The notes below the pieces were generated by a model that did not search any database, was not told the DNA's origin, and worked only from the letters and a program-made list of their open reading frames with translations. A DNA stretch of 64,000 nt, taken from positions 44,949 to 108,948 of the forward strand of contig JAGUYK010000026.1 of the NCBI GenBank assembly GCA_020061355.1, read 5' to 3'. The DNA comes from Ignavibacteriales bacterium. GTDB lineage: Bacteria; Bacteroidota; Ignavibacteria; Ignavibacteriales; Melioribacteraceae. Numbering within the stretch: position 1 is the stretch's first letter; every line of letters starts with the position of its first letter. The position numbers were made by a program, and so were the translations under genes. This document shows, piece by piece, positions 1-64,000 of this stretch.

Positions 1-1504
1 CTACCTTTGTTTTTAACAATTGATAAACTGTAATAAGTTTTTGTCGAGTCTCTCTTGGAATTATTACCTCATCGATATATCCCCTTTCGGCTGCAATATA
101 AGGATTGGCAAATTTTTCAATATAGTCAGAAAGCATGTCTACTAATTTTTTAGCTGGATCTTTTGCAGTAGTAATCTCTTTTTTGAAAATAATTTCAACA
201 GCTCCTTTAGGGCCCATAACAGCAATTTCTGCACTTGGCCAAGCAAAATTAAAATCACCTCTAATGTGTTTAGAGTTCATAACATCGTATGCACCTCCGT
301 ATGCTTTACGTGTAATGACCGTTACTTTAGGCACCGTTGCTTCACAAAATGCAAAAAGTAATTTTGAACCATGTCTAATAATTCCATTCCACTCCTGTTC
401 TGTACCGGGTAAGAAACCGGGTACGTCTTCCAGAACCAGTAATGGAATATTAAAAGCATCGCAGAATCTTATGAATCTAGCTCCTTTAACAGAAGCGTTA
501 ATATCCAAAACACCTGCAAGAACGGACGGTTGATTTGCAATAACACCAATAGACAGTCCCCCAACTCTTCCAAATCCAACAATAATATTCTCAGCATAAT
601 TTGAATGAACCTCTAAGAATTCACCATTGTCCAGCAGTAGATTAATAATCTCCTTCATATCATACGGTTTGTTGGGATTGTCGGGAATAATTGCATCAAG
701 TTCCGTTACAGGATTTTCATTTTCAAAATCAAATTCTTTCTCAGGCGGAAGATCCTTCCAATTAAGCGGCATATAATTAAGCAGTTTTCGAATGTTTTCA
801 AGGACTTCAACTTCACTATCAAAAGCAAAATGGGCGACACCACTTTTTATTGAATGTGTCTCAGCTCCACCTAAATCTTCAAAGCTAACTTCTTCATGCG
901 TTACAGTTTTAACAACATTGGGTCCTGTAACAAACATATGACTTGTGTTCTTCACCATGAAAATAAAGTCCGTAATTGCCGGTGAATAGACCGCGCCGCC
1001 TGCACATGGACCTAATACAGCTGAAATTTGAGGAATCACACCTGATGCGAGAGTATTTCTCAAAAATATGTCAGCATAACCGCCAAGGCTCACTACACCT
1101 TCCTGAATTCTTGCACCACCACTATCATTTAATCCGATTAGAGGGATCCCAATCTTCATTGCCATATCCATAATTTTGCAAATTTTTTCTGCATGCGTTT
1201 CCGAAAGTGAACCGCCAAATACAGTAAAGTCCTGACTGAAAATTGCAATCTGTCTTCCGTCAATTTTTGCAAATCCGGTTATAACCCCATCACCGGGTAT
1301 TCTCTGCTTATCAATTCCAAAATCTGTTGATCTGTGTTTTACAAATAGATCGACCTCTTGAAAGCTTCCCTCATCTACAAGTAGTTGGACTCTTTCCCGA
1401 GCCGTAAGTTTCCCTTTAGCATGCTGCTGTTTTATTTTATCTTCACCGCCGCCAAGTTTTGCTTCTTCGCGGAGTTTAAGAAGTTTTTCAATTTTATCTT
1501 TCAT
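1..1504 (-). CDS. Acyl-CoA carboxylase, carboxyltransferase (beta) subunit, 3' end cut by window
   Basis: Biotin-dependent carboxyltransferase of the PccB/MmdA family, which moves CO2 between carboxybiotin and an acyl-CoA such as propionyl-CoA. My reading of the minus strand from the ATG at 1504 gives [20 protein letters not shown], then the family hallmarks [20 protein letters not shown]-like [29 protein letters not shown] and [12 protein letters not shown] in the N half, and [20 protein letters not shown] and [12 protein letters not shown] in the C half. The frame is still open at base 1 after about 501 residues, so roughly the last 10-20 residues are outside the window. No biotin carboxylase or biotin carrier gene is visible. 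It lies 8 bases after the ABC ATPase gene, probably in the same transcript. Whether the substrate is propionyl-, methylmalonyl- or another acyl-CoA cannot be told from this sequence. Confidence 0.93.
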
Positions 1505-1512
1505 ACAATCCT

Positions 1513-2259
1513 TTAGATTGATATGTGAAGTAATTTTTGAGAATCAAGTCCTATAAATAATGATTCTATTTGTTCTCTGTAGGAAATAAAAATATTGGAG
1601 TTAAAAAGAAAAGAATTACGTAGTATCTGAAATTCAATTTCAAGAGTAGAGAATATCCGACCCGGGTCTTTACTCATTAGATACAATTTATCTGATAAAA
1701 ATATGGCTTCACTGATATTCGTTGTTGCAAGTAAAATCGTAATCCCGGTTATTTCATTAATTCGTCTGACCAATTGGTAAATTTCAATTTTTGTTTCATC
1801 GTCCATTTTGTTAAAAGGCTCATCTAAGCAGATACAAATAGGATTATTAGCAAGTGAACGTGCAAGTGAAATTCGAAACCTGAAACCTATACTTCTATTA
1901 TTAGGGTAATGATATTCGTAACCTTCCAAACCAACTAGATTTGTTAATTCATCTATGTTTACTTGAGCAGTTTTACCAGTTCCAAACAATATATTTTCCT
2001 TAACCGATAACCATGGGAACGATGACGGTTCTGATGGGATTAGAATTACTTTCCCTTCTTTCTGCTTAATAATCTGTCCGGAAGTTTCCCTCTCAAGTCC
2101 TGATATTATTTTTAACAAGGAAGATTTACCTGAACCGACTGGTGCAATAACAGAAGTGATTTTGGACCCTATTATAGCAAATGAAAGGTCGCCGAATAAA
2201 TTAATCTTTGACCCGTACTCATCGGAATATATTTTAGTAATATTCTTAAGTTCGATCAT
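1513..2259 (-). CDS. ABC transporter ATP-binding protein, NitT/TauT-like, divergent
   Basis: A 248-residue ATPase that should energise import with the permease encoded just upstream. Walker A ([11 protein letters not shown], about residues 39-49) and Walker B (ICICLDEPF) are intact, and the tail [17 protein letters not shown] is typical of nitrate/sulfonate/taurine-type importers. Other motifs are unusual. The Q-loop position reads IPSEPSS rather than FQEPAL, the LSGGQ signature reads [14 protein letters not shown], and the H-loop reads [10 protein letters not shown] where VTHDI is expected. It overlaps the permease gene by 4 bases (ATGA), a translationally coupled pair. The family and partner are clear from the sequence. 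The substrate is unknown because no periplasmic binding protein is present in the window, and ATPase activity is uncertain given the changed loops. Confidence 0.85.
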
Positions 2260-3020
2260 GCTTCCCAGAAAACTATTTTTTCATTTATAAAATTTATGAC
2301 TACACTCCCAAGAAATATCAAGAGACTGATTACTATTGCGATTGAAAATAATCCTGTAAAATCATTATAATTCAGAGCAGTTCTGTAAACACCACCAAAT
2401 CCGTTAATCTCGTTTATGAATTCATAGATCATAACAAGAATCCATAAGTAATAATGGATTCTGGAGAATTCCGATATGAATTTCGGTTGAATATTCTTAA
2501 ATATTACCTGTCTATATATATCCGTTTTCTTCAGTCCAAGGTTCATCGCTACATCAACATATGTTCTGTTGCAGGTTTTTGCAGAAGTTAAAAAAGCACT
2601 TATCATTAATAAGCATGAACTTAAGAATGCGAAAAGAATTTCAGCAGCAATAGAGTTAGCGAACCAATAAGAAAAAAGTATAGCAAAGAAAAATGCGGGA
2701 AAATATCTAAATATTTTCAGCTTCTCAATTACTTCGGAATATTCAAAAAATATCTTCAGCAGGTAACTGGAAAACAGGAATATTACTATATATGAAACTG
2801 CCAACGTAAAGTAGATGGTTGTAGTAGTGATAGCCATTGTTTCAACTAAGCTGTAATCAATCCAGATTGAAATAAAAGATTCCAATAACATGCTCGGTTT
2901 AGGCAGGATTTTATTGTAAGGGAGAATAAATTCAAACAGAATGAAATAGACAAATAGAATGGCTATCAAGAATAGAATTTTTGATTTTACCAATTTGTTA
3001 TTGTTCGGCTCTTCTTTCAT
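2256..3020 (-). CDS. ABC transporter permease, SsuC/TauC-like (BPD_transp_1)
   Basis: A 254-residue inner-membrane permease with about six hydrophobic segments; the first (residues about 15-35) follows a charged N-terminus. The cytoplasmic EAA-type coupling loop is recognisable as VDVAMNLGLKKTDIYRQVIF near residue 155, with G in the expected position. Length matches importers of the nitrate/sulfonate/taurine class. It is translated just before its ATPase, with a 4-base overlap. A gap of 62 bases separates it from the upstream MBL-fold gene, so it may belong to an aroC-led transcript or have its own promoter. No solute-binding lipoprotein adjoins it. Substrate unknown. Confidence 0.82.
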   Translation of the reverse strand: MKEEPNNNKLVKSKILFLIAILFVYFILFEFILPYNKILPKPSMLLESFISIWIDYSLVETMAITTTTIYFTLAVSYIVIFLFSSYLLKIFFEYSEVIEKLKIFRYFPAFFFAILFSYWFANSIAAEILFAFLSSCLLMISAFLTSAKTCNRTYVDVAMNLGLKKTDIYRQVIFKNIQPKFISEFSRIHYYLWILVMIYEFINEINGFGGVYRTALNYNDFTGLFSIAIVISLLIFLGSVVINFINEKIVFWEA

Positions 3021-3082
3021 CGTCCCGCAATTTTAATTAAATCCGTCTAAAATATATCTAATGATATTCGTCTTATCAAATT

Positions 3083-3730
3083 TTAGTTTTCTCTAAAGAA
3101 TGGATTATTTGCTTTCTCATATCCGATAGTACTTTCAGATTCATGCCCGGGATATATTTTTACATCATCGCTCAAGACAAATAATTTATTTGTAATGGAA
3201 TTTATAAGTGTATTATAATCTCCTCCCCATAAATCAGTTCGTCCTATACTTCCATTAAATAAAGCATCACCGGTAAAGCAGATTTTTTCTTTTTCGAAGT
3301 AGATACAGAACTCACCCGGGGAATGACCTGGAGTAAATAAAAATTTTCCTGATGATGAACCAATAAATATTTCTTTCCCGTCGGAAATCATTTCATCGGG
3401 TTTAGGCGAAGGAGTTAATTGAGTACCATAAATATTAGCCTGTTCAACCATGAGGTCAAGTAGAAATAGATCTTCTTCCGGAGCTAAAAAAATCGGATTA
3501 TATTTTTCTTTTATGAAAGAATTGCCAAATATGTGATCGATGTGACAATGTGTATTGACAAGATACTTAATTCTGAGTTGTTTGCTTGTAATAAAGTTAC
3601 TCAATAGTTCTCTTTCCTTATCATCATAACAGCCCGGATCGATTATTGCCGCTTCTTTAGATTCATCATCAGAAACAATATAGGTGTTTTCTAAAAAAGG
3701 ATTAAAGATATATTTCTTAATTGTGAGCAT
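3083..3730 (-). CDS. MBL-fold metallo-hydrolase (glyoxalase II-like)
   Basis: A 215-residue soluble metallo-beta-lactamase-fold hydrolase. The zinc ligand motif HxHxDH is present as THCHIDHIFG (near residue 60). Further ligands fit FTPGHSPGEFC (His), FTGDALFNGSIGRTDL (Asp) and IYPGHESEST (His), the pattern of the YcbL/glyoxalase II-like group. Such enzymes hydrolyse thioesters like S-lactoylglutathione, but this short form lacks the C-terminal glutathione-binding domain of classic glyoxalase II, so the natural substrate is open. It starts 3 bases after the aroC stop and is surely co-transcribed with it. The functional link to chorismate synthesis is not evident. Confidence 0.9.
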   Translation of the reverse strand: MLTIKKYIFNPFLENTYIVSDDESKEAAIIDPGCYDDKERELLSNFITSKQLRIKYLVNTHCHIDHIFGNSFIKEKYNPIFLAPEEDLFLLDLMVEQANIYGTQLTPSPKPDEMISDGKEIFIGSSSGKFLFTPGHSPGEFCIYFEKEKICFTGDALFNGSIGRTDLWGGDYNTLINSITNKLFVLSDDVKIYPGHESESTIGYEKANNPFFREN

Positions 3731-3733
3731 AAA

Positions 3734-4930
3734 CTACTTTTTAAAATTTCTTTTTATTCTGACGATCATTTTTTTATTGAAGCTATTAAAGTTATCTCTG
3801 GTCTCGTCCATTGAATCACCACCGAATTTATCGAGGAATCTATTTGCAATAACCCAGGCAGTCATGGATTCACCTATTACAGAACAAGCCGGGACAGCTA
3901 CAAAATCACTCCGCTCTCTTCTCGCCTCAACCTTTTTAAACGATTTCAGATCAATTGTAGAAATCGGATTCATTAATGTTGATATTGGTTTCATCGATGC
4001 ACGTATAATAATGGGTAAACCTGTGGAAATCCCTCCTTCAATTCCGCCGGCTCTATTTGTTCTTCGTGTAATCAAGTTATTTCTATAAATTATCTCATCA
4101 TGAACGTCAGACCCAAATTTATCTGCAGAACCAAAACCTTCACCAATTTCAACTCCTTTTACTGCATTAATAGACATGATCGCATGTGCAAGATCGGCAT
4201 CCAAACGGGAATCATAACTTGTAAAACTTCCGAGACCAACCGGGACTCCCGATACTATCACATAAAAAGTTCCGCCTAAAGTATCTCCATTTTTTTTAGC
4301 TGATTTTATTTTTTTAATAATTCTTTCTTCCTGAATTTTATCAATCACCCGAACCGCACTTTGATCTGCATTATAACTTAAACTCTTAAGATTGATTAGA
4401 TTCTTTTCAAATAGTTTTTCTTGATCTTTACTATAAACTCCTCCTATACTTTCAACATAACTACCTACAAATATTCCAAACTCCTCAAGAAATCTTCTTG
4501 CAACTGAACAGGCGGCAACTCTTGCAGCAGTTTCCCTTGCGCTTGATCTTTCAATAGAATTTCTAATGTCGTCATAATCATATTTTGAAACTCCAACCAA
4601 ATCAGCATGTCCCGGCCTGGGGACTGTAATCACTTCAGATTTACTATCCGAAGGTTCAACACTCATTATATCTTTCCAATTTTCCCAATCCTTATTCCAT
4701 ATAATCATTGATATAGGTGAGCCAAGAGTTTTACCATATCGAATTCCGGAAATTAACTCAACCTGATCCGATTCAATTTTCATTCTTAATCCTCGTCCAT
4801 AACCGCCCTGCCGTCGTTTAAGATGACCGTTGATATAATTCCCGGGTATTTTGAGATTAGATGGAAAACCGGAAACGATTGTTACTAATCCTTTTCCGTG
4901 GGATTCACCTGCTGTGGTAAAATTTATCAT
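3734..4930 (-). CDS. aroC: Chorismate synthase
   Basis: Last enzyme of the shikimate pathway: converts 5-enolpyruvylshikimate 3-phosphate to chorismate using reduced FMN. The 398-residue protein shows the family signatures in order: GESHGKGLVTIVSGFP at the N-terminus, RRQGGYGRGLRM, the phosphate/FMN site VPRPGHADLVG, the RSSARETAARVAA block around residue 130, GGIEGGISTG, and RSDFVAVPACSVIGESM near the C-end. Length is normal. The ATG at 4930 lies 34 bases after a strong terminator hairpin that closes the upstream htrA operon, so aroC must have its own promoter in or near that short gap. A TATATTTG box (4956-4963) fits the Bacteroidota -7 element, but I find no good -33 partner. Confidence 0.98.
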   Translation of the reverse strand: MINFTTAGESHGKGLVTIVSGFPSNLKIPGNYINGHLKRRQGGYGRGLRMKIESDQVELISGIRYGKTLGSPISMIIWNKDWENWKDIMSVEPSDSKSEVITVPRPGHADLVGVSKYDYDDIRNSIERSSARETAARVAACSVARRFLEEFGIFVGSYVESIGGVYSKDQEKLFEKNLINLKSLSYNADQSAVRVIDKIQEERIIKKIKSAKKNGDTLGGTFYVIVSGVPVGLGSFTSYDSRLDADLAHAIMSINAVKGVEIGEGFGSADKFGSDVHDEIIYRNNLITRRTNRAGGIEGGISTGLPIIIRASMKPISTLMNPISTIDLKSFKKVEARRERSDFVAVPACSVIGESMTAWVIANRFLDKFGGDSMDETRDNFNSFNKKMIVRIKRNFKK

Positions 4931-4964
4931 AGTCTTCTTTACAATTGTTTATGCACAAATATAA

Positions 4965-4993
4965 AAAAAGCGTCCGAATAGTGGACGCTTTTT
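4965..4993 (-). terminator. Rho-independent terminator of the htrA operon
   Basis: Perfect 11-bp stem: AAAAAGCGTCC (4965-4975) pairs with GGACGCTTTTT (4983-4993) around a 7-base loop. Read on the minus strand, the GC-rich core is followed by a run of seven U (complement of the A-run at 4963-4969). It lies 23 bases beyond the htrA stop. The T-run on the other side means it could also work on plus-strand transcripts. Confidence 0.92.
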
Positions 4994-5016
4994 ATTTATA
5001 GTAAAGTATTTTCTAA

Positions 5017-6519
5017 TTATTTCGGAATCTCAACTCCAACCAGTCTTGAGGTTCCCTGACTGTCAACAATCCTAAGTAAAACCGCTTGACCTTTTTTACT
5101 TTCTATAATTTCCTGAAGATCGGAAACACTGGAAATATCTTTGCGATCGGCGGAGGTGATGACCAGTCCTCGTGTTATTCGCTGATTGTAAGCCTTACCA
5201 AAGTTTTTAACATCACTAATTATAACACTATTATTAACTTTGAATTGCTTTGATTCATCATCGGACATATTCCTTACGGTCATTCCAAGCTCTTCAAATA
5301 CAACTTCTTTAACATCTTTATTTTTATCATTCTTACCTTTATTTAAAGCGGGTACAGTTTTCTTATCATTCTCATCATCACGAGTTTTAAGTGTGACATA
5401 TCTTTCAATTTCTTTACCGTCACGGAATAATGTTAATCTTACCTGAGATCCGGCTCTTTTGGAAGCAATATAAGATTGGAGTTCATTCGGTTGATTAACT
5501 TCACGCTCATCAACTTTAAAGATGATGTCACCCTGTTTGATATCTTCTTTTTCTGCAGAACCGCCCTTAACAATATCCTGAATAATTACACCTTTAGGAT
5601 CTTTCATTCCAAGTGCTTTTGCTGTTGCTACATCAACTTCGGCAATTTGAACTCCAATATATCCTCTACTTACCTTACCGTTAGCAATTAAATCATTAGC
5701 AACAGATTTTGCCAGATTAATAGGTATAGCAAAACCATATCCGATATAACGCTGCGTCATACCGTCTGTAGCTATAGCACTATTCACACCAATAACAGCT
5801 CCGTTTAGATCTACGAGAGCACCACCGCTATTACCTGGATTAATTGCTGCATCTGTTTGAATAAAGTTTTCAATTCCATAACCGAGTTCGTCACGTATTA
5901 TATTTATGTTTCTTCCTGTCGCACTAATAATTCCGGCTGTAACTGTGGAAGAAAGTGATAAGGGATTGCCAATTGCCATAACCCACTGTCCAACCTTTAT
6001 ATTATCTGAGTTTCCCAAGTAAGCTTCCGGTAGATTACTAGCTTCAATTTTAATTATAGCTAAATCTGTAAGCGGATCCGTACCTACAACGGTAGCGTCA
6101 TATTCGCGTTTATTTTGCATTGAAACTCTTACCTGGCTAGCATCTTCAACCACGTGGTTATTTGTAAGTATAAAACCATCATCGCTTATTATAATTCCGC
6201 TGCCACCGCCCTGCTGCTCTCTTGGAACATCATCCCTGAATGGGAAAAAGAAATGAAAACCTTCCGGCAATTTATTTTTAACTTTTGATACAACTGTTAT
6301 TTGAACGATTGAAGGTGTTACATTTTCTGCAACATTTACAAAAGCATTATTAAAAGCTTCTGCCTGAGGATCAAGTTGCTCGAATGGAGGCTTGGTTGCT
6401 CCGATTGTAATATCTGCATAACTTGGTCTTACAAGACCAAAACCGGAAACTAAAATTGCTCCGAATACAATCCCTATGAACACCAGGGATATTGTTCCAA
6501 TTAAATTCTTTCTACGCAT
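5017..6519 (-). CDS. Do/HtrA-family periplasmic serine protease (DegP/DegQ-like)
   Basis: Periplasmic protease/chaperone for misfolded envelope proteins. The 500-residue protein has a membrane-spanning or signal segment at residues 8-30, then a trypsin-like domain. The catalytic triad is visible: His122 in LTNNHVVEDA, Asp152 in DPLTDLAII and Ser231 in NPGNSGGALV. Two PDZ domains follow: the first at about 275-365 (GYIGVQIAEVD, KGGSAEKEDIKQGD), the second at about 395-498 (GMTVRNMS, RGLVITSADRKDISSVSDL). Length matches DegP/DegQ. The ATG is preceded by a strong AGGAGG-type site. It is the last gene of a pfkB-mtnA-recO-htrA run, 19 bases after recO, and ends at a clear terminator. I do not call DegP versus DegQ. 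Confidence 0.95.
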   Translation of the reverse strand: MRRKNLIGTISLVFIGIVFGAILVSGFGLVRPSYADITIGATKPPFEQLDPQAEAFNNAFVNVAENVTPSIVQITVVSKVKNKLPEGFHFFFPFRDDVPREQQGGGSGIIISDDGFILTNNHVVEDASQVRVSMQNKREYDATVVGTDPLTDLAIIKIEASNLPEAYLGNSDNIKVGQWVMAIGNPLSLSSTVTAGIISATGRNINIIRDELGYGIENFIQTDAAINPGNSGGALVDLNGAVIGVNSAIATDGMTQRYIGYGFAIPINLAKSVANDLIANGKVSRGYIGVQIAEVDVATAKALGMKDPKGVIIQDIVKGGSAEKEDIKQGDIIFKVDEREVNQPNELQSYIASKRAGSQVRLTLFRDGKEIERYVTLKTRDDENDKKTVPALNKGKNDKNKDVKEVVFEELGMTVRNMSDDESKQFKVNNSVIISDVKNFGKAYNQRITRGLVITSADRKDISSVSDLQEIIESKKGQAVLLRIVDSQGTSRLVGVEIPK

Positions 6520-6538
6520 TTATTCTTTCCTCCTAATA

Positions 6539-7276
6539 CTATAACAATTCTAATGATTTTAGACCTTTAAATTCCTGAATATTATACTTTAGAAATTTCT
6601 CGAGCATTCTAATTATTCGGTCAAGGTCCCTTTGTTTATACTTAATTTCATTTTGTTTGTGGTTTAGACAAATAAATAAATTGAAAAGTTCCTTTTCTAA
6701 TTCAAGGTGGACTAATCTATCCGACTTGCAATCAGAACAGATTATACCAGAATCATAATTAAAACCAACAGTTTGGTTCGTATTTATTAGAGTTTCGCAC
6801 TGCGAGCATTTATCAATGGATATTGCATAACCAATCTCCTTAATAAAAAAGATGAGATATTTAGTAAAAAATAATTTCGGATCTCTAAGGGGGTGATTTA
6901 ATATTTCCAGTGCTTTTACTGTCCCGATGAATAATTTTTTATGTGCTTCATTTTCTGACACTAGGTTTGATAGGAGTTCAACAATCGCTGATGCGTACTG
7001 CATTCTTTGGAAATCTTCCTTGATAACTCCAAAATGATTTAATAAATCTACATCACTTACAATTTGAATATCCCTTGTCTCTTTCTTATATAAAACTATC
7101 TGAACGTAATTAAATGAATCGAGTATTAAACCGAGTTTTGATTTGGAAGAACGTGCACCTTTTATAATAGCCGTAAGTTTTCCAAATTCCTCAGTGAAGA
7201 AATGAATTATTCTGCTTGAATCCCCATAATCTAATTTGCGCAGAACTATGGCTTCGGTTTTTAGAAGTTCAGACAT
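6539..7276 (-). CDS. recO: DNA repair protein RecO
   Basis: Recombination mediator that works with RecR to load RecA onto SSB-coated single-stranded DNA in the RecF pathway. The 245-residue protein starts with the typical N-terminal OB-fold (TEAIVLRKLDYGDSSRIIHFFTE, then GKLTAIIKGARSSKSKLG). The helical C-terminal part holds a four-cysteine zinc site: CSQCETL and ICSDC, spaced as in many RecO proteins. Length is normal. It begins 1 base after the mtnA stop, so translation is probably coupled. The grouping with mtnA has no obvious functional meaning. Confidence 0.93.
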   Translation of the reverse strand: MSELLKTEAIVLRKLDYGDSSRIIHFFTEEFGKLTAIIKGARSSKSKLGLILDSFNYVQIVLYKKETRDIQIVSDVDLLNHFGVIKEDFQRMQYASAIVELLSNLVSENEAHKKLFIGTVKALEILNHPLRDPKLFFTKYLIFFIKEIGYAISIDKCSQCETLINTNQTVGFNYDSGIICSDCKSDRLVHLELEKELFNLFICLNHKQNEIKYKQRDLDRIIRMLEKFLKYNIQEFKGLKSLELL

Positions 7277-7277
7277 C

Positions 7278-8279
7278 TTAAAACTTGTAAGGAGGATAGA
7301 AAACTGCTCTCTCGGTTATGATTGCAGTTATTAAATCATTCGGTGTAATATCAAATGCCGGGCAATAAGCATCATAATCCGTTGATGTTATCTTAGTATC
7401 TTGAATCTCAAAAAGTTCTTTCCGATTCCTCAGTTCAATCTTTATTTCATTACCAGTTTGTGATTTCTCATCAATAGATGTTGATGGTGCTGCAACATAA
7501 AACGGAATATTATGATGCTTGCATAATACCGCTAAGTTGTAAGTACCTATTTTATTAGCTGTATCACCATTTAAGACAATTCTGTCTGCCCCTGTAATCA
7601 CCAGGTCAACTTCCCCCTCTTTCATAAGCATAGCAGCTGAAGAATCAGTGTTTATCACAAATGGTATTCCGGCTTTCTCTAATTCCCAGGCAGTTAACCT
7701 CGAACCTTGCAGTAAGGGTCTTGTCTCATCAACATAAACTAATTCAACAAGTCCCTGTTCAAATGCATGTTTTATAATATTAAGGGCCGTACCGTCACCG
7801 CCTGTTGCAAGCGCACCGGTATTGCAATGAGTAAGTACACGTGATTTCTTTGCAAAAACCTTTAATCCATTCTTTCCTATAAGATCGCACATTTCAATAT
7901 CGTTGTTATGTATCTCAATTGCTTTCTTAATCAGTATTTTATAAATATTTTCATCAGTCCGATGTTCATTAAAAACTTTTTTCATTTCATCAAGGGCATA
8001 AAAGAGATTAATTGCAGTAGGTCTGGTTCGCTTTAATCTTTCAAAAGCGTTCATAAATATTTGTTGAAGATTTGATTTTGCATTTTTTACAGAAAGAGAC
8101 AATCCATAAGCCGCTGCGATACCAATTGCTGGAGCTCCTCTCACTTCCAATCGTTCAATAGCTAATGCAACCCTTTCAAAGTCATCTGTAATAATGTACT
8201 CTTCTAAAAGAGGAAGTTTCGTTTGATCTATTATGTGAAGTTTATCTTCATTGAATTCTATTGCACGGATTGGATTCAT
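7278..8279 (-). CDS. mtnA: S-methyl-5-thioribose-1-phosphate isomerase
   Basis: Aldose-ketose isomerase of methionine salvage, converting 5-methylthioribose-1-phosphate to the ribulose form; relatives also act on 5-deoxyribose-1-phosphate. An open frame extends upstream to 8312, but I choose the ATG at 8279 (MNPIRAIEFNED), 1 base after the pfkB stop and in line with family N-termini; the longer form would overlap pfkB. That gives 333 residues, a normal length. Motifs: ERLEVRGAPAIGIAAAYGL, catalytic Cys in LTHCNTGALATGG, VDETRPLLQGSRLTAWEL, and catalytic Asp in VITGADRIVLNGDTANKIGT. It is next to a PfkB sugar kinase that could supply the phosphorylated substrate. No other methionine-salvage gene is in the window. 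Confidence 0.96.
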   Translation of the reverse strand: MNPIRAIEFNEDKLHIIDQTKLPLLEEYIITDDFERVALAIERLEVRGAPAIGIAAAYGLSLSVKNAKSNLQQIFMNAFERLKRTRPTAINLFYALDEMKKVFNEHRTDENIYKILIKKAIEIHNNDIEMCDLIGKNGLKVFAKKSRVLTHCNTGALATGGDGTALNIIKHAFEQGLVELVYVDETRPLLQGSRLTAWELEKAGIPFVINTDSSAAMLMKEGEVDLVITGADRIVLNGDTANKIGTYNLAVLCKHHNIPFYVAAPSTSIDEKSQTGNEIKIELRNRKELFEIQDTKITSTDYDAYCPAFDITPNDLITAIITERAVFYPPYKF

Positions 8280-8280
8280 C

Positions 8281-9189
8281 TTAATTAAAACTTGATAGTT
8301 CTCTAAATTCAATGAACCGATTATGGATCTCCAGATAACTTAAGTCTTCTAATCCCTTAGTACTGAATTTTTCCACACAGAAGGATGCCATAACAGATCC
8401 ATAGATTACAGCTCTTTTCAAATTATGGAAAGAGAAATCACGATTTTTGTGAAGGTATCCGGTAAATCCGCCTGCAAAAGCATCACCAGCACCTGTCGGA
8501 TCGAATATATTTTCCATCGGATAAGCGGGCGCGGAAAAAACAGTATTGTTGCCAAATAGTAATGCGCCGTGTTCACCTTTCTTAATAATCAGGTATTCGG
8601 GACCCATACCGATGATTTTATGAGCGGATTTAATTAGATTGGGTTCATTGGATAATAAGCGTGCTTCCGAATCGTTTATGATCAATACATTTACACGTTT
8701 TAATACTTTTAATAAATCATCCAATGCACCGTTGATCCAGAAATTCATTGTATCGCATACTATAAATTTTGGTTCTTCAAGCTGATCGAGAACAGTTATT
8801 TGAAGTGAGGGAGCTATATTACCAAGAATAACAAAAGGACTTTTTTTGTTTCGCGCGGGGATATTCGGGTTGAACCGTTCAAACACATTTAAGTGAGTAT
8901 AAAGTGAATCTCGAACATTTAGGTCGTAGTTATAACGGCACCCGTATCGAAAAGTTTTTGCACCTTCAACAATCTGTAATCCTTCAAGATCCACATTGTG
9001 ATTTTCAAGCATCTTGATATGTTCTATACTGAAGTCATCACCCACAACACCAACGATACTTACCGGACCCGTGAAGTAAGATGCGGCTAATGAAATATAA
9101 GTTGTCGAACCACCTAAAGCATTTTCAATTTTATCGAATGGCGTTTCGATATCATCGAGACCGATTGAACCTACTACTAAAAGTCCCAA
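8281..9189 (-). CDS. PfkB-family carbohydrate (nucleoside or sugar) kinase
   Basis: Ribokinase-fold kinase of 302 residues. It shows the N-terminal glycine motif ALGGSTTYISLAASYF and the C-terminal PfkB signature DPTGAGDAFAGGFTGYL, in which the Asp of GAGD is the catalytic base and the glycines form the anion hole. IIKKGEHGALLF also fits. The start is TTG at 9189: an AAGGAAT site sits 6 bases upstream and MGLLVVGSIG aligns with family N-termini. Only one base separates it from mtnA, which suggests (inference) a role in phosphorylating methylthioribose, 5-deoxyribose or a nucleoside feeding MtnA. PfkB enzymes cannot be assigned a substrate by sequence alone. Confidence 0.88.
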   Translation of the reverse strand: MGLLVVGSIGLDDIETPFDKIENALGGSTTYISLAASYFTGPVSIVGVVGDDFSIEHIKMLENHNVDLEGLQIVEGAKTFRYGCRYNYDLNVRDSLYTHLNVFERFNPNIPARNKKSPFVILGNIAPSLQITVLDQLEEPKFIVCDTMNFWINGALDDLLKVLKRVNVLIINDSEARLLSNEPNLIKSAHKIIGMGPEYLIIKKGEHGALLFGNNTVFSAPAYPMENIFDPTGAGDAFAGGFTGYLHKNRDFSFHNLKRAVIYGSVMASFCVEKFSTKGLEDLSYLEIHNRFIEFRELSSFN

Positions 9190-9248
9190 GTATTATTCCT
9201 TATGATTTATGGTGACTAATATATAAAAAAGAGACTGATTTTTTTCTT

Positions 9249-9713
9249 TTACCCAAATTTAATTTCATTAAAATAGAGGGTATTCATTTCTAATGTAAAA
9301 TATTGATAAATAGTATCGACAGAAGTTCTTTGACCATTCCAAGCAAGCATTTTTTTTGCTTCATCTTTTTTGACCCACTTAAATTCGGAATGTTCGGAGG
9401 ATATTATTATAGCATCATTATTTTTAACTAAAGCAGCAAATACCGGTATCATTATAATCATATCTTTTTCAGGTGAGTAAAAAGAATTAACAGTAGGCAC
9501 GACCCATAATTTTTGTGGTTGTAAACCTGTTTCCTCTCTTATCTCTCTTAATGCTGTATCAAAGGCTTTTTCATCTTCATCTATGGCACCTGTAACCATC
9601 TGCCATATTCCGGGATAATTTTCATTATCACCTCTTTTTAATAGTAAAAACTCGAGATCATTTTCAACTTTTCTGAAAACATGTGCTTCAACTAGACTTG
9701 ATGATACCTTCAC
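9249..9713 (-). CDS. Nudix hydrolase
   Basis: A 154-residue Nudix pyrophosphohydrolase. The Nudix box is complete: G-x5-E-x7-REUxEExGU as GAIDEDEKAFDTALREIREETGL at about residues 42-64 (this motif spans slightly over twenty positions; key residues are Gly42, Arg57, Glu58, Glu61 and Glu62). The overall shape, with FLLLKRGDNENYPGIWQMVTG before the box and EHSEFKWVKKDEAKKML after it, resembles dihydroneopterin-triphosphate pyrophosphatase (NudB)-like proteins, but this is only a guess. Start is GTG at 9713 with AAGGAG four bases upstream. It sits between the large outer-membrane protein gene and pfkB, 39 and 59 bases away. Confidence 0.88.
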   Translation of the reverse strand: MKVSSSLVEAHVFRKVENDLEFLLLKRGDNENYPGIWQMVTGAIDEDEKAFDTALREIREETGLQPQKLWVVPTVNSFYSPEKDMIIMIPVFAALVKNNDAIIISSEHSEFKWVKKDEAKKMLAWNGQRTSVDTIYQYFTLEMNTLYFNEIKFG

Positions 9714-9752
9714 AAAACTCCTTTTATCAATTCTATTTCTTAATACTCGTTA

Positions 9753-12700
9753 CTAAAAATAAGCTCTTGCCTCTGCCCGCATTGTGTGAATAACCCTTCC
9801 GCCGCCCTGAAGTCTTCCATCATAACTAAAAGATGTTTGAACATAGCTGGCAATTCTGTAATCGAAAAATACTCTCCAAAAATAATTCTTACCAATAACA
9901 TTTCCTCGGGTGATTTCAAACGGAATATTTACGGTTAATGTATTCGATAATAACTCTGTTCTCTCAGCCTCCAACCGTAATCGCCCTATATTAGCAATCG
10001 AATAGGCCATTCTGATTATCACAGAATTTAGATCGACTATTGTTTTATTCACCGGTAAATAATCTTCGCTACGACCGACCTGAATCTTTAAACCGGCTTC
10101 AATGTTATTTACAGGACGATATGAAAATTCAGTTGTAATATCGTTCCTGTTTACTTCCCTTGCACGGTTTGTTGATGGAGGTGAATCAAGATTATCGATT
10201 TGATTAGTGAATTCGGTTTGATTGTTAATTTCACTTATCATCTTAAAACGAAATCTTAAGCTCCTCTCACGAAAAAAACCTCTTTCAACTCCTCCGGCAT
10301 ATTGATTTAGATTCCTACGCTGTAAATACCTTAGCCTAACAGAGAATTCATTACTGAATTGTAATATATTAATATCATGCTGGAATAATTGAGAACCTCG
10401 AATAGTCGTTGAATCATTTAGATAATTCGACAACTGCATCAAATAAATCTTACTTGTTTCAGATTGCTTGCTATTCTCCTCGATACGCCAGAATGTTTCT
10501 GTTGATATTGATTTTAATGCAGATGATAATAAATCGTTTCCAGAAATAATTTTGTTGAAATCAATTTTCCACCTGGTATTGTACTTCAAATCGATTACAG
10601 GGAATAACTGATCAGTTGGAATTGTTACAATTATGTATTCACCATCATATGAAGTTAGCTGAAATTCATTTTCTTCAGGAATACCATTGTTATTAATATC
10701 GCCAAGATAAATGTAACTTCCAGTTCCTTTGGGAACTTTAATAAAGATTTTCTCGAGTCTGGCAGATTGTTCTGTAGATGCCTGGTAAAATAATTCACCA
10801 AGTAAAAAACTATTCCAGAAATTAAACCTGTTCTGAGAAAGAAATAGAATTGTTTCGTTATTTGAATAACCAATCTGTTTAAATTCTTCAGTGTATGTTT
10901 TTTTTCTGAATGTAATATTAAGTGATGATGTAATCTCTTTTATCCCTTTATAAGTTGCCTGTATATTCCGAGTAGTTGCTTGTGATTGCAAAAGTAATTT
11001 TTGATGAATTGGGAATGATTCTTCCCTGTAAGAATAACCGGCTTTTATATTAAACGAATTGCCTGCTTCTAATTCAACAAAAGGAGCAGCTTCCATATAT
11101 TTAAGACTGGTTACCAGAAGCGAATCCTTTTTCAAATCCTCTTTGTTCTCATATGTAAAATCGATCCCCGGTTTAATAAATCCTAATGAATAAAATGCTT
11201 TCCCATTCTGGCGGTTCCATATCGTTGTAATATTATTATTCTTTGAAGAAACAAAATCTAAATTGTAATCGAACTGATAATTCTGCTGGTCAAGAAATTT
11301 TAGGATGGAATTAAATCTATTGGAACTGAACTGATCTCCCTGTTTAACGTATCCATATTTTGATATAATTGAAAACTGATTTGAAGGGAATAGATCGAGA
11401 TTAATTTCTCTAAGTGTCTGGTCGTTTTTTTCGATATCACTTAAATTATAATAGCGATTAAACTCAACAGCATCAATTCTATCAAGTGTAGAATATTTTC
11501 CCTGAATGAACCGATCTTTAAGACTGAATCCAATTTTCCCTAAGGATAATTTTCCAATTTCAACCTCTCGAGGTTCAATTGTCAATTGTAATTTCCTCGC
11601 ATATCCTATATTATCAGCATCATCAATTTCAGAAAAACGGTTCCTGTTCCAGGAACTTCCCGATAATTCTGCAATCAGGTATATACCTTTTGTAACATTA
11701 GCTTGAAGGGAAAATGAACCGACTTGTTTTAATTCTGGAAGAGGTAAAAATATAACCGGAAGATAAGAACCATTACCTATACCTACGAATTTATATTTAC
11801 CCAAACTTTCTTTCTGGTAATCTCCACTCCCCTTTCCTACAAAACTAAAAGTAACATTGTAAATCGAATTAAGATTACCCGGTAAATAGAGATAATACGA
11901 AAATGCTTGAGAATTAATGGTTGTATCAACCTTTGAATAGATCCCGATAATTCTTCCTAACGAATCGGGCTGTGCAATCGACACTCCCGGACGTGATGCC
12001 GCATTTCTGTTGTTTCCGGAATTACGAAGGAGTTCAAGATCAGATTCCGAAAAGTTAAATTCTATCGGATTATTTTCATCATCACCTTCGCGATAATAAC
12101 TGAAACCAAAATTTAGTTTATCGGATAGGAGCTTTGTAGAATAATTAGCACCTAAAAAATTCCTCCGATATTTCAGATCGGTGTATTCAAAATCAATTGA
12201 AATTCGACTTGCAGAAGTAATTAACCTTTTAGGAGTAAACACTACTTCAGAATTAGAGTAGTCGATTATATAGTCATTGTTCTCACCGCGTTTTAAGATC
12301 TCTCCATCAAGAAATACTTTTTCGCTCCCTGCAATTACAATTATTTCCCTCTCGTTATTAACTCCAAATAAGCGGTAAGGACCCTGGTTACCGTCCTGTC
12401 CATTAAATTGATTTGTGTTAAACTTACCGCGGGAGCCGGCTATTGCAATGATACCTTTGTGATTATCAAATAAGAATTCTCCTTTTAGTCCTTGCAATTT
12501 TCGTGTCACACTGGAGAATTCACCCGTTATTTCATTAAGTTCATAATCACCAAAAGTTCCGATCGCATTTTTGTGTTTTACTTCAATAAATACTTTGTCT
12601 ATTTCTTCTAATGTTTCTGTGTTGCCCTCAGGTTGTATAGGAGTATTTTCATCCGATAAAGCTGCTACTATTTCAAGATCATCCGAGAGTCGGCCCGATA

Positions 12701-13214
12701 GCTGCAATCGTAATCCGCTATTCAGCTGGAAATCACGGTTAGATCCTACAGTGAAACCTCTAATAAGTGCACCGCTCTTTTGAATGTTCTTACCGAATAT
12801 TGATTCTGTTGTCAGCTGTGATCTTTCGCTCGTTGAAATCCGCATTGTGTCTAAAAGTAAATCATCGTAAACTACAATTAAGCTCCGTTTTTTGTATTCG
12901 GGTTTTAGGTTTACTTTTACACTTTTGTATGATATAGAGATTAAATCGTTACCTATATAGTGAATCGAATTGAGTAATGAAAAAATACCCTTTTCGTAAC
13001 TAATGGAATAATAATTGCGAGAGACCTGTTTTCCGTTAAGTATAATTATTTCTGAGAATGGAATAATATTCAGACTGGATATTTTATACATGTTATCCGG
13101 CTCAACTCTGAAAGTGTCTATTACCGATACCATACTATTTTGTTGAGCTATTACAGGTAATGTTATAGCAGATATAATGAAAAGTAATATTAAACTGAAT
13201 AAAATCTTTTTCAA
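9753..13214 (-). CDS. Large predicted outer-membrane beta-barrel protein, function unknown
   Basis: I do not recognise a named family. The 1153-residue protein has an N-terminal signal peptide (MKKILFSLILLFIISAITLP, cleavage likely near AQQ). After it comes a long run of alternating polar and hydrophobic strands with many Tyr, Phe, Asn and Arg, and a C-terminus that ends in an aromatic residue (EARAYF), as outer-membrane barrels do. An early block (SGALIRGFTVGSNRDFQLNSG) looks like a conserved entry into the barrel. A calcium-loop-like stretch, DINNNGIPEENEF, lies about residue 855 and resembles EF-hand/dockerin loops seen in Bacteroidota surface proteins. The start appears to be TTG at 13214 with no good ribosome site. 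The flanking genes do not explain its role; it ends 39 bases before the Nudix gene. Confidence 0.8.
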   Translation of the reverse strand: MKKILFSLILLFIISAITLPVIAQQNSMVSVIDTFRVEPDNMYKISSLNIIPFSEIIILNGKQVSRNYYSISYEKGIFSLLNSIHYIGNDLISISYKSVKVNLKPEYKKRSLIVVYDDLLLDTMRISTSERSQLTTESIFGKNIQKSGALIRGFTVGSNRDFQLNSGLRLQLSGRLSDDLEIVAALSDENTPIQPEGNTETLEEIDKVFIEVKHKNAIGTFGDYELNEITGEFSSVTRKLQGLKGEFLFDNHKGIIAIAGSRGKFNTNQFNGQDGNQGPYRLFGVNNEREIIVIAGSEKVFLDGEILKRGENNDYIIDYSNSEVVFTPKRLITSASRISIDFEYTDLKYRRNFLGANYSTKLLSDKLNFGFSYYREGDDENNPIEFNFSESDLELLRNSGNNRNAASRPGVSIAQPDSLGRIIGIYSKVDTTINSQAFSYYLYLPGNLNSIYNVTFSFVGKGSGDYQKESLGKYKFVGIGNGSYLPVIFLPLPELKQVGSFSLQANVTKGIYLIAELSGSSWNRNRFSEIDDADNIGYARKLQLTIEPREVEIGKLSLGKIGFSLKDRFIQGKYSTLDRIDAVEFNRYYNLSDIEKNDQTLREINLDLFPSNQFSIISKYGYVKQGDQFSSNRFNSILKFLDQQNYQFDYNLDFVSSKNNNITTIWNRQNGKAFYSLGFIKPGIDFTYENKEDLKKDSLLVTSLKYMEAAPFVELEAGNSFNIKAGYSYREESFPIHQKLLLQSQATTRNIQATYKGIKEITSSLNITFRKKTYTEEFKQIGYSNNETILFLSQNRFNFWNSFLLGELFYQASTEQSARLEKIFIKVPKGTGSYIYLGDINNNGIPEENEFQLTSYDGEYIIVTIPTDQLFPVIDLKYNTRWKIDFNKIISGNDLLSSALKSISTETFWRIEENSKQSETSKIYLMQLSNYLNDSTTIRGSQLFQHDINILQFSNEFSVRLRYLQRRNLNQYAGGVERGFFRERSLRFRFKMISEINNQTEFTNQIDNLDSPPSTNRAREVNRNDITTEFSYRPVNNIEAGLKIQVGRSEDYLPVNKTIVDLNSVIIRMAYSIANIGRLRLEAERTELLSNTLTVNIPFEITRGNVIGKNYFWRVFFDYRIASYVQTSFSYDGRLQGGGRVIHTMRAEARAYF

Positions 13215-13291
13215 TTAGATGTTTAGGATATTCTGTAAAATAAATCTATACCTAAACTACCTCTCTTTCAAGTTGATAACAAAAGGATAAT

Positions 13292-14521
13292 TTATTCGTA
13301 TCGCAAAGCTTCGATAGGATCAAGATTAGCAGCTTTATATGCAGGATAAACTCCAAATACAATTCCGACAAAAGATGTAACCAGTAAACCAATAAAAATC
13401 CATTCAACCGGCAGCACTACCGATACTCCAATTGTAACGGCAACCAGATTGCCGCCAATTAATCCGATTAGAATACCAATTAGACCGCCGAACCAGCTTA
13501 ATGCAACAGCTTCAATTATGAACTGAGCAAGAATATTTTTTTTCTTGGCACCAATAGCTTTTCTAACACCAATTTCTCTTGTTCGTTCGGTAACACTTAC
13601 AAGCATAATATTCATAATACCTATTCCGGCTGCGAGAAGTGCAATAAATGCGATGACTCCTGCACCCAGCTTGAAATATTTAGTAATGTCATTGAATTGT
13701 TCAATCAATTGTTCGTTTGTCACAATTTCAAAATCATTTTCCATACCGATCGGAACTTTTCTAATTTTTCTCATTGCACCAATTACTTCGTCCATTGTTT
13801 CGGAAATTAATTCCTTATTCCTTGCCATAATAAAAAATACAGCGCTGCGCTGACTACCAAAATGCTTTTCAAATATAGATAATGGAACACAAATAAAATT
13901 ATCCTGGGACTGCCCTAAAATACTTCCCCTTTTTTCAAATACGCCAATAATTTCGTAACTGAACTTATCAATTCTTATAGTACGACCTATTGGATCCACA
14001 CTTTTGAAAAGTTTGTCAACAACATCAGTACCGACTACAGCAACTGGTCTTGAGTAATCATTATCTGATTTTGAAAAATTTCTTCCTTCTCCAATTTTTA
14101 AATCAAGTGCTATAAAGTAATCGAAATTAACTCCTGCAACGGCAACACTTGGATTGGTTTTTTCATTACCGTATTTAATTGTCTTACCTCCGGTTTGAAG
14201 TCCGATTCCGACAGCGCTTGGTAGAGAAGTCATTTCGCGAAGTTTTTCACCATCTTTAACTTCTAAATCTTGTCTGTTCCTTTGTTCTCGCGGACGATGT
14301 GGACCTCCCATTCTTATTGCCGGCCATTTCTGAACTATAAAATTACTTGTACCGAGGGAGTTAAAAGTATTCTCTACGCTCTGCTGGATAGCACTTATGG
14401 CAGTCATAACAATTATTATTGAAAATAGCCCGACAGCAATTCCCAATAAAGTAAGTATTGAGCGGAGTTTACTTCCTCTAATCGAATTGAATGCCAGTTT
14501 TATACTTTCAAAAAAAAGCAT
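13292..14521 (-). CDS. MacB/FtsX-type ABC transporter permease (fourth permease of the operon)
   Basis: A 409-residue permease without a fused ATPase. Topology: one N-terminal membrane helix (SILTLLGIAVGLFSIIIVMT), a periplasmic MacB_PCD domain of about 220 residues, then three C-terminal helices of the FtsX domain. The coupling region VSVTERTREIGVRKAIGAKKKNIL and the end LDPIEALRYE are hallmarks of MacB-type permeases. It shares a base with the stop of the previous permease (TAATG), so the two are translationally coupled and likely form a heterodimer. It is most like the permease at 15904-17136: both carry GTSNFIVQKWPA/GQNTFQIQKFPA, an RNRxD motif and a FGQSQDNF-type segment (LGQSQDNFICVPL versus FGQSQDNFALMPL), which supports duplication of a permease pair. 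Confidence 0.92.
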   Translation of the reverse strand: MLFFESIKLAFNSIRGSKLRSILTLLGIAVGLFSIIIVMTAISAIQQSVENTFNSLGTSNFIVQKWPAIRMGGPHRPREQRNRQDLEVKDGEKLREMTSLPSAVGIGLQTGGKTIKYGNEKTNPSVAVAGVNFDYFIALDLKIGEGRNFSKSDNDYSRPVAVVGTDVVDKLFKSVDPIGRTIRIDKFSYEIIGVFEKRGSILGQSQDNFICVPLSIFEKHFGSQRSAVFFIMARNKELISETMDEVIGAMRKIRKVPIGMENDFEIVTNEQLIEQFNDITKYFKLGAGVIAFIALLAAGIGIMNIMLVSVTERTREIGVRKAIGAKKKNILAQFIIEAVALSWFGGLIGILIGLIGGNLVAVTIGVSVVLPVEWIFIGLLVTSFVGIVFGVYPAYKAANLDPIEALRYE

Positions 14522-15762
14522 TATTCATACCTCAATGCGTCAACCGGGTTTAAGTGTGAGGCTTTCCATGCCGGTAAAAATCCAGAAATAAGTCCAACTA
14601 AAATTGAAATTATCAGCGCTAACACAACAACCCCTAAAGGCATTGATGTTGGTAAGAACTGATTGATGATTAAACTTAAAGGGAATGAAATCATTAGCCC
14701 TATAATTCCACCAATCAAACAGATTAAAGCAGATTCAGTTAAAAATTGTAATAATATCGACCACGTTTTTGCCCCAATAGCTTTCCGAATACCAATTTCC
14801 TTTGTCCTTTCTGTTACTGAAACAAACATAATATTCATAATACCAATAGCACCTACGAAAAGTGAGAGAGCAGTTATAACAATTCCGGCAAGTGCAATAA
14901 TTCCTATAGTCTGATCATACATCTGTTTAAATGCTTCCTGTTGATTTACAGCAAAGTCATCTGGTTTACCATACGGAACTTTGCGAATAATACGCATTGC
15001 AGCAATAATTTCAGCCTTAGAATCTTCAAGTCTAGCGGTGTCTCCTACTTTAACGTCAATCCTTAATCTTCCACGTGATTCTCCAGCAAGGGATTCAAAA
15101 GCTTTTATCGGCATAATTATCATTCCGTCCATACTAAAAGATCCAAGGAACCCACTTCCCTGTTTTGTCATCACACCAAGCACTTTGAAAGGAACATTAT
15201 TTATTCTTATTTCTTTGTTAACCGGACTTTCATTTGGAAATAATTCTTTAACGATGTCCTGTCCAATCATACAAACTTTTCTTGCAGCTTTAACATCCAT
15301 CTCAGACATAAACCTACCCTCTTCCAATTCAATCTGACTGGTTTTTTGGAACTCTTCCGTAGTACCATATACTGCTGTGGAGATAACTGAATTTTCTTTC
15401 CGTTTTACATTCATACCAAATGTTGATTTGGTTGGCGCTATCGCTTCATGAATTGTGAGCATATCTTTTAGTCTTTCATATTGATCCATCGTAATATCTT
15501 TTCTATTTCGATACTGACTCCAATCTCCCATTGCAAACCAGGGAGTTTTGCTAACATATAATACATCACTTCCAAGAGTAGAAATTGAGGATAAGAATGC
15601 TTCACGTAATCCAACCATTGCGGTTGCCATAGTAGTAACAGCAACAATTCCGATTATGATTCCTAAAGTAGTAAGAGCAGACCTAAGTTTATTAACGCGA
15701 ATTGCTCTTGAAGCGATGGTAAATATTTCTAAAAATTCAATAAAGAATAGTTTCATTGGCAA
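14521..15762 (-). CDS. MacB/FtsX-type ABC transporter permease (third permease of the operon)
   Basis: A 413-residue permease with the same plan: N-terminal helix (LTTLGIIIGIVAVTTMATAM), periplasmic MacB_PCD domain, three C-terminal FtsX helices, the motif VSVTERTKEIGIRKAIGAKTWSIL and the end LNPVDALRYE. The start is uncertain: TTG at 15762 lies 8 bases after AGGA, while an ATG at 15756 would begin MKLFFIEFLE. It pairs with the next permease (one-base overlap) and is most similar to the one at 17136-18374; both have SxxSxLGSDxLYxxK and QWFAM/EWFNN-type segments before RNRKDI/RNRKNL. A 141-base gap separates it from the first pair, the only sizeable break among the permease genes. Confidence 0.92.
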   Translation of the reverse strand: MPMKLFFIEFLEIFTIASRAIRVNKLRSALTTLGIIIGIVAVTTMATAMVGLREAFLSSISTLGSDVLYVSKTPWFAMGDWSQYRNRKDITMDQYERLKDMLTIHEAIAPTKSTFGMNVKRKENSVISTAVYGTTEEFQKTSQIELEEGRFMSEMDVKAARKVCMIGQDIVKELFPNESPVNKEIRINNVPFKVLGVMTKQGSGFLGSFSMDGMIIMPIKAFESLAGESRGRLRIDVKVGDTARLEDSKAEIIAAMRIIRKVPYGKPDDFAVNQQEAFKQMYDQTIGIIALAGIVITALSLFVGAIGIMNIMFVSVTERTKEIGIRKAIGAKTWSILLQFLTESALICLIGGIIGLMISFPLSLIINQFLPTSMPLGVVVLALIISILVGLISGFLPAWKASHLNPVDALRYE

Positions 15763-15903
15763 TTATTTTTTCCTAATAGAAATATATATGAGTTTGAAAT
15801 AATAAAAAAGGTTATAATAGTAAAAAATACTTTAGTCCATTAAATAGACTTGTAAGGTAAGAGTCACTGTGAATTGCAGGTCATACTTCAATAATTATTA
15901 AAA

Positions 15904-17136
15904 TTATTCATACCTAAGTGCTTCAATAGGATCGAGATTTGCAGCTTTATAAGCGGGATATGTCCCAAAACTAACACCAATTAGAATACACAAGAACACA
16001 CCAATTAAAACCCAGTCAATAGGAATTACTGCGGTAGCGTTTAAGAACGAACCTGCTAAATTGCCTACTAAAATCCCAAGGAAGATTCCTACAACGCCTC
16101 CTATCAGACTTAGAGTAATAGCTTCTACAATAAATTGAATTAGAATATTTCTTCTTTTTGCACCAATTGCCTTTCTAATTCCAATTTCACGTGTTCGCTC
16201 TGTTACAGAAACGAGCATTATGTTCATTATACCAACACCTGCGGCTAATAACGCAATTGCAGCAATAACGATAGAACCGATTCTTACACCGGCAGTAATA
16301 TCATTTATTCTTGTAAGAACCTGTTCGTTTGACCAAATATCAAAATCATTTTCCTGTCCCGGCCCAATCTTCCGGATAGTTCTGAAATAACCTTCCGAAA
16401 TTTCTATCAAGTCGTTGTACGCTTCTTTATCATGTGACATAACTGTGATATTAATTGAACGTGATCTTTTGCCATACATGGATTGATATGTTGTTAATGG
16501 CATCAAGGCAAAATTATCCTGACTTTGACCAAAAACATCTCCTTGAGATTCAAGAATACCTATTACCCGTAATTTATATCCGTCAATCGTAACAACCTGG
16601 TTAAGTGCACTATAATTCGGAAATAACTTTTTTGCAACATCCGGTCCCAGCACAATCAGTTTGGAATAACTTTGAACATCTTTTTCATTAAATGCTCTGC
16701 CATCTTCAACCGACCATTTGTTATTAGGGAAAGCTTCGGGTGTACAACCTGAAACTTGTACGTTCGGGTTTGTTTCTCTGTTGCCGACTTTAATTATTTT
16801 ACCAAAACCCCATTGCTCGGCACCAACTGATTTTGCTTCTACAAGTTTATCCTTCAAAAGATAAAATTGTTCAAGTGTAATATCAGGGCGATTTCTATAC
16901 TTTGCGTTTGCACCCGGACCTCCTGTTTGAACAGCGGGAAATTTCTGAATTTGAAAAGTGTTCTGTCCTAACTGTGAAACCCCCTTCTCAATACTTGTCT
17001 GAAGCATTTCTATAACAGTACTAATTGCAATAATTGAAAATATTCCAACGATAATTCCAACAATCGTCAAAGACGACATTAACTTATTTGCATGTAGAGA
17101 AGAAAAAGCAACTTTAATAATTTCAATAATTTTCAT
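15904..17136 (-). CDS. MacB/FtsX-type ABC transporter permease (second permease of the operon)
   Basis: A 410-residue permease: N-terminal helix (SSLTIVGIIVGIFSIIAIST), MacB_PCD periplasmic domain, FtsX domain with VSVTERTREIGIRKAIGAKR and the terminal LDPIEALRYE. It overlaps the first permease by one base (TAATG). Glycine-rich VQTGGPGANAKYRNRPD at residues about 70-86 parallels MGGPHRPREQRNRQD in the fourth permease. Within MacB-like systems, such permeases transmit ATP-driven motion to a periplasmic adaptor and TolC rather than carrying substrate through the membrane. The substrate here is unknown. Confidence 0.92.
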   Translation of the reverse strand: MKIIEIIKVAFSSLHANKLMSSLTIVGIIVGIFSIIAISTVIEMLQTSIEKGVSQLGQNTFQIQKFPAVQTGGPGANAKYRNRPDITLEQFYLLKDKLVEAKSVGAEQWGFGKIIKVGNRETNPNVQVSGCTPEAFPNNKWSVEDGRAFNEKDVQSYSKLIVLGPDVAKKLFPNYSALNQVVTIDGYKLRVIGILESQGDVFGQSQDNFALMPLTTYQSMYGKRSRSINITVMSHDKEAYNDLIEISEGYFRTIRKIGPGQENDFDIWSNEQVLTRINDITAGVRIGSIVIAAIALLAAGVGIMNIMLVSVTERTREIGIRKAIGAKRRNILIQFIVEAITLSLIGGVVGIFLGILVGNLAGSFLNATAVIPIDWVLIGVFLCILIGVSFGTYPAYKAANLDPIEALRYE

Positions 17137-18374
17137 TATTCATACCTCAAAGCTTCTACAGGGTCCAATTTTGATGCAGTATAAGCCGGAGCAAATCCGG
17201 AAATCACCCCTGTTAATAATGAAATTACAATTGCCATAATAACAGTATCAGCTTGAACCGTTGTTGGTAAAAATTGATTCACAACCATACTTAATAATAC
17301 AGCAAGAATTAACCCAACTAAACCTCCCAATAAACAAATGATTGCAGATTCAGTAATAAACTGACCAAGTATTGATCTTCTTTTAGCACCGATAGCTTTT
17401 CTAATACCGATTTCTTTGGTTCTCTCTTTAACAGATACGAACATAATATTCATAATGCCGACAGCCCCAACAAATAATGATAGGCTTGTTATAAATAGTC
17501 CGGCAATTTGTATAACACCCACTGTTTGATTTATGGTTGTCAATAATCCTTCTTGTTGGTTTATAGAGAAATCATTCTTTTCGTTATACTTCAATCCACG
17601 AATTCTTCTCATAATTCCAATTGCTTCTTCCTTAGTATCCTCTACTATTAGACTATTCTGTGCTTTTACATTTATTGTTATACTTCTGAATGACTGACTC
17701 TGAAAATATTTAAACACATTACCAATAGGCATAAAGACTTGCCGATCAGGATTGAAATTACCCATCACCCAGCTTCCCTGTTCTGATAAGACGCCAATTA
17801 CTTTGAACTTTTGTCCCCTTATTTTTATATCCTGATTAATTGCATTACCGCGTGGGAATAAATTCTTTGCTATTTCAAAACCAATTACACAAATTTGTCG
17901 TCCGCCGTTACTTTCCAACTCATTAAAAAATCTTCCTTCATCAAAGGTTAAATTGGTAGTGCCGATATAATCCTGGTTGGTTCCCTGTATAAGGATGGAT
18001 TCTACTGTTCGCTCTTTATATTTTACTGTCTGGTTCGTCCATACAGTTGGTGCAACAGCCAGTGGAAGTTTAGCAAGTTCCTTATACTTTTCATAATCTG
18101 ATAATTCAAGATTTTTTCTGTTACGAAGTTCCCAGAACGGGATATCATTATTAAACCATTCCCATTTATCGATGTAGAGATTGTCCGAACCAAGTGAGGA
18201 AACGCCGGTTTGAAATGCGTTGTCAATCCCTTTAATTGCAGTTGACATTAAAACAACTGACGTAATACCAATAACAATTCCGATCGTTGTAAGAATTGCT
18301 CTTACTTTATTTGCTCTGATCGCCCTTAAAGAAATTAACAATCCTTCTTTCAACTCGAATAAAAATGTACTCAT
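17136..18374 (-). CDS. MacB/FtsX-type ABC transporter permease (first permease of the operon)
   Basis: A 412-residue permease. It has an N-terminal helix (LTTIGIVIGITSVVLMST), a periplasmic MacB_PCD domain and three C-terminal helices with VSVKERTKEIGIRKAIGAKR and SKLDPVEALRYE. Upstream, 78 bases separate it from the LolD-like ATPase gene. Because it lacks its own nucleotide-binding domain, it must use the separate ATPase, as LolCDE-type systems do. Its closest paralogue in the window is the permease at 14521-15762. Confidence 0.93.
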   Translation of the reverse strand: MSTFLFELKEGLLISLRAIRANKVRAILTTIGIVIGITSVVLMSTAIKGIDNAFQTGVSSLGSDNLYIDKWEWFNNDIPFWELRNRKNLELSDYEKYKELAKLPLAVAPTVWTNQTVKYKERTVESILIQGTNQDYIGTTNLTFDEGRFFNELESNGGRQICVIGFEIAKNLFPRGNAINQDIKIRGQKFKVIGVLSEQGSWVMGNFNPDRQVFMPIGNVFKYFQSQSFRSITINVKAQNSLIVEDTKEEAIGIMRRIRGLKYNEKNDFSINQQEGLLTTINQTVGVIQIAGLFITSLSLFVGAVGIMNIMFVSVKERTKEIGIRKAIGAKRRSILGQFITESAIICLLGGLVGLILAVLLSMVVNQFLPTTVQADTVIMAIVISLLTGVISGFAPAYTASKLDPVEALRYE

Positions 18375-18452
18375 CGAGTCTTTCCTTTTTTTAGTGTGAA
18401 CGGTTATAAGTCTCTATTAAATAAATATTGAAGACTAAAATCGTTCTAATTT

Positions 18453-19175
18453 TTATAATTTTGACGTTCCGTTTTTCTTTGGTATAAAACGTTTTGTTAC
18501 ATTTTCATCCTTTTCAATTAGACCGTCTCTTAACCTGATTATTCTTGCAGCATGTTCTGCGATATACTCTTCGTGCGTAACCAAAATGATAGTATTCCCT
18601 TGGTCAGAAATTTCATTAAATAATGCCATTATATCTTCACCGGTTTTTGTGTCGAGATTACCTGTTGGTTCATCTGCTAGAATAATTGATGGGTTAGTAA
18701 CAAGAGCTCTTGCGATAGCTACACGTTGACGCTGACCACCAGAAAGTTCATTCGGTTTATGATGTGTTCGATCGGATAACCCGACATGATCTAAAGCTAA
18801 CCTTGCTCTTTCTTTCCTTTCAGAAGACGGTATACCGGCATAAATTAATGGAAGTTCTACATTATGCAATGCATCCGATCTCGGAAGTAAATTAAATGTC
18901 TGGAATACAAAACCAATCTCTTTATTCCGAATAGTTGCCAGTTCGTTATCATTCATCTGGCTTACATTAACGTTTTTAAAATTATAAATTCCTTTCGTTG
19001 GAGTATCCAAACAACCGAGCACATTCATTAAAGTTGATTTCCCGGATCCCGATGGACCCATGATCGCAACATATTCACCTTTATCAATATTAAGCGAAAC
19101 ATCTGCAAGCGCATGAACTTCCTCACTTCCCACTTGATAAATTTTTGCAATGTGTTCAATATATATAATGTTCAT
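18453..19175 (-). CDS. ABC transporter ATP-binding protein, LolD/MacB-type
   Basis: A 240-residue ATPase that should power all four permeases encoded downstream. All motifs are canonical: Walker [13 protein letters not shown] (about 41-52), Q-loop [11 protein letters not shown], signature [15 protein letters not shown], Walker [13 protein letters not shown] and H-loop [13 protein letters not shown]. The GCLDTPTKG and [16 protein letters not shown] segments are typical of the LolD/MacB/FtsE branch. It follows the adaptor gene by 27 bases. It is the only nucleotide-binding subunit in this operon, so either it serves two permease pairs or one pair has another partner. Confidence 0.95.
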
Positions 19176-19202
19176 AATTATCCCGTTCTAAATGAAATTA
19201 AA

Positions 19203-20495
19203 TTAAGATTTCTTATCATCCTTGCGCTTGGATGTTATTGAAATTTTTGAACCATCCTCTAAATCTTTTGATATTGCTCTGTAAGGACCTGTAATAACTT
19301 CTTCATCCCCTTTCACACCTTCAATAATTTCGATATAAGTGTCATCACTTATTCCTGTTTTCACTTCAATCATCTTTGCTTTGCCTTCGCTTACAATAAA
19401 TATTACTTCTTTCGGTTTATTACTTTTTCCATTCTTTGGTTTAGGTGCGGACTCTTCACCTTCAGTCGCTTCAGTATCTTCTTTTGTAGTTTCCTTTTTC
19501 ATATCAGGAAGTCGTGCTGTAACACTCTGTATCGGAACAGCCAGTACATTAGTTCTCGTCTCGGTTTCAATATTAGCATCACAAGACATTCCCGGTCGGA
19601 TTTGATCACCGGGATTAACCAATTTTATTTTTACTTCGAAGTTTACAACTTGATCTTGTGAACCCAGACCGGTTGTTTTTGCGCTGTTTCCAATTTGTGT
19701 AACAACCCCATGAAATTCTCTTTCACCAAAAGCATCAACTTTTATTTTCGCAGTATCGCCAACTGAAACAAGAACTACATCGTTCTCATCAACATCAACT
19801 GTTGCTTCCATCTGATTCAAATCTGCAACTGTAAGAAGAGTTGTACCCTGAAAGACGCTTCCAATCACCCGTTCATTAAGTTCTACATCAAGTATACTTA
19901 TTGTACCATTAATTGGAGAATATACATAGGTTTTGTTTAAATTTTCCAAAGCTTCTTTAAGCGATGCTTCCGATTGTGCAACACTTGATCTTTGAGATTC
20001 ATAATTAGCTTTAGTCTGTAAGTAAGTGGATTTTGATGCTTCCAACTCAGAATCACTTGCCAATCCTTTCTGGAATAGACCCTGAATACGTGTATAATCT
20101 GCTTCAACTTTATCTAAAAGTGCTTTTGTAGAATTTAAATTTGCATTTGTTTGAGCGAGACGAGCTTCGACTTGTGTTTTTTGTGCTTCATAAATATCTG
20201 GTTTAATTCTTAATAGAAGTTGACCTTTTTTAACTTTATCACCTTCACGAACATATAGCGATACTATTTCACCTGTGGCTTCTGCAGTTATTTTTACAAG
20301 GAAAACGGGATTTATTTTGCCGGTGGCAGAAACAACCTGAGTTATTGATTTGCGTTGTGTTATTTCAGTCTGAACCTGGAATATGTCCTCTTTATTTCCA
20401 CCAAAAACAACAAGAAGAATAACAACAAGTAAAAGAACTCCCAATCCTCCGAATATTAAAAGTTTCTTTTTTGATTTCTTTTTTCCGTTAGACAT
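19203..20495 (-). CDS. MacA/HlyD-type periplasmic adaptor (membrane fusion protein)
   Basis: A 430-residue adaptor linking the inner-membrane permeases to the TolC-like channel. A lysine-rich N-terminus (MSNGKKKSKKK) precedes one membrane helix (about residues 12-31). Then come the barrel-sandwich lipoyl half motifs (ATGEIVSLYVREGDKVKKGQLLL and YSPINGTISILDVELNERV), an alpha-hairpin (residues about 100-185 with repeated Gln/Ala/Glu heptads), a beta-barrel domain and a membrane-proximal domain. An acidic, low-complexity insert (about residues 335-365: KKETTKEDTEATEGEESAPK) interrupts the C-terminal part. It lies 20 bases downstream of tolC. Confidence 0.94.
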   Translation of the reverse strand: MSNGKKKSKKKLLIFGGLGVLLLVVILLVVFGGNKEDIFQVQTEITQRKSITQVVSATGKINPVFLVKITAEATGEIVSLYVREGDKVKKGQLLLRIKPDIYEAQKTQVEARLAQTNANLNSTKALLDKVEADYTRIQGLFQKGLASDSELEASKSTYLQTKANYESQRSSVAQSEASLKEALENLNKTYVYSPINGTISILDVELNERVIGSVFQGTTLLTVADLNQMEATVDVDENDVVLVSVGDTAKIKVDAFGEREFHGVVTQIGNSAKTTGLGSQDQVVNFEVKIKLVNPGDQIRPGMSCDANIETETRTNVLAVPIQSVTARLPDMKKETTKEDTEATEGEESAPKPKNGKSNKPKEVIFIVSEGKAKMIEVKTGISDDTYIEIIEGVKGDEEVITGPYRAISKDLEDGSKISITSKRKDDKKS

Positions 20496-20515
20496 TTTTT
20501 ATGACTCCTTAGTTT

Positions 20516-21862
20516 TTATTCAAACTTTTTATAATCAAGTTTGCCAAGAGAATTATTAAGTTTATCACGTTTTGTGTAAAAATCGAATGTGGTGTTTATT
20601 TTATTTCTTAAAGCATCTGTATAATCTCTATCGGCTTGGAGGACCTCCAGAATTGTTCCAGAACCAAGATTATATCTTTCCTGGTTTATCTTCCTTGTTT
20701 CCTCAGCGGCAATGACATTTTTTGAAGCAACATCAAGACTTTTCTTTGCTGCAACTAAATCTAAATAACCTTGTTTTACTTCAATTTTTATCAAACGTTC
20801 TAATGCTAACAAATCTTCCTTAGTGTTTTTTAACGTCACTTCTGCTAATTGAATTTGAGTCTCTGTATTCCAATTTGAAAAGATTGGAACACTTAGTGAC
20901 AAACCAATATTTAGAACTTTACGGTCAAGCAGATTGTCGAATTTAGTTGCGCTGGTTGAGTAAGAGTAGTTTCCTGAGAGTAATGGAAACATACCTGAAC
21001 GTGCAATTGTTAATCCGCTTTCAGCAGAATTTACATTTAGTTGTTGGCTCTTAAAATCAAATCTTGTATCAAGCGCTGACTTTACCATACTCTGTACATT
21101 ATCAAATTCTCTAACATATGCATCAGTATCAACTGCTCCCTGATCACCGAACGGGTTAACGAGTTTATATTCTTCGAGAACATCCAAACCAAGATAATTC
21201 AGGAGATTTCCTAAGGCAGTTTCATAGCTGTTCTGTGCTTGAATTAATAATAGTTCGGCATTTCCCAACTGAACCTGAGAAGTATATACATCAGCTTTAG
21301 CAACTATTCCTAAACGGTTCCGCTCATTTACGGTTTCATAAAATTTTTGATAATATTTAACATTTTCCTCACGAACACGCATCAATTCATCTGCATTTAG
21401 AACTAAGTAATAATAGTTTGTTGCTTCGTAAACAACATCCTGTTTCTTTTTCTCAATATTATATTCAGTAGCTTTTAAGTTATCTTTCTTTTGATTGATG
21501 TTCGCAATATTGGCAAGTCCATCAAATAGTCTAATATTTCCACCAATTCCCGTTGAATAAGAACGGTTATCAACTTGAGAAGCTGCGGTTACGACTTCAT
21601 TCCCGAGAAAATCTCTCTGGGTACCACCCACATCGCTAACCCTTTGAAAGCTCCATGTAGCCGAAGCTCCAAGAGATGGTAAAAGATCACCATAAGCTGA
21701 TTTTAATTGTGATTTACTCGATTCAAGTGTGTTCTTTACTTTAATAAGGGACGTGTTCCGGTTTAATGCAATTGAAATTGCTTCGTGAAGAGTTAAATTT
21801 TTCTGAGCAGAAATAGGAATGACAAATAGAAAAGCAACAATTGCCAGAATCATTTTTTTCAT
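20516..21862 (-). CDS. TolC-family outer-membrane efflux protein
   Basis: A 448-residue outer-membrane channel with a signal peptide (MKKMILAIVAFLFVIPISAQ). Two related halves carry the OEP repeats: LTLHEAISIALNRNTSLIKVK at the start of the first, then a coiled-coil region, and SGLTIARSGMFPLLSGNYSYS at the start of the second, with the conserved NLGSGTILEVLQADRDYTDALRN near the end. Length is normal for TolC. It is the first gene of the efflux operon and has a strong AAGGAG site before its ATG. A TAATTTTG box (plus-strand 21897-21904) could be its -7 promoter element, but the -33 element is not clear. A small inverted repeat (TGTGC...GCACA, 21882-21898) overlaps the expected transcription start. 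Confidence 0.95.
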   Translation of the reverse strand: MKKMILAIVAFLFVIPISAQKNLTLHEAISIALNRNTSLIKVKNTLESSKSQLKSAYGDLLPSLGASATWSFQRVSDVGGTQRDFLGNEVVTAASQVDNRSYSTGIGGNIRLFDGLANIANINQKKDNLKATEYNIEKKKQDVVYEATNYYYLVLNADELMRVREENVKYYQKFYETVNERNRLGIVAKADVYTSQVQLGNAELLLIQAQNSYETALGNLLNYLGLDVLEEYKLVNPFGDQGAVDTDAYVREFDNVQSMVKSALDTRFDFKSQQLNVNSAESGLTIARSGMFPLLSGNYSYSTSATKFDNLLDRKVLNIGLSLSVPIFSNWNTETQIQLAEVTLKNTKEDLLALERLIKIEVKQGYLDLVAAKKSLDVASKNVIAAEETRKINQERYNLGSGTILEVLQADRDYTDALRNKINTTFDFYTKRDKLNNSLGKLDYKKFE

Positions 21863-21970
21863 CTTTAAAAACTCCTTTTTATGTGCATGTCAAGCACAAA
21901 ATTAAATTTACTGTTAATTATGACGATATTAGATAACCAAAAGTTACAAATTATGTAGATAATAAATTAT

Positions 21971-23380
21971 TTAATTTTGAGCTAAGATTTTATCTTTTAA
22001 TTGAAGAAGATAGTTGTAGGCGTCTTCATAATTATTACCGATCTTACCATCCAGTATTGCATCTTCTATGGCCGATTTAATTTCACCAACAAGTTTAGAA
22101 GGTGGAATATTACATAACTTCATTATTTCATCCCCTCTAACCGGTGATTGGAAAGCTCTTAATTTGTCCTTCTCTTTTACATCCCTGACTTTTTGCATAA
22201 CAAGTTCATAATTTTCTAAATACTTATTAACTTTATTTGGGTTTTTACTTGTAATATCAGCCCGGCATAATGTAATTAAATCATCAAGGTCTTCATCAGC
22301 TGCCACAATTAAGCGTCTTATGGCAGAATCTGAAACTTGTTCATCAACAAGAGCAATAGGTCTAAGATGCAATCGTACAAGCTTTTCAATATAACTGAGT
22401 CTGTGCAAAGGAAGTTTCATTCTTTCAAATATACTTTTCATCATACGTGCACCAAGTTCCTCGTGTCCGTGGAAAGTCCATCCGGTACCTTCAACAAATC
22501 TTTTTGTGGGTGGCTTTGCAATATCATGAACCAAAGAAGCAAATCTCAACCATAAATTATCACTTACTTTTGCAATATTATCAACTACCATGCAAGTATG
22601 ATAAAAAACATCCTTATGATGATATTCTTTTCTCTGTTCAACACCTCCCATTGCTTCAATCTCGGGAAAAATAATTTTCATAATGCCGCTCTCGTACAAG
22701 AGTATTAAACCGATAGATGGTTTTGGAGATGATAATATTTTAAAGAATTCATCGGTAATTCGTTCCTGAGAAATAATCGATAATCTCTCAGCTAATTTGG
22801 ATGCTGCGTTGAAAGTGCTAATTTCAATTTCGAATCCTAACTGAGAAGCAAAACGAAAAGCACGTAATATTCTAAGTGGATCATCGTTAAATGTATCGTC
22901 TGGATTCAAAGGTGTGCGAATAATTTTGTCGGAGATATCTTTGTAACCATTAAATTTATCAACAAGTGATCCATAATCTTTTCGATTAAGTGAAACAGCA
23001 AGGGTATTGATTGTAAAATCTCTTCGGTTCAGGTCATCATCTAAAGTACCGGGAGTAACTTTTGGATTACGGCTGTTTCTGGAATAAGACTCTTTCCTTG
23101 CTCCAACAAATTCTAAGGAGAGATTACGATAGTGGAAGTGAGCTGTGCCAAAATTTTTAAATATTGCTACATCAGAAACTCTTAATTCTTCTGCTAGTTG
23201 CTTTGCAAAATCAGGACCGCTTCCAACAACAAGAAAATCCATTTCGTCTCTATCCCTTCCTAATATCAGATCGCGTATAAATCCTCCAACAAGGTATAAC
23301 CCTTCGTTCCTTTTTTCAGCAAGGTCGGATGCAACTTTTAGGAAATCATAATCACCTAGTTTAGTATTAAAGTCGATCAT
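21971..23380 (-). CDS. cca: CCA-adding enzyme / poly(A) polymerase family tRNA nucleotidyltransferase with HD domain
   Basis: Class II nucleotidyltransferase that adds or repairs the tRNA 3' CCA end. The 469-residue protein has the head motif LYLVGGFIRDLILGRDRDEMDFLVV with the metal-binding acidic pair D..D, then NRRDFTINTLAVSL, DPLRILRAFRFASQLGF and ERITDEFFKIL, all family hallmarks. The C-terminal half contains an HD phosphohydrolase domain (FASLVHDIAKPPTKR ... FHGHEELGARM), which in relatives has phosphatase/phosphodiesterase activity. The tRNA-Leu(UAG) gene in this window does not encode CCA, so such an enzyme is needed. It overlaps the upstream peptidase gene by 4 bases. A poly(A) polymerase role cannot be excluded. 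Confidence 0.9.
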   Translation of the reverse strand: MIDFNTKLGDYDFLKVASDLAEKRNEGLYLVGGFIRDLILGRDRDEMDFLVVGSGPDFAKQLAEELRVSDVAIFKNFGTAHFHYRNLSLEFVGARKESYSRNSRNPKVTPGTLDDDLNRRDFTINTLAVSLNRKDYGSLVDKFNGYKDISDKIIRTPLNPDDTFNDDPLRILRAFRFASQLGFEIEISTFNAASKLAERLSIISQERITDEFFKILSSPKPSIGLILLYESGIMKIIFPEIEAMGGVEQRKEYHHKDVFYHTCMVVDNIAKVSDNLWLRFASLVHDIAKPPTKRFVEGTGWTFHGHEELGARMMKSIFERMKLPLHRLSYIEKLVRLHLRPIALVDEQVSDSAIRRLIVAADEDLDDLITLCRADITSKNPNKVNKYLENYELVMQKVRDVKEKDKLRAFQSPVRGDEIMKLCNIPPSKLVGEIKSAIEDAILDGKIGNNYEDAYNYLLQLKDKILAQN

Positions 23381-25584
23381 TCGTACACAAAGTTAATTTT
23401 TATTTCATCTGCAAAATTATTTAACCAATTGATCATTCTCAGGTTTTCAATAAGCGAATGAAGGTATTTTCCTCCTTCTTCAATTTGTAACGATTTTATT
23501 GCAAGTTCCTGTGCAATTTTGTACTTACCTATTTTAATAGCCCCTTGCGATAATTTCATTACTGCATAACTCGAAGTTTCATCGTCTACGATTACTTTTT
23601 CTCTAAGACTATTTAGTATACTATCTAACTCATTATTGTCTTTACAATAACGAAGTAAGACCGGAATAGATTCATAATAAATGCGCTTCTCATTCAATTT
23701 AATAAGTAAGTTTAATCTTTTCCTTTGATCGCCTTCAATGTACTCCTTCAACGTATTTATATCAATGTCATGTAAAGCCTTTCTTATTAATACTTCGTTT
23801 CGATAATCAATTGTAGGTGATTGAACCAATAAACTATCATACCATCTTTTGGCTTCAACAGTTTTATTATTCCTTACTAACAAATCACCCATTGTCAATT
23901 CTAACGTGTAAAGATAAGGAGTTCGAAGAAAGTTATTGATCTCTCTGCTTACTATTTCTTCTGTTGAATCATAATCTTTCAATTTAATCTTAGAATTAAC
24001 AAGCCCGATTATGGATTGATACGAACCTGAATATTCGTAAACCAGGTCAAACTCTTTTTGTGCCTCAGAATAATTTTTTTGATTGTACAATATCCAGGCT
24101 TTTTTTGTTCGATGTGCTGCAGTCCTTGCGCAATGCTTTTTGAAAATTGTCTGTCCGCCAAAATATAACTGCGCAGTATGCTTGTTAAAATCAATTTTAA
24201 TATCGTTTAAGAATATATTGTATTCACTTTCCAATTCTTGTAATGATTTGTTGAATATCTGTTCAAAATTCAAATTGCGATAGAGTTTTTTTATCTTTTC
24301 TGTTCCATAATTGTCTATTAAATATTTTATGAAGGAACCGGCATAAACATAAGAGATTGATGAATACTGAGAAAAAAATGTAAACCCACCAAACAGATTT
24401 TTTAATGATGTTTTAAAACCTGCCGACCTGGCTAATTTTGCCATATAGTGTACCGGCATATCATCATAATTATCCTCAATTGCCATAGCTAAACCCTCAA
24501 TCATAGCCGGGTTCAAATTATCGGAGACCAAAAATGGCGTTGTTCCAAATTCACCTGCAAGAATATGAACAATTTCATGCTTTAATGTAGAAGTATAACT
24601 AGGATAATTCAGATAAATCTGTTTTAACCATGGTTTTGCAACATCTGCCCTACCGGCACCGAATAATTCTCTTTTTTGATCTTCGCTTTCAAAAACGAGA
24701 GAAGTAATTTTTATTTTAGTATTGCTTTCTAACTTTTGAGCATTCTGTTCATAATAAAATTCATGCAGTAATGCTAATAGTTCTAAGGAATGCTTCTCAA
24801 TACTATTCGGATAGAGTACTTCAAAATGATCGGTTCTAACTGATTTATTAAGATGATTCCTAATTACACGAATATCCGTTGAGAAATTTAATGCAGGTTT
24901 CAGTAAGAAAAAAAGAGCACTAACAATTATTATTAAACTCACTGCTTTTATTCTATTAATTTTACCATTTTTGTAAAAATTTATAATGAACAAAACACCA
25001 ATAAATATTGCTATATGGAAAAGTCGATAAGAAATTAATAAGTTGTCTACTGACAAATCTTCATCGTAAATCGTTCCCGGGAAATATCCGAATATGATAT
25101 TATAAAAATAAATTTGTGGATTGAAATAGAACTCTATTATTGGAAGAGAAAGAAAAAACAATGTGAATATCACGAACAACAGATAATTAAAACGCTTAAA
25201 TATTGCCGCAATTAGCATTCCCGTTATGTATCCAAAAAACAATGATGGGACAGAAATAATAAAATAAAATAGTACGCCGTCGTTAATCGGGCATTCCGTC
25301 AGTAATATGGTTGAAGTTATTCCCGAAACCAAAGGCATTATTACAGAATAGAGAAAAAAGAATTTTGTTTTTTTGAGATGCTCTAATAAATAATTATTGC
25401 TGTCTTCAATTAATCTTGAGTTATTAATTGCGCTGATACCAGATGAAACGAAAAACAATAAACTATTTGCAATCGAAAATTCGTAACCAATTATATTAAT
25501 TAAAGGGAAAAATACGAAGAAGATGTTAAATAGAGTGAGGATTAAAAGTAAAATGAAATTCAGGTTTATTTTGGGGATTCTCAA
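23377..25584 (-). CDS. Predicted membrane-anchored zinc metallopeptidase (peptidase MA-like) with C-terminal repeats
   Basis: No precise family is recognised. The 735-residue protein has about six to seven hydrophobic segments in residues 1-235. An extracytoplasmic domain follows with a gluzincin-type zinc site: HEIVH at 336-340 and a downstream Glu363 in MIEGLAMAIED, the arrangement of MA-clan peptidases. The last 270 residues look like helical TPR-type repeats (KAWILYNQKNYSEAQKEFDL is a clear example). The start is TTG at 25584, 1 base after the murA stop with GGAA upstream; ATG is not available nearby. It is coupled to cca by a 4-base overlap. Co-transcription with murA and a Ser/Thr kinase hints at a cell-envelope role, but that is inference. 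Confidence 0.78.
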   Translation of the reverse strand: MRIPKINLNFILLLILTLFNIFFVFFPLINIIGYEFSIANSLLFFVSSGISAINNSRLIEDSNNYLLEHLKKTKFFFLYSVIMPLVSGITSTILLTECPINDGVLFYFIISVPSLFFGYITGMLIAAIFKRFNYLLFVIFTLFFLSLPIIEFYFNPQIYFYNIIFGYFPGTIYDEDLSVDNLLISYRLFHIAIFIGVLFIINFYKNGKINRIKAVSLIIIVSALFFLLKPALNFSTDIRVIRNHLNKSVRTDHFEVLYPNSIEKHSLELLALLHEFYYEQNAQKLESNTKIKITSLVFESEDQKRELFGAGRADVAKPWLKQIYLNYPSYTSTLKHEIVHILAGEFGTTPFLVSDNLNPAMIEGLAMAIEDNYDDMPVHYMAKLARSAGFKTSLKNLFGGFTFFSQYSSISYVYAGSFIKYLIDNYGTEKIKKLYRNLNFEQIFNKSLQELESEYNIFLNDIKIDFNKHTAQLYFGGQTIFKKHCARTAAHRTKKAWILYNQKNYSEAQKEFDLVYEYSGSYQSIIGLVNSKIKLKDYDSTEEIVSREINNFLRTPYLYTLELTMGDLLVRNNKTVEAKRWYDSLLVQSPTIDYRNEVLIRKALHDIDINTLKEYIEGDQRKRLNLLIKLNEKRIYYESIPVLLRYCKDNNELDSILNSLREKVIVDDETSSYAVMKLSQGAIKIGKYKIAQELAIKSLQIEEGGKYLHSLIENLRMINWLNNFADEIKINFVYE

Positions 25585-25585
25585 A

Positions 25586-26851
25586 CTAAAATTCCGTTGT
25601 TGCTACACGTTCAATATCGGCACCTAACATTCGTAATTTTTCTTCGATCCTTTGATATCCTCTATCAAGATGATAAATCCGCAATACTTCTGTTGAACCT
25701 TCTGCAGCTAATCCAGCTAAAACCAAACATGCGCTTGCTCTTAAATCCGTTGACATTACTTTAGCACCTTTAAGTTTTTCAACGCCTTTAATGACCGCTC
25801 CATTATTAATCAACTCGATATTTGCTCCCATACGATTTAATTCTGGGACGTGATTAAAACGATCAGTATAAATTGAGTCGGTAACAGTAGAGATTCCATT
25901 TGCTAAGGTCATGTAAGCGGTCCATTGTGCCTGCATATCAGTAGGAAATCCTGGATATACGGCGGTTGTAACATCCACACTTTTGAATCGAATATCATTT
26001 GCATCAATTGTCAGGATATTATTATCATATGATACTTTAACACCAGTATCCTCAAGTTTAACTAATAGTGAATCAAGATGACTAATATTTATATTATCCA
26101 GTGAAATCTTACTATTAGTAATTGCCCCGGCAATTAACAAAGTACCGGCTTCAATTCTATCAGGAATATTTACTATTGCTTCCGGAGATAATTGATCCTG
26201 TCCTTCAATCTCCAAAGAAGTAGTACCAATTCCGAAAATCTTTGCTCCCATTAAATTCAGATATTCTGCAAGAAGAATTATTTCAGGTTCAATAGCAGCA
26301 TTAGTTAACAGAGTAGTCCCTTTAGCTAAAACTGCAGCCATAAGCGTATTTCCTGTAGCTCCAACAGATGAAACATCTAAATGGATTTTTGTCCCATGCA
26401 GTTTTTTGGCTTTGGCTATTATGTAACCTTCCTCAAGAATAATTTCAGCTCCCAATTTCTTCATAGCTTCAAGATGAAGATTAATCGGGCGGGGTCCCCA
26501 TGCACATCCTCCAGGCATTGATACTTTTGCATATCCGTATCTTGAAAGCAATGGCCCTAAGACATAAACAGATGCACGCATTTTTTTTACCAGTTCATAA
26601 GGTGCTACCTGACTGGAAATGTTTGACGTATTAAGTTTTAATTCATGATTAAAAAACTCTGATTCGACGCCTAATTGCTTAAGCAGCTTGATCATCGTGT
26701 AAACATCATTTACTTCCGGCGTATTTTGAATTGTATTGATTCCGGAATTAAGAAGAGTTGCCGGCATTAATGCCAACGAAGAATTTTTTGCACCGCTTAC
26801 TATTATTTTACCGTTAAGTTTTTTTCCGCTTCGAATTATAAATTTATCCAA
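25586..26851 (-). CDS. murA: UDP-N-acetylglucosamine 1-carboxyvinyltransferase
   Basis: First committed step of peptidoglycan synthesis: transfers enolpyruvate from PEP to UDP-GlcNAc. The 421-residue protein has the expected N-terminal GKKLNGKIIVSGAKNSSLALMPA (substrate-binding Lys and Asn) and the catalytic cysteine loop MPGGCAWGPRPINLHL near residue 115, so it has the cysteine targeted by fosfomycin. Further motifs: SVGATGNTLMAAVLAKG, YPGFPTDMQAQW and TDLRASACLVLAGLAAEG. Length is normal. The start is TTG at 26851 with AAGGAA upstream. It lies 12 bases after the Ser/Thr kinase gene and 1 base before the peptidase gene. Confidence 0.97.
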   Translation of the reverse strand: MDKFIIRSGKKLNGKIIVSGAKNSSLALMPATLLNSGINTIQNTPEVNDVYTMIKLLKQLGVESEFFNHELKLNTSNISSQVAPYELVKKMRASVYVLGPLLSRYGYAKVSMPGGCAWGPRPINLHLEAMKKLGAEIILEEGYIIAKAKKLHGTKIHLDVSSVGATGNTLMAAVLAKGTTLLTNAAIEPEIILLAEYLNLMGAKIFGIGTTSLEIEGQDQLSPEAIVNIPDRIEAGTLLIAGAITNSKISLDNINISHLDSLLVKLEDTGVKVSYDNNILTIDANDIRFKSVDVTTAVYPGFPTDMQAQWTAYMTLANGISTVTDSIYTDRFNHVPELNRMGANIELINNGAVIKGVEKLKGAKVMSTDLRASACLVLAGLAAEGSTEVLRIYHLDRGYQRIEEKLRMLGADIERVATTEF

Positions 26852-26863
26852 AGTTATTATTCC

Positions 26864-28768
26864 TTATTCAATTCTAAACATCATTCCGTTAACACCAACC
26901 ATAAATAACTGATCATTAGAATTAATAGCAACATCGTTCATATTAGAAAATATTTGCGAGTCAATCAGGTTCCAGGTTTCACCTTTATTTTTGGAAATCA
27001 TGATTGTCCCTTTATTGCCAATAAGCACGGCATGTGAATCGGAAATAAAAAGTACTCTTTGCAAGCCGCCAATATCTGCAATTTTCGTCTCTTCCCAATT
27101 CTCACCATAATTTGTAGAACGCATAATGGTTCCATCACCTCCGACAATAAGTCCATAACCATTTTTTGTAAAATCAACCGACTTAAAATAGTTATCGATA
27201 GAATGATTATCCGCACGATTCCATGATTCTCCGCCGTTAGTTGTTTTAAGAATCAATCCATCCCATCCGACAGCAAATCCCCGCTTGGAATCAATAAACG
27301 AAAGGTCGAAGATCAGGTTGTTAGTGTTAGTTGCAACTTTATACCAATTAATACCACCATTTACGGTTTTAAGAATCATTCCCTTATTTCCGGTTATGAA
27401 ACCGGTATCATCGTCGAAAAATCTTACACGGAAAAAAGTGTAACCATTTTGAAATGGAATTTGCTGCAAAGTATCTAAAAAGTTCTGTCCATAAAAAATC
27501 GTTGATGAATCACCCACAATGATTGATCTGCCGTCAGTTGAACTATAAATATCACTAAAATTTATTTTGCGGTCGAAGCTTCGTAAATTCCATGTAAATC
27601 CAGCATTTGTAGAAGTGATTATTGTACCGGAGTCGCCTACTGCTGTTGCAAATTTTTCATTCGCAAAATAGATAGCATTCAGATTATTCAGAATATTACT
27701 CTGTACTTTGTTAATAGAACTGAATTTGAATTTATCTTCTTTAGAAGAGAAGAGAGATTGGATACTGAATTTTTCAAGTTGATCGAGTTTATTACTTGTT
27801 AATAAAACATGTACCTGCGTATAAACAAAATATGCTAAAATGATCATTAGAACAATGATTCCTGCAAAAGCCAGACTTGAAAACGCTTTATAAGATTTGG
27901 ATCTTTCTTCCGTTTGCTTAAAATAACTTGTATATAATTTAGCAACGTGCTTATCAATTTCCTGAACCTCATTAAACATTTCTTCACAACTATTATAACG
28001 ATCAAGAGGATTTTTTTCGAGAGATCTCTGAACCACTTTATCAACAACGTCTGGTATACCGGTAAGTTTTGATGAAATCTTTGGTGCAGATTTCTTTAAA
28101 TGACTATCCATAACCTCATATTCACTCTGGAAGTCGAATGGAGGCGTACCAACAATCATTTCGTAAGTTGTACAACCAATTGAATAAATATCACTTCTGT
28201 TAGTTACGTCATCGCCTCTTATCTGTTCCGGACTCATATAATAAACAGTACCGATTTTAGAACCGGTCTTAGTCATATTTTTATCAAAGAGAGATTTAGA
28301 AATTCCAAAATCCATGATTTTAGTAATTCCCTCTTTGTTAAGAATAATATTTGAAGGTTTAATATCTCTGTGAACGAAGCCTTTAGAATGTGCATAACCT
28401 AATCCGAGAAGTGCCTGTTTCAGTATATAAATAACATCATATAAATTAAATCTTCCCTGCCTCTGTATTACCTTTTCGAGACTTTCACCTTCAACATATT
28501 CCATAACGATTCCGAGGAGGTCACTATATTCGATAAATCCGTAAACAGTAACAATATTCGGATGCGACAGTTTTGCCTGGTTTTTTGCCTCGCGTTTAAA
28601 TCTCTCAATAAATCTTTCCCTATCAAATGTCTGTGCATTAAGCATTTTAATTGCAACATAACGGTCAAGCTTTGTATCATAAGCTTTGTAAACAATACCC
28701 ATACCGCCTTTGCCAAGTACTGAGACGATACGAAAATTATCAATCAATTTGCCTATTAAATTTTCCAT
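26864..28768 (-). CDS. Ser/Thr protein kinase with transmembrane helix and YCF48-like beta-propeller
   Basis: A 634-residue receptor-like Hanks-type kinase. I take the ATG at 28768 (MENLIGKLIDNFRIV) because kinase homology starts there; the frame is open to 28849. The kinase domain spans about 10-270: glycine loop LGKGGMGIVYKA, Lys41 in VAIKML, catalytic HRDIKPSN (Asp135), DFG at 153-155 and YMSPEQ. One membrane helix follows (about 299-320). The extracytoplasmic part carries repeated units of the YCF48/BNR type, each with GDSGTIITSTNAGFTW, GNKGMILKTVNGGINW or GWDGLILKTTNGGESW, about five or more copies forming a propeller. Placing it first in an operon with murA suggests envelope sensing, as PASTA kinases do elsewhere, though the sensor here is different. 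Confidence 0.93.
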   Translation of the reverse strand: MENLIGKLIDNFRIVSVLGKGGMGIVYKAYDTKLDRYVAIKMLNAQTFDRERFIERFKREAKNQAKLSHPNIVTVYGFIEYSDLLGIVMEYVEGESLEKVIQRQGRFNLYDVIYILKQALLGLGYAHSKGFVHRDIKPSNIILNKEGITKIMDFGISKSLFDKNMTKTGSKIGTVYYMSPEQIRGDDVTNRSDIYSIGCTTYEMIVGTPPFDFQSEYEVMDSHLKKSAPKISSKLTGIPDVVDKVVQRSLEKNPLDRYNSCEEMFNEVQEIDKHVAKLYTSYFKQTEERSKSYKAFSSLAFAGIIVLMIILAYFVYTQVHVLLTSNKLDQLEKFSIQSLFSSKEDKFKFSSINKVQSNILNNLNAIYFANEKFATAVGDSGTIITSTNAGFTWNLRSFDRKINFSDIYSSTDGRSIIVGDSSTIFYGQNFLDTLQQIPFQNGYTFFRVRFFDDDTGFITGNKGMILKTVNGGINWYKVATNTNNLIFDLSFIDSKRGFAVGWDGLILKTTNGGESWNRADNHSIDNYFKSVDFTKNGYGLIVGGDGTIMRSTNYGENWEETKIADIGGLQRVLFISDSHAVLIGNKGTIMISKNKGETWNLIDSQIFSNMNDVAINSNDQLFMVGVNGMMFRIE

Positions 28769-28859
28769 CGAATTAATTTTATTTTGGTAGTAGAATATAA
28801 AAAAATCTTTTCTATTTACGGTTAACAAAACTTTAATGGACGAATCCAAACAGAACTTT

Positions 28860-28890
28860 TTTGATATTTATATTGATTTGACTAATTTTG
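28860..28890 (+). promoter_or_regulatory. Bacteroidota-type promoter for tRNA-Leu(UAG) and tig-clpP
   Basis: TTTG at 28860-28863, a 19-base spacer, then TAATTTTG at 28883-28890. This is an exact match to the -33 TTTG / -7 TAnnTTTG consensus known for the primary sigma factor of Bacteroidota. The expected start, about 5-8 bases later, falls just before the mature tRNA 5' end at 28901. Confidence 0.75.
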
Positions 28891-28900
28891 CGAGCCATTT

Positions 28901-28983
28901 GCGAGAGTGGCGGAATTGGCAGACGCGCTAGACTTAGGATCTAGTACCCAAAAGGTGTGGGGGTTCGAGTCCCCCCTTTCGCA
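28901..28983 (+). tRNA. tRNA-Leu (anticodon UAG)
   Basis: An 83-base class II tRNA. The acceptor stem GCGAGAG pairs with CTTTCGC (one G-U), followed by discriminator A. The anticodon stem CTAGA/TCTAG encloses the loop CTTAGGA with anticodon TAG at 28935-28937. A variable arm and the T-arm GGGGGTTCGAGTCCCCC are clear. CCA is not encoded. It lies 37 bases upstream of tig on the same strand and probably shares its promoter. Confidence 0.97.
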
Positions 28984-29020
28984 CTTTACTATTTTTCAAT
29001 CATTCAATTAGAGGTTCTTT

Positions 29021-30316
29021 TTGGAAATTAAATTAAATCAAATATCAGATATTTTGCAGGAAGTAGAAGTCAATTTAAATTATGACGAGATAACCAAGGA
29101 AATTGACGAAGCATACATGGAGGAAAGGAAAAACATTGAAATAGACGGTTTTAGAAAAGGTAAAGCTCCAATTGCAATGATAAAAAAACTCTACGGTGAA
29201 GCAATTGAATATAAAGCCAGTGAGAAAATTGCAACAAAAAAATTCTGGGAAGTGGTTGATCAGGAGAACCTTAAACCTATTTCGACTCCTCAGCTTACAG
29301 ATATTGATTTTGTTGCCGGTAGTAAACTCTTCTTCAAAATACAATATGAGGTTAAGCCAAAATTAGAATTAAAAAATTATACTGACCTTGAAATTGAAAA
29401 ACCGATCTTTAAATTAAAAGAAGCAGATATCGAGAAAGAAATAGACTATTTATTTAAACCGCACGTAAAATATGAACCGGCAGATCAAGTAGTTGACAAG
29501 TATTTTAGAATTACCGCAAATCTCCAGAAACTGGATGAAAACGGTGTTGCCGTAATCGGTCAGAGAAGTGAGAATATGCTTATCGATCTAAGCGACGAAA
29601 AAGTGAATCTTCAGATTGTTGAAAACGCCAACGGGAAAAAAGTGAATGATAAATTTTCGTTCAATTTTGTTGATGAACATTATCACGGTGAAGAACTTCA
29701 TAGAGAAGAATATAGATATGAGGCCGAGATTACCAAAATTGAAAAGATTGTCCAACCGGAATTAACCGAAGAATTATTAAAGAAAATTTCCAATGATAAG
29801 GTGGCAACTCTAGACGATTTAAAGGGAATGCTCAGAAATAATTTTTCAGAGTATTATACTAAACAATCTGACGAAATATTTACAAATAGTTTACTTAATG
29901 AGATTGTGAAGAATAACGAATTCACTCCCCCGCCCGGTTACGTTAATACTGTCCATCAAAGACTAATTGAGATTGAAAAGGAAAATGCAAAACGGAATAA
30001 AATGCCCAACGTTGATGAGAAAGCAATTGCTGAATATTATAAACCTAGAGCCGAGTGGAATGCAAGATGGCAAATAATACTCGAAAATCTTGCACAGCAT
30101 GAAAATATTCAGGTTAACGATGGTGAACTTGAAGAGTTAGCTCAAAAGGAATCTGAAAGGACAGGCATATCAGTTCAAAAACTTGTCAAATATTTTAAAG
30201 ATTCAAATCGAAGCGACATTCTGCTTGAAGATAAAGTGATTAGTTTTCTAAAAGAAAAAAACAAAGTGAAAGAAGTAGATGCAGAAGAAAAAATAAAAGA
30301 GAAAAAGGAAAAGTAA
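29021..30316 (+). CDS. tig: Trigger factor (ribosome-associated chaperone)
   Basis: Folding chaperone that binds the ribosomal exit tunnel near protein L23. The 431-residue protein has the N-terminal ribosome-docking signature [19 protein letters not shown] (residues about 41-59), a weakly conserved FKBP-like PPIase segment in the middle (about 150-240), and a long helical, charged C-terminal domain ending in a Lys/Glu-rich tail. Length is typical. The start is TTG at 29021, six bases after GAGG; no ATG fits the N-terminal homology. The next gene, clpP, begins 1 base after its stop, the usual tig-clp order, although clpX does not follow. Confidence 0.95.
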
Positions 30317-30317
30317 T

Positions 30318-30989
30318 ATGAAGAGTGATATTTATTCTATCAACACAATTAAAAAGAATTATGATATTTACAACCAGCTTGTACCATATGTAATAGAACA
30401 AACCGGACGCGGTGAACGCGGTATGGATATTTTCTCCCGTTTATTACGCGAACGGATTATCTTCCTCGGTACCGCAATTGACGATCATATTGCAAGCTTA
30501 ATAATTGCACAGTTGCTTTTTCTTGAAGCCGAAGACCCGGAAAAAGATATCTTCCTTTATATCAATTCACCCGGGGGAAGTGTATCTGCGGGACTTGCAA
30601 TATATGATACAATGACATATATCAAATCAAAAGTTTCAACAATTTGTGTCGGATTAGCAGCAAGCATGGGTGCAATTTTATTAGCCGGCGGTGAAGCAAA
30701 CAAACGCTCTGCACTTCCTCATTCTAAAATTATGATTCATCAGCCCTGGGTTGGAGGATTACAAGGACAAACAACCGATATTGAAATACATGCAAAAGAA
30801 ATGGTAAAAACCCGCGATACTATTTATAATATTTTATCCGAGCATACCGGAAAGGGTTACGATCAAATAGCTAAAGACTGCGACCGCGATTACTTCTTAA
30901 CATCGGAAGAAGCAAAAGAATATAAATTAATCGATAATATTCTTGTTCATCGCGTGACTGCGAACGGACATAATAAAGACCAGAAATAG
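30318..30989 (+). CDS. clpP: ATP-dependent Clp protease proteolytic subunit
   Basis: Serine peptidase forming the double-ring chamber of ClpXP/ClpAP. The 223-residue protein has the catalytic Ser116 in [16 protein letters not shown], His141 in [15 protein letters not shown] and the Asp in [15 protein letters not shown]. The N-terminus is about 25 residues longer than the mature form and is probably processed or disordered. It follows tig by one base. The partner ATPase gene is not in the window. The ATPase-binding and handle regions ([18 protein letters not shown]) are standard. Confidence 0.98.
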
Positions 30990-31008
30990 TTTTACATTTC
31001 ATATAACA

Positions 31009-31033
31009 GGGCACTTATGTGCCCTTTTTTTTT
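31009..31033 (+). terminator. Rho-independent terminator after clpP
   Basis: A perfect 6-bp stem, GGGCAC (31009-31014) with GTGCCC (31019-31024), a TTAT loop and nine T residues directly after (31025-31033). It lies 19 bases beyond the clpP stop and closes the tRNA-tig-clpP unit. Confidence 0.92.
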
Positions 31034-31059
31034 ATCAATAACACTTCGAGGAGTTGAAA

Positions 31060-33216
31060 ATGAAAACTCTCAGACAATCCTTCTTCATTTTATTTATTCT
31101 TATTCTAAATATTACTGCACAGGATAAATTACTTACTGTTGAAGACGTTATACTTGGTTCATTTACAAGATTTGCACCAACCTCCATAAGGCAATTATGC
31201 TGGTTACCTGAAACGGATAATTATGTTTATGTTGAGGGGAACGGTGAAGCATCAGCACTATTTAAGTCCTCTATAAAATCCTCCAGGAAAGATACCTTAA
31301 CAACTTTAAAAGAATTAAATACAAAACTTGAATCGGAGAATTATAAAAAGCTAACTAACTTCCCTGCTGTCAAATGGGATAACTCAACATCGTACCTATT
31401 CTGGAATATGAACTATTGGTTTTCATATAATATAAAATCTAAACAGTTGAACAAAATAAATTCAATACCGGGAAACGCAGAAAATCAATCAACATCACCA
31501 AATAATAAATTTGTTGCTTACACAATTGGCAATAATCTCTTCGTCAATTTAGAAGATGAGGGGAAAATTCAAATATCAAACGACATTGATACAAATATTG
31601 TTAACGGACAAGCAGTACATAGAAATGAATTCGGTATTAATGAAGGGATTTTCTGGTCGCCGAATTCAAACTATATAGCCTATTACAGGATGGACCAAAC
31701 AATGGTAACCGATTATCCACTGGTAGAATTAAGTACAACTCCTGCTCGCCAGATGAACACTAAATATCCAATGGCCGGTCAGGTTAGTCATCATGTTACA
31801 GTAGGACTTTACAACATCAATAGCAAAACTACCACCTGGTTAAATACTGGAGAACCATTAGATCAATACTTAACAAATTTAGCATGGTCGCCGGATGAAA
31901 AATATTTTTACATTGCTCATCTAAACCGTGACCAGAATCATATGCAATTTAAGAAATACGATATTTCCAATGGTGAACCGATTAAAATATTGTTCGAAGA
32001 AAAGGATGATGAATTTGTTGAACCATTAAATCAAATGATCTTTTTGCCTAAGTCAAACGATCATTTTTTGTGGTTTTCTGAAAGAGATGGATTCAATCAT
32101 CTTTACATGTACGATACCGAAGGCAAATTGATCCGACAGGTTACTAAAGGAGATTGGGTTGTAACTTCATTTAACGGCTTCGATAAATCAGGAAAGAATA
32201 TTTACATTACTACAACCAAAGAATCCCCGATAGAGAGACATTTCTACAAAGTTAACATTGAGAACGGGAAAATTGAGCGTGTTACAAAAGAACCGGGCAT
32301 TCATAACGTGCAGGTAAATTCAAACGGTAACTATTTCATTGATTCCTATAGCAATTTTAAAATTCCTCGCATTGTTAATGTTCTAAATAAAAAACATGAA
32401 GTCGTACAAAATATTCTAACGGCAGAGAATCCCTTAAAAGAATATAAAATCGGAGAAACAAAAATATTTACAATTAAGAATAACGAAGGGAATGATCTTT
32501 ATTGCCGTATGATTTATCCACCGGATTTTGATGAGACTAAGAAATATCCGGTTATTGTTTATGTTTATGGCGGACCTCACTCCCAAGGAGTTTTGAATTC
32601 ATTCGGAGTCGGGAGCTACCAGATGTGGTTTAAGATGATGACTCAAAAAGGTTTCATTATTTTCGAACTAGATAATCGGGGGACATCAAACAGAGGATCT
32701 AAATTTGCACAAGCAACTTTCAGAAGATTAGGAACAATTGAAGTTGAAGATCAGATGGCAGGCGTTAATTATCTTAAATCACTTCCCTATGTTGACGAAA
32801 ACAGATTTGGAGTATATGGCTGGAGTTATGGCGGATTTATGACAACATCTTTAATGCTGAGAACTAATGGTGTATTTAAAGTCGGCGCCTGCGGCGGTGC
32901 GGTCATCGATTGGAAATTTTATGAAGTAATGTACACAGAAAGGTATATGGACACACCTCAAACAAATCCGGATGGTTACAAAGAAGCGAGTCTTCTTAAT
33001 TATGTGGAAAACCTAGCGGGAAAGTTATTACTTGTACATGGAACATCAGATCCAACAGTAGTATGGCAAAACACATTAGCATTTGCAAAAAAAGCATCTG
33101 AACTAAATAGACCTCTTGATTACTATCCATATGTAGGGCATGGGCATGGAGTACGCGGAAGAGACGCTCTTCATCTATACAATAAAATAACCAGTTACTT
33201 CTTAGATAATTTATAA
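31060..33216 (+). CDS. Secreted S9 family peptidase, dipeptidyl peptidase IV-like
   Basis: Prolyl-specific exopeptidase of the S9B type, probably periplasmic. I choose the ATG at 31060: GAGGAG at 31048-31053 is correctly spaced for it, while the TTG at 31054 would leave no spacing. The resulting 718-residue protein starts with a signal peptide (MKTLRQSFFILFILILNITAQ). Residues about 30-470 form the DPP-IV N-terminal propeller, with the S1-pocket-type glutamate region VNGQAVHRNEFGINEGIFWSP. The C-terminal alpha/beta-hydrolase domain has Ser in VYGWSYGGFMTT, Asp in LVHGTSDPTVVWQN and His in VGHGHGVRGRD. Secreted peptidases of this type suit growth on peptides. Monocistronic between two hairpins. 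Confidence 0.94.
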   Translation: MKTLRQSFFILFILILNITAQDKLLTVEDVILGSFTRFAPTSIRQLCWLPETDNYVYVEGNGEASALFKSSIKSSRKDTLTTLKELNTKLESENYKKLTNFPAVKWDNSTSYLFWNMNYWFSYNIKSKQLNKINSIPGNAENQSTSPNNKFVAYTIGNNLFVNLEDEGKIQISNDIDTNIVNGQAVHRNEFGINEGIFWSPNSNYIAYYRMDQTMVTDYPLVELSTTPARQMNTKYPMAGQVSHHVTVGLYNINSKTTTWLNTGEPLDQYLTNLAWSPDEKYFYIAHLNRDQNHMQFKKYDISNGEPIKILFEEKDDEFVEPLNQMIFLPKSNDHFLWFSERDGFNHLYMYDTEGKLIRQVTKGDWVVTSFNGFDKSGKNIYITTTKESPIERHFYKVNIENGKIERVTKEPGIHNVQVNSNGNYFIDSYSNFKIPRIVNVLNKKHEVVQNILTAENPLKEYKIGETKIFTIKNNEGNDLYCRMIYPPDFDETKKYPVIVYVYGGPHSQGVLNSFGVGSYQMWFKMMTQKGFIIFELDNRGTSNRGSKFAQATFRRLGTIEVEDQMAGVNYLKSLPYVDENRFGVYGWSYGGFMTTSLMLRTNGVFKVGACGGAVIDWKFYEVMYTERYMDTPQTNPDGYKEASLLNYVENLAGKLLLVHGTSDPTVVWQNTLAFAKKASELNRPLDYYPYVGHGHGVRGRDALHLYNKITSYFLDNL

Positions 33217-33222
33217 TAGCTA

Positions 33223-33256
33223 ACGGGCAGTCCCGTTATTATTCGGGACTGCCTGT
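33223..33256 (+). terminator. Long hairpin after the S9 peptidase gene
   Basis: GGCAGTCCCG (33226-33235) pairs perfectly with CGGGACTGCC (33244-33253) around an 8-base loop; three further outer pairs (one G-U) extend the stem to 13 bp. No T-run follows, so it may be a transcript-end stabiliser or a weak terminator rather than a standard one. Confidence 0.55.
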
Positions 33257-33342
33257 ATCACATATAGAGTCATCTAATTTTCAACTCTACCTTAAATTGT
33301 TTATTTTTCCAACCATATTTAACTAATTACAAATAATACTTT

Positions 33343-35700
33343 ATGCCAAACAGTGGAAAGAGTGATTTATTACTGCTAAAGATCTCCGAGTTAGCTGAAT
33401 TTGCAAGGAGAGGTGACGAGTTTTTTACTGATGAGATCTGCAATTTTATAGTTGATGAATTCACTCTTGAAGCAGCAGTTCTTTTCTCTGTTGGAAATGA
33501 CCGATCTTTAAGTGTCCTTAGTAAATCAACTTCAGCTAAAAAAACTTTTATTAAATCCACCGGACATCAATGTAAGTCATGCAAGTTAATTTCCGGAGAA
33601 TTGAAAAAATCATTTCACTCCGATTCGGCTTGTGAAATTCAGATATCAGATTTTTTAATATATGAAGCATGTTCGCTTATTAAAATAACCGATGAACATA
33701 AACTACTCATTAAGATCGCTAAAAAAACTGCACCTTCGAAAAATGAAAAAGATAGTCTTGAAAGGACTCTAAAGTTAATAGGAGTTTTATATTATTCGTG
33801 GTTCATAGTAAGAGGCGGTGTTCTTACATCAAACATACCGTTTACAAAATTATTCAGCGATTCATCTCAGGAATTAAAAAATAATGTAAACTCAATTATC
33901 GGTTTTACTTCTATCGTGTCGGAAGAGAAGATGTCATCTTCCAATACAGAGTATATATCAGCTATAAAAAAGAATGCTCAGAATCTTTTACTTAATATCA
34001 ATGATCTAAATGAAATTTCAAAAGCTGATTCAAATTCATTAACTTCATCACTTAAGGAGATTCCGCTTTCCAAACTGGTTAATGATCTTATCTCAGTTTT
34101 CAAAAATAAGTTAACCACAAAGAATCTTTCTTTTGATTTACAAATAGGGACTGAATTATCAAAGCCGTTAGATATAGACGATCAGAAACTTCGCTATATC
34201 TTAAGTAATCTTTTATTTTTTATTACATCAACATCCACAGAAGGTAAAATTAAACTGAATATTTCCGGTTTGCCCGGAAATAAAATAAGATTTGAAATTG
34301 CGGATAGCGATACGGAGTTACCTAATGAACTGGTAAACCATTTGTTTGAACCATTTGCTCTATCCAAAATAAATCAATTTAAAAATTCAAGTTTAACAGC
34401 GCTTAGCCTAACCTTAGTAAAAAAATATGTAAATTTCTTAGGGGGAGAAATTACAGTTGTCAGTAGCAATAAAGGTACTACATTTATATTCACTATTAAC
34501 GGAGAAGTGATGACAGATATCGAATCTACTTTATCTCAACTTCCAAAACCAACATTAAAAAATAAAGTACTCGTTATTGAGGATGACTATGCAACCTCCA
34601 AACTTTTAAGTAACTATCTTAATAAATGGGGTTACAATCCTACTATAGTAAGTTCGGAAGATCAGGCATTTTCTGTTATCAACAGTGAACCATTGCTGGC
34701 AATTATTCTAGATATAGAGATTCCGCACATTAACGGTCTCGAACTTCTCAAGAAAATCCATGACAATCCAAACACTAAAAACGTCCCTGTAATTGCCTGT
34801 TCAATAGAACCCGAGCAGCAAAAGGCATTTATGATGGGAGCCGTTGAATATTTCGTAAAACCGATAAATTACAATTACCTTGTTGAAGTCCTGACGCATT
34901 ACAAACTCCGTAAGGATTCAAATGTACTCTGTGTTGATGACGATATACCTACACTTAATCTGGTAAAGCAGGCAATAGAAAGCGTTGGATTAAATGCTAT
35001 TGCCGAAAATGTATCCGCAAATGTAATGAACCTTATCCGGGATAAAGATATTGATCTGGCGATTGTTGATTTGGATATGCCAGCACCAAACGGATTTGAG
35101 TTAATAAAACTGATCAAATCCGAAAAGAAATTTGCCAATCTTCCGATTATAATATACACCGGAAAAGAAAATTACAGTGAAGATTTATCTAAAATAGAGG
35201 GACTCTTCGAGGAGCTTCTTGAAAAGCGTTCCACAAACATCGAGGACCTTGCCGATACAATTAATGCGATGATTAACCGTTATGAAACTCCCCCATCGGT
35301 TGAATCAGTAATGCAGAAGGTTGGCGGAATAAAAATTCTATTAGCGGAGGATTATAAACACTCGCAGATAATAGTTACACGTTTATTAAAAAAGAACAGT
35401 TACGAAGATATTGTTGTTGTTGAAAACGGAGAAGATGCTGTAAAAATGGCAACCGGTGATAAATTCGATCTGATTCTTATGGATATGCAAATGCCGATTA
35501 TGAACGGTTTTGAAGCTACAGAAATAATTAGAGCGATACCGGAGTATAAGAACATACCTATTATTGCACTTACTGCATTTGCAATGAAAGGCGATCGGGA
35601 AAAATGTCTTGAAGCAGGTGCAACAGATTATATCCCAAAACCGATCGATAGTAAAGAGTTCATAGAAAAAGTAAAATATTATACAAAGCTTAGCAATTAA
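33343..35700 (+). CDS. Degenerate hybrid histidine kinase with three receiver domains
   Basis: A 785-residue soluble signalling protein. Residues 1-160 form a GAF-like region with a cysteine pair (HQCKSCKL). A DHp-like helix pair follows, but the phospho-acceptor position reads SSQELKNNVNSIIGF, with Gln176 instead of His. The ATPase-like domain (about 250-385) has lost the N-box Asn (YILSNLLFFITST) and the G1 box (ADSDTELP instead of DxGxG). Three receivers follow: REC1 about 408-520 (Asp457), REC2 about 526-645 (Asp576, no standard Lys-Pro motif) and REC3 about 663-783 (Asp714, TDYIPKP). I infer a pseudokinase scaffold whose receivers are phosphorylated by other kinases. Monocistronic, plus strand. 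Confidence 0.88.
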   Translation: MPNSGKSDLLLLKISELAEFARRGDEFFTDEICNFIVDEFTLEAAVLFSVGNDRSLSVLSKSTSAKKTFIKSTGHQCKSCKLISGELKKSFHSDSACEIQISDFLIYEACSLIKITDEHKLLIKIAKKTAPSKNEKDSLERTLKLIGVLYYSWFIVRGGVLTSNIPFTKLFSDSSQELKNNVNSIIGFTSIVSEEKMSSSNTEYISAIKKNAQNLLLNINDLNEISKADSNSLTSSLKEIPLSKLVNDLISVFKNKLTTKNLSFDLQIGTELSKPLDIDDQKLRYILSNLLFFITSTSTEGKIKLNISGLPGNKIRFEIADSDTELPNELVNHLFEPFALSKINQFKNSSLTALSLTLVKKYVNFLGGEITVVSSNKGTTFIFTINGEVMTDIESTLSQLPKPTLKNKVLVIEDDYATSKLLSNYLNKWGYNPTIVSSEDQAFSVINSEPLLAIILDIEIPHINGLELLKKIHDNPNTKNVPVIACSIEPEQQKAFMMGAVEYFVKPINYNYLVEVLTHYKLRKDSNVLCVDDDIPTLNLVKQAIESVGLNAIAENVSANVMNLIRDKDIDLAIVDLDMPAPNGFELIKLIKSEKKFANLPIIIYTGKENYSEDLSKIEGLFEELLEKRSTNIEDLADTINAMINRYETPPSVESVMQKVGGIKILLAEDYKHSQIIVTRLLKKNSYEDIVVVENGEDAVKMATGDKFDLILMDMQMPIMNGFEATEIIRAIPEYKNIPIIALTAFAMKGDREKCLEAGATDYIPKPIDSKEFIEKVKYYTKLSN

Positions 35701-35808
35701 TTATTATCCTTCTTTATTAAGGATGGATTTCAATTTTAAATTACACCCCGCTTATTTAATTCGGCTTTTTTATATTTAAGCTGCTTTTAAGAAAAATTAG
35801 GAAATATT

Positions 35809-37260
35809 GTGAAAGAAACAAGAGTCCGTTTTGCACCATCCCCTACCGGTTATTTACATGTTGGGGGTTTACGCACTGCACTTTACAACTATTTATTTGC
35901 AAAAAAAAATAACGGCAGATTCATTCTTAGGATTGAAGATACTGATAGAAGTCGTTTTGTAGAAGGGGCTGTTGAGAATTTAATAGCTGCATTAAAATGG
36001 GCTGGGCTCGAATTTGATGAAGGCCCTGATGCCGGCGGAAATTATGGTCCTTATATGCAATCGAAGCGGTTGGAGATTTATAAAAAATATTCCAATGAAT
36101 TAATTGCAAATGGAAATGGGTATTATTGTTTCTGCACACCCGAACGATTGAAAGAATTACGTGATGAACAGGAAAAACAAAAATTACCTCAAGCCAAATA
36201 CGACAAACATTGCTTGAATCTATCGAAACAAGAAATTGAAGAGAATCTTAAGATCGGGATTCCATATGTAATCCGTTTAAATGTAAGACCAAATCAAAGA
36301 ATTATCTTCGATGATATTATCCGGGACCGTGTTGAATTTGACAGTAATAATGTAGACGACCAGGTTTTGATTAAAAGCGACAGTTACCCGACATATCATC
36401 TCGCAAATGTTGTTGATGATCATTTAATGGAAGTAAGCCATGTTATTCGAGGTGAGGAATGGCTTTCTTCAACACCAAAACATGTTTTGTTATATGATGC
36501 ATTCGGCTGGGAACGACCTAAATTTGCACATTTGCCTCTTCTGCTAAATCCCGATAAATCAAAATTGAGCAAAAGACAAGGCGATGTTGCTGTTGAGGAT
36601 TACCGTGACAAAGGATATTTGAAGGAAGCGCTTATTAACTTTGTTGCACTTCTTGGCTGGAATGCCGGAGATGATAAGGAATTCTATTATCTGAATGAAT
36701 TAATTGAAAAATTCTCTCTTGAAAGGGTTAACAAGGCAGGAGCCGTATTCGATCTACAAAAGCTTAATTGGTTAAATGCAGAACATTTGAGAAAAATGAA
36801 TAATCAATCGATTCTTCTATTACTCCGACAAGAAATTCTCAATTCTCAATTCGCAACTCTCAATTTAACCGATGATTACTTATTAAAAGTTATTGAAGCG
36901 ATGAAAGAGCGGGTAAGCTTTATCAAAGAATTCATAACAACCTGCCAATATTTCTATACTTCACCAATAGAGTATGAACAAAAGTCAGTAGATAAGAATT
37001 GGAAACCCGAAACAACCCAGCAAATTAACCATCTTAGGGGTCGTTTTACTTCTCTTGACTCACCAAAGAAGGAAGATTTTGAGTCAGCCCTGGAAATGTC
37101 AGCAGAAGAATTAGGAATCGGGAAAGGTATGCTTATTCATCCGTTACGACTTGCGGTATCCGGACAAAGCACGGGGCCGGGAATGTTCGACCTTCTTTTT
37201 TTATTAGGTAAAGAAGAGGTAATAAAAAGAATTGACAAAGCTATTTCCATATTAGGATAA
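35809..37260 (+). CDS. gltX: Glutamate--tRNA ligase
   Basis: Class I aminoacyl-tRNA synthetase that charges tRNA-Glu. The 483-residue protein has HIGH as SPTGYLHVGGLRTALYN and KMSKS as DKSKLSKRQGDVAVEDYR, plus RIEDTDRSRFVEGA. The start is GTG at 35809, with AGGAAA upstream; MKETRVRFAPSPTG aligns with family N-termini. In the anticodon-binding half, residues about 343-353 (ILNSQFATLNL) are encoded by a short tandem-repeat tract at 36835-36866 (see findings). This is likely a low-complexity insertion in a loop that keeps the frame. glnS is present nearby, so this enzyme may be discriminating. Confidence 0.97.
   Translation: MKETRVRFAPSPTGYLHVGGLRTALYNYLFAKKNNGRFILRIEDTDRSRFVEGAVENLIAALKWAGLEFDEGPDAGGNYGPYMQSKRLEIYKKYSNELIANGNGYYCFCTPERLKELRDEQEKQKLPQAKYDKHCLNLSKQEIEENLKIGIPYVIRLNVRPNQRIIFDDIIRDRVEFDSNNVDDQVLIKSDSYPTYHLANVVDDHLMEVSHVIRGEEWLSSTPKHVLLYDAFGWERPKFAHLPLLLNPDKSKLSKRQGDVAVEDYRDKGYLKEALINFVALLGWNAGDDKEFYYLNELIEKFSLERVNKAGAVFDLQKLNWLNAEHLRKMNNQSILLLLRQEILNSQFATLNLTDDYLLKVIEAMKERVSFIKEFITTCQYFYTSPIEYEQKSVDKNWKPETTQQINHLRGRFTSLDSPKKEDFESALEMSAEELGIGKGMLIHPLRLAVSGQSTGPGMFDLLFLLGKEEVIKRIDKAISILG
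36835..36866 (+). repeat. Short tandem-repeat tract inside gltX
   Basis: The tract ATTCTCAATTCTCAATTCGC followed by AACTCTCAATTT consists of about four imperfect copies of a 7-base unit (ATTCTCA). It is in frame within gltX and encodes the low-complexity stretch ILNSQFATLNL. Confidence 0.7.
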
Positions 37261-37317
37261 ATTTCCATCCTACCAGGAACTCTTCGTTCATTAATCAGGT
37301 TTAGCTTTAAAGAGACT

Positions 37318-37776
37318 ATGAAGCTATATACAATTTACCGTGAACAAAAATTAAGTATTTCCCTTGATGAAGCATGGGAATTTTTCTCATTCCCTTCCAA
37401 TCTAAAAAATATTACTCCGCCATATATGGGATTTGAAATAAAATCTGATATTAATAACCAGAAAATGTTTGCCGGGATGATTATTGAATATATTGTAAAA
37501 CCCCTATTTGGATTCCCGATGAAATGGGTTACCGAAATCACTCATGTTAAAGAGAAAGAATATTTTATAGATGAACAAAGATTCGGTCCGTATAAGTTCT
37601 GGCATCATTCACATCAATTTAGAATTGAGAATGGCGAATTGATAATGAATGACATAGTTAATTATGCTTTACCGTTCGGATTTCTTGGAAGAATCGCTCA
37701 TTTCCTATTTGTAAAAAAGAGAGTTGAAGAGATATTTAATTATCGAAAAGATATTTTAGATAAATTATTTCCTTAA
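37318..37776 (+). CDS. SRPBCC-fold ligand-binding protein (cyclase/dehydrase-like)
   Basis: A 152-residue soluble protein of the START/SRPBCC superfamily, which has a deep hydrophobic ligand cavity. Family signs: the N-terminal LSISLDEAWEFFSFPSNLKNITPPYMGFEI, then GMIIEYIVKPLFGFPMKWVTEITHV, FIDEQRFGPYKFWHHSHQF and the final helix VKKRVEEIFNYRKDILDKLF. Many Bacteroidota encode such proteins of unknown ligand, and no function can be assigned. It starts 57 bases after gltX and converges with glnS across a hairpin. Confidence 0.85.
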   Translation: MKLYTIYREQKLSISLDEAWEFFSFPSNLKNITPPYMGFEIKSDINNQKMFAGMIIEYIVKPLFGFPMKWVTEITHVKEKEYFIDEQRFGPYKFWHHSHQFRIENGELIMNDIVNYALPFGFLGRIAHFLFVKKRVEEIFNYRKDILDKLFP

Positions 37777-37780
37777 CCTT

Positions 37781-37803
37781 AGAGACGTTAATATAACGTC
37801 TCT
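37781..37803. terminator. Hairpin between convergent SRPBCC gene and glnS
   Basis: A perfect 10-bp stem, AGAGACGTTA (37781-37790) with TAACGTCTCT (37794-37803), around a 3-base loop, in the 34-base gap between converging genes. A T-rich run follows about 10 bases later on the plus strand. It could act in both directions. Confidence 0.7.
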
Positions 37804-37810
37804 ACAATAA

Positions 37811-39490
37811 TTATTTTTTCCAGCTATCCTTCAATGTGACTGTTCGGTTGAAAACCAATTTTTCTTTCGTGGTATATTTTTGATCAACACAAAAATATCC
37901 CATTCTTTCAAACTGGAATTTATCGAGTGGTTTTGAACTCTTTAATGACGGTTCTACTTTTGCATTATTAATAATTTCTAAAGAGTTTGGATAGATTTTA
38001 CTTAACCAGTCTTCATCTGCGCCGGGATTTTCAACCGTAAACAATCTATCATAAAGTCTAACCTCGGCATCAACCGCGTGTTTTGCAGAAACCCAATGAA
38101 TAACACCCTTTACTTTTTTAGTACTTGTTCCGCTTCCGCTTTTTGTTTCCGGATCGTAACTACATCTTAATTCAATTACTTCACCTTTTTCATTCTTTAT
38201 CACTTCTTTACACTTGATAATATAAGCATAACGCAATCTAACTTCCCCGCCGGGAATCAAACGATGAAATCCTTTTGGTGGATTCTCCATAAAATCATTC
38301 TGTTCAATGTACAATTCATTACAAAACGGAACTCTGCGTGTTCCGGCTTCAATATTCTCCGGATTATTTACAGCTTCCAATTCCTCTTCACCTGTGTAAT
38401 TAGTGATAACAACTTTAAGAGGTTTTAACACTGCCATAACACGATTTGCATGCTTATTAAGATCATCACGAATAGCATATTCAAGTAATGCTATATCTGT
38501 TAGGGCATCGCGCTTGGCAACGCCTATTATCTCTGCAAAATTTCTGATTGATTCAGGAGTATAGCCGCGTCTTCTATAACCTGAAATTGTAGGCATCCGG
38601 GGATCATCCCATCCATCCACGTATCCCTCTTTTACTAATTGTAATAATCTCCGTTTACTCATAACGGTATAACTTAGATTCAGGCGTGCAAACTCAATCT
38701 GCTGCGGATGATGAACACCAAGCTGATCTAAAAACCAATCGTAAAGCGGACGGTGGTTCTCAAACTCCAATGTACATATGGAGTGCGTAATTCCTTCAAT
38801 CGAATCTTCATTCCCGTGCGCCCAATCATAAGTTGGATAAATGCACCAGTCACTTCCCTGCCTATGATGTTCCTCGTGAACAATACGGTACATAATCGGA
38901 TCTCGAAGATTTATGTTTGGTGATGCCATATCAATCTTAGCACGGAGAGTTTTGGTACCATTGGGAAATTCACCTTTACGCATTCTTTCAAACAGATCCA
39001 TGTTCTCTTCTACACTTCTATTTCTAAAAGGCGAATTTTTGCCGGGTTCAGTTAGTGTTCCTCTTGAAGAACGGATTTCATCTGAGTTCAAATCGCAAAC
39101 GTAGGCTTTCCCTTTTTTGATCAATTCGATTGCCCATTGATACATCTGTTCAAAGTAATCCGAGCCATAGAGGATGCGGTCTTCGAAATCAGCGCCGAGC
39201 CATTTTACATCTTCGATAATAGAATCGACATATTCCTGTTCTTCCTTTTCCGGATTAGTGTCATCAAAGCGGAGATTGAACTTACCGTTGTAATCACGTG
39301 CAATGCCGTAATTCAAGCAGATCGATTTAGCATGACCAATATGAAGATAACCATTCGGTTCAGGAGGAAAACGTGTATGTACTTTAGCTTCCCATTTATT
39401 TATCTTCATATCATCATCTATTATTTCATAGATAAAATTCTTTGACCTGCCTTCAGGATTATTCATTCCTTTACTTCCAGTATCGTTCAT
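37811..39490 (-). CDS. glnS: Glutamine--tRNA ligase
   Basis: Class I synthetase charging tRNA-Gln directly. The 559-residue protein has the bacterial/eukaryotic GlnS signatures: [21 protein letters not shown] (HIGH motif), [32 protein letters not shown], the KMSKS equivalent [13 protein letters not shown] and [18 protein letters not shown]. The C-terminal beta-barrel anticodon-binding domains are present to the end. Start ATG at 39490. Together with gltX this shows that the cell does not need the Glu-tRNA(Gln) transamidation route for Gln-tRNA. Confidence 0.98.
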
Positions 39491-39610
39491 AAGTACTCAA
39501 ATTTTTTGTGTAAAAATAATCAATTGAAGCCGAGATACCAATCTGTGATGTCAATAAATAAATTCTTAGATTTAGTACAGGATATACAAAAAAGTAAGAA
39601 GGGATTAAAG

Positions 39611-40879
39611 ATGAATACTTTTACAAAAATATTATTGATAGCATCATTTTCTTTTATGAATATTAATTCAGGTCAAACAATAGATAAAATTTATCCTTAT
39701 CTCGAAAAACTTTGTACGGATCTGCATGAAAATCCGGAGTTGTCGCTTCAAGAGGAGAATACTTCCAGTAGAATATCAGCAGAATTAAGAAAAGCTGGAT
39801 TTGATGTTACAGAAAAATTTGGAGGAAACGGTCTGGTTGGAATATTAAAGAATGGAAACGGAAAAACTATTTTAATAAGAACTGATCTTGATGCTCTTCC
39901 GATAGAAGAAAATACCGGTCTCCCCTTTACAAGTAAGAATAAAGGAGTTATGCACGCATGCGGTCATGATATTCACATGTCGGTCTTTGTCGGTGTTGCA
40001 AATCTATTAGCCTCAAATAAGGATAAATGGAACGGAACTGTTATGATGGTCGGTCAGCCTGCCGAAGAGATTGGAAGAGGTTCAAAAATGATGATAGAGG
40101 CGGGTCTCTATGAAAAATTCGGTGTGCCTGATTACGCTTTAGCTATTCACATTGCTTCAGGAGTTGAGTCCGGTACCGTGACGTACTACCCCGGAAATGC
40201 AATGGCAAATGCAAGCAGTATTACAATAAAAGTGCATGGTCTTGGCGGGCATGGTGCATTACCTCAAAACACAATCGACCCTATTGTGCTTGCATCACAA
40301 ATTATAATTTCATTCCAGACAATTGTAAGCAGAGAGATATCCCCATTTGAACCTGCTGTTGTAACTGTCGGGTATATAAAAGGAGGTACCAAGCATAATA
40401 TAATTCCGAATGAAGTTGAGATGGGATTAACAATTAGATCGTTCAATGACGAAGTTCATTCTAAATTGATTGAATCGATCACGAGTAAATCGAAAAATAT
40501 TGCGAAGAGTTACGGACTACCTGATAAATTATTACCGGAAATAACAATTTCGGATTATACTCCTTCAGTTTATAACGATCCGGAATTAACTAACCATGTT
40601 GTTAATCTTCTTAAATCCAAGCTTGGTAATGAAAAAGTATATCAATCCTCCCGATGGACTGCAGCAGAAGATTTCGCCAATTACAGCAGAACAAAAGAAA
40701 AGGTACCGGGCTTAATGTTATGGGTCGGTGCAGAAAAGAAGGAGACAATGGAAAAAATCAAAAAAGGTGAAAAAACACCGATAGTGCATTCTGCTGACTT
40801 TGTACCTGATTATAAACATACCATTATAACGGGAGTAAAGACAATTAGTGAAGCAGCATTCGATTTATTGAAAAAATAA
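39611..40879 (+). CDS. Secreted M20-family amidohydrolase
   Basis: Zinc-dependent aminoacylase/carboxypeptidase-like hydrolase of the M20D type, related to IAA-amino-acid hydrolases and hippurate hydrolases. The frame is open from 39506, but the ATG at 39611 has AGAAGGGA well placed upstream and begins a signal peptide (MNTFTKILLIASFSFMNINSGQ), giving 422 residues. Metal-site motifs: RTDLDALPIEENTGLPF, VMHACGHDIHMSVFVG and VGQPAEEIGRGSKMMIEAG, with a C-terminal His near TPIVHSADF. A lid/dimerisation domain lies about 170-285 (KVHGLGGHGALPQNTIDP). Likely periplasmic and monocistronic, divergent from glnS. Confidence 0.93.
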   Translation: MNTFTKILLIASFSFMNINSGQTIDKIYPYLEKLCTDLHENPELSLQEENTSSRISAELRKAGFDVTEKFGGNGLVGILKNGNGKTILIRTDLDALPIEENTGLPFTSKNKGVMHACGHDIHMSVFVGVANLLASNKDKWNGTVMMVGQPAEEIGRGSKMMIEAGLYEKFGVPDYALAIHIASGVESGTVTYYPGNAMANASSITIKVHGLGGHGALPQNTIDPIVLASQIIISFQTIVSREISPFEPAVVTVGYIKGGTKHNIIPNEVEMGLTIRSFNDEVHSKLIESITSKSKNIAKSYGLPDKLLPEITISDYTPSVYNDPELTNHVVNLLKSKLGNEKVYQSSRWTAAEDFANYSRTKEKVPGLMLWVGAEKKETMEKIKKGEKTPIVHSADFVPDYKHTIITGVKTISEAAFDLLKK

Positions 40880-40995
40880 GATTTCAGAATTGGACTATGC
40901 GTCATTAACTATATGATTTTTTAGGGATTGTTTTTTTATGAATAATAAAATAGATTTTGATTGAATTCTATACTAACCGGATTATAAATATTGTT

Positions 40996-41673
40996 ATGAG
41001 ATTCAATAACTTCACCAGAACAACAATAGCAATTCCCCTTCTAATATTTTCATTTGTATCATGCAGGCGGGCAATCGACAGCAATGGCGTCGTTGAATTT
41101 TATCTAAATCCGGAATTTGGGAAATATCGAGTTGAAACAGTTGCACTATTGCCAATGGCTTTTGATGATACTACTTCAACCGGGACTTTTTATTCAACAA
41201 ACTATTTTTTCAATCAACTATTAGAAATTCCTTCTATCAATATAGTTGATATAGATAAAATTGTATCAACAGATTCAGCAGCCATTTCAGATCAGATTAA
41301 ATCTATAATTATTAATAAGAAGTTTGATCTCAATCAATTTCAGAAATCCGATCTGGGAAAATGGCTTGATGGAAATAATTGCAACACAATAATATTAGGT
41401 AATGTAACCGACTTTAAAATGTTTTATTACACCTGGTATAGTAACTATAACCAATTTATGATTACCACAGCTACGGTATGTAACTTCAATTATTTCATGG
41501 TATCCTTGGAAGATGGTTCTATACTCTGGTCAGCAAATGTGGATGGTGAGGCAACATATATGGACCGATTGCCAATCAGCCCAGATTATCCGCCACTTGA
41601 TGAAGCAATATCGAAAGGGATAGATTTATTACTTGAAAAACTTGAAAAGGAATCAATTCTATATAAAAAGTAA
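40996..41673 (+). CDS. Predicted lipoprotein, function unknown
   Basis: A frame opens at 40957, but the ATG at 40996 gives a proper lipoprotein signal: MRFNNFTRTTIAIPLLIFSFVSC, with the lipobox FVSC. The 225-residue product has a region RVETVALLPMAFDDTTSTG followed by FFNQLLEIPSINIVDIDKI and a later NTIILGNVTDFKMFYY, the layout of small lipoproteins that resemble the DUF799/GNA1162 or CsgG-like fold (a beta-alpha nucleotide-like domain that reports on stress or assembles envelope complexes). I cannot assign a role. It lies 116 bases after the M20 gene and is followed by a terminator-like hairpin. Confidence 0.75.
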   Translation: MRFNNFTRTTIAIPLLIFSFVSCRRAIDSNGVVEFYLNPEFGKYRVETVALLPMAFDDTTSTGTFYSTNYFFNQLLEIPSINIVDIDKIVSTDSAAISDQIKSIIINKKFDLNQFQKSDLGKWLDGNNCNTIILGNVTDFKMFYYTWYSNYNQFMITTATVCNFNYFMVSLEDGSILWSANVDGEATYMDRLPISPDYPPLDEAISKGIDLLLEKLEKESILYKK

Positions 41674-41697
41674 ACCCAGCAAATTCTGCCGGGTTTT
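41672..41697 (+). terminator. Terminator-like hairpin after the lipoprotein gene
   Basis: AAACCC-A-GCA (41672-41681) pairs with TGC-C-GGGTTT (41687-41696) with one mismatch, followed by a short T-rich end. It begins at the stop codon itself. Confidence 0.65.
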
Positions 41698-41815
41698 GTA
41701 CAGAAGACCGGATCCGCGAAGGCGGATAAACTCGAACTCGGTCGCCTAAAGTGTATTTATTCTATTACTGTTAACATAAAATATAAAGCTCAGTTTGAAA
41801 ATAACTGAGCTTTAG

Positions 41816-41901
41816 TACCGAAGGCCGGACTCGAACCGGCACGAGGTTTGAGCCTCACTGGATTTTGAGTCCAGCGCGTCTACCAATTCCGCCACTTCGG
41901 C
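41816..41901 (-). tRNA. tRNA-Leu (anticodon CAA)
   Basis: An 86-base class II tRNA on the minus strand. The acceptor stem GCCGAAG pairs with CTTCGGT (one G-U), with discriminator A. The anticodon stem CTGGA/TCCAG encloses CTCAAAA with anticodon CAA. The long variable arm (TGAGGCTCAAACCTCG) and T-arm GCCGGTTCGAGTCCGGC are clear. CCA is not encoded. Confidence 0.97.
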
Positions 41902-41913
41902 ATTTTTGCGAGG

Positions 41914-41945
41914 CAAAGTTAGACTTAATTTGGTTTATTTTCAAG
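41914..41945 (-). promoter_or_regulatory. Bacteroidota-type promoter for tRNA-Leu(CAA)
   Basis: Read on the minus strand: CTTG (41945-41942), a 20-base spacer, then TAACTTTG (41921-41914). The -7 box matches TAnnTTTG exactly; the -33 box matches TTTG at three of four positions. The mature tRNA begins 13 bases after the -7 box. Confidence 0.7.
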
Positions 41946-41959
41946 AATAGAGTTAATTA

Positions 41960-42601
41960 CTACTTATAAAGCAGCTTGAATGCATGTGTCCAATGATTAT
42001 ACTTAAAACCGAATTCAATCCATAACATAGCAAATGCTTCGAGCCAGAACGAATGCTTAATATCTCCCATATCAATAACATTCTGCCATCCAAAGCTTTG
42101 GGCAATTTCAATTACTTTCTTTTTAGCTCCTTGATTATTCCCGGCAATCAACAAATCTGGGTTTCCTTCTTCGAGTTTAGGATTGATCATAATTGCTGCG
42201 CTTACAGAATTAAATGCTTTAACAACCATAGATTCCGGCAACCAGCGCTGTATCTGTTCACCGGCAGAATTATCATAAGTTGCAGTAAATTTTGGAGGAA
42301 CTCCATTACTGAAATCAAGGGGATTGGTTATATCAATTACAATTTTATTTTTAAAATTATCTATACCAGCAAGTTTGATAGCATTTTCTGTTCCGCCCCA
42401 GAGTGTAGCAATTACAATTATATCACCGAATGAAGCAGCCTCTTTAAAACTTCCTACCGATGCATTGGGACCAGCAGATTGAAGCCAGTCATTAAGCTTA
42501 TTATTGTCTCGGGTTCCAAGTTTCACCTTGTTATCTGAATTTAGAAATCCAAGCCCAATTTGTTTTCCTACTGTTCCCGAACCGAGAATACCTACTTTCA
42601 T
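41960..42601 (-). CDS. NAD(P)-binding F420-dependent-oxidoreductase-like protein
   Basis: A 213-residue Rossmann-fold protein of the NADP oxidoreductase/F420-dependent family (COG2085-like). The dinucleotide site is GILGSGTVGKQIGLGFLNSDNKV; then LGTRDNNKLNDWL, where the Arg after the second strand suggests NADP(H), IVIATLWGGTENAI, VIDITNPLDFSNG and VVKAFNSVSAAIM. The family includes F420H2:NADP reductase, but homologues in organisms without F420 are common, so only NAD(P)-binding is secure. It is a single gene between tRNA-Leu and the amidoligase cluster; 76 bases separate it from the latter. Confidence 0.85.
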   Translation of the reverse strand: MKVGILGSGTVGKQIGLGFLNSDNKVKLGTRDNNKLNDWLQSAGPNASVGSFKEAASFGDIIVIATLWGGTENAIKLAGIDNFKNKIVIDITNPLDFSNGVPPKFTATYDNSAGEQIQRWLPESMVVKAFNSVSAAIMINPKLEEGNPDLLIAGNNQGAKKKVIEIAQSFGWQNVIDMGDIKHSFWLEAFAMLWIEFGFKYNHWTHAFKLLYK

Positions 42602-42677
42602 TTACTCCCTTTCATTTAAGTTCCATGGTATAACAGAAGAGTAGTAATATAAGTTCGATTATCATCTGATAATAAAA

Positions 42678-43853
42678 TCAAGGATGGTAAACGATATTTG
42701 ATCCAACCCAGGTTTTTCCTTTATTAAAATCGACACCCATCATTTTACCCTTACTCGTTCTAAGAAGGTTGTTTACAAGAACTGGCTTATCCAGCCAGAT
42801 GAACATCATACGGATTTCTGCACTGGAGAATTGATCTGGTGTTTCAATTAACGGGGCATATTCAACTTTATGCTGAAGTATATAATTTTCTCTTTCTGTA
42901 ATTTCATTGAGTATTTCTTTGTTAATATCAACTATAACGCCGGAGCCGGCGAATGAATAGAGTGGTTTAAGAACATAGTTTTCAAGATCATCAGGATAGT
43001 TATCAAGTTCATTCAAGTAGAAACAATCGGGTGCATAATTCCCTTTTATTAAAGGAAGAGAGTGTTTACTGACCTTAAAAAACCAGTTAGGATGACCAGC
43101 CCACTCAACTTCGAGTTGATTCCTGAAATCAAAATTGTATTTAATATTTTTCCTGATAAGTTCATCAAAAATAACACGGTTATAAATTCTATGAACTTCA
43201 GTTTTCTTTCCATCTAGATTATAAAAGAGTTTTTTTCCTACTTTATTAATCTTTGTAATACAGACCGGTTTTACACCGATTAATTTTTCAGTAATATAAA
43301 AATCGATTCGTGTTTTTTGTTTATGAGGTTCAATCTCGAGTAGAATAACATTTTCCGGTTTATGTTCACCAAGAATAGCTTGTTTTAACATAAAGAAATA
43401 TTCTTCTTCATTTAGCCCGCTAAAGTATGACCTGAAGTTATCAGGAATCCGATTATACTTTCTGTTTAACCGGTCCAGTTCTGCTTGAAAGGCATAAAGT
43501 GAAGGAAATCCCTGAAGCTCAATCAGTTTTGGTTCAGGAGTTCCATTTATATCTTGTGTAATTGCAAAGTCTACTTGAAGAAATATTGGATGAGAATCTT
43601 CGTTGGGTACAAAAAGTTGATTCGGGATTGCTCGTGCTGATAGTTCTTTAAATTTATCTGTCTGTAAGTATTCGACTATATCTTCTGCAGAGTTTTTAAG
43701 TTTATCGGTTAAGGCTTGTTCAATAAAAAGGGGTGTTTCACAAACTCTAAAATCTTCTTCACCATTAGTCCATCTCCATAGTTCTTTGATATAATTCTGA
43801 TATGTTAACTCAGAGAACCCGGAATTAAATTCTTTACGGATTTCAGGAATCAT
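42678..43853 (-). CDS. Predicted ATP-grasp-like ligase, unassigned (amidoligase cluster)
   Basis: Not a family I can name. The 391-residue protein has in its C-terminal half the layout of an ATP-grasp enzyme. ENYVLKPLYSFAGSGVIVDI looks like the lysine and glycine-rich ATP loop, ENYILQHKVEYAPLI fits the strand that contacts adenine, and SAEIRMMFIWLD plus GVDFNKGKTWVGSNIVY fit the metal-binding end. The N-terminal half contains VDFAITQDINGTPEPKLIELQGFPS, where ELQGFPS may bind a substrate. Its start overlaps the GCS2 gene stop by one base (TGATG), so both proteins are made together. I infer that it joins a further residue to the product of its neighbours. Confidence 0.7.
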   Translation of the reverse strand: MIPEIRKEFNSGFSELTYQNYIKELWRWTNGEEDFRVCETPLFIEQALTDKLKNSAEDIVEYLQTDKFKELSARAIPNQLFVPNEDSHPIFLQVDFAITQDINGTPEPKLIELQGFPSLYAFQAELDRLNRKYNRIPDNFRSYFSGLNEEEYFFMLKQAILGEHKPENVILLEIEPHKQKTRIDFYITEKLIGVKPVCITKINKVGKKLFYNLDGKKTEVHRIYNRVIFDELIRKNIKYNFDFRNQLEVEWAGHPNWFFKVSKHSLPLIKGNYAPDCFYLNELDNYPDDLENYVLKPLYSFAGSGVIVDINKEILNEITERENYILQHKVEYAPLIETPDQFSSAEIRMMFIWLDKPVLVNNLLRTSKGKMMGVDFNKGKTWVGSNIVYHP

Positions 43854-44962
43854 CAGATATTTAATCCCTGGTTAGTTTGTTCGATTATATAATCAACTAC
43901 CTTTTTAAGATCTTTCGTTTTCTCATAGACCTGTAATTGTCTGTATGCGCCGGTTTTCATTTTAAGAATTTCATTAATAAAATTTATCTCGTCCCGGCTA
44001 TCAAGCTCATCAATAACCTCATCCACAAAGTTGAGGAGTTCATGAATCAGATAAACAGTATCAACCTCCTCCTGTTTACCGAAATCGATCATTTTACCTT
44101 CAAGACCGTATCTTGCAGCTCTCCATTTATTTTCATTTATAAGCAATCTTCTATAAAGTCTGAAGCCAAGATTTTGTTTTAAGAGTTTATGAAGTTTAGC
44201 AACTACAGCCTGAATTAATGCAGCAATAGCGATCGTTTCATCAACGAGCATCGGGATATCGCAAATTCTTACTTCAAGTGTATTGAAAAAAGGATGCGGA
44301 CGGACATCCCACCAGATCCTTTTGGCATTATCAATACAACCTGTTTTAATAAGCAGATTTACATACGATTCAAACTCACCATAACTATTAAAATGATCAG
44401 GTATTCCGGTTCGAGGGAATCGGTCAAATATTTTAGTCCGGTACGACTTAAAACCTGTTTTTCTTCCCTTCCAGAAAGGGGATGTAGTAGAGAGAGCAAA
44501 AATATGAGGTAAAAAATAGCGGAGTGCATTCATAATATGGATTGCCTCTTCCTTGCTATCGAGCCCGATATGAACATGGAGACCAAAAATTAAATTAGCT
44601 CTTGCAACATCCTGCATATCCTCAACTACATCATGATACCTTGGATGATCAGTAATTTTCTGATCCTCCCATTTCGAAAAGGGATGAGTACCGGCTGCTG
44701 CAATCTCCAATCCATGATGTCTTGCGATATTAGCCAAGCTGCTTCTTAGCCGGATTACTTCTTTTCGGGCATCTTTTATATTATAGCAAATTTCGGAGCC
44801 GACTTCGACGACTGATTGGTGCATTTCCGCTTTAACTTGCTCCTTAAGAATTACTTTGCCTTCCCCCAATATTTGCTCAATATGCGATTTGAGTTCACGG
44901 GTTTGAGGATCTACGATCTGGAATTCCTCTTCTATTCCAATTGAAAATAGTTTATCTTCCAT
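43853..44962 (-). CDS. GCS2-family carboxylate-amine ligase (YbdK-like)
   Basis: A 369-residue ATP-dependent ligase of the glutamate-cysteine ligase type 2 family. Hallmarks: FSIGIEEEFQIVDPQTREL at the N-terminus, the acidic/metal residues in AEMHQSVVEVGSEIC, RHHGLEIAAAGTHPFSKW, the FGLHVHIGLDSKEEAI block and TLEVRICDIPMLVDETIA. Length is normal for YbdK-like ligases. YbdK itself has only weak glutamate-cysteine ligase activity, so the true amino-acid substrates are not known. It sits between two ATP-grasp genes, 16 bases after one and overlapping the other by one base. Confidence 0.93.
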   Translation of the reverse strand: MEDKLFSIGIEEEFQIVDPQTRELKSHIEQILGEGKVILKEQVKAEMHQSVVEVGSEICYNIKDARKEVIRLRSSLANIARHHGLEIAAAGTHPFSKWEDQKITDHPRYHDVVEDMQDVARANLIFGLHVHIGLDSKEEAIHIMNALRYFLPHIFALSTTSPFWKGRKTGFKSYRTKIFDRFPRTGIPDHFNSYGEFESYVNLLIKTGCIDNAKRIWWDVRPHPFFNTLEVRICDIPMLVDETIAIAALIQAVVAKLHKLLKQNLGFRLYRRLLINENKWRAARYGLEGKMIDFGKQEEVDTVYLIHELLNFVDEVIDELDSRDEINFINEILKMKTGAYRQLQVYEKTKDLKKVVDYIIEQTNQGLNI

Positions 44963-44978
44963 AGAGGTCCATCCTTAA

Positions 44979-45950
44979 CTATTTACCTTTTTTAGTCTTT
45001 GGAGCATCAGCATGAACAAAAAATTTAATAAATTCTCCCCACGTCAAATTATTCACAGTGGGTTTATAAGACTTAGCCTTCTTGATTGCCATATTTGCAG
45101 CAGCCTCAACTACCCATTCAAAATTCTCTTCACCAACGGAGTGTAAGTCTGCATCAGGGGCAGGGTTACAAAAGTCGATTGCATAAGGTACTCCATCCCT
45201 GATTGCGAACTCGACTGTATTAAAATCATAACCCAATCCTTTGTTTAAGGTAATTACATTTTGTTCTATATTTTTCAATAACTTAGCTTCAACAGGCAAA
45301 GGATTTTTAACATACCTTTCATGATGTGGAACTTTTGGATCATAACGCATTGTCCTAACATCCTTAAGTCCGATACAGTAGCATCTGAAATATTCCTCGA
45401 ATTCAATAGCTTCCTGGAGCATCATTACCAATTGACCTGTTTCGTTATAGGCTTTGAAGAATTCTTCAGCATTATTCAATTTATATACATTTTTCCATCC
45501 TCCTCCTGCAAATGGTTTGAAGAATGCAGGAAATCCTACATAGCTAAATATGCCTTCCCAATCGAGAGGGTAATCCAGGTTGCGAAAAGATCTTTCATTG
45601 GTATCAGGAGGATGTTGATTAGATGGGAGCAGGAGAGTCTTAGGTACAGGAACGGATAATTTCGTAGCCAATGAATTGTTAAAAAACTTCTCATCAGCAC
45701 TCCACCAGAAGGGATTATTTATCACTGCAGTTCCGGATAATGCAGCATTCTTAAGATAACCACGATAAAAAGGAACATCCTGTGAGATTCGATCAATAAT
45801 AACAGCATAATCTGAGGATTCTCCCTGAATCACTTTATTAATCTTAACAAACTCCGCAGTAATACCTGATTCTTTTTTAGAATTTACCCTATCTACGAAT
45901 GCCTGCGGGAATGTATTTTCCTGTCCGAATAGTATACCGATTTTTTTCAT
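44979..45950 (-). CDS. ATP-grasp domain ligase
   Basis: A 323-residue ATP-grasp enzyme. Residues about 130-160 hold the first ATP loop, FPAFFKPFAGGGWKNVYKL. MMLQEAIEFEEYFRCYCIGL marks the adenine-contacting strand and the following acidic motif. VEFAIRDGVPYAIDFCNPAPDADLH near residue 255 gives the Mg-binding Glu/Asp and Asn. Such enzymes form acyl-phosphates and join a carboxylate to an amine, thiol or similar group. It is transcribed before GCS2 with a 16-base gap and after the esterase with 106 bases. The lysine-rich tail (DAPKTKKGK) is unremarkable. Substrate unknown. Confidence 0.85.
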   Translation of the reverse strand: MKKIGILFGQENTFPQAFVDRVNSKKESGITAEFVKINKVIQGESSDYAVIIDRISQDVPFYRGYLKNAALSGTAVINNPFWWSADEKFFNNSLATKLSVPVPKTLLLPSNQHPPDTNERSFRNLDYPLDWEGIFSYVGFPAFFKPFAGGGWKNVYKLNNAEEFFKAYNETGQLVMMLQEAIEFEEYFRCYCIGLKDVRTMRYDPKVPHHERYVKNPLPVEAKLLKNIEQNVITLNKGLGYDFNTVEFAIRDGVPYAIDFCNPAPDADLHSVGEENFEWVVEAAANMAIKKAKSYKPTVNNLTWGEFIKFFVHADAPKTKKGK

Positions 45951-46056
45951 GCTAACCTCTTAATTTTTCTTATCACACTTTAACTAAAATGTAAGATCAA
46001 GAATGTAATCAAGATCAAAATCATGAATCTTATTTTCATAATGCCAATAAAAGACA

Positions 46057-46776
46057 CTAACCAATTTTTGAAAGATAGTGAGGGAACATTTCTTTCCACC
46101 AGGGCCAATCATGTCCTGTACCCTGCGGAATATCGAGCCAATGGTTAATTCCTTTTGAAGAGAGAATTCCGCTCATTCTTTTATTTTCATCAAGACAAAT
46201 ATCCCACTCTCCTGTTCCGAGAATAATCCCCATTCTTTTGATTCTTTCGAGATGCCAATCATCGCTTAAATTGTTCATGTAATCAGGCGGATTATTAAAG
46301 TAGCAGTTGTCATCATACCAGCCCATAATAAATTGTTTTATATCGTAGGCGCCTCCCATAGTAAAAAGGTAGCTTACTTTATCCGGGTTACGGAATGCAA
46401 TATTGAGGGCATGATAACCACCAAAGCTGCATCCTGCAACTCCAACTGTTTTCGAACCTGTCTCATATTTTGCAAACTCAATTACATCATTAAGTATTAC
46501 TCTTTCGTAAGCCATGTGGGTCTTTACCCGATCAGCCGGATGAATTCCATAATTATACCAGCTCTGGCTATCAATTCCATCAGGGCAATAAATTTTTATT
46601 TTACCGGCTTCAATTAACTGCCCGGCTGAACCAACCAGACCAAAATCCTTATTTTCAAAGTATCTTCCCTTTGATGTAGGGAACAGGATTACCGGGAAAC
46701 CGGAATGTCCGAAAACAAGCATTTCAAAATCTCTGCTTAAATACTGTGTGTACCATTTGTGATAAAATTCTTGCAT
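46057..46776 (-). CDS. Alpha/beta-hydrolase, esterase-like
   Basis: A 239-residue hydrolase resembling the putative esterase/EntE-associated (Fes-like, esterase D) group. Nucleophile: GVAGCSFGGYHALNIAF (GxSxG, about residue 115). Acid: GTGEWDICLDENKRM. Base: GTGHDWPWWKEMFPHYL. No signal peptide, so it is cytoplasmic. It is the likely first gene of the amidoligase cluster and could hydrolyse or transfer the product. Alternatives such as a stand-alone carboxylesterase are not excluded. Confidence 0.82.
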   Translation of the reverse strand: MQEFYHKWYTQYLSRDFEMLVFGHSGFPVILFPTSKGRYFENKDFGLVGSAGQLIEAGKIKIYCPDGIDSQSWYNYGIHPADRVKTHMAYERVILNDVIEFAKYETGSKTVGVAGCSFGGYHALNIAFRNPDKVSYLFTMGGAYDIKQFIMGWYDDNCYFNNPPDYMNNLSDDWHLERIKRMGIILGTGEWDICLDENKRMSGILSSKGINHWLDIPQGTGHDWPWWKEMFPHYLSKIG

Positions 46777-46911
46777 AGTCTATAATTATATGATAAGGAA
46801 TAATTTTGAAACGAATATAATTAAGGGGGCATTGTAATTCCATCTGTTTGAAGCTTGATTACAAATTTATTTTTTGGTTATTAAGAAAAATAAAATGGGA
46901 GGAATAGGAGG

Positions 46912-47008
46912 GCTGTTTCAATAGTAAAATCTATTCCACTAATAGAACGCGGATAAAATCTGATTTAGCAGATCAACGCTGATAATAAATCATTACTCTT
47001 GAAACAGC
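46912..47008. repeat. 97-bp inverted-repeat element (MITE-like)
   Basis: The ends GCTGTTTCAATAGTAA (46912-46927) and, on the other strand, GCTGTTTCAAGAGTAA (47008-46993) differ at one base. The 65-base middle contains AATAGAACGCGGATAAAATC, whose first ten bases recur at 53840-53849. No coding potential. No target duplication is obvious. Confidence 0.6.
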
Positions 47009-47022
47009 TTCCTTAAAATCAA

Positions 47023-48021
47023 CTAAGCATGAGTTTTATAACTTTGAAGGAGCTTCATATAATTTGCTCTTTCGAATGCCGCCGGCTGAGCAATTTTTTT
47101 CTGGCTCATACTTCCCTTCATCATTTTGATCGAATCGTATTCATTTTTTTCCATCCACTCCTTCATTCCGTCAAGTATCTCTGTAATTCTACCAATCCCC
47201 TTGACAAGCAGTTCTGAAGCCATCATGGCTACATCGCCGCCAGCCATCATAACTTTAATAACATCTTCATGGGAATGAATTCCACTTGTAGCGCCGAGAG
47301 ATGCTTTAACATTATCATAAAGAATTGCAATCCATCTTAGCGGCAAACGCATTTCCCAATTCGAACTTAATACAAGATTAGGCACTACTTCAAGATTCTC
47401 GAGATCGAAATCGGGTTGATAGAATCTATTAAACAGTACTAATCCGTCTGCACCGGCTTTATCCAATCTTCTTGCCATGTTAGATGTTGATGTGAAGAAA
47501 GGACTCAATTTCATTGCAACGGGAATCTTAACATTCTTTTTCACTTCTGTTAGCACATCCACATACATAGTTTCTACTTCTGAGCCGGTAATATTTGGAT
47601 TGGTTGCAATGTAATAAACATTCAATTCAAGAGCGTCGGCACCAGCCTGTTCGATATTCTTTGCATACTTTATCCATCCACCGGTGCTAACACCATTTAA
47701 GCTTCCGATAACAGGAATGTTAACAGCTTTCTTTAAATTGGCGATATGATCAAGATATTGAAACGGTGTTAAATGAAACTGTTCAGGTTCAGGAAAATAG
47801 CTTAATGCTTCCGCATAACTTTCCGTTCCGTAAGAGAGGTAATGATCGAGTTCACCTGATTCGTGTGTAATTTGTTCTTCAAACAATGAATAGACAACCA
47901 CTGCAGCAGCTCCTGCATCCTCCATCTTTTTTACATTATCGACACTCTGGGATAACGGAGATGAAGACGGCACGATGGGATTCTTTAATTTCAATCCCAT
48001 ATATGTTGTTGTTAGATCCAT
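47023..48021 (-). CDS. Dihydroorotate dehydrogenase-like flavoprotein
   Basis: A 332-residue TIM-barrel flavoprotein of the DHODH superfamily. It has [20 protein letters not shown] (FMN/phosphate-type N-terminus), [49 protein letters not shown] (Lys of the FMN site) and the final barrel motif [15 protein letters not shown]. It lacks the usual base-loop Cys/Ser context of true PyrD, so orotate synthesis is uncertain. It lies 81 bases downstream of nifJ on the same strand and is likely co-transcribed. In this gene pair it may use electrons from, or pass them to, ferredoxin, but that is speculation. Confidence 0.82.
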
Positions 48022-48059
48022 AAATTAACTCCTATATTTAAAATTTTAGACCCGTTTAC

Positions 48060-48088
48060 CGGACCGGAGAATTTTATTCCCCGATCCG
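48060..48088 (-). other. Imperfect hairpin between nifJ and DHODH-like gene
   Basis: CGGACCGGAGAA (48060-48071) pairs with TTCCCCGATCCG (48077-48088) with two mismatches around a 5-base loop. No U-run follows, so read-through into the DHODH-like gene is expected. Confidence 0.4.
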
Positions 48089-48102
48089 TTCAAGGATTGA
48101 AT

Positions 48103-51100
48103 TTAATTCTCTTTTTTCTCAACGCTTCCATTATTCGAATAATCGAATGCAGCCATCTGCTCATATAATTTCCAGCGTTTCAATACTTCTTCCTGAGCAG
48201 AGATTAGAAGTTCTTTAGCTTCTTTCGGATGCGATTTAGTTAACATCTTATAGCGTGTTTCTTTATAGATATAGTCTTCCAGTTTAATCTTCGGAGCTTT
48301 GGAATCGAGTTTAAGAGGATTTTTTCCTTCTTTCAGATTTTCAGGATGATAACGGAACAAGGTCCAATAACCGCTTTCCACAGCAAGTTTCTGACTATCC
48401 ATTCCTTTAGCCATATTAATTCCATGAGCGATGCAATGGCTATAAGCTATTATTATAGATGGACCGTCATAAGCTTCAGCTTCAAGGAAGGCGCGGACAG
48501 TTTGAGCATCGTTAGCACCCATAGCAACTCTTGCAACGTAAACGTTTCCATAGTTTATGGCCATCATAGCAAGATCTTTCTTAGCATTTGGTTTTCCTGC
48601 AGCGGCAAATTTAGCAACTGCACCCATTCCGGTTGCTTTAGACATCTGTCCTCCGGTATTAGAGTAGACTTCTGTATCGAGAACAAGAATGTTAACATTT
48701 TTACCGGATGCGATAACATGGTCCAATCCGCCATAACCGATATCATATGCCCATCCGTCACCGCCAATAATCCATACAGACTTTTTAACAAGATAATCGG
48801 CAGCTTCCAATAATTTTTCAGTCTGAGGAGATTTAATACTTTGTAGTTTTTTCTTTAATTCAGCAACACGTTCTCTCTGTTCATAAATACCGGTCTCATC
48901 TTTCTGATCTGCATTTATTATAGAATCAGCAAACTCTTTACCGAGCTGTTCACTTAATCTTCCTAACAATTCTTTTGCGAATTGATTCTGTTTATCAATT
49001 GCAAGACGCATACCCATACCGAACTCGGCATTATCCTCGAACAAGGAATTTGACCATGCAGGACCACGACCTTCTTTATTGACAGCCCATGGTGTTGTTG
49101 GTAAGTTGCCGCCATAGATTGAAGAACAACCGGTTGCATTTGCAACCATTGTTCGATCACCGAACAATTGTGAGACGAGTTTAACATAAGGAGTTTCACC
49201 GCAACCCGAGCATGCACCGGAAAATTCAAACAATGGTTCGAGAAGCTGGTTGCTTTTAATTAAGGCTGTGTTGACTAGACGTCTATCAATTTCAGGAAGT
49301 TCAAGGAAATAATCGAAATTTACTCTCTCCTGTTCCCTGATCGGTATCTGCGGAATCATATTAAGAGCTTTGAGGCGTGTTTCTTTTTTATTTTTTGCCG
49401 GACATACTTCAAAGCATAATTCGCAGCCTGTACAATCCTCTGCAGCAACCTGAATTGTATATGCATATCCTTCGGGAAATTCTTTCCCTTTTGCATCCAT
49501 AAATTTGAATGAAGCAGGTTTGTCATCAAGATATTTTTTATCATACACTTTAATTCTTATTGCAGCATGCGGGCAGACAAGGGCACATTTACCGCACTGG
49601 ATACACCATTCGAGATCCCATTCTGGAACTTCGAGGGCGATGTTTCTCTTTTCCCATCTTGTTGTTGCTGAAGGGAATGTACCGTCAATAGGCATTTCAC
49701 TTACTTTAACTTCATCGCCTTTACCAGCCATCATCTTTGCAAGAACATTCTTAACATAATCTGGAGCTTTTTCCGAGACAATCGGAGGAAGTTCAATAGT
49801 ACTTGTTGTTTGTGCCGGTACATCAATCTGGTACAAATGAGCAAGGGTCTGGTCAACAGCTTCATAATTCTTTTTAACTATATCCTCCCCTTTAGCACCG
49901 TAAGTTTTCTTAATTGATTTCTTAATCTGCTCTATAGCTTCATCTTTTGGAAGGACACCGGATATTGCAAAGAAGCAGGTTTGCATTATTGTATTAACCC
50001 TGCCACCCATTCCAGTTGCAGTAGCAACTGCGTAACCGTCGATTGCATAGACTTTCAGTTTTTTATCAATTATCTGCTGCTGAACTTTTTTAGGAAGTTT
50101 ATCCCATGTTTCTTCTTTACTGAATGGCGAATTAATCAAGAATGTTCCGCCTTCAATAATTTTCTCCAGTACATCGAATTTTTCAAGAAGTCCGAATGAA
50201 TGGCAGCCGACAAATTTCGCTGTCTGAATAAGATAAGTTGAATGAATCGGTTTAGGTCCGAATCTTAAATGTGATATAGTAGTAGAGCCGGATTTTTTCG
50301 AATCATAAACAAAATATCCCTGGGCATAATTTTCAGTTTCTTCACCTATGATCTTAATCGAATTTTTATTTGCACCGACTGTTCCGTCTGCGCCCAATCC
50401 GTAGAAAAGGCATCTAACAACAGAATCGGGATCGGTCATAAAGTTTGGATCGTAATCTAAACTTGTAAAAGTTACGTCATCATTTATTCCAACTGTGAAA
50501 TGATTTTTAGGTTCATCCAATTTCAGATTATCAAATACAGCTTTAACCATTGTCGGAGTAAATTCTTTAGATGAGAGACCATAGCGCCCACCGACAATCT
50601 TGGGCATTTTAGAAAATGGAGGATTATTCGAAGCCATTGCCTCTGAAATTGCAGCTACGATATCAAGATGTAGCGGTTCACTAAGTGCGCCGGGTTCTTT
50701 TGTTCTATCTAAGACAGCGATTTTTTCGGTTGTTTTTGGCAGTTCTTCAAGAAAATGCTTTGCCGAAAACGGTCTATACAATCTTACTTTAATAATACCA
50801 ACTTTTTCTTCCATTCTTTCAGTTAAATACTCTACTGTTTCCTGGGCAGTCTCCGCACCGGAGCCCATTAAAATAACGACTCGTTTTGCATCAGGGGCGC
50901 CGTAATAATCGAATAATTTGTATTGACGGCCTGTTATCTTTGCAAACTGATTCATTGCATTCTCAACAATCTCCGGACATGCATTATAAAATTTATTAAC
51001 AGTCTCTCTTCCCTGGAAATAGACATCGGGATTCTGAGCCGTACCACGTATGAAAGGATTCTCAGGATTTAATGCTCTTTTCTTGAATTCTGCAACAGAT

Positions 51101-51693
51101 TTAGGGTCGATCATTTCATTAAGATCTTCATCCGATAACTCTTCCATCTTCATTACCTCAGATGAAGTTCTGAATCCATCGAAAAAATGGATGAAAGGAA
51201 TTCTTGATTCAAGTGATGCTTTATGTGTGATAATAGCCGTATCCATAACTTCCTGCACTGAATTCGAGCAGATAAGTCCGAATCCTGTTTGTCGTGTTGC
51301 CATTACGTCGCTATGATCACCAAAGATTGATAAAGCAGCAGCAGCTAATGAACGGGCACTTACATGGAAAACAGCCGGAGTCAGTTCTCCTGCAATTTTA
51401 TACATATTAGGAATCATAAGGAGTAATCCCTGTGAAGCGGTAAATGTTGTTGTAAGAGCACCGCTTTGAAGAGCTCCGTGAACTGCACCGGAAGCTCCAC
51501 CTTCGCTCTGCATTTCGGTTACAGATGGAACTGTTCCCCAGATATTTTTATCAAGACGAGCAGCCCATGCATCCGAAAGTTCACCCATAGTTGATGAAGG
51601 AGTTATCGGGTAGATTGCAATTACCTCGCTTACACGGTATGCAACAGATGCAGCGGCTTCATTACCGTCAATAGTTATTTTTTTTCTTTCCAT
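48103..51693 (-). CDS. nifJ: Pyruvate:ferredoxin (flavodoxin) oxidoreductase
   Basis: A homodimer-type enzyme converting pyruvate and CoA to acetyl-CoA, CO2 and reduced ferredoxin, reversibly. The 1196-residue single chain contains all domains: TPP-pyrimidine domain at the N-terminus (IAIYPITPSSTMGELSDAWA), the gamma-type domain about 420-630, two 4Fe-4S ferredoxin-like motifs about 690-755 (WCIQCGKCALVCPHAA and DCTGCELCFEVCPAK), and the C-terminal TPP-binding half with the third cluster site SGACSGCGETPYVKL, GGDGWAYDIGYGGLDH and TEVYSNTGGQMSKAT. Size is normal. It marks anaerobic pyruvate metabolism. Transcribed first, before the DHODH-like gene. Upstream (51694-52185) is a long non-coding gap. 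Confidence 0.98.
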   Translation of the reverse strand: MERKKITIDGNEAAASVAYRVSEVIAIYPITPSSTMGELSDAWAARLDKNIWGTVPSVTEMQSEGGASGAVHGALQSGALTTTFTASQGLLLMIPNMYKIAGELTPAVFHVSARSLAAAALSIFGDHSDVMATRQTGFGLICSNSVQEVMDTAIITHKASLESRIPFIHFFDGFRTSSEVMKMEELSDEDLNEMIDPKSVAEFKKRALNPENPFIRGTAQNPDVYFQGRETVNKFYNACPEIVENAMNQFAKITGRQYKLFDYYGAPDAKRVVILMGSGAETAQETVEYLTERMEEKVGIIKVRLYRPFSAKHFLEELPKTTEKIAVLDRTKEPGALSEPLHLDIVAAISEAMASNNPPFSKMPKIVGGRYGLSSKEFTPTMVKAVFDNLKLDEPKNHFTVGINDDVTFTSLDYDPNFMTDPDSVVRCLFYGLGADGTVGANKNSIKIIGEETENYAQGYFVYDSKKSGSTTISHLRFGPKPIHSTYLIQTAKFVGCHSFGLLEKFDVLEKIIEGGTFLINSPFSKEETWDKLPKKVQQQIIDKKLKVYAIDGYAVATATGMGGRVNTIMQTCFFAISGVLPKDEAIEQIKKSIKKTYGAKGEDIVKKNYEAVDQTLAHLYQIDVPAQTTSTIELPPIVSEKAPDYVKNVLAKMMAGKGDEVKVSEMPIDGTFPSATTRWEKRNIALEVPEWDLEWCIQCGKCALVCPHAAIRIKVYDKKYLDDKPASFKFMDAKGKEFPEGYAYTIQVAAEDCTGCELCFEVCPAKNKKETRLKALNMIPQIPIREQERVNFDYFLELPEIDRRLVNTALIKSNQLLEPLFEFSGACSGCGETPYVKLVSQLFGDRTMVANATGCSSIYGGNLPTTPWAVNKEGRGPAWSNSLFEDNAEFGMGMRLAIDKQNQFAKELLGRLSEQLGKEFADSIINADQKDETGIYEQRERVAELKKKLQSIKSPQTEKLLEAADYLVKKSVWIIGGDGWAYDIGYGGLDHVIASGKNVNILVLDTEVYSNTGGQMSKATGMGAVAKFAAAGKPNAKKDLAMMAINYGNVYVARVAMGANDAQTVRAFLEAEAYDGPSIIIAYSHCIAHGINMAKGMDSQKLAVESGYWTLFRYHPENLKEGKNPLKLDSKAPKIKLEDYIYKETRYKMLTKSHPKEAKELLISAQEEVLKRWKLYEQMAAFDYSNNGSVEKKEN

Positions 51694-52185
51694 TAAAACA
51701 CCTTGTTAGTTTATAGTTTATAATTCTTAGTTCTCATTTGAAAGTGATTATAATTGAATAATCCATAAATATTTACAATAACCCTGCCATTTTTCGGATA
51801 GCTTAATCGTTTTTTTAACTAAAATTTGAGGGTTTTCCGATTCGAATTACTCCGATATTAGAAAATGTTGTTAGTAAATCTTATTCTTAAGAAAATCCAA
51901 AAAATTGCTTCAACAATAATAGAGATAATGAAAATGAAAATAAAGACGAGTTTATCTAATTTGAAGTGAAAATGGGAATGAAAAGGAAAGAAAGTCAGTA
52001 GTAAAAAGTTTTCAGCTATCAGAAAAAAATGTTTATGCAGAGCAAGAAACATAACCTTGAAGGTTGAGAAATGTATTCCGACACTTATAAGCTTCAAGGT
52101 TTAGAAACAAAAGGGTTGAATGATATTCGACCTTAACAAAATAAAAGACCTAATTTTATTTAATCCTGAATAACATTTAACGAGA
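51694..52185. other. 492-bp intergenic region upstream of nifJ
   Basis: I see no gene here. A minus-strand open frame of 79 codons (51858-52097) is hydrophobic, low in complexity and has no ribosome site, so I do not call it. The stretch 51915-51995 is purine-rich on the plus strand. A perfect 10-bp inverted repeat, AACCTTGAAG (52053-52062) and CTTCAAGGTT (52092-52101), 29 bases apart, is the only regular structure. A TATAAT-like box lies near 51751 on the minus strand, without a convincing upstream partner. Confidence 0.6.
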
Positions 52186-52896
52186 TTATTGGAGAGTGGT
52201 ATAGACGGATTGAACATCGTCATCATCTTCAAGAGCTTCTATAAGGTCATTTACTTCTTTTAACTGATCTCCCGATAATTCTTTTGTATTCGTTGGAATA
52301 TTCTGAAGCTCTGTAGATAATATTTCAATATCCTTTTCTTCAAGATATTTCTGCATTGAACCATATTCCTGAAATGAGCAATATATATAGATAAACTGAT
52401 CATCGTACGAGAAGTCATACAGGCCATAGTCGATCAGTTCTAATTCGAATGAATCCAGATCATCAATTTTTTCTTTACTTATTTTGAAGAGTCCTTTTCT
52501 TTCGAACATAAATGAAATCGATCCGGCACTTTGGAGTGAACCTTCATATTTTCTAAAAAGGTGCCTTACATTTGCAACCGTACGGGTTGGATTATCTGTT
52601 GCGCATTCTACAAGAACTCCGATTCCGTGAGGTGCATAACCTTCATATGTAATTTCCTGGTAACCGGTAGTATCTTTGGATGCTGCTCGTTTAACAGCCG
52701 CATCAACTTTATCTTTAGGCATATTAACGCTTTTAGCATTTTGAATTGCAATACGAAGTTTGGAGTTGGCTTTAGGATCGGGTCCACCTGCTTTAACTGC
52801 AATCTCAATATCTTTTCTAATTCTATTAAACGCTTTAGACATACGGGCAAAGCGTGCAAACATTTTATGCTTTCTAGTCTCAAATATTCTGCCCAT
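52186..52896 (-). CDS. YebC/PmpR-family DNA-binding/translation factor
   Basis: A 236-residue protein of the conserved YebC family, known as transcription regulators and, in recent work on several bacteria, as factors easing ribosome stalling at proline runs. I place the start at the ATG at 52896 (MGRIFETRKHKMFARFARMSKAF); the longer frame from 52926 runs over the promoter's -7 box. Signatures: NSKLRIAIQNAKSVNMPKDKVDAAVKRA, ITYEGYAPHGIGVLVECATDNPTRTVANVRHLF and an acidic C-terminus (EALEDDDDVQSVYTTLQ). Monocistronic. Confidence 0.94.
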   Translation of the reverse strand: MGRIFETRKHKMFARFARMSKAFNRIRKDIEIAVKAGGPDPKANSKLRIAIQNAKSVNMPKDKVDAAVKRAASKDTTGYQEITYEGYAPHGIGVLVECATDNPTRTVANVRHLFRKYEGSLQSAGSISFMFERKGLFKISKEKIDDLDSFELELIDYGLYDFSYDDQFIYIYCSFQEYGSMQKYLEEKDIEILSTELQNIPTNTKELSGDQLKEVNDLIEALEDDDDVQSVYTTLQ

Positions 52897-52923
52897 CAGT
52901 ACTATTCCGGTTTTTTGTGAGTG

Positions 52924-52955
52924 CAAAGTTAAGAAATGTAAGTAATACGATGAAA
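52924..52955 (-). promoter_or_regulatory. Bacteroidota-type promoter of the yebC-family gene
   Basis: Minus strand: TTTC (52955-52952), a 20-base spacer, then TAACTTTG (52931-52924). The -7 box is identical to that of tRNA-Leu(CAA) and matches TAnnTTTG; the -33 box matches at three of four positions. Transcription would start about 20 bases before the ATG at 52896. Confidence 0.65.
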
Positions 52956-53239
52956 TGTTTAAGTAAATTCATCTAAAATATAATTATGTTTTAAATGGAT
53001 GGAGGGGATATTAGTTCTTCGTTCTTAGTTATTGGTTCTTTGTTTGTCGGTTCACAAAGAAAAGTGAGACAAACTTTTTTATATTATTACTTTCCGCAAA
53101 AAGAGTGAGGCAAGCAATGTTTTGAGTTCTGAGTTTATTTATTAAATACCTGATTGCTCACTGTGATCTGTTCAATGATAATTTAAAACTACTTCCTTCT
53201 TGTATTCAATTCTTCCGTTTCACCTCTTACGTTTTACGC
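52956..53239. other. Intergenic region with degenerate short repeats
   Basis: No gene is seen. Bases 53013-53053 are made of GTTCTT-type units (AGTTCTTCGTTCTTAGTTAT, then TGGTTCTTTG), the same unit as the tract inside the downstream wlbA gene. Bases 53058-53120 hold two related copies of AAGTGAGACAAAC / GAGTGAGGCAAGC. These look like small dispersed repeats. Confidence 0.55.
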
Positions 53240-53827
53240 TCATCCAGTTATATCAATAACAAGATTATTCTCAAGCTTATACTTTCTGTTGGATTTGCTG
53301 CAGCGCGCAAACCCCTCTTTATCGAATACCAGCTTCTGTCCCGCTTCGCTCATCCATCCTGCTATCCGGGCTGGGTTTCCGATAACAAGAGCATAATCAG
53401 GAACATCTTTAGTTACTACTGCACCGGCACCAATAAATGCATATTTACCGATTGTTATTCCGCAAAGAATAGTTGAGTTGGCACCGAGAGATGCACCTTC
53501 TTTAACTAACGTCTTTAAATAATATTTTGAACCGACCTGCGGATATTTGCTTCGTGGATCAACGATATTAGTGAATACCATAGAAGGTCCGCAGAAGACA
53601 TAATCTTCTAAAGTAACTCCTTCATATATTGAAACATTATTCTGTATCTTAACAAAATTCCCGATAACAACATTATTTCCGACGTTCACGTTTTGTCCGA
53701 GCACACAGTCCTTACCGATCTTAGCTCCCGATTGGATATGCGAGAAATGCCAGATTTTGGTGTCCTCACCAATTTCTACGTTGTCATCAACAAAAGATGA
53801 CTCGTGTACAAAAAATTTAGTTTCCAT
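53240..53827 (-). CDS. wlbB: Left-handed beta-helix N-acetyltransferase, WlbB/WbpD-like
   Basis: A 195-residue acetyltransferase of the hexapeptide-repeat fold. Repeated [IV]GxxxxI units are plain: VEIGEDTKIWHFSHIQSGAKIG, NVVIGNFVKIQ, SLGANSTILCGITIGKYAFIGAGAVV. The opening FVHESSFVDDNVEIGEDTKIWH and closing DYALVIGNPARIAGWMSEAG match the WlbB/WbpD group, which N-acetylates UDP-2-acetamido-3-amino-2,3-dideoxyglucuronate for O-antigen sugars. It pairs with the oxidoreductase at 53907, 79 bases upstream. The matching aminotransferase (WlbC/WbpE) is not in the window. Confidence 0.85.
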   Translation of the reverse strand: METKFFVHESSFVDDNVEIGEDTKIWHFSHIQSGAKIGKDCVLGQNVNVGNNVVIGNFVKIQNNVSIYEGVTLEDYVFCGPSMVFTNIVDPRSKYPQVGSKYYLKTLVKEGASLGANSTILCGITIGKYAFIGAGAVVTKDVPDYALVIGNPARIAGWMSEAGQKLVFDKEGFARCSKSNRKYKLENNLVIDITG

Positions 53828-53835
53828 TTAATACC

Positions 53836-53900
53836 TTTTAATAGAACGCTGATGTTCGAATTTACAATTCGAAAATACGCAGATTTAACGGATTATCTTT
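53836..53900. repeat. Dispersed intergenic repeat with small hairpin
   Basis: AATAGAACGC (53840-53849) followed by TGAT recurs in the 97-bp element at 46941. A 7-bp hairpin (TTCGAAT, 5-base loop, ATTCGAA) and the tail ACGCAGATTTAACGGATTA follow. It lies between wlbB and wlbA. Confidence 0.5.
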
Positions 53901-53906
53901 GATAAA

Positions 53907-54824
53907 CTATTTATACTTTGCTAATTCTCTAATCTTCTGAACTAGCTCTATTGATGGTCGGGAGTCATCAATTCCAAATCCTCTTCCGGCAATAATTTCT
54001 TTATATACTTCAGTATGGAGATCTGTGAATCCTTCAGTGAACTCAATTTCATTTCCATCGATCTGTATCGATCTGAATGTAGAGTGCTTATTCTTTAATG
54101 CTTCTTCAGGTAGATCATTTTTATCGATTGACATGAACCATTTTACATCAGCCCGGGCAAGCTGAAGAGTGCCTCCCATTTTATTCTGCTGAACAGTTTC
54201 CAATTCATATCCTTCGACTTTTCCAAAAAGCCAGATCAAAAGATCAAACAGGTGAATACCGATATTGGTAGCAATGCCGCCAGATTTTTGGTTGTCCCCT
54301 TTCCATGAAAAGTTATACCAGAGTCCGCGGGAAGTAATATATTTAAGGATAACACGGTTCTTGGTTCTTTGTTCTTGGTTCTTAGTTAAAAGATTTTTTT
54401 TCAATTCAATTAATGAGGGATGTAGTCTTAACTGAAGAACTGTGTATATCTTCCGGTTAAATTCTTTTTCGAGCGATTGAAGTGCATCCAGGTTCCAGGG
54501 ATTAAGGACAAGCGGCTTTTCGCAAATTGCATCGGCGCCAATCCGGAGTGCAAATCTGATATGAGCGTCGTGAAGATTATTAGGTGAACAGATCGAAAGG
54601 TAATCGAGTTTGAAATCTTTCTGTTTCCGTTTAAGCATTTCGATATGGCGGTCGAATCTTTCGAACTCAGTAAAGAAAGCGGCATCCGGAAAATACTGAT
54701 CGAGAATACCAACTGAATCATGAGGATCTAAAGCAGCAATAAGATTATTGCCAGTTTCTTTAATCGCTTTTAAGTGACGCGGGGCAATATAACCGGCGAC
54801 ACCGGTAAGGGCAAAGTTTTTCAT
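53907..54824 (-). CDS. wlbA: Gfo/Idh/MocA oxidoreductase, WlbA/WbpB-like UDP-sugar 3-dehydrogenase
   Basis: A 305-residue NAD-dependent dehydrogenase. The NAD site (FALTGVAGYIAPRHLKAIKET), YFPDAAFFTEFERFDRHIEML, YLSICSPNNLHDAHIRFALR, the catalytic-lysine motif CEKPLVLNPWNLDAL and YITSRGLWYNFSWKGDNQKSGG match the WlbA/WbpB group, which oxidises UDP-N-acetylglucosaminuronate at C3. Residues about 147-157 (LTKNQEQRTKN) come from an in-frame short-repeat tract at 54356-54387 and form an extra low-complexity loop that homologues would probably lack. It is the first gene of the pair with wlbB, both serving surface polysaccharide synthesis. Confidence 0.88.
   Translation of the reverse strand: MKNFALTGVAGYIAPRHLKAIKETGNNLIAALDPHDSVGILDQYFPDAAFFTEFERFDRHIEMLKRKQKDFKLDYLSICSPNNLHDAHIRFALRIGADAICEKPLVLNPWNLDALQSLEKEFNRKIYTVLQLRLHPSLIELKKNLLTKNQEQRTKNRVILKYITSRGLWYNFSWKGDNQKSGGIATNIGIHLFDLLIWLFGKVEGYELETVQQNKMGGTLQLARADVKWFMSIDKNDLPEEALKNKHSTFRSIQIDGNEIEFTEGFTDLHTEVYKEIIAGRGFGIDDSRPSIELVQKIRELAKYK
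54356..54387 (-). repeat. GTTCTT-type short-repeat tract inside wlbA
   Basis: On the plus strand the tract reads GGTTCTTGGTTCTTTGTTCT then TGGTTCTTAGTT: four imperfect copies of a GGTTCTT unit. In the gene's frame it encodes LTKNQEQRTKNR. The same unit is scattered at 53013-53053. Confidence 0.7.
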
Positions 54825-54954
54825 ATGTGGAAAATAGGAACTAAAGGCGATAGATGGTAGAAAGAAATCATATTTTTAAAATAGAGTGTTGCTGCTTATT
54901 TCCACAAGATAATAAAGAGTATATACTTTTAAAGAAAAATTAATCCACACTTGA

Positions 54955-56034
54955 TTAATGTTTACGAGGAAGAATAATCGAGAATTTACTTCCAATACCC
55001 GGTTTACTCTCAACCAGTATATGTCCTCCATGCGCATCGATTACTTTCTTGCAAATCGCAAGACCGATTCCGGTACTGGGTTCCTGACCGGTTGGAAGAG
55101 AAGAAATTTTTTTACTTGAAAATAACTCGAAAAGGAATTTTAGCTCGCTTTCCTTTATTCCCTGTCCTTTATCAATTACATCAACTTGCACATGATTATG
55201 ATTACCGGAGACAATTACATTTATCTTTGTGTTCCGTTCCGAATATTTAATAGCATTATCAAGAATATTAGAAATAACTTCTTGAATTCTATCCGGATCA
55301 ATTTCAATAACCGGTACACCAATATTGCTTGCGAATATAATTTCAATCCCTTTTTTCTTAGAAGTCAATCTATATTCAGAAGATATTTTACGTGTGAGAT
55401 TAACGATATTGCATTTAGCTTTTTTTAATGTAACTATTCCGCTGTCAATTCTAGTAACGTCAAGTAGTCCGTTAATAATGGTCAAAAGATGATTCGACCT
55501 CTCCCTTATTGCATCCAGCATTTGATTCTTTTCATCTTCACCAATATCATCATAGGTTTTTAATATTTCCGCATAACCGAGTATTACAGAAATAGGACTT
55601 CTTAACTCATGAGCGGCAAGTCCAAGCAGATGATCTCTTTCACGTTTAATCTCCCACTTTTCCCTCGCCTGAAAAATGATTTTGCCTAGATTCTGATTGG
55701 CAAGTGTGTCCTTTGGTAGATAATCGGAAGCGCCTTCCTTCATACATTCAACAGCAATTTCTTCATCACCACTTCCGGTAATCATGATAACGGGTGCAAT
55801 ATTTTTTTCTACAATTTCTTGAAGAATTTCCAGTCCGGATTTATCGCCAAGGAAATAATCGAGGAATAGTATATATATATTTGTCTGCTGATTGTCCAGT
55901 AGATCAAATAATTCTGCGCTATTTGATACTTCTATTATTCCATAATCTAATAGCTGATTTTTATGAAGATATTTTTTAAATAGAATACGATCGGTTTTAT
56001 CATCGTCACAAAGTAATATTACTTTTTTATCCAC
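54955..56034 (-). CDS. Receiver-histidine kinase fusion protein
   Basis: A 359-residue soluble kinase with an N-terminal receiver. REC spans about 3-122 (LLCDDDKTDRILFKK, phospho-Asp in FLDYFLGDKSG, SDYLPKDT). A HisKA domain follows with the phospho-His in LLGLAAHELRSPISVILGYAE (about residue 140), and the ATPase domain ends the protein: DPDRIQEVISNILDNAIKYS (N-box), VDVIDKGQGI (G1) and STGIGLAICKKVIDAHGG (G2). All catalytic residues are intact. The start is GTG at 56034. It is last in the minus-strand signalling run, 15 bases after the response regulator, and could receive phosphate from the large PAS kinase and pass signals on. Confidence 0.9.
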   Translation of the reverse strand: MDKKVILLCDDDKTDRILFKKYLHKNQLLDYGIIEVSNSAELFDLLDNQQTNIYILFLDYFLGDKSGLEILQEIVEKNIAPVIMITGSGDEEIAVECMKEGASDYLPKDTLANQNLGKIIFQAREKWEIKRERDHLLGLAAHELRSPISVILGYAEILKTYDDIGEDEKNQMLDAIRERSNHLLTIINGLLDVTRIDSGIVTLKKAKCNIVNLTRKISSEYRLTSKKKGIEIIFASNIGVPVIEIDPDRIQEVISNILDNAIKYSERNTKINVIVSGNHNHVQVDVIDKGQGIKESELKFLFELFSSKKISSLPTGQEPSTGIGLAICKKVIDAHGGHILVESKPGIGSKFSIILPRKH

Positions 56035-56049
56035 TACAAAAATCCTTCT

Positions 56050-56487
56050 TTAGGGAATTAGACAAAGTTCAAACCAATACTTGAACAGGTGATTTAGAGC
56101 AGTTTCATAATCTTCAATTAATTTGGGTTTAAGGATAAAACCCGCAGCACCATTTAAATATGCTTTCTCAACATCAGCCCTATTATTTGATGTTGTTAAT
56201 ACAACTGCCGGGACTTTTTTAAGCGCTTCATTTTTCTTTAAAGCTACTAAAACGTGATGGCCATCGATTCTTGGGATATTAATGTCAATTAAAATAAGAT
56301 GTATTTTTTTCATAATCTCTTCCCTGTCCGGAAACGATTCTGCATATTTAATTGCGTCTTCACCGTTATTAATAAATTTTATCAAAGTAGCATAACCCGT
56401 TTTTTCGATACAGAGTTTCAAAAGTTTCTGTTCACTCGGTTCATCTTCAATTATTAAAAGATTAATACTGTCATAAGTCGATATCAT
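56050..56487 (-). CDS. Single-domain response regulator, Rcp1/CheY-like
   Basis: A 145-residue receiver with no output domain, as in Rcp1-type regulators partnered with PAS/phytochrome kinases. I place the start at the ATG at 56487 (MISTYDSINLLIIEDEPSEQK), 1 base after the stop of the upstream kinase; an open frame to 56538 overlaps the kinase. Acidic pocket: IIEDEP; phospho-Asp in LILIDINIPRIDGHHV; VVLTTSN; Lys in AAGFILKPKLIEDY. It is translated directly after the kinase, which is its probable phosphodonor. Confidence 0.93.
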   Translation of the reverse strand: MISTYDSINLLIIEDEPSEQKLLKLCIEKTGYATLIKFINNGEDAIKYAESFPDREEIMKKIHLILIDINIPRIDGHHVLVALKKNEALKKVPAVVLTTSNNRADVEKAYLNGAAGFILKPKLIEDYETALNHLFKYWFELCLIP

Positions 56488-56488
56488 T

Positions 56489-59400
56489 TTATGATCCTTT
56501 AAGAGGAATATTAAAAATAAAAGTAGATCCCTCACCAATCCGGGATTCTACAAATATTTCTCCTTTATAAATTTCGATTATCTTTTTGCAAATAGCCAGT
56601 CCTATACCGCTTCCTTCATATTCATCTTTAGAATGAAGCCTCCGGAACATTTCGAATATTTTTGTTTTGTAGTTTTCCTCTATTCCTATACCATTATCTT
56701 CCACCTGGACCTGATAAAATAAACCGGATTGTAGAGAGCGGATTTTTATATGTGGTATACGATCCTTCTTACGATATTTAATTCCATTTGCAATTAGATT
56801 CTGAAGGAGTTGTTTGAAATGAAGGCGGTCGCCATAAATTGTTCCAAGTTTATTTTCAATAATAACTTTTGCCTGATTTTGTTCAATCAATTCAGAGAGG
56901 TCGAACGAAATTATTTCATTAAGGATTTCATCAAGGTTGATTTCTTTTGGCGGTTTAATGCTTTTTCTAATTCTGGAATACGTAAGCAAATCATCAATCA
57001 TCCCCTGCATTCTTAAAGATCCATCAATCATAAACTGAAGATTCTCTTTATCATCTGTATCCAGTTTATCTTTAACAGATTTATTAAGGAGGCTTCCGAA
57101 AGCTGTAATTTTCCTCAGCGGTTCCCTGAGATCATGAGATGCTATATATGCAAAATCGGATAATGACCGGTTAGAATTTTCTAATTCAACTATAAGGTTA
57201 TTAAGTTCAGTAATATCATTTATAGCAAGTGTGAAAAATGATTCATTTCCGATAATAGTTTCCTGAATCTTAATCTGAGCCGGGAATCTTGCGCCATCTT
57301 TTTTCATTCCTTCCAGAGAGAGCATATTTCCATATCGCTTTTCAGGTTTAATACTACTTAGATTTGCAATGGAATTGTTTAATATCTTATGATATTTATC
57401 CGGCAGCAGACTTGCAACCGGTTTTCCGATTATTTCCGAACGTTTGCAGAGGAACATATTCTCGACTTCATTATTAATAAGTACCACAATTCCATTTATA
57501 TCAATTGTAATTATTCCTTCTTTAACAGTATTAAGAACCGATTCGAGCTGATTTTTTATTTTAACCAATTCCTCTTCAGCAATTTTTCTTTCGTATGCAT
57601 TGGCAATTACACCCGAAACTGCTCTTAGAAGTTCAAGTTCGCTTTTAGTCCACTTCTTAAAACGGACACATTCATCAAAACCGATGAAACCAAAGAATCT
57701 CTGGCTGACAAAAACAGGATAGACAATTATAGATTTAATTTCCTGAGGTTCTAAAATTGCCCTGATATCATCGGGTAGATTATTAATGTTTTCCGAATAT
57801 ATTCTACCTGTTTCAAACAGAATTCTCTTCCACGATGGGATTATCTGATAAGGAATATTTTGAAGCTGATCAATCTGAGGCTCTATTCCTTTATTACACC
57901 ATTCAAACTTATTAGAAGTCGAGTTGTCTTCTGAGTCATCCTGGAATATATATACACGGCTCACATCTGTATGTTCACCAATCCTGGACAAGATGCGGTT
58001 AAGTTTATAATCAAAATCCTCCAGAATATTAAGCTGTAAAGCAATTTCAGATAAGATTTCCTGATGTTTAATATTCTGCTGAAGGGAGTATTCTGTTTCT
58101 TTGGTTTTGGAAATATCCCGGATAAATGTTAGTACTTTATCGATACCGAATGGGAAAAATTTTGCTTCGAAGTAGCCTTTCCCCTTTAATGTTTCAAGTT
58201 CATATTCCAAGGAGTCTGCCTGTTTGCCATCTAAAAGAAGGAGTATTCTTTTTTTAGTTTCCGATGCAATAAATGGCGGGAGAACATCTGAGATATTTTT
58301 ACCGATAAATGAATATCTGTCTGCTGCAAGGTTATCGGAATCCCCTCCTTTATAATCTATAAAATTCCCTCCGGCATCAAAAACAAAAATTAGATCCGGT
58401 ATAGCTTCAAGAAGAGACCGGGTGTAAAGCTCGCTTTGTTTAATAGTTTCTTCATTTTTTTTTCTATCAGTAATATCTCTATAATTCCACAAATGACCTT
58501 TATAATTATTACCTATATATACAGGAATATAATCCCGTTCAAAAATTCTTCCATCTGAAAATTCAATCTCTTCATTTATTACTTTTTCTTTTTTTGATAG
58601 TATCTCATCAATTCTCCTAACAAAATAACCTGGGTCCTTAAATAGATGTTTGGAATATTCAGCTGCAAGAGAACAATCAAGACCTACATGCATTTCAGGT
58701 TCAGTGGGTACTCCAAAAAGGTTACAGAACTCTTTATTCGCAGTAACAATTCTACGGTCATCATCTTCAACAAGGATTCCAGAAGCAATACTCTGAATCA
58801 GCTCGAGTAGTCGCGTCTGTGATTCTTTAAGCCGGTTCTCGCCTTCAATTGAATTTGTTACATCAGAAATTATTCCGACAAAATTTGTGACTTTACCAAT
58901 TTCGTTATGGACTGGAGAAATTGCAAGTTCATTCCAGAATAGAGAACCATCCTTTTTATAATTGCGGATTGTAACTTTACATGATTTGCCCTGTTCAATT
59001 GCACTGCGCAATATTCCAAGACTTTCCTGGCTATTATCATCTCGCTGTAAAAAGCGGCAGTTAATCCCAATCACTTCCTCGGGAGTATAACCTGTAATTA
59101 AATAGAACGCAGGATTTGCATATATAGTCGGGTTATCCTTAAGTGTTGAATCAGTAATAATAATTCCATTATTGCTAGAAATAATTGCCCGTTCTCTTAA
59201 TATCAGTTCTTTCAGAGCTTTCTCTTTTTCCTGTTCAATTAGAATTGAAGCAAATACTACTCCCGTCATCTGACAGATAAATTTAAGAAGTTCGATGTCG
59301 GTTTCATCAAATCTGTTCTTAAAACTGCTTACAACACCAAAAGCACCAACAGCCTGGTCCCGGTTCATAACCGGAATAAAGAGACGGGACTTTACAATAA

Positions 59401-59740
59401 AAGAGCGGGGAGAATCAGCAGTAGTATTATTCGGATCGTTCTCAACATCAGGGACGTTAATAATTACCTTTTCCATAAAGACCTTACCCGGGTGCCTTAA
59501 CATTGCAGTTTCTTCGGCTCTCTTTTTCTCATCTTCAGTAAATCCTTTTGCATAATAGAGTTTTAATTTCCCTTCTGAATCATCATATAAATAAAGGGCA
59601 GAATATTCCGATGGAATAATTATCTCCAGAATTTTTCTAACTGCATCTATTAAATCATTGTGTGATTTAACGCTTTGAATTTGACCTGCAAAAATTCCGA
59701 GTTCGCGGACCAGGTCAATATTTTTCAACTGTTTTTTCAT
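56489..59740 (-). CDS. Multi-sensor PAS/GAF histidine kinase
   Basis: A soluble sensor kinase of about 1083 residues from the ATG at 59740 (MKKQLKNIDLVREL); the frame also allows a TTG start at 59755. Domains in order (approximate): GAF 20-180, PAS 195-305 (FYLITGYTPEEVIGINCRFLQRD, a LOV/PAS-like GxNCRFLQ motif), PAS 310-425, PAS 440-555, GAF 565-720, PAS 730-850, HisKA with the phospho-His in DFAYIASHDLREPLRKITAFG, and ATPase with YEGSGIGLAICKKIIEIYKG. No membrane segment is seen, so it senses cytoplasmic signals. GINCRFLQ carries the cysteine typical of flavin-binding LOV domains. It is first in the run with Rcp1-like and receiver-kinase genes. Confidence 0.94.
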   Translation of the reverse strand: MKKQLKNIDLVRELGIFAGQIQSVKSHNDLIDAVRKILEIIIPSEYSALYLYDDSEGKLKLYYAKGFTEDEKKRAEETAMLRHPGKVFMEKVIINVPDVENDPNNTTADSPRSFIVKSRLFIPVMNRDQAVGAFGVVSSFKNRFDETDIELLKFICQMTGVVFASILIEQEKEKALKELILRERAIISSNNGIIITDSTLKDNPTIYANPAFYLITGYTPEEVIGINCRFLQRDDNSQESLGILRSAIEQGKSCKVTIRNYKKDGSLFWNELAISPVHNEIGKVTNFVGIISDVTNSIEGENRLKESQTRLLELIQSIASGILVEDDDRRIVTANKEFCNLFGVPTEPEMHVGLDCSLAAEYSKHLFKDPGYFVRRIDEILSKKEKVINEEIEFSDGRIFERDYIPVYIGNNYKGHLWNYRDITDRKKNEETIKQSELYTRSLLEAIPDLIFVFDAGGNFIDYKGGDSDNLAADRYSFIGKNISDVLPPFIASETKKRILLLLDGKQADSLEYELETLKGKGYFEAKFFPFGIDKVLTFIRDISKTKETEYSLQQNIKHQEILSEIALQLNILEDFDYKLNRILSRIGEHTDVSRVYIFQDDSEDNSTSNKFEWCNKGIEPQIDQLQNIPYQIIPSWKRILFETGRIYSENINNLPDDIRAILEPQEIKSIIVYPVFVSQRFFGFIGFDECVRFKKWTKSELELLRAVSGVIANAYERKIAEEELVKIKNQLESVLNTVKEGIITIDINGIVVLINNEVENMFLCKRSEIIGKPVASLLPDKYHKILNNSIANLSSIKPEKRYGNMLSLEGMKKDGARFPAQIKIQETIIGNESFFTLAINDITELNNLIVELENSNRSLSDFAYIASHDLREPLRKITAFGSLLNKSVKDKLDTDDKENLQFMIDGSLRMQGMIDDLLTYSRIRKSIKPPKEINLDEILNEIISFDLSELIEQNQAKVIIENKLGTIYGDRLHFKQLLQNLIANGIKYRKKDRIPHIKIRSLQSGLFYQVQVEDNGIGIEENYKTKIFEMFRRLHSKDEYEGSGIGLAICKKIIEIYKGEIFVESRIGEGSTFIFNIPLKGS

Positions 59741-59955
59741 TTTTGTGCGATTCAATTAATATTTATGAATTTTAATGCTAACCAAGCGCTTTATCTATAA
59801 AGACTGTTTAGAAATTAATACTATATTTAAAATAAATAAATGATAATTACTTTACAGAACTTTATATAGCATTTGTAATTAAGTTAATAAATCATTTCCG
59901 GAATAACATCATCTTTATTTATTTTTATATGTGTTAATAAACCGGATTTAAATAA

Positions 59956-60723
59956 ATGAATACAATACTGCTGGTAGAAGATGATATTGCAATCCGTGAA
60001 ATGATAAGAAAATTTCTGGAGCTGAACCATTTTGCCGTCATAACAACTTCCAACGGGAAAGAAGGTCTTCTAATAACCCAGAAAACTTTGCCTGATATAA
60101 TTATAAGCGACGTAATTATGCCCGGTATGGACGGATTCGAAATGAAGCGTGAGCTTGGTAAAAATGAACTCACTTCAACTATTCCATTTATTTTTCTTAC
60201 TTCTAAGTCCCAAGTCAATGATTTCAGAAAAGGAATGGAACTCGGTGCCGATGATTATTTATTTAAGCCGGTCGTTTTGGAGGACTTAAAAAAAATAATA
60301 AATATTCAGCTGGCAAAAAGGGAGAAACTTCTCAAAAGATATATATCCGAATCAAAAAAAGATAATAAGAAAGAGGTATTGCAGGGAAATCATGTTCTTA
60401 TAAAGGACCGGGGAATCCCAAGATTTATTAGGCTTGATTCAATTGCAGCTATTCTTGCCGAGGATAAATATTCTAAAGTAATATTGGAAAATAACGAGAA
60501 AATTATTTCCACATATACACTTAAAGGGTGGGAAAAAATTCTTACCAGTAAAAATTTTGTAAGGATTCACCGAACAGCAATAATCAATATCGATTTTATC
60601 GATAAAGTTGATAAATGGTTTCAAAGAGGTTATAAAGTCACCTTAAAGAAAATCCCAGGATCATTTGAGATAAGCCGGAGATATTATTCAAGAATTATCC
60701 AACTCTATAAAGGAGAGCTTTAA
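59956..60723 (+). CDS. LytTR-family response regulator
   Basis: A 255-residue DNA-binding regulator. REC at about 1-120: VEDDIAIREMIRKFLEL, phospho-Asp in IIISDVIMPGMDGF, FLTSKSQV, DDYLFKPVVLED. A linker (LKRYISESKKDNKKEV) leads to a LytTR domain at about 150-250: RFIRLDSIAAILAEDKYSKVIL, TYTLKGWEKIL and FVRIHRTAIINIDFI. It is transcribed away from the PAS kinase with 215 bases between their starts, a divergent pair that likely shares control. A strong hairpin ends it. Confidence 0.93.
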   Translation: MNTILLVEDDIAIREMIRKFLELNHFAVITTSNGKEGLLITQKTLPDIIISDVIMPGMDGFEMKRELGKNELTSTIPFIFLTSKSQVNDFRKGMELGADDYLFKPVVLEDLKKIINIQLAKREKLLKRYISESKKDNKKEVLQGNHVLIKDRGIPRFIRLDSIAAILAEDKYSKVILENNEKIISTYTLKGWEKILTSKNFVRIHRTAIINIDFIDKVDKWFQRGYKVTLKKIPGSFEISRRYYSRIIQLYKGEL

Positions 60724-60744
60724 CACAACAATCTTCTCTAAAAT

Positions 60745-60782
60745 AATAATTCCCGCCGGAAAATATTCCGGCAGGAATTATT
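60745..60782. terminator. Bidirectional terminator between LytTR gene and FN3 lipoprotein gene
   Basis: AATAATTCC-C-GCCGGAA (60745-60761) pairs with TTCCGGC-A-GGAATTATT (60766-60782): 16 paired bases with one mismatch and a 4-base loop. It lies between converging genes, with A/T-rich flanks on both sides. Confidence 0.88.
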
Positions 60783-60818
60783 AATATTGCATAATGAGGG
60801 GCTTATAAATAATTCAGA

Positions 60819-62045
60819 TTATCTTACAGTAATCGATAATGAGGCCTGAGTAATATTTCCTTCAAGCGATACAATTTGATTACCTGTTCCACTCAGTTTA
60901 ACTTCGGCTTTATACTGTCCGGTAGAAGCATCATCAAGCAGAGCAGCAGCAGATGAATTACCAATTTTTACAATAACATTTAAACCGTCTTTAACAGGAT
61001 TTCCGTTAGCATCCACAACAATAAACTTAACAGGTACGGTGCTTCCGCTCTTAAAAGATTTTGTAAGACTTACCGGTGGTCTCCAACCATTAAATTGATA
61101 TGCAACATTAAAAGTAATAGTTCTTGAAGCTGAATTTTCAGCTTTATCCTTAGCTATACTGGTGAACGAATATGTTCCGGTAGACCCGGCGTAGAATGAA
61201 GATGAATATCCCGAATTTCCATTAGTAGTAACTTCTAAGAGACCTGAAAGATTATCAGATGCGGTAGTATTAAGATTCACAGAACTTCCTGCAATAAGAA
61301 AACCATTAGACCAAACTCCGCCGTTAAAATTTAATGATACGCTTGGTTTTGTAAGATCAAGATTGGCTTTGGCTAAAGCAACTGTAGTGTTTCCATAAAT
61401 ATCTTGAACCATAAAATCATAAACCTGGTCCTCTCCTTCAGAAGTAAATGTATAACTTCCTGATGCAGGTGATGATAATCCTGACGGGTCACTGGCATTA
61501 TAAGTTGCAGTTACAGAAGTATTGTTCCATCCATAAGCATTTGCAAGCGGGTTATAAGCAATAGAAACTTCCGGACCTGCATTATCATTGTTGTTTTGCC
61601 CGGAAACCTGGAATTGAGCAGAAATGCTGAATTCACTTGAGTTTACGAAGTCGTTATTGCCGTCCCTGGTTTGTTCAGTTCTAACTTTTACTGAATATTT
61701 ACCGGGGAGAATATTATTTACTGTTACAGAAGTTGAGCCAGAGTGAGTAATCGAACTAATATCAGATCCGGGTTCAATTACTTCAAAAACAACCTGATAC
61801 TCAGTTGGAGAAATTGATGAAACAGAAGCCGGGGCTGTCCAACTTACAGTAACAGATGATCCGTTTAAGCTTGCAGTGACATTAGTCGGAGCAGCAAAAC
61901 TGCCGAGATTAGCAGCATTAATAATTCCGGGTTTATCGAACCCCGGTTTATCAAGGTTAGAAGAGATTTCCGGTTCCGTAATATCGGAACAGCTTGTTAG
62001 TAATATTGCAGTTAAAACAAAAAATGATAGAAGTATTTTTTTCAT
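60819..62045 (-). CDS. Surface lipoprotein with fibronectin-III and Ig-like domains
   Basis: A 408-residue predicted lipoprotein. I use the ATG at 62045 (MKKILLSFFVLTAILLTSCSD), whose lipobox LTSC is clear; the frame is open to 62090. Domains: FN3 at about 43-145 (APTNVTASLNGSSVTVSWTA ... YSVKVRTEQT), then two Ig-like repeats of the kind found in OmpL47/bacterial Ig proteins (SGSYTFTSEGEDQVYDFMVQD; GTYSFTSIAKDKAENSAS), and a C-terminal Ig-like domain with PVKFIVVDANGNPVKDGLNV. The protein is Ser/Thr/Asn-rich, as secreted surface proteins are. Its binding partner is unknown. Confidence 0.85.
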   Translation of the reverse strand: MKKILLSFFVLTAILLTSCSDITEPEISSNLDKPGFDKPGIINAANLGSFAAPTNVTASLNGSSVTVSWTAPASVSSISPTEYQVVFEVIEPGSDISSITHSGSTSVTVNNILPGKYSVKVRTEQTRDGNNDFVNSSEFSISAQFQVSGQNNNDNAGPEVSIAYNPLANAYGWNNTSVTATYNASDPSGLSSPASGSYTFTSEGEDQVYDFMVQDIYGNTTVALAKANLDLTKPSVSLNFNGGVWSNGFLIAGSSVNLNTTASDNLSGLLEVTTNGNSGYSSSFYAGSTGTYSFTSIAKDKAENSASRTITFNVAYQFNGWRPPVSLTKSFKSGSTVPVKFIVVDANGNPVKDGLNVIVKIGNSSAAALLDDASTGQYKAEVKLSGTGNQIVSLEGNITQASLSITVR

Positions 62046-62372
62046 TGTTGCACCTTTTATGGATATATAATTAATTATTAATGGATGCAATTTTAATCTT
62101 TGTTATCTGGTTATCTAATAACTAAACGACAAGCGGAACAAAAATTAGGTTGAGCGGTATTTTTGCTGTCATTAAAAAATTTAAAAACCAAGAAAGGATA
62201 AATGACTTAACCCTTACTCAAACAGGATTTAACTATTACAATACTCTGATACTTTTTGAACTGACTCTTCGGCTAAACATAAATCCGTTATTTTATCGGA
62301 AAAATTATTTTCATATATTATTTAGAGTATTGCAGATAAAATCTATTTCTTATACTCATTTATGAATTTCTG
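62046..62372. other. 327-bp AT-rich intergenic region
   Basis: Between divergent genes, so it should hold both promoters. I see no clear TTTG/TAnnTTTG pair. An open frame at 62150-62365 (71 codons) has an unusual composition and no ribosome site, and I do not call it a gene. Confidence 0.5.
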
Positions 62373-63915
62373 ATGTTAAATTTTATTAAATGTTTATCCG
62401 TTTTCTTAATTCTATTCAGCAACGTAGTCAATTCACAACCTGCCTGGCAGTTTATTGATGCACCGGAACAATCGAGGTTCAGGTCTTTATCAGCAATTGA
62501 TGGTAATGTTTTCTTAGTCGGCAGCAAAGTTTTAAAGTTATCCGGTGAAAATTTTAGTTTGTTTGGAAAAGAGGTTTCGGTAAAAATTGATCGTTCATTT
62601 ATTTTATCTTCAAGTAAGATCTGGGTTTCTAATTTAACTGACAGTTCTGAATCACAGTTGTTTTACTATAACGGAACTAAATGGAATGAAATAAGTAATC
62701 CGCTAGTCAATAATATAACCTTCCTCTATTTTACAGATGTAAAAAACGGCTACCTTGCAGGGTTAGCTGAATTTGTCAAGGTATCTCATGGGCAAGTTGA
62801 ATTCCTTCCTTCTCCTACAACCGCTACCATTGAAGAAATAATACCTTTAACAAACAACAAAGTCTACATTAGAACAATCTCTGGTTAGTTATTCTTATTC
62901 GATAATAATAATTGGATCAGAGAATTAAGTGATGAATTTGTTTACCATATTCAGCTTAAAAAGGATAATTCCGGTTATGTCATTGCAAATGGAAAATTTT
63001 TTAGTTATAAAAATGGGAATTGCACTCTGAATCGGCAATCATCAGTGAGATTAATCAGTTTTATTTATTGGATCAAAATAAAATTTGGGCACAACTTCTA
63101 AATTAAAGGATTCTATTGAGATTTTTATTCCAAATTATTCAATAAAATGGGCCGATATTTTAGTTATAAACGAATCGTATTCATCTAACGCTACTTTTGA
63201 TACTCAATTCAATATGATAGCTACCCCAATAATTACCAGAATATAACCCTCTTCAGTAAAAGCCGGACAGGGGGTAACTATAACAGTAACCGATTTCGGA
63301 AATACAAAAGGGACAAGCAAATTATTATTGGGTTCAACAGAAATTTCAAATACAACAAGCTGGTCCAATACATCTATAAAGTTTTCAGCTCCTGCAACTA
63401 TTGGTACACATAATGTCCAGGTAGAGGTTAATGGTGTAAAAAGTAATATTGTTCAACTTGTAATTCAGAGCGATACTGATTTTGCTACTATTAGGGATTG
63501 TAAATTTATTGATATTTCAGTTCCACTTTACGGTACTTTTGAAACAACTAATAATAACAATGGGAATATAACAAAGACGACAAGAGAAGAATATATCAAC
63601 ATTGATTATGATTTCCAGTCGACTGAAGGACAGAACGAAATTACATTTACGGGATTAGGTTTTATTGATTCTTCGAGGGTTACTGAGGGAGATGGAACTA
63701 TCAGGACAGCCAAAATAAGCGGAAGTTTTTCTTCAGATTATTCAAAAATAACTTCTATTACATATAGTTATGAAAGGAAAAAACAGACTAACGACACAAA
63801 CTTTGCTGTGACAAAAATTGAATGTGTGATCAATAATATTCCTTTCACTTCAAAGAATCCGACTTCCACACAGTATAATTATGGAAGTTATGCCAATCAA
63901 GGGGAGTGTAAATAA
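62373..63915 (+). pseudogene. Decayed secreted protein gene with IPT/TIG domain
   Basis: The gene starts at ATG 62373 with a signal peptide (MLNFIKCLSVFLILFSNVVN) and runs through residue 171, with beta-propeller-like repeats (GNVFLVGSKVL; VKNGYLAGLAEF). A TAG at 62886-62888 interrupts it; the same frame then continues (LFLFDNNNWIRELSDEF) to about 63050, where the reading frame shifts. From about 63100 the third part reads on in another frame and has a TAA (63244-63246) inside an IPT/TIG motif, where TCA would be expected: ITRI-stop-PSSVKAGQGVTITVTDFG. The last open part, 63328-63915, encodes SxxSWSNTSIKFSAPATIGTHNVQV and ends at a normal stop. At least two nonsense changes and one frameshift point to an inactive gene unless there are sequencing errors. 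Confidence 0.82.
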
Positions 63916-63944
63916 TTTTGTGTAAATGGTTGAAGTAGAGGATT

Positions 63945-63983
63945 AGTTAAGTGCTGCGAAGCGTAGCGAAGCAGCACTTAACT
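63945..63983. repeat. Long palindromic hairpin at the right end
   Basis: AGTTAAGTGCTGC (63945-63957) and GCAGCACTTAACT (63971-63983) form a perfect 13-bp stem around a 13-base loop, GAAGCGTAGCGAA, that is itself partly palindromic. No T-run follows, so this looks more like a dispersed palindromic repeat than a terminator. Confidence 0.75.
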
Positions 63984-64000
63984 TGAGGAAAATCTAAAAG

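Follow-up and report, generated by a model that had tools for sequence, protein, structure and literature searches.

Three adjacent genes in a 64,000-nucleotide stretch of DNA from an Ignavibacteriales bacterium (the whole stretch is referred to here as the window) encode a RimK/LysX-like ATP-grasp ligase (AG1), a YbdK-type GCS2 carboxylate-amine ligase (GCS) and a circularly permuted ATP-grasp ligase (AG2), and these three ligases very probably serve one pathway whose product is one small peptide-like molecule. A dedicated three-ligase pathway that also employs a residue-cleaving hydrolase, with a neighboring esterase (EST) as an option, is probably the best explanation of the locus, and it is carried by the genes themselves, their predicted folds and conserved catalytic residues, their linkage and joint occurrence across genomes, and a pair of mutually exclusive hydrolases.

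Organization of the locus

All four open reading frames proposed in an earlier note on this DNA are found on the minus strand of the window at the positions claimed. EST (46057-46776, 239 aa) is an alpha/beta-hydrolase of PF00756-like type, and it precedes the core members AG1 (44979-45950, 323 aa), GCS (43853-44962, 369 aa) and AG2 (42678-43853, 391 aa). The tight spacing reported for the ligase genes is also confirmed: 16 bases lie between AG1 and GCS, and a single base belongs to both GCS and AG2, the stop of the former and the start of the latter forming TGATG at 43851-43855 (minus strand), an arrangement that, as read from the sequence, suggests translational coupling. EST is packed less tightly, since 106 bases separate its end from the start of AG1.

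Other genes on the same strand flank these four. After AG2, at 41960-42601, lies an NADPH-dependent F420-reductase-like gene (PF03807, 61.1 bits; TIGR01915, 83.1 bits, under the cut-off of 149.8), homologs of which, as grouped by clustering, come after AG2 in only 4 of the 41 loci compared below. Ahead of EST, 47023-51693 holds a dihydroorotate-dehydrogenase-like gene and a gene for a 1196-aa pyruvate:ferredoxin-oxidoreductase-like protein (named by eye); homologs of the former occur close to the cluster in 12 of the 41 loci and homologs of the latter in 11.

Ligase identities and catalytic residues

At the level of sequence, GCS belongs unambiguously to the YbdK/GCS2 carboxylate-amine ligases, as had been proposed; it scores 238.3 bits against PF04107 (cut-off 21), 543.9 bits against NF010039 (carboxylate-amine ligase; cut-off 371) and 317.5 bits against TIGR02050 (cut-off 176.4). 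The GhExE signature, at G9-E13, reads GIEEE, and E11 and E13 are kept in 96 of 97 homologs, with a gap in the remaining one. GCS scores far below the model of the ergothioneine enzyme EgtA (TIGR03444, 11.9 bits versus a cut-off of 370.8).

AG1 has no Pfam match at E up to 1, finds weak ATP-grasp matches among PDB sequences and falls below the RimK family model (TIGR00768, 24.6 bits versus a cut-off of 143.4). Its predicted fold is that of RimK/LysX, with RimK and LysX/ArgX as the nearest structures in the model comparison, and the structure model thereby bears out the assignment of AG1 as an ATP-grasp enzyme. AG2 finds no family in Pfam or NCBIfam at E up to 1, and its one match among PDB sequences is a weak one to YgiC (E 0.23), with which it shares about 20% identity. 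The fold predicted for AG2 is a circularly permuted ATP-grasp across the full length, nearest in structure to YgiC and different from the fold predicted for AG1. Across 130 sequences, the YgiC-type RxD and ExN motifs are not intact in AG2; the RxD arginine is replaced by Q, A, V or S in 125 of the 130, with the aspartate kept in all, and the ExN asparagine is Q in every one (the motif reads ELQ), with the glutamate likewise kept in 130 of 130. The earlier note had left this fourth protein unnamed, calling it ATP-grasp-like and allowing that a structure model might lack an ATP site; the model instead has the full ATP-grasp fold together with conserved site residues. Among the NCBIfam matches of AG1, GCS, AG2 and EST at E up to 1, there is no model for a NAGGN enzyme under the names that we take these models to carry.

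Conservation of the three-ligase unit

AG2 was searched for in the genomes of 98 relatives and is present in 46, including the window's own; the window plus regions from 40 of the 45 other AG2-positive genomes form a set of 41 loci. AG1, GCS and AG2 follow one order on one strand in 41 of 41 (in L036 the contig starts inside AG1, such that the tail of AG1 alone is present), which excludes chance for the gene arrangement. In a collection covering 84,980 species, a pattern scan yielded at least 590 AG2 relatives, and we kept the best 80 of these, which overlap the 41-locus set, come mostly from Ignavibacteria and other Bacteroidota, and include assemblies labelled Verrucomicrobia, Calditrichaeota, Cloacimonetes, Acidobacteria or Thermoanaerobaculia. 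With genes near AG2 counted by tblastn in both sets, AG1 lies within 8 kb of AG2 in 53 of the best 80 loci, GCS in 54 and both in 50, and the order is AG1-GCS-AG2 in all 50; AG2 has neither AG1 nor GCS nearby in 23 of the 80, with some of the loci cut by short contigs.

Are these genes also found together when they are not neighbors? In a sample of 395 genomes from the phylum, AG2 is present in 115 (including a short fragment in G005), AG1 in 134 (a weak match in G053 was dropped from 135) and GCS in 129 at E<=1e-60. A strong GCS, defined as 430 bits or more by a line that was placed, once the scores were known, in the empty interval from 367 to 438 bits, is found in 117 genomes, and AG1, strong GCS and AG2 are all present in 105. 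AG1 accompanies AG2 in 110 of the 115 AG2 genomes and strong GCS does so in 109, leaving 5 and 6, respectively, without; conversely, 8 strong-GCS genomes and 24 AG1 genomes lack AG2, and AG1 therefore has other settings too. Fisher values for co-occurrence, which ignore shared ancestry, are below 1e-65, and shared ancestry explains part of the co-occurrence. More telling than these values is that AG1 and AG2 co-occur despite separation: in 49 of the 110 genomes no contig carries the two within 8 kb of each other, and although broken assemblies explain some of these cases, in 10 of the 49 a single contig carries both genes at a distance of 11 kb to 3.2 Mb. GCS adjoins the unlinked AG1 in 4 of 12 regions fetched (L182, L183, L188, L189). 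In other words, conserved order and co-occurrence together establish the three ligases as one unit, and the genes are not scattered independently in relatives, for scattered genes still co-occur. The initial observation is sound, and for three of its four genes the case is stronger than stated.

An optional esterase and two exchangeable hydrolases

The esterase, which the earlier note had treated as an integral fourth member, does not hold that place. EST matches PF00756 weakly (25 bits; cut-off 22), and its GCSFG motif with S117 is found in 43 of 50 homologs. It lies near AG2 in 23 of the 41 loci and in 30 of the best 80 of at least 590. Among 52 chosen genomes, in which a score of 260 bits or more was taken as presence, EST occurs in 14 of 22 with a linked cluster and in 4 of 17 that are cluster-free (G012, G050, G052, G058); it does not track the cluster in same-genus pairs, being kept in the cluster-negative G050 and G052. 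We rejected EST as a fixed member and regard it as optional because it is retained in genomes without the cluster.

The four-gene set also missed a hydrolase step, the gene for which lies outside the window. GAT, a class-I glutamine-amidotransferase-like protein, is found in the window's genome at G000:C7:309793-310599, with the cluster on another contig (C5); M29, its counterpart in other lineages, is an unrelated metallo-aminopeptidase. This copy of GAT belongs to the superfamily of PF00117 (32.6 bits versus 22.8), and the triad C107, H210 and E212 is present in 72 of 72 GAT sequences; searched against PDB sequences, GAT returns nothing at E up to 0.1. In the 41 loci, GAT is near in 13, M29 in 3 and both in none, the position being between GCS and AG2. 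Within 8 kb of AG2 in the best 80 of at least 590 loci, GAT is found in 41 and M29 in 18, again never both, and in 38 GAT directly precedes AG2.

The same exclusivity holds genome-wide in the 52 chosen genomes, of which 22 carry a linked cluster, 13 carry the genes scattered and 17 lack AG2; here cluster-type M29 was defined as 577 bits or more and a common remote paralog of 125 bits or less was excluded. GAT is present in 17 of the 22 linked-cluster genomes and cluster-type M29 in the remaining 5, with both in none, and in 15 of the 17 GAT is on another contig or far off. Among the 13 scattered-gene genomes, 4 hold GAT and 9 hold neither GAT nor cluster-type M29; the hydrolase is therefore not universal or has further forms. 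The cluster-free genomes hold no cluster-type M29 and GAT in a single case (G453, in which its surroundings are similar to those elsewhere). GAT tracks the cluster, though unlinked, in three same-genus present/absent pairs (G049/G034, G035/G050, G038/G052). Neighbors of GAT scanned in 13 genomes (Sua5, inositol phosphatase, M24 peptidase, histidine kinase, sulfite exporter, adenylate cyclase and tricorn-like protease) were ordinary ones and included no further gene that we recognized as part of the pathway. Because two unrelated amide-cleaving enzymes, GAT and M29, swap places, the data suggest that this step is amide-bond hydrolysis rather than ammonia supply.

Proposed pathway and alternatives

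We propose that one dedicated pathway uses AG1, GCS and AG2 as its ligases and would build a small peptide or peptide-amine through successive ATP-dependent amide bonds. GCS would form a gamma-glutamyl-type bond, and AG1 and AG2 would each attach one further unit by acyl-phosphate chemistry, which excerpts of one study present as general for ATP-grasp ligases (PMC12568646). AG2 would act in place of glutathione synthetase or YgiC, adding an amino acid or amine to a short peptide. GAT, or M29 in other lineages, would cleave one residue, either stripping a temporary gamma-glutamyl group or recycling the product, and EST would be an optional accessory. We infer the bond types, the step order and the product, and our best reading is of a pathway that makes, and trims or recycles, a gamma-glutamyl-type peptide or amide. 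A polyamine end of the product is possible by analogy, because YgiC and YjfC are peptide-spermidine ligases by record name and, reportedly, in a 2023 paper by Pederick.

Handling of amines via a removable gamma-glutamyl group is familiar from PuuA/PuuD, and the cluster might work in this manner, with GCS glutamylating, for example, a polyamine, the ATP-grasp enzymes modifying it and GAT removing the glutamate. The intact class-I GATase triad in all 72 GAT sequences, the replacement of GAT by an aminopeptidase, and the similarity of AG2 in structure to YgiC, which is named peptide--spermidine ligase in its E. coli record, are consistent with such a scheme; however, the neighbors named by family scans include no recurrent gene for an amine oxidase or for polyamines, and GAT is not close to any solved structure, leaving this explanation unlikely.

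We consider quite unlikely the glutathione-like thiol of the earlier note, for which GCS would make gamma-glutamylcysteine, AG2 would serve as a eukaryotic-type glutathione synthetase and AG1 would add a further residue. Eukaryotic-type glutathione biosynthesis does employ the same two kinds of enzyme, a GCS2 ligase and a permuted glutathione synthetase, but glutathione needs neither a third ligase nor a hydrolase, and the cluster has both an extra ATP-grasp and a hydrolase. In addition, the bacillithiol enzyme BshC (PF10079) is present in 384 of the same 395 genomes, including the window's, so the cluster does not show a distribution complementary to bacillithiol; of the 11 genomes without BshC, two hold AG2 (G195, G310). 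Given the third ligase, the hydrolase and the prevalence of BshC, glutathione is unlikely as the whole answer. A substitute for bacillithiol is unlikely, and the thiol idea as such keeps a low probability.

Supply of ammonia from GAT to AG2, yielding a peptide amide analogous to NAGGN-type solutes, would account for the frequent placement of GAT immediately upstream of AG2, but we judge it improbable, given that a metallo-aminopeptidase substitutes for GAT and never stands alongside it, that GAT is unlinked to the cluster in nearly all of the GAT-positive linked-cluster genomes tested, and that GAT adjoins AG1 with AG2 not nearby in L195, L197, L198 and L201. A protein- or carrier-modifying system, in which AG1 would append residues to a protein in the manner of RimK or LysX, is very improbable: RimK and LysX/ArgX are the nearest structures of AG1, yet AG1 scores far under the RimK family cut-off, and among clustered open reading frames of 60 aa or more no small carrier-like gene recurs, and no carrier resembling LysW was seen.

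Relation to known systems

The dedicated peptide or peptide-amine pathway that we favor also stands apart from systems described previously. AG2 differs from E. coli YgiC/YjfC and glutathionylspermidine synthetase in its low identity to YgiC and its want of a Pfam match, and from the YgiC family in its replaced RxD arginine, its ELQ in place of ExN, and its partnership with a GCS2 enzyme and a second ATP-grasp. One publication describes a related GCS2-sized ligase family whose neighbor is a GAT-like thiol peptidase and interprets the pair as serving peptide-metabolite synthesis (PMC2588565). That system is like the cluster in joining a ligase of the same superfamily to a GAT-like hydrolase with a peptide metabolite as the predicted product; its ligase family is another one, and the cluster here adds two ATP-grasp partners and M29 as an alternative hydrolase. 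Cp1B of E-64 synthesis differs in that it is fungal and makes a protease inhibitor from epoxysuccinate, with no GCS2 partner seen in the excerpts (PMC12568646).

Our literature search, which had most subscription journals outside its scope, found no title or abstract describing the AG1-GCS-AG2 gene set. Such operons may already have been predicted in a 2009 amidoligase survey by Iyer and colleagues. Stand-alone amidoligase pathways are already known; this combination with interchangeable hydrolases is one that we did not find described in the literature searched. More tentatively, the cluster may represent a new class of non-ribosomal peptide or peptide-amine, made by three ligases of three folds, trimmed by GAT or M29, present in about a quarter of sampled Bacteroidota species and of general physiological role. 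A ligase trio this common in a major phylum, with a hydrolase tracking it in the genomes tested, points to a widespread small molecule named by no annotation. That an unrelated aminopeptidase takes the place of GAT in some lineages gives a concrete hint at what one step does chemically. The system is also small enough for in vitro reconstitution, which offers a direct route to identifying a metabolite that many Bacteroidota would make.

Additional genes in relatives

Neighborhoods in relatives hold further genes. For example, a third ATP-grasp (PF13535), an M17 aminopeptidase and a second esterase occur in 5 of the best 80 of at least 590 loci (L104, L116, L126, L127, L139), an amidohydrolase adjoins AG2 or GAT in several (e.g. 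L107, L118, L131, L204, L206, L207, L214, L241), and a sodium:solute symporter lies directly upstream of AG2 in L105 and L216. The two are separate neighbors in L216; in L211 (4637-7240, plus strand), an 867-aa open frame fuses the symporter (PF00474) to AG2, possibly through an assembly error. A CP_ATPgrasp_2 protein (PF14403, 37.3 bits in L195, the copy scanned) lies between AG1 and GAT, at the place of GCS, in L195 (7643-9058), L197, L198 and L201. The third ATP-grasp, M17, second esterase, amidohydrolase, symporter and CP_ATPgrasp_2 additions are compatible with a role in peptide metabolism and do not fix the product. Directly after an unlinked AG1, an aromatic amino acid lyase is found in L184 (7650-9185; PF00221, 653.6 bits in this copy, the one scanned) and L187. 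Lastly, 14 of the 41 loci (e.g. L041, L043, L044, L048, L050) encode, downstream of AG2, an alpha-amylase-domain protein (PF00128, with L043 scanned) about 1240 aa long.
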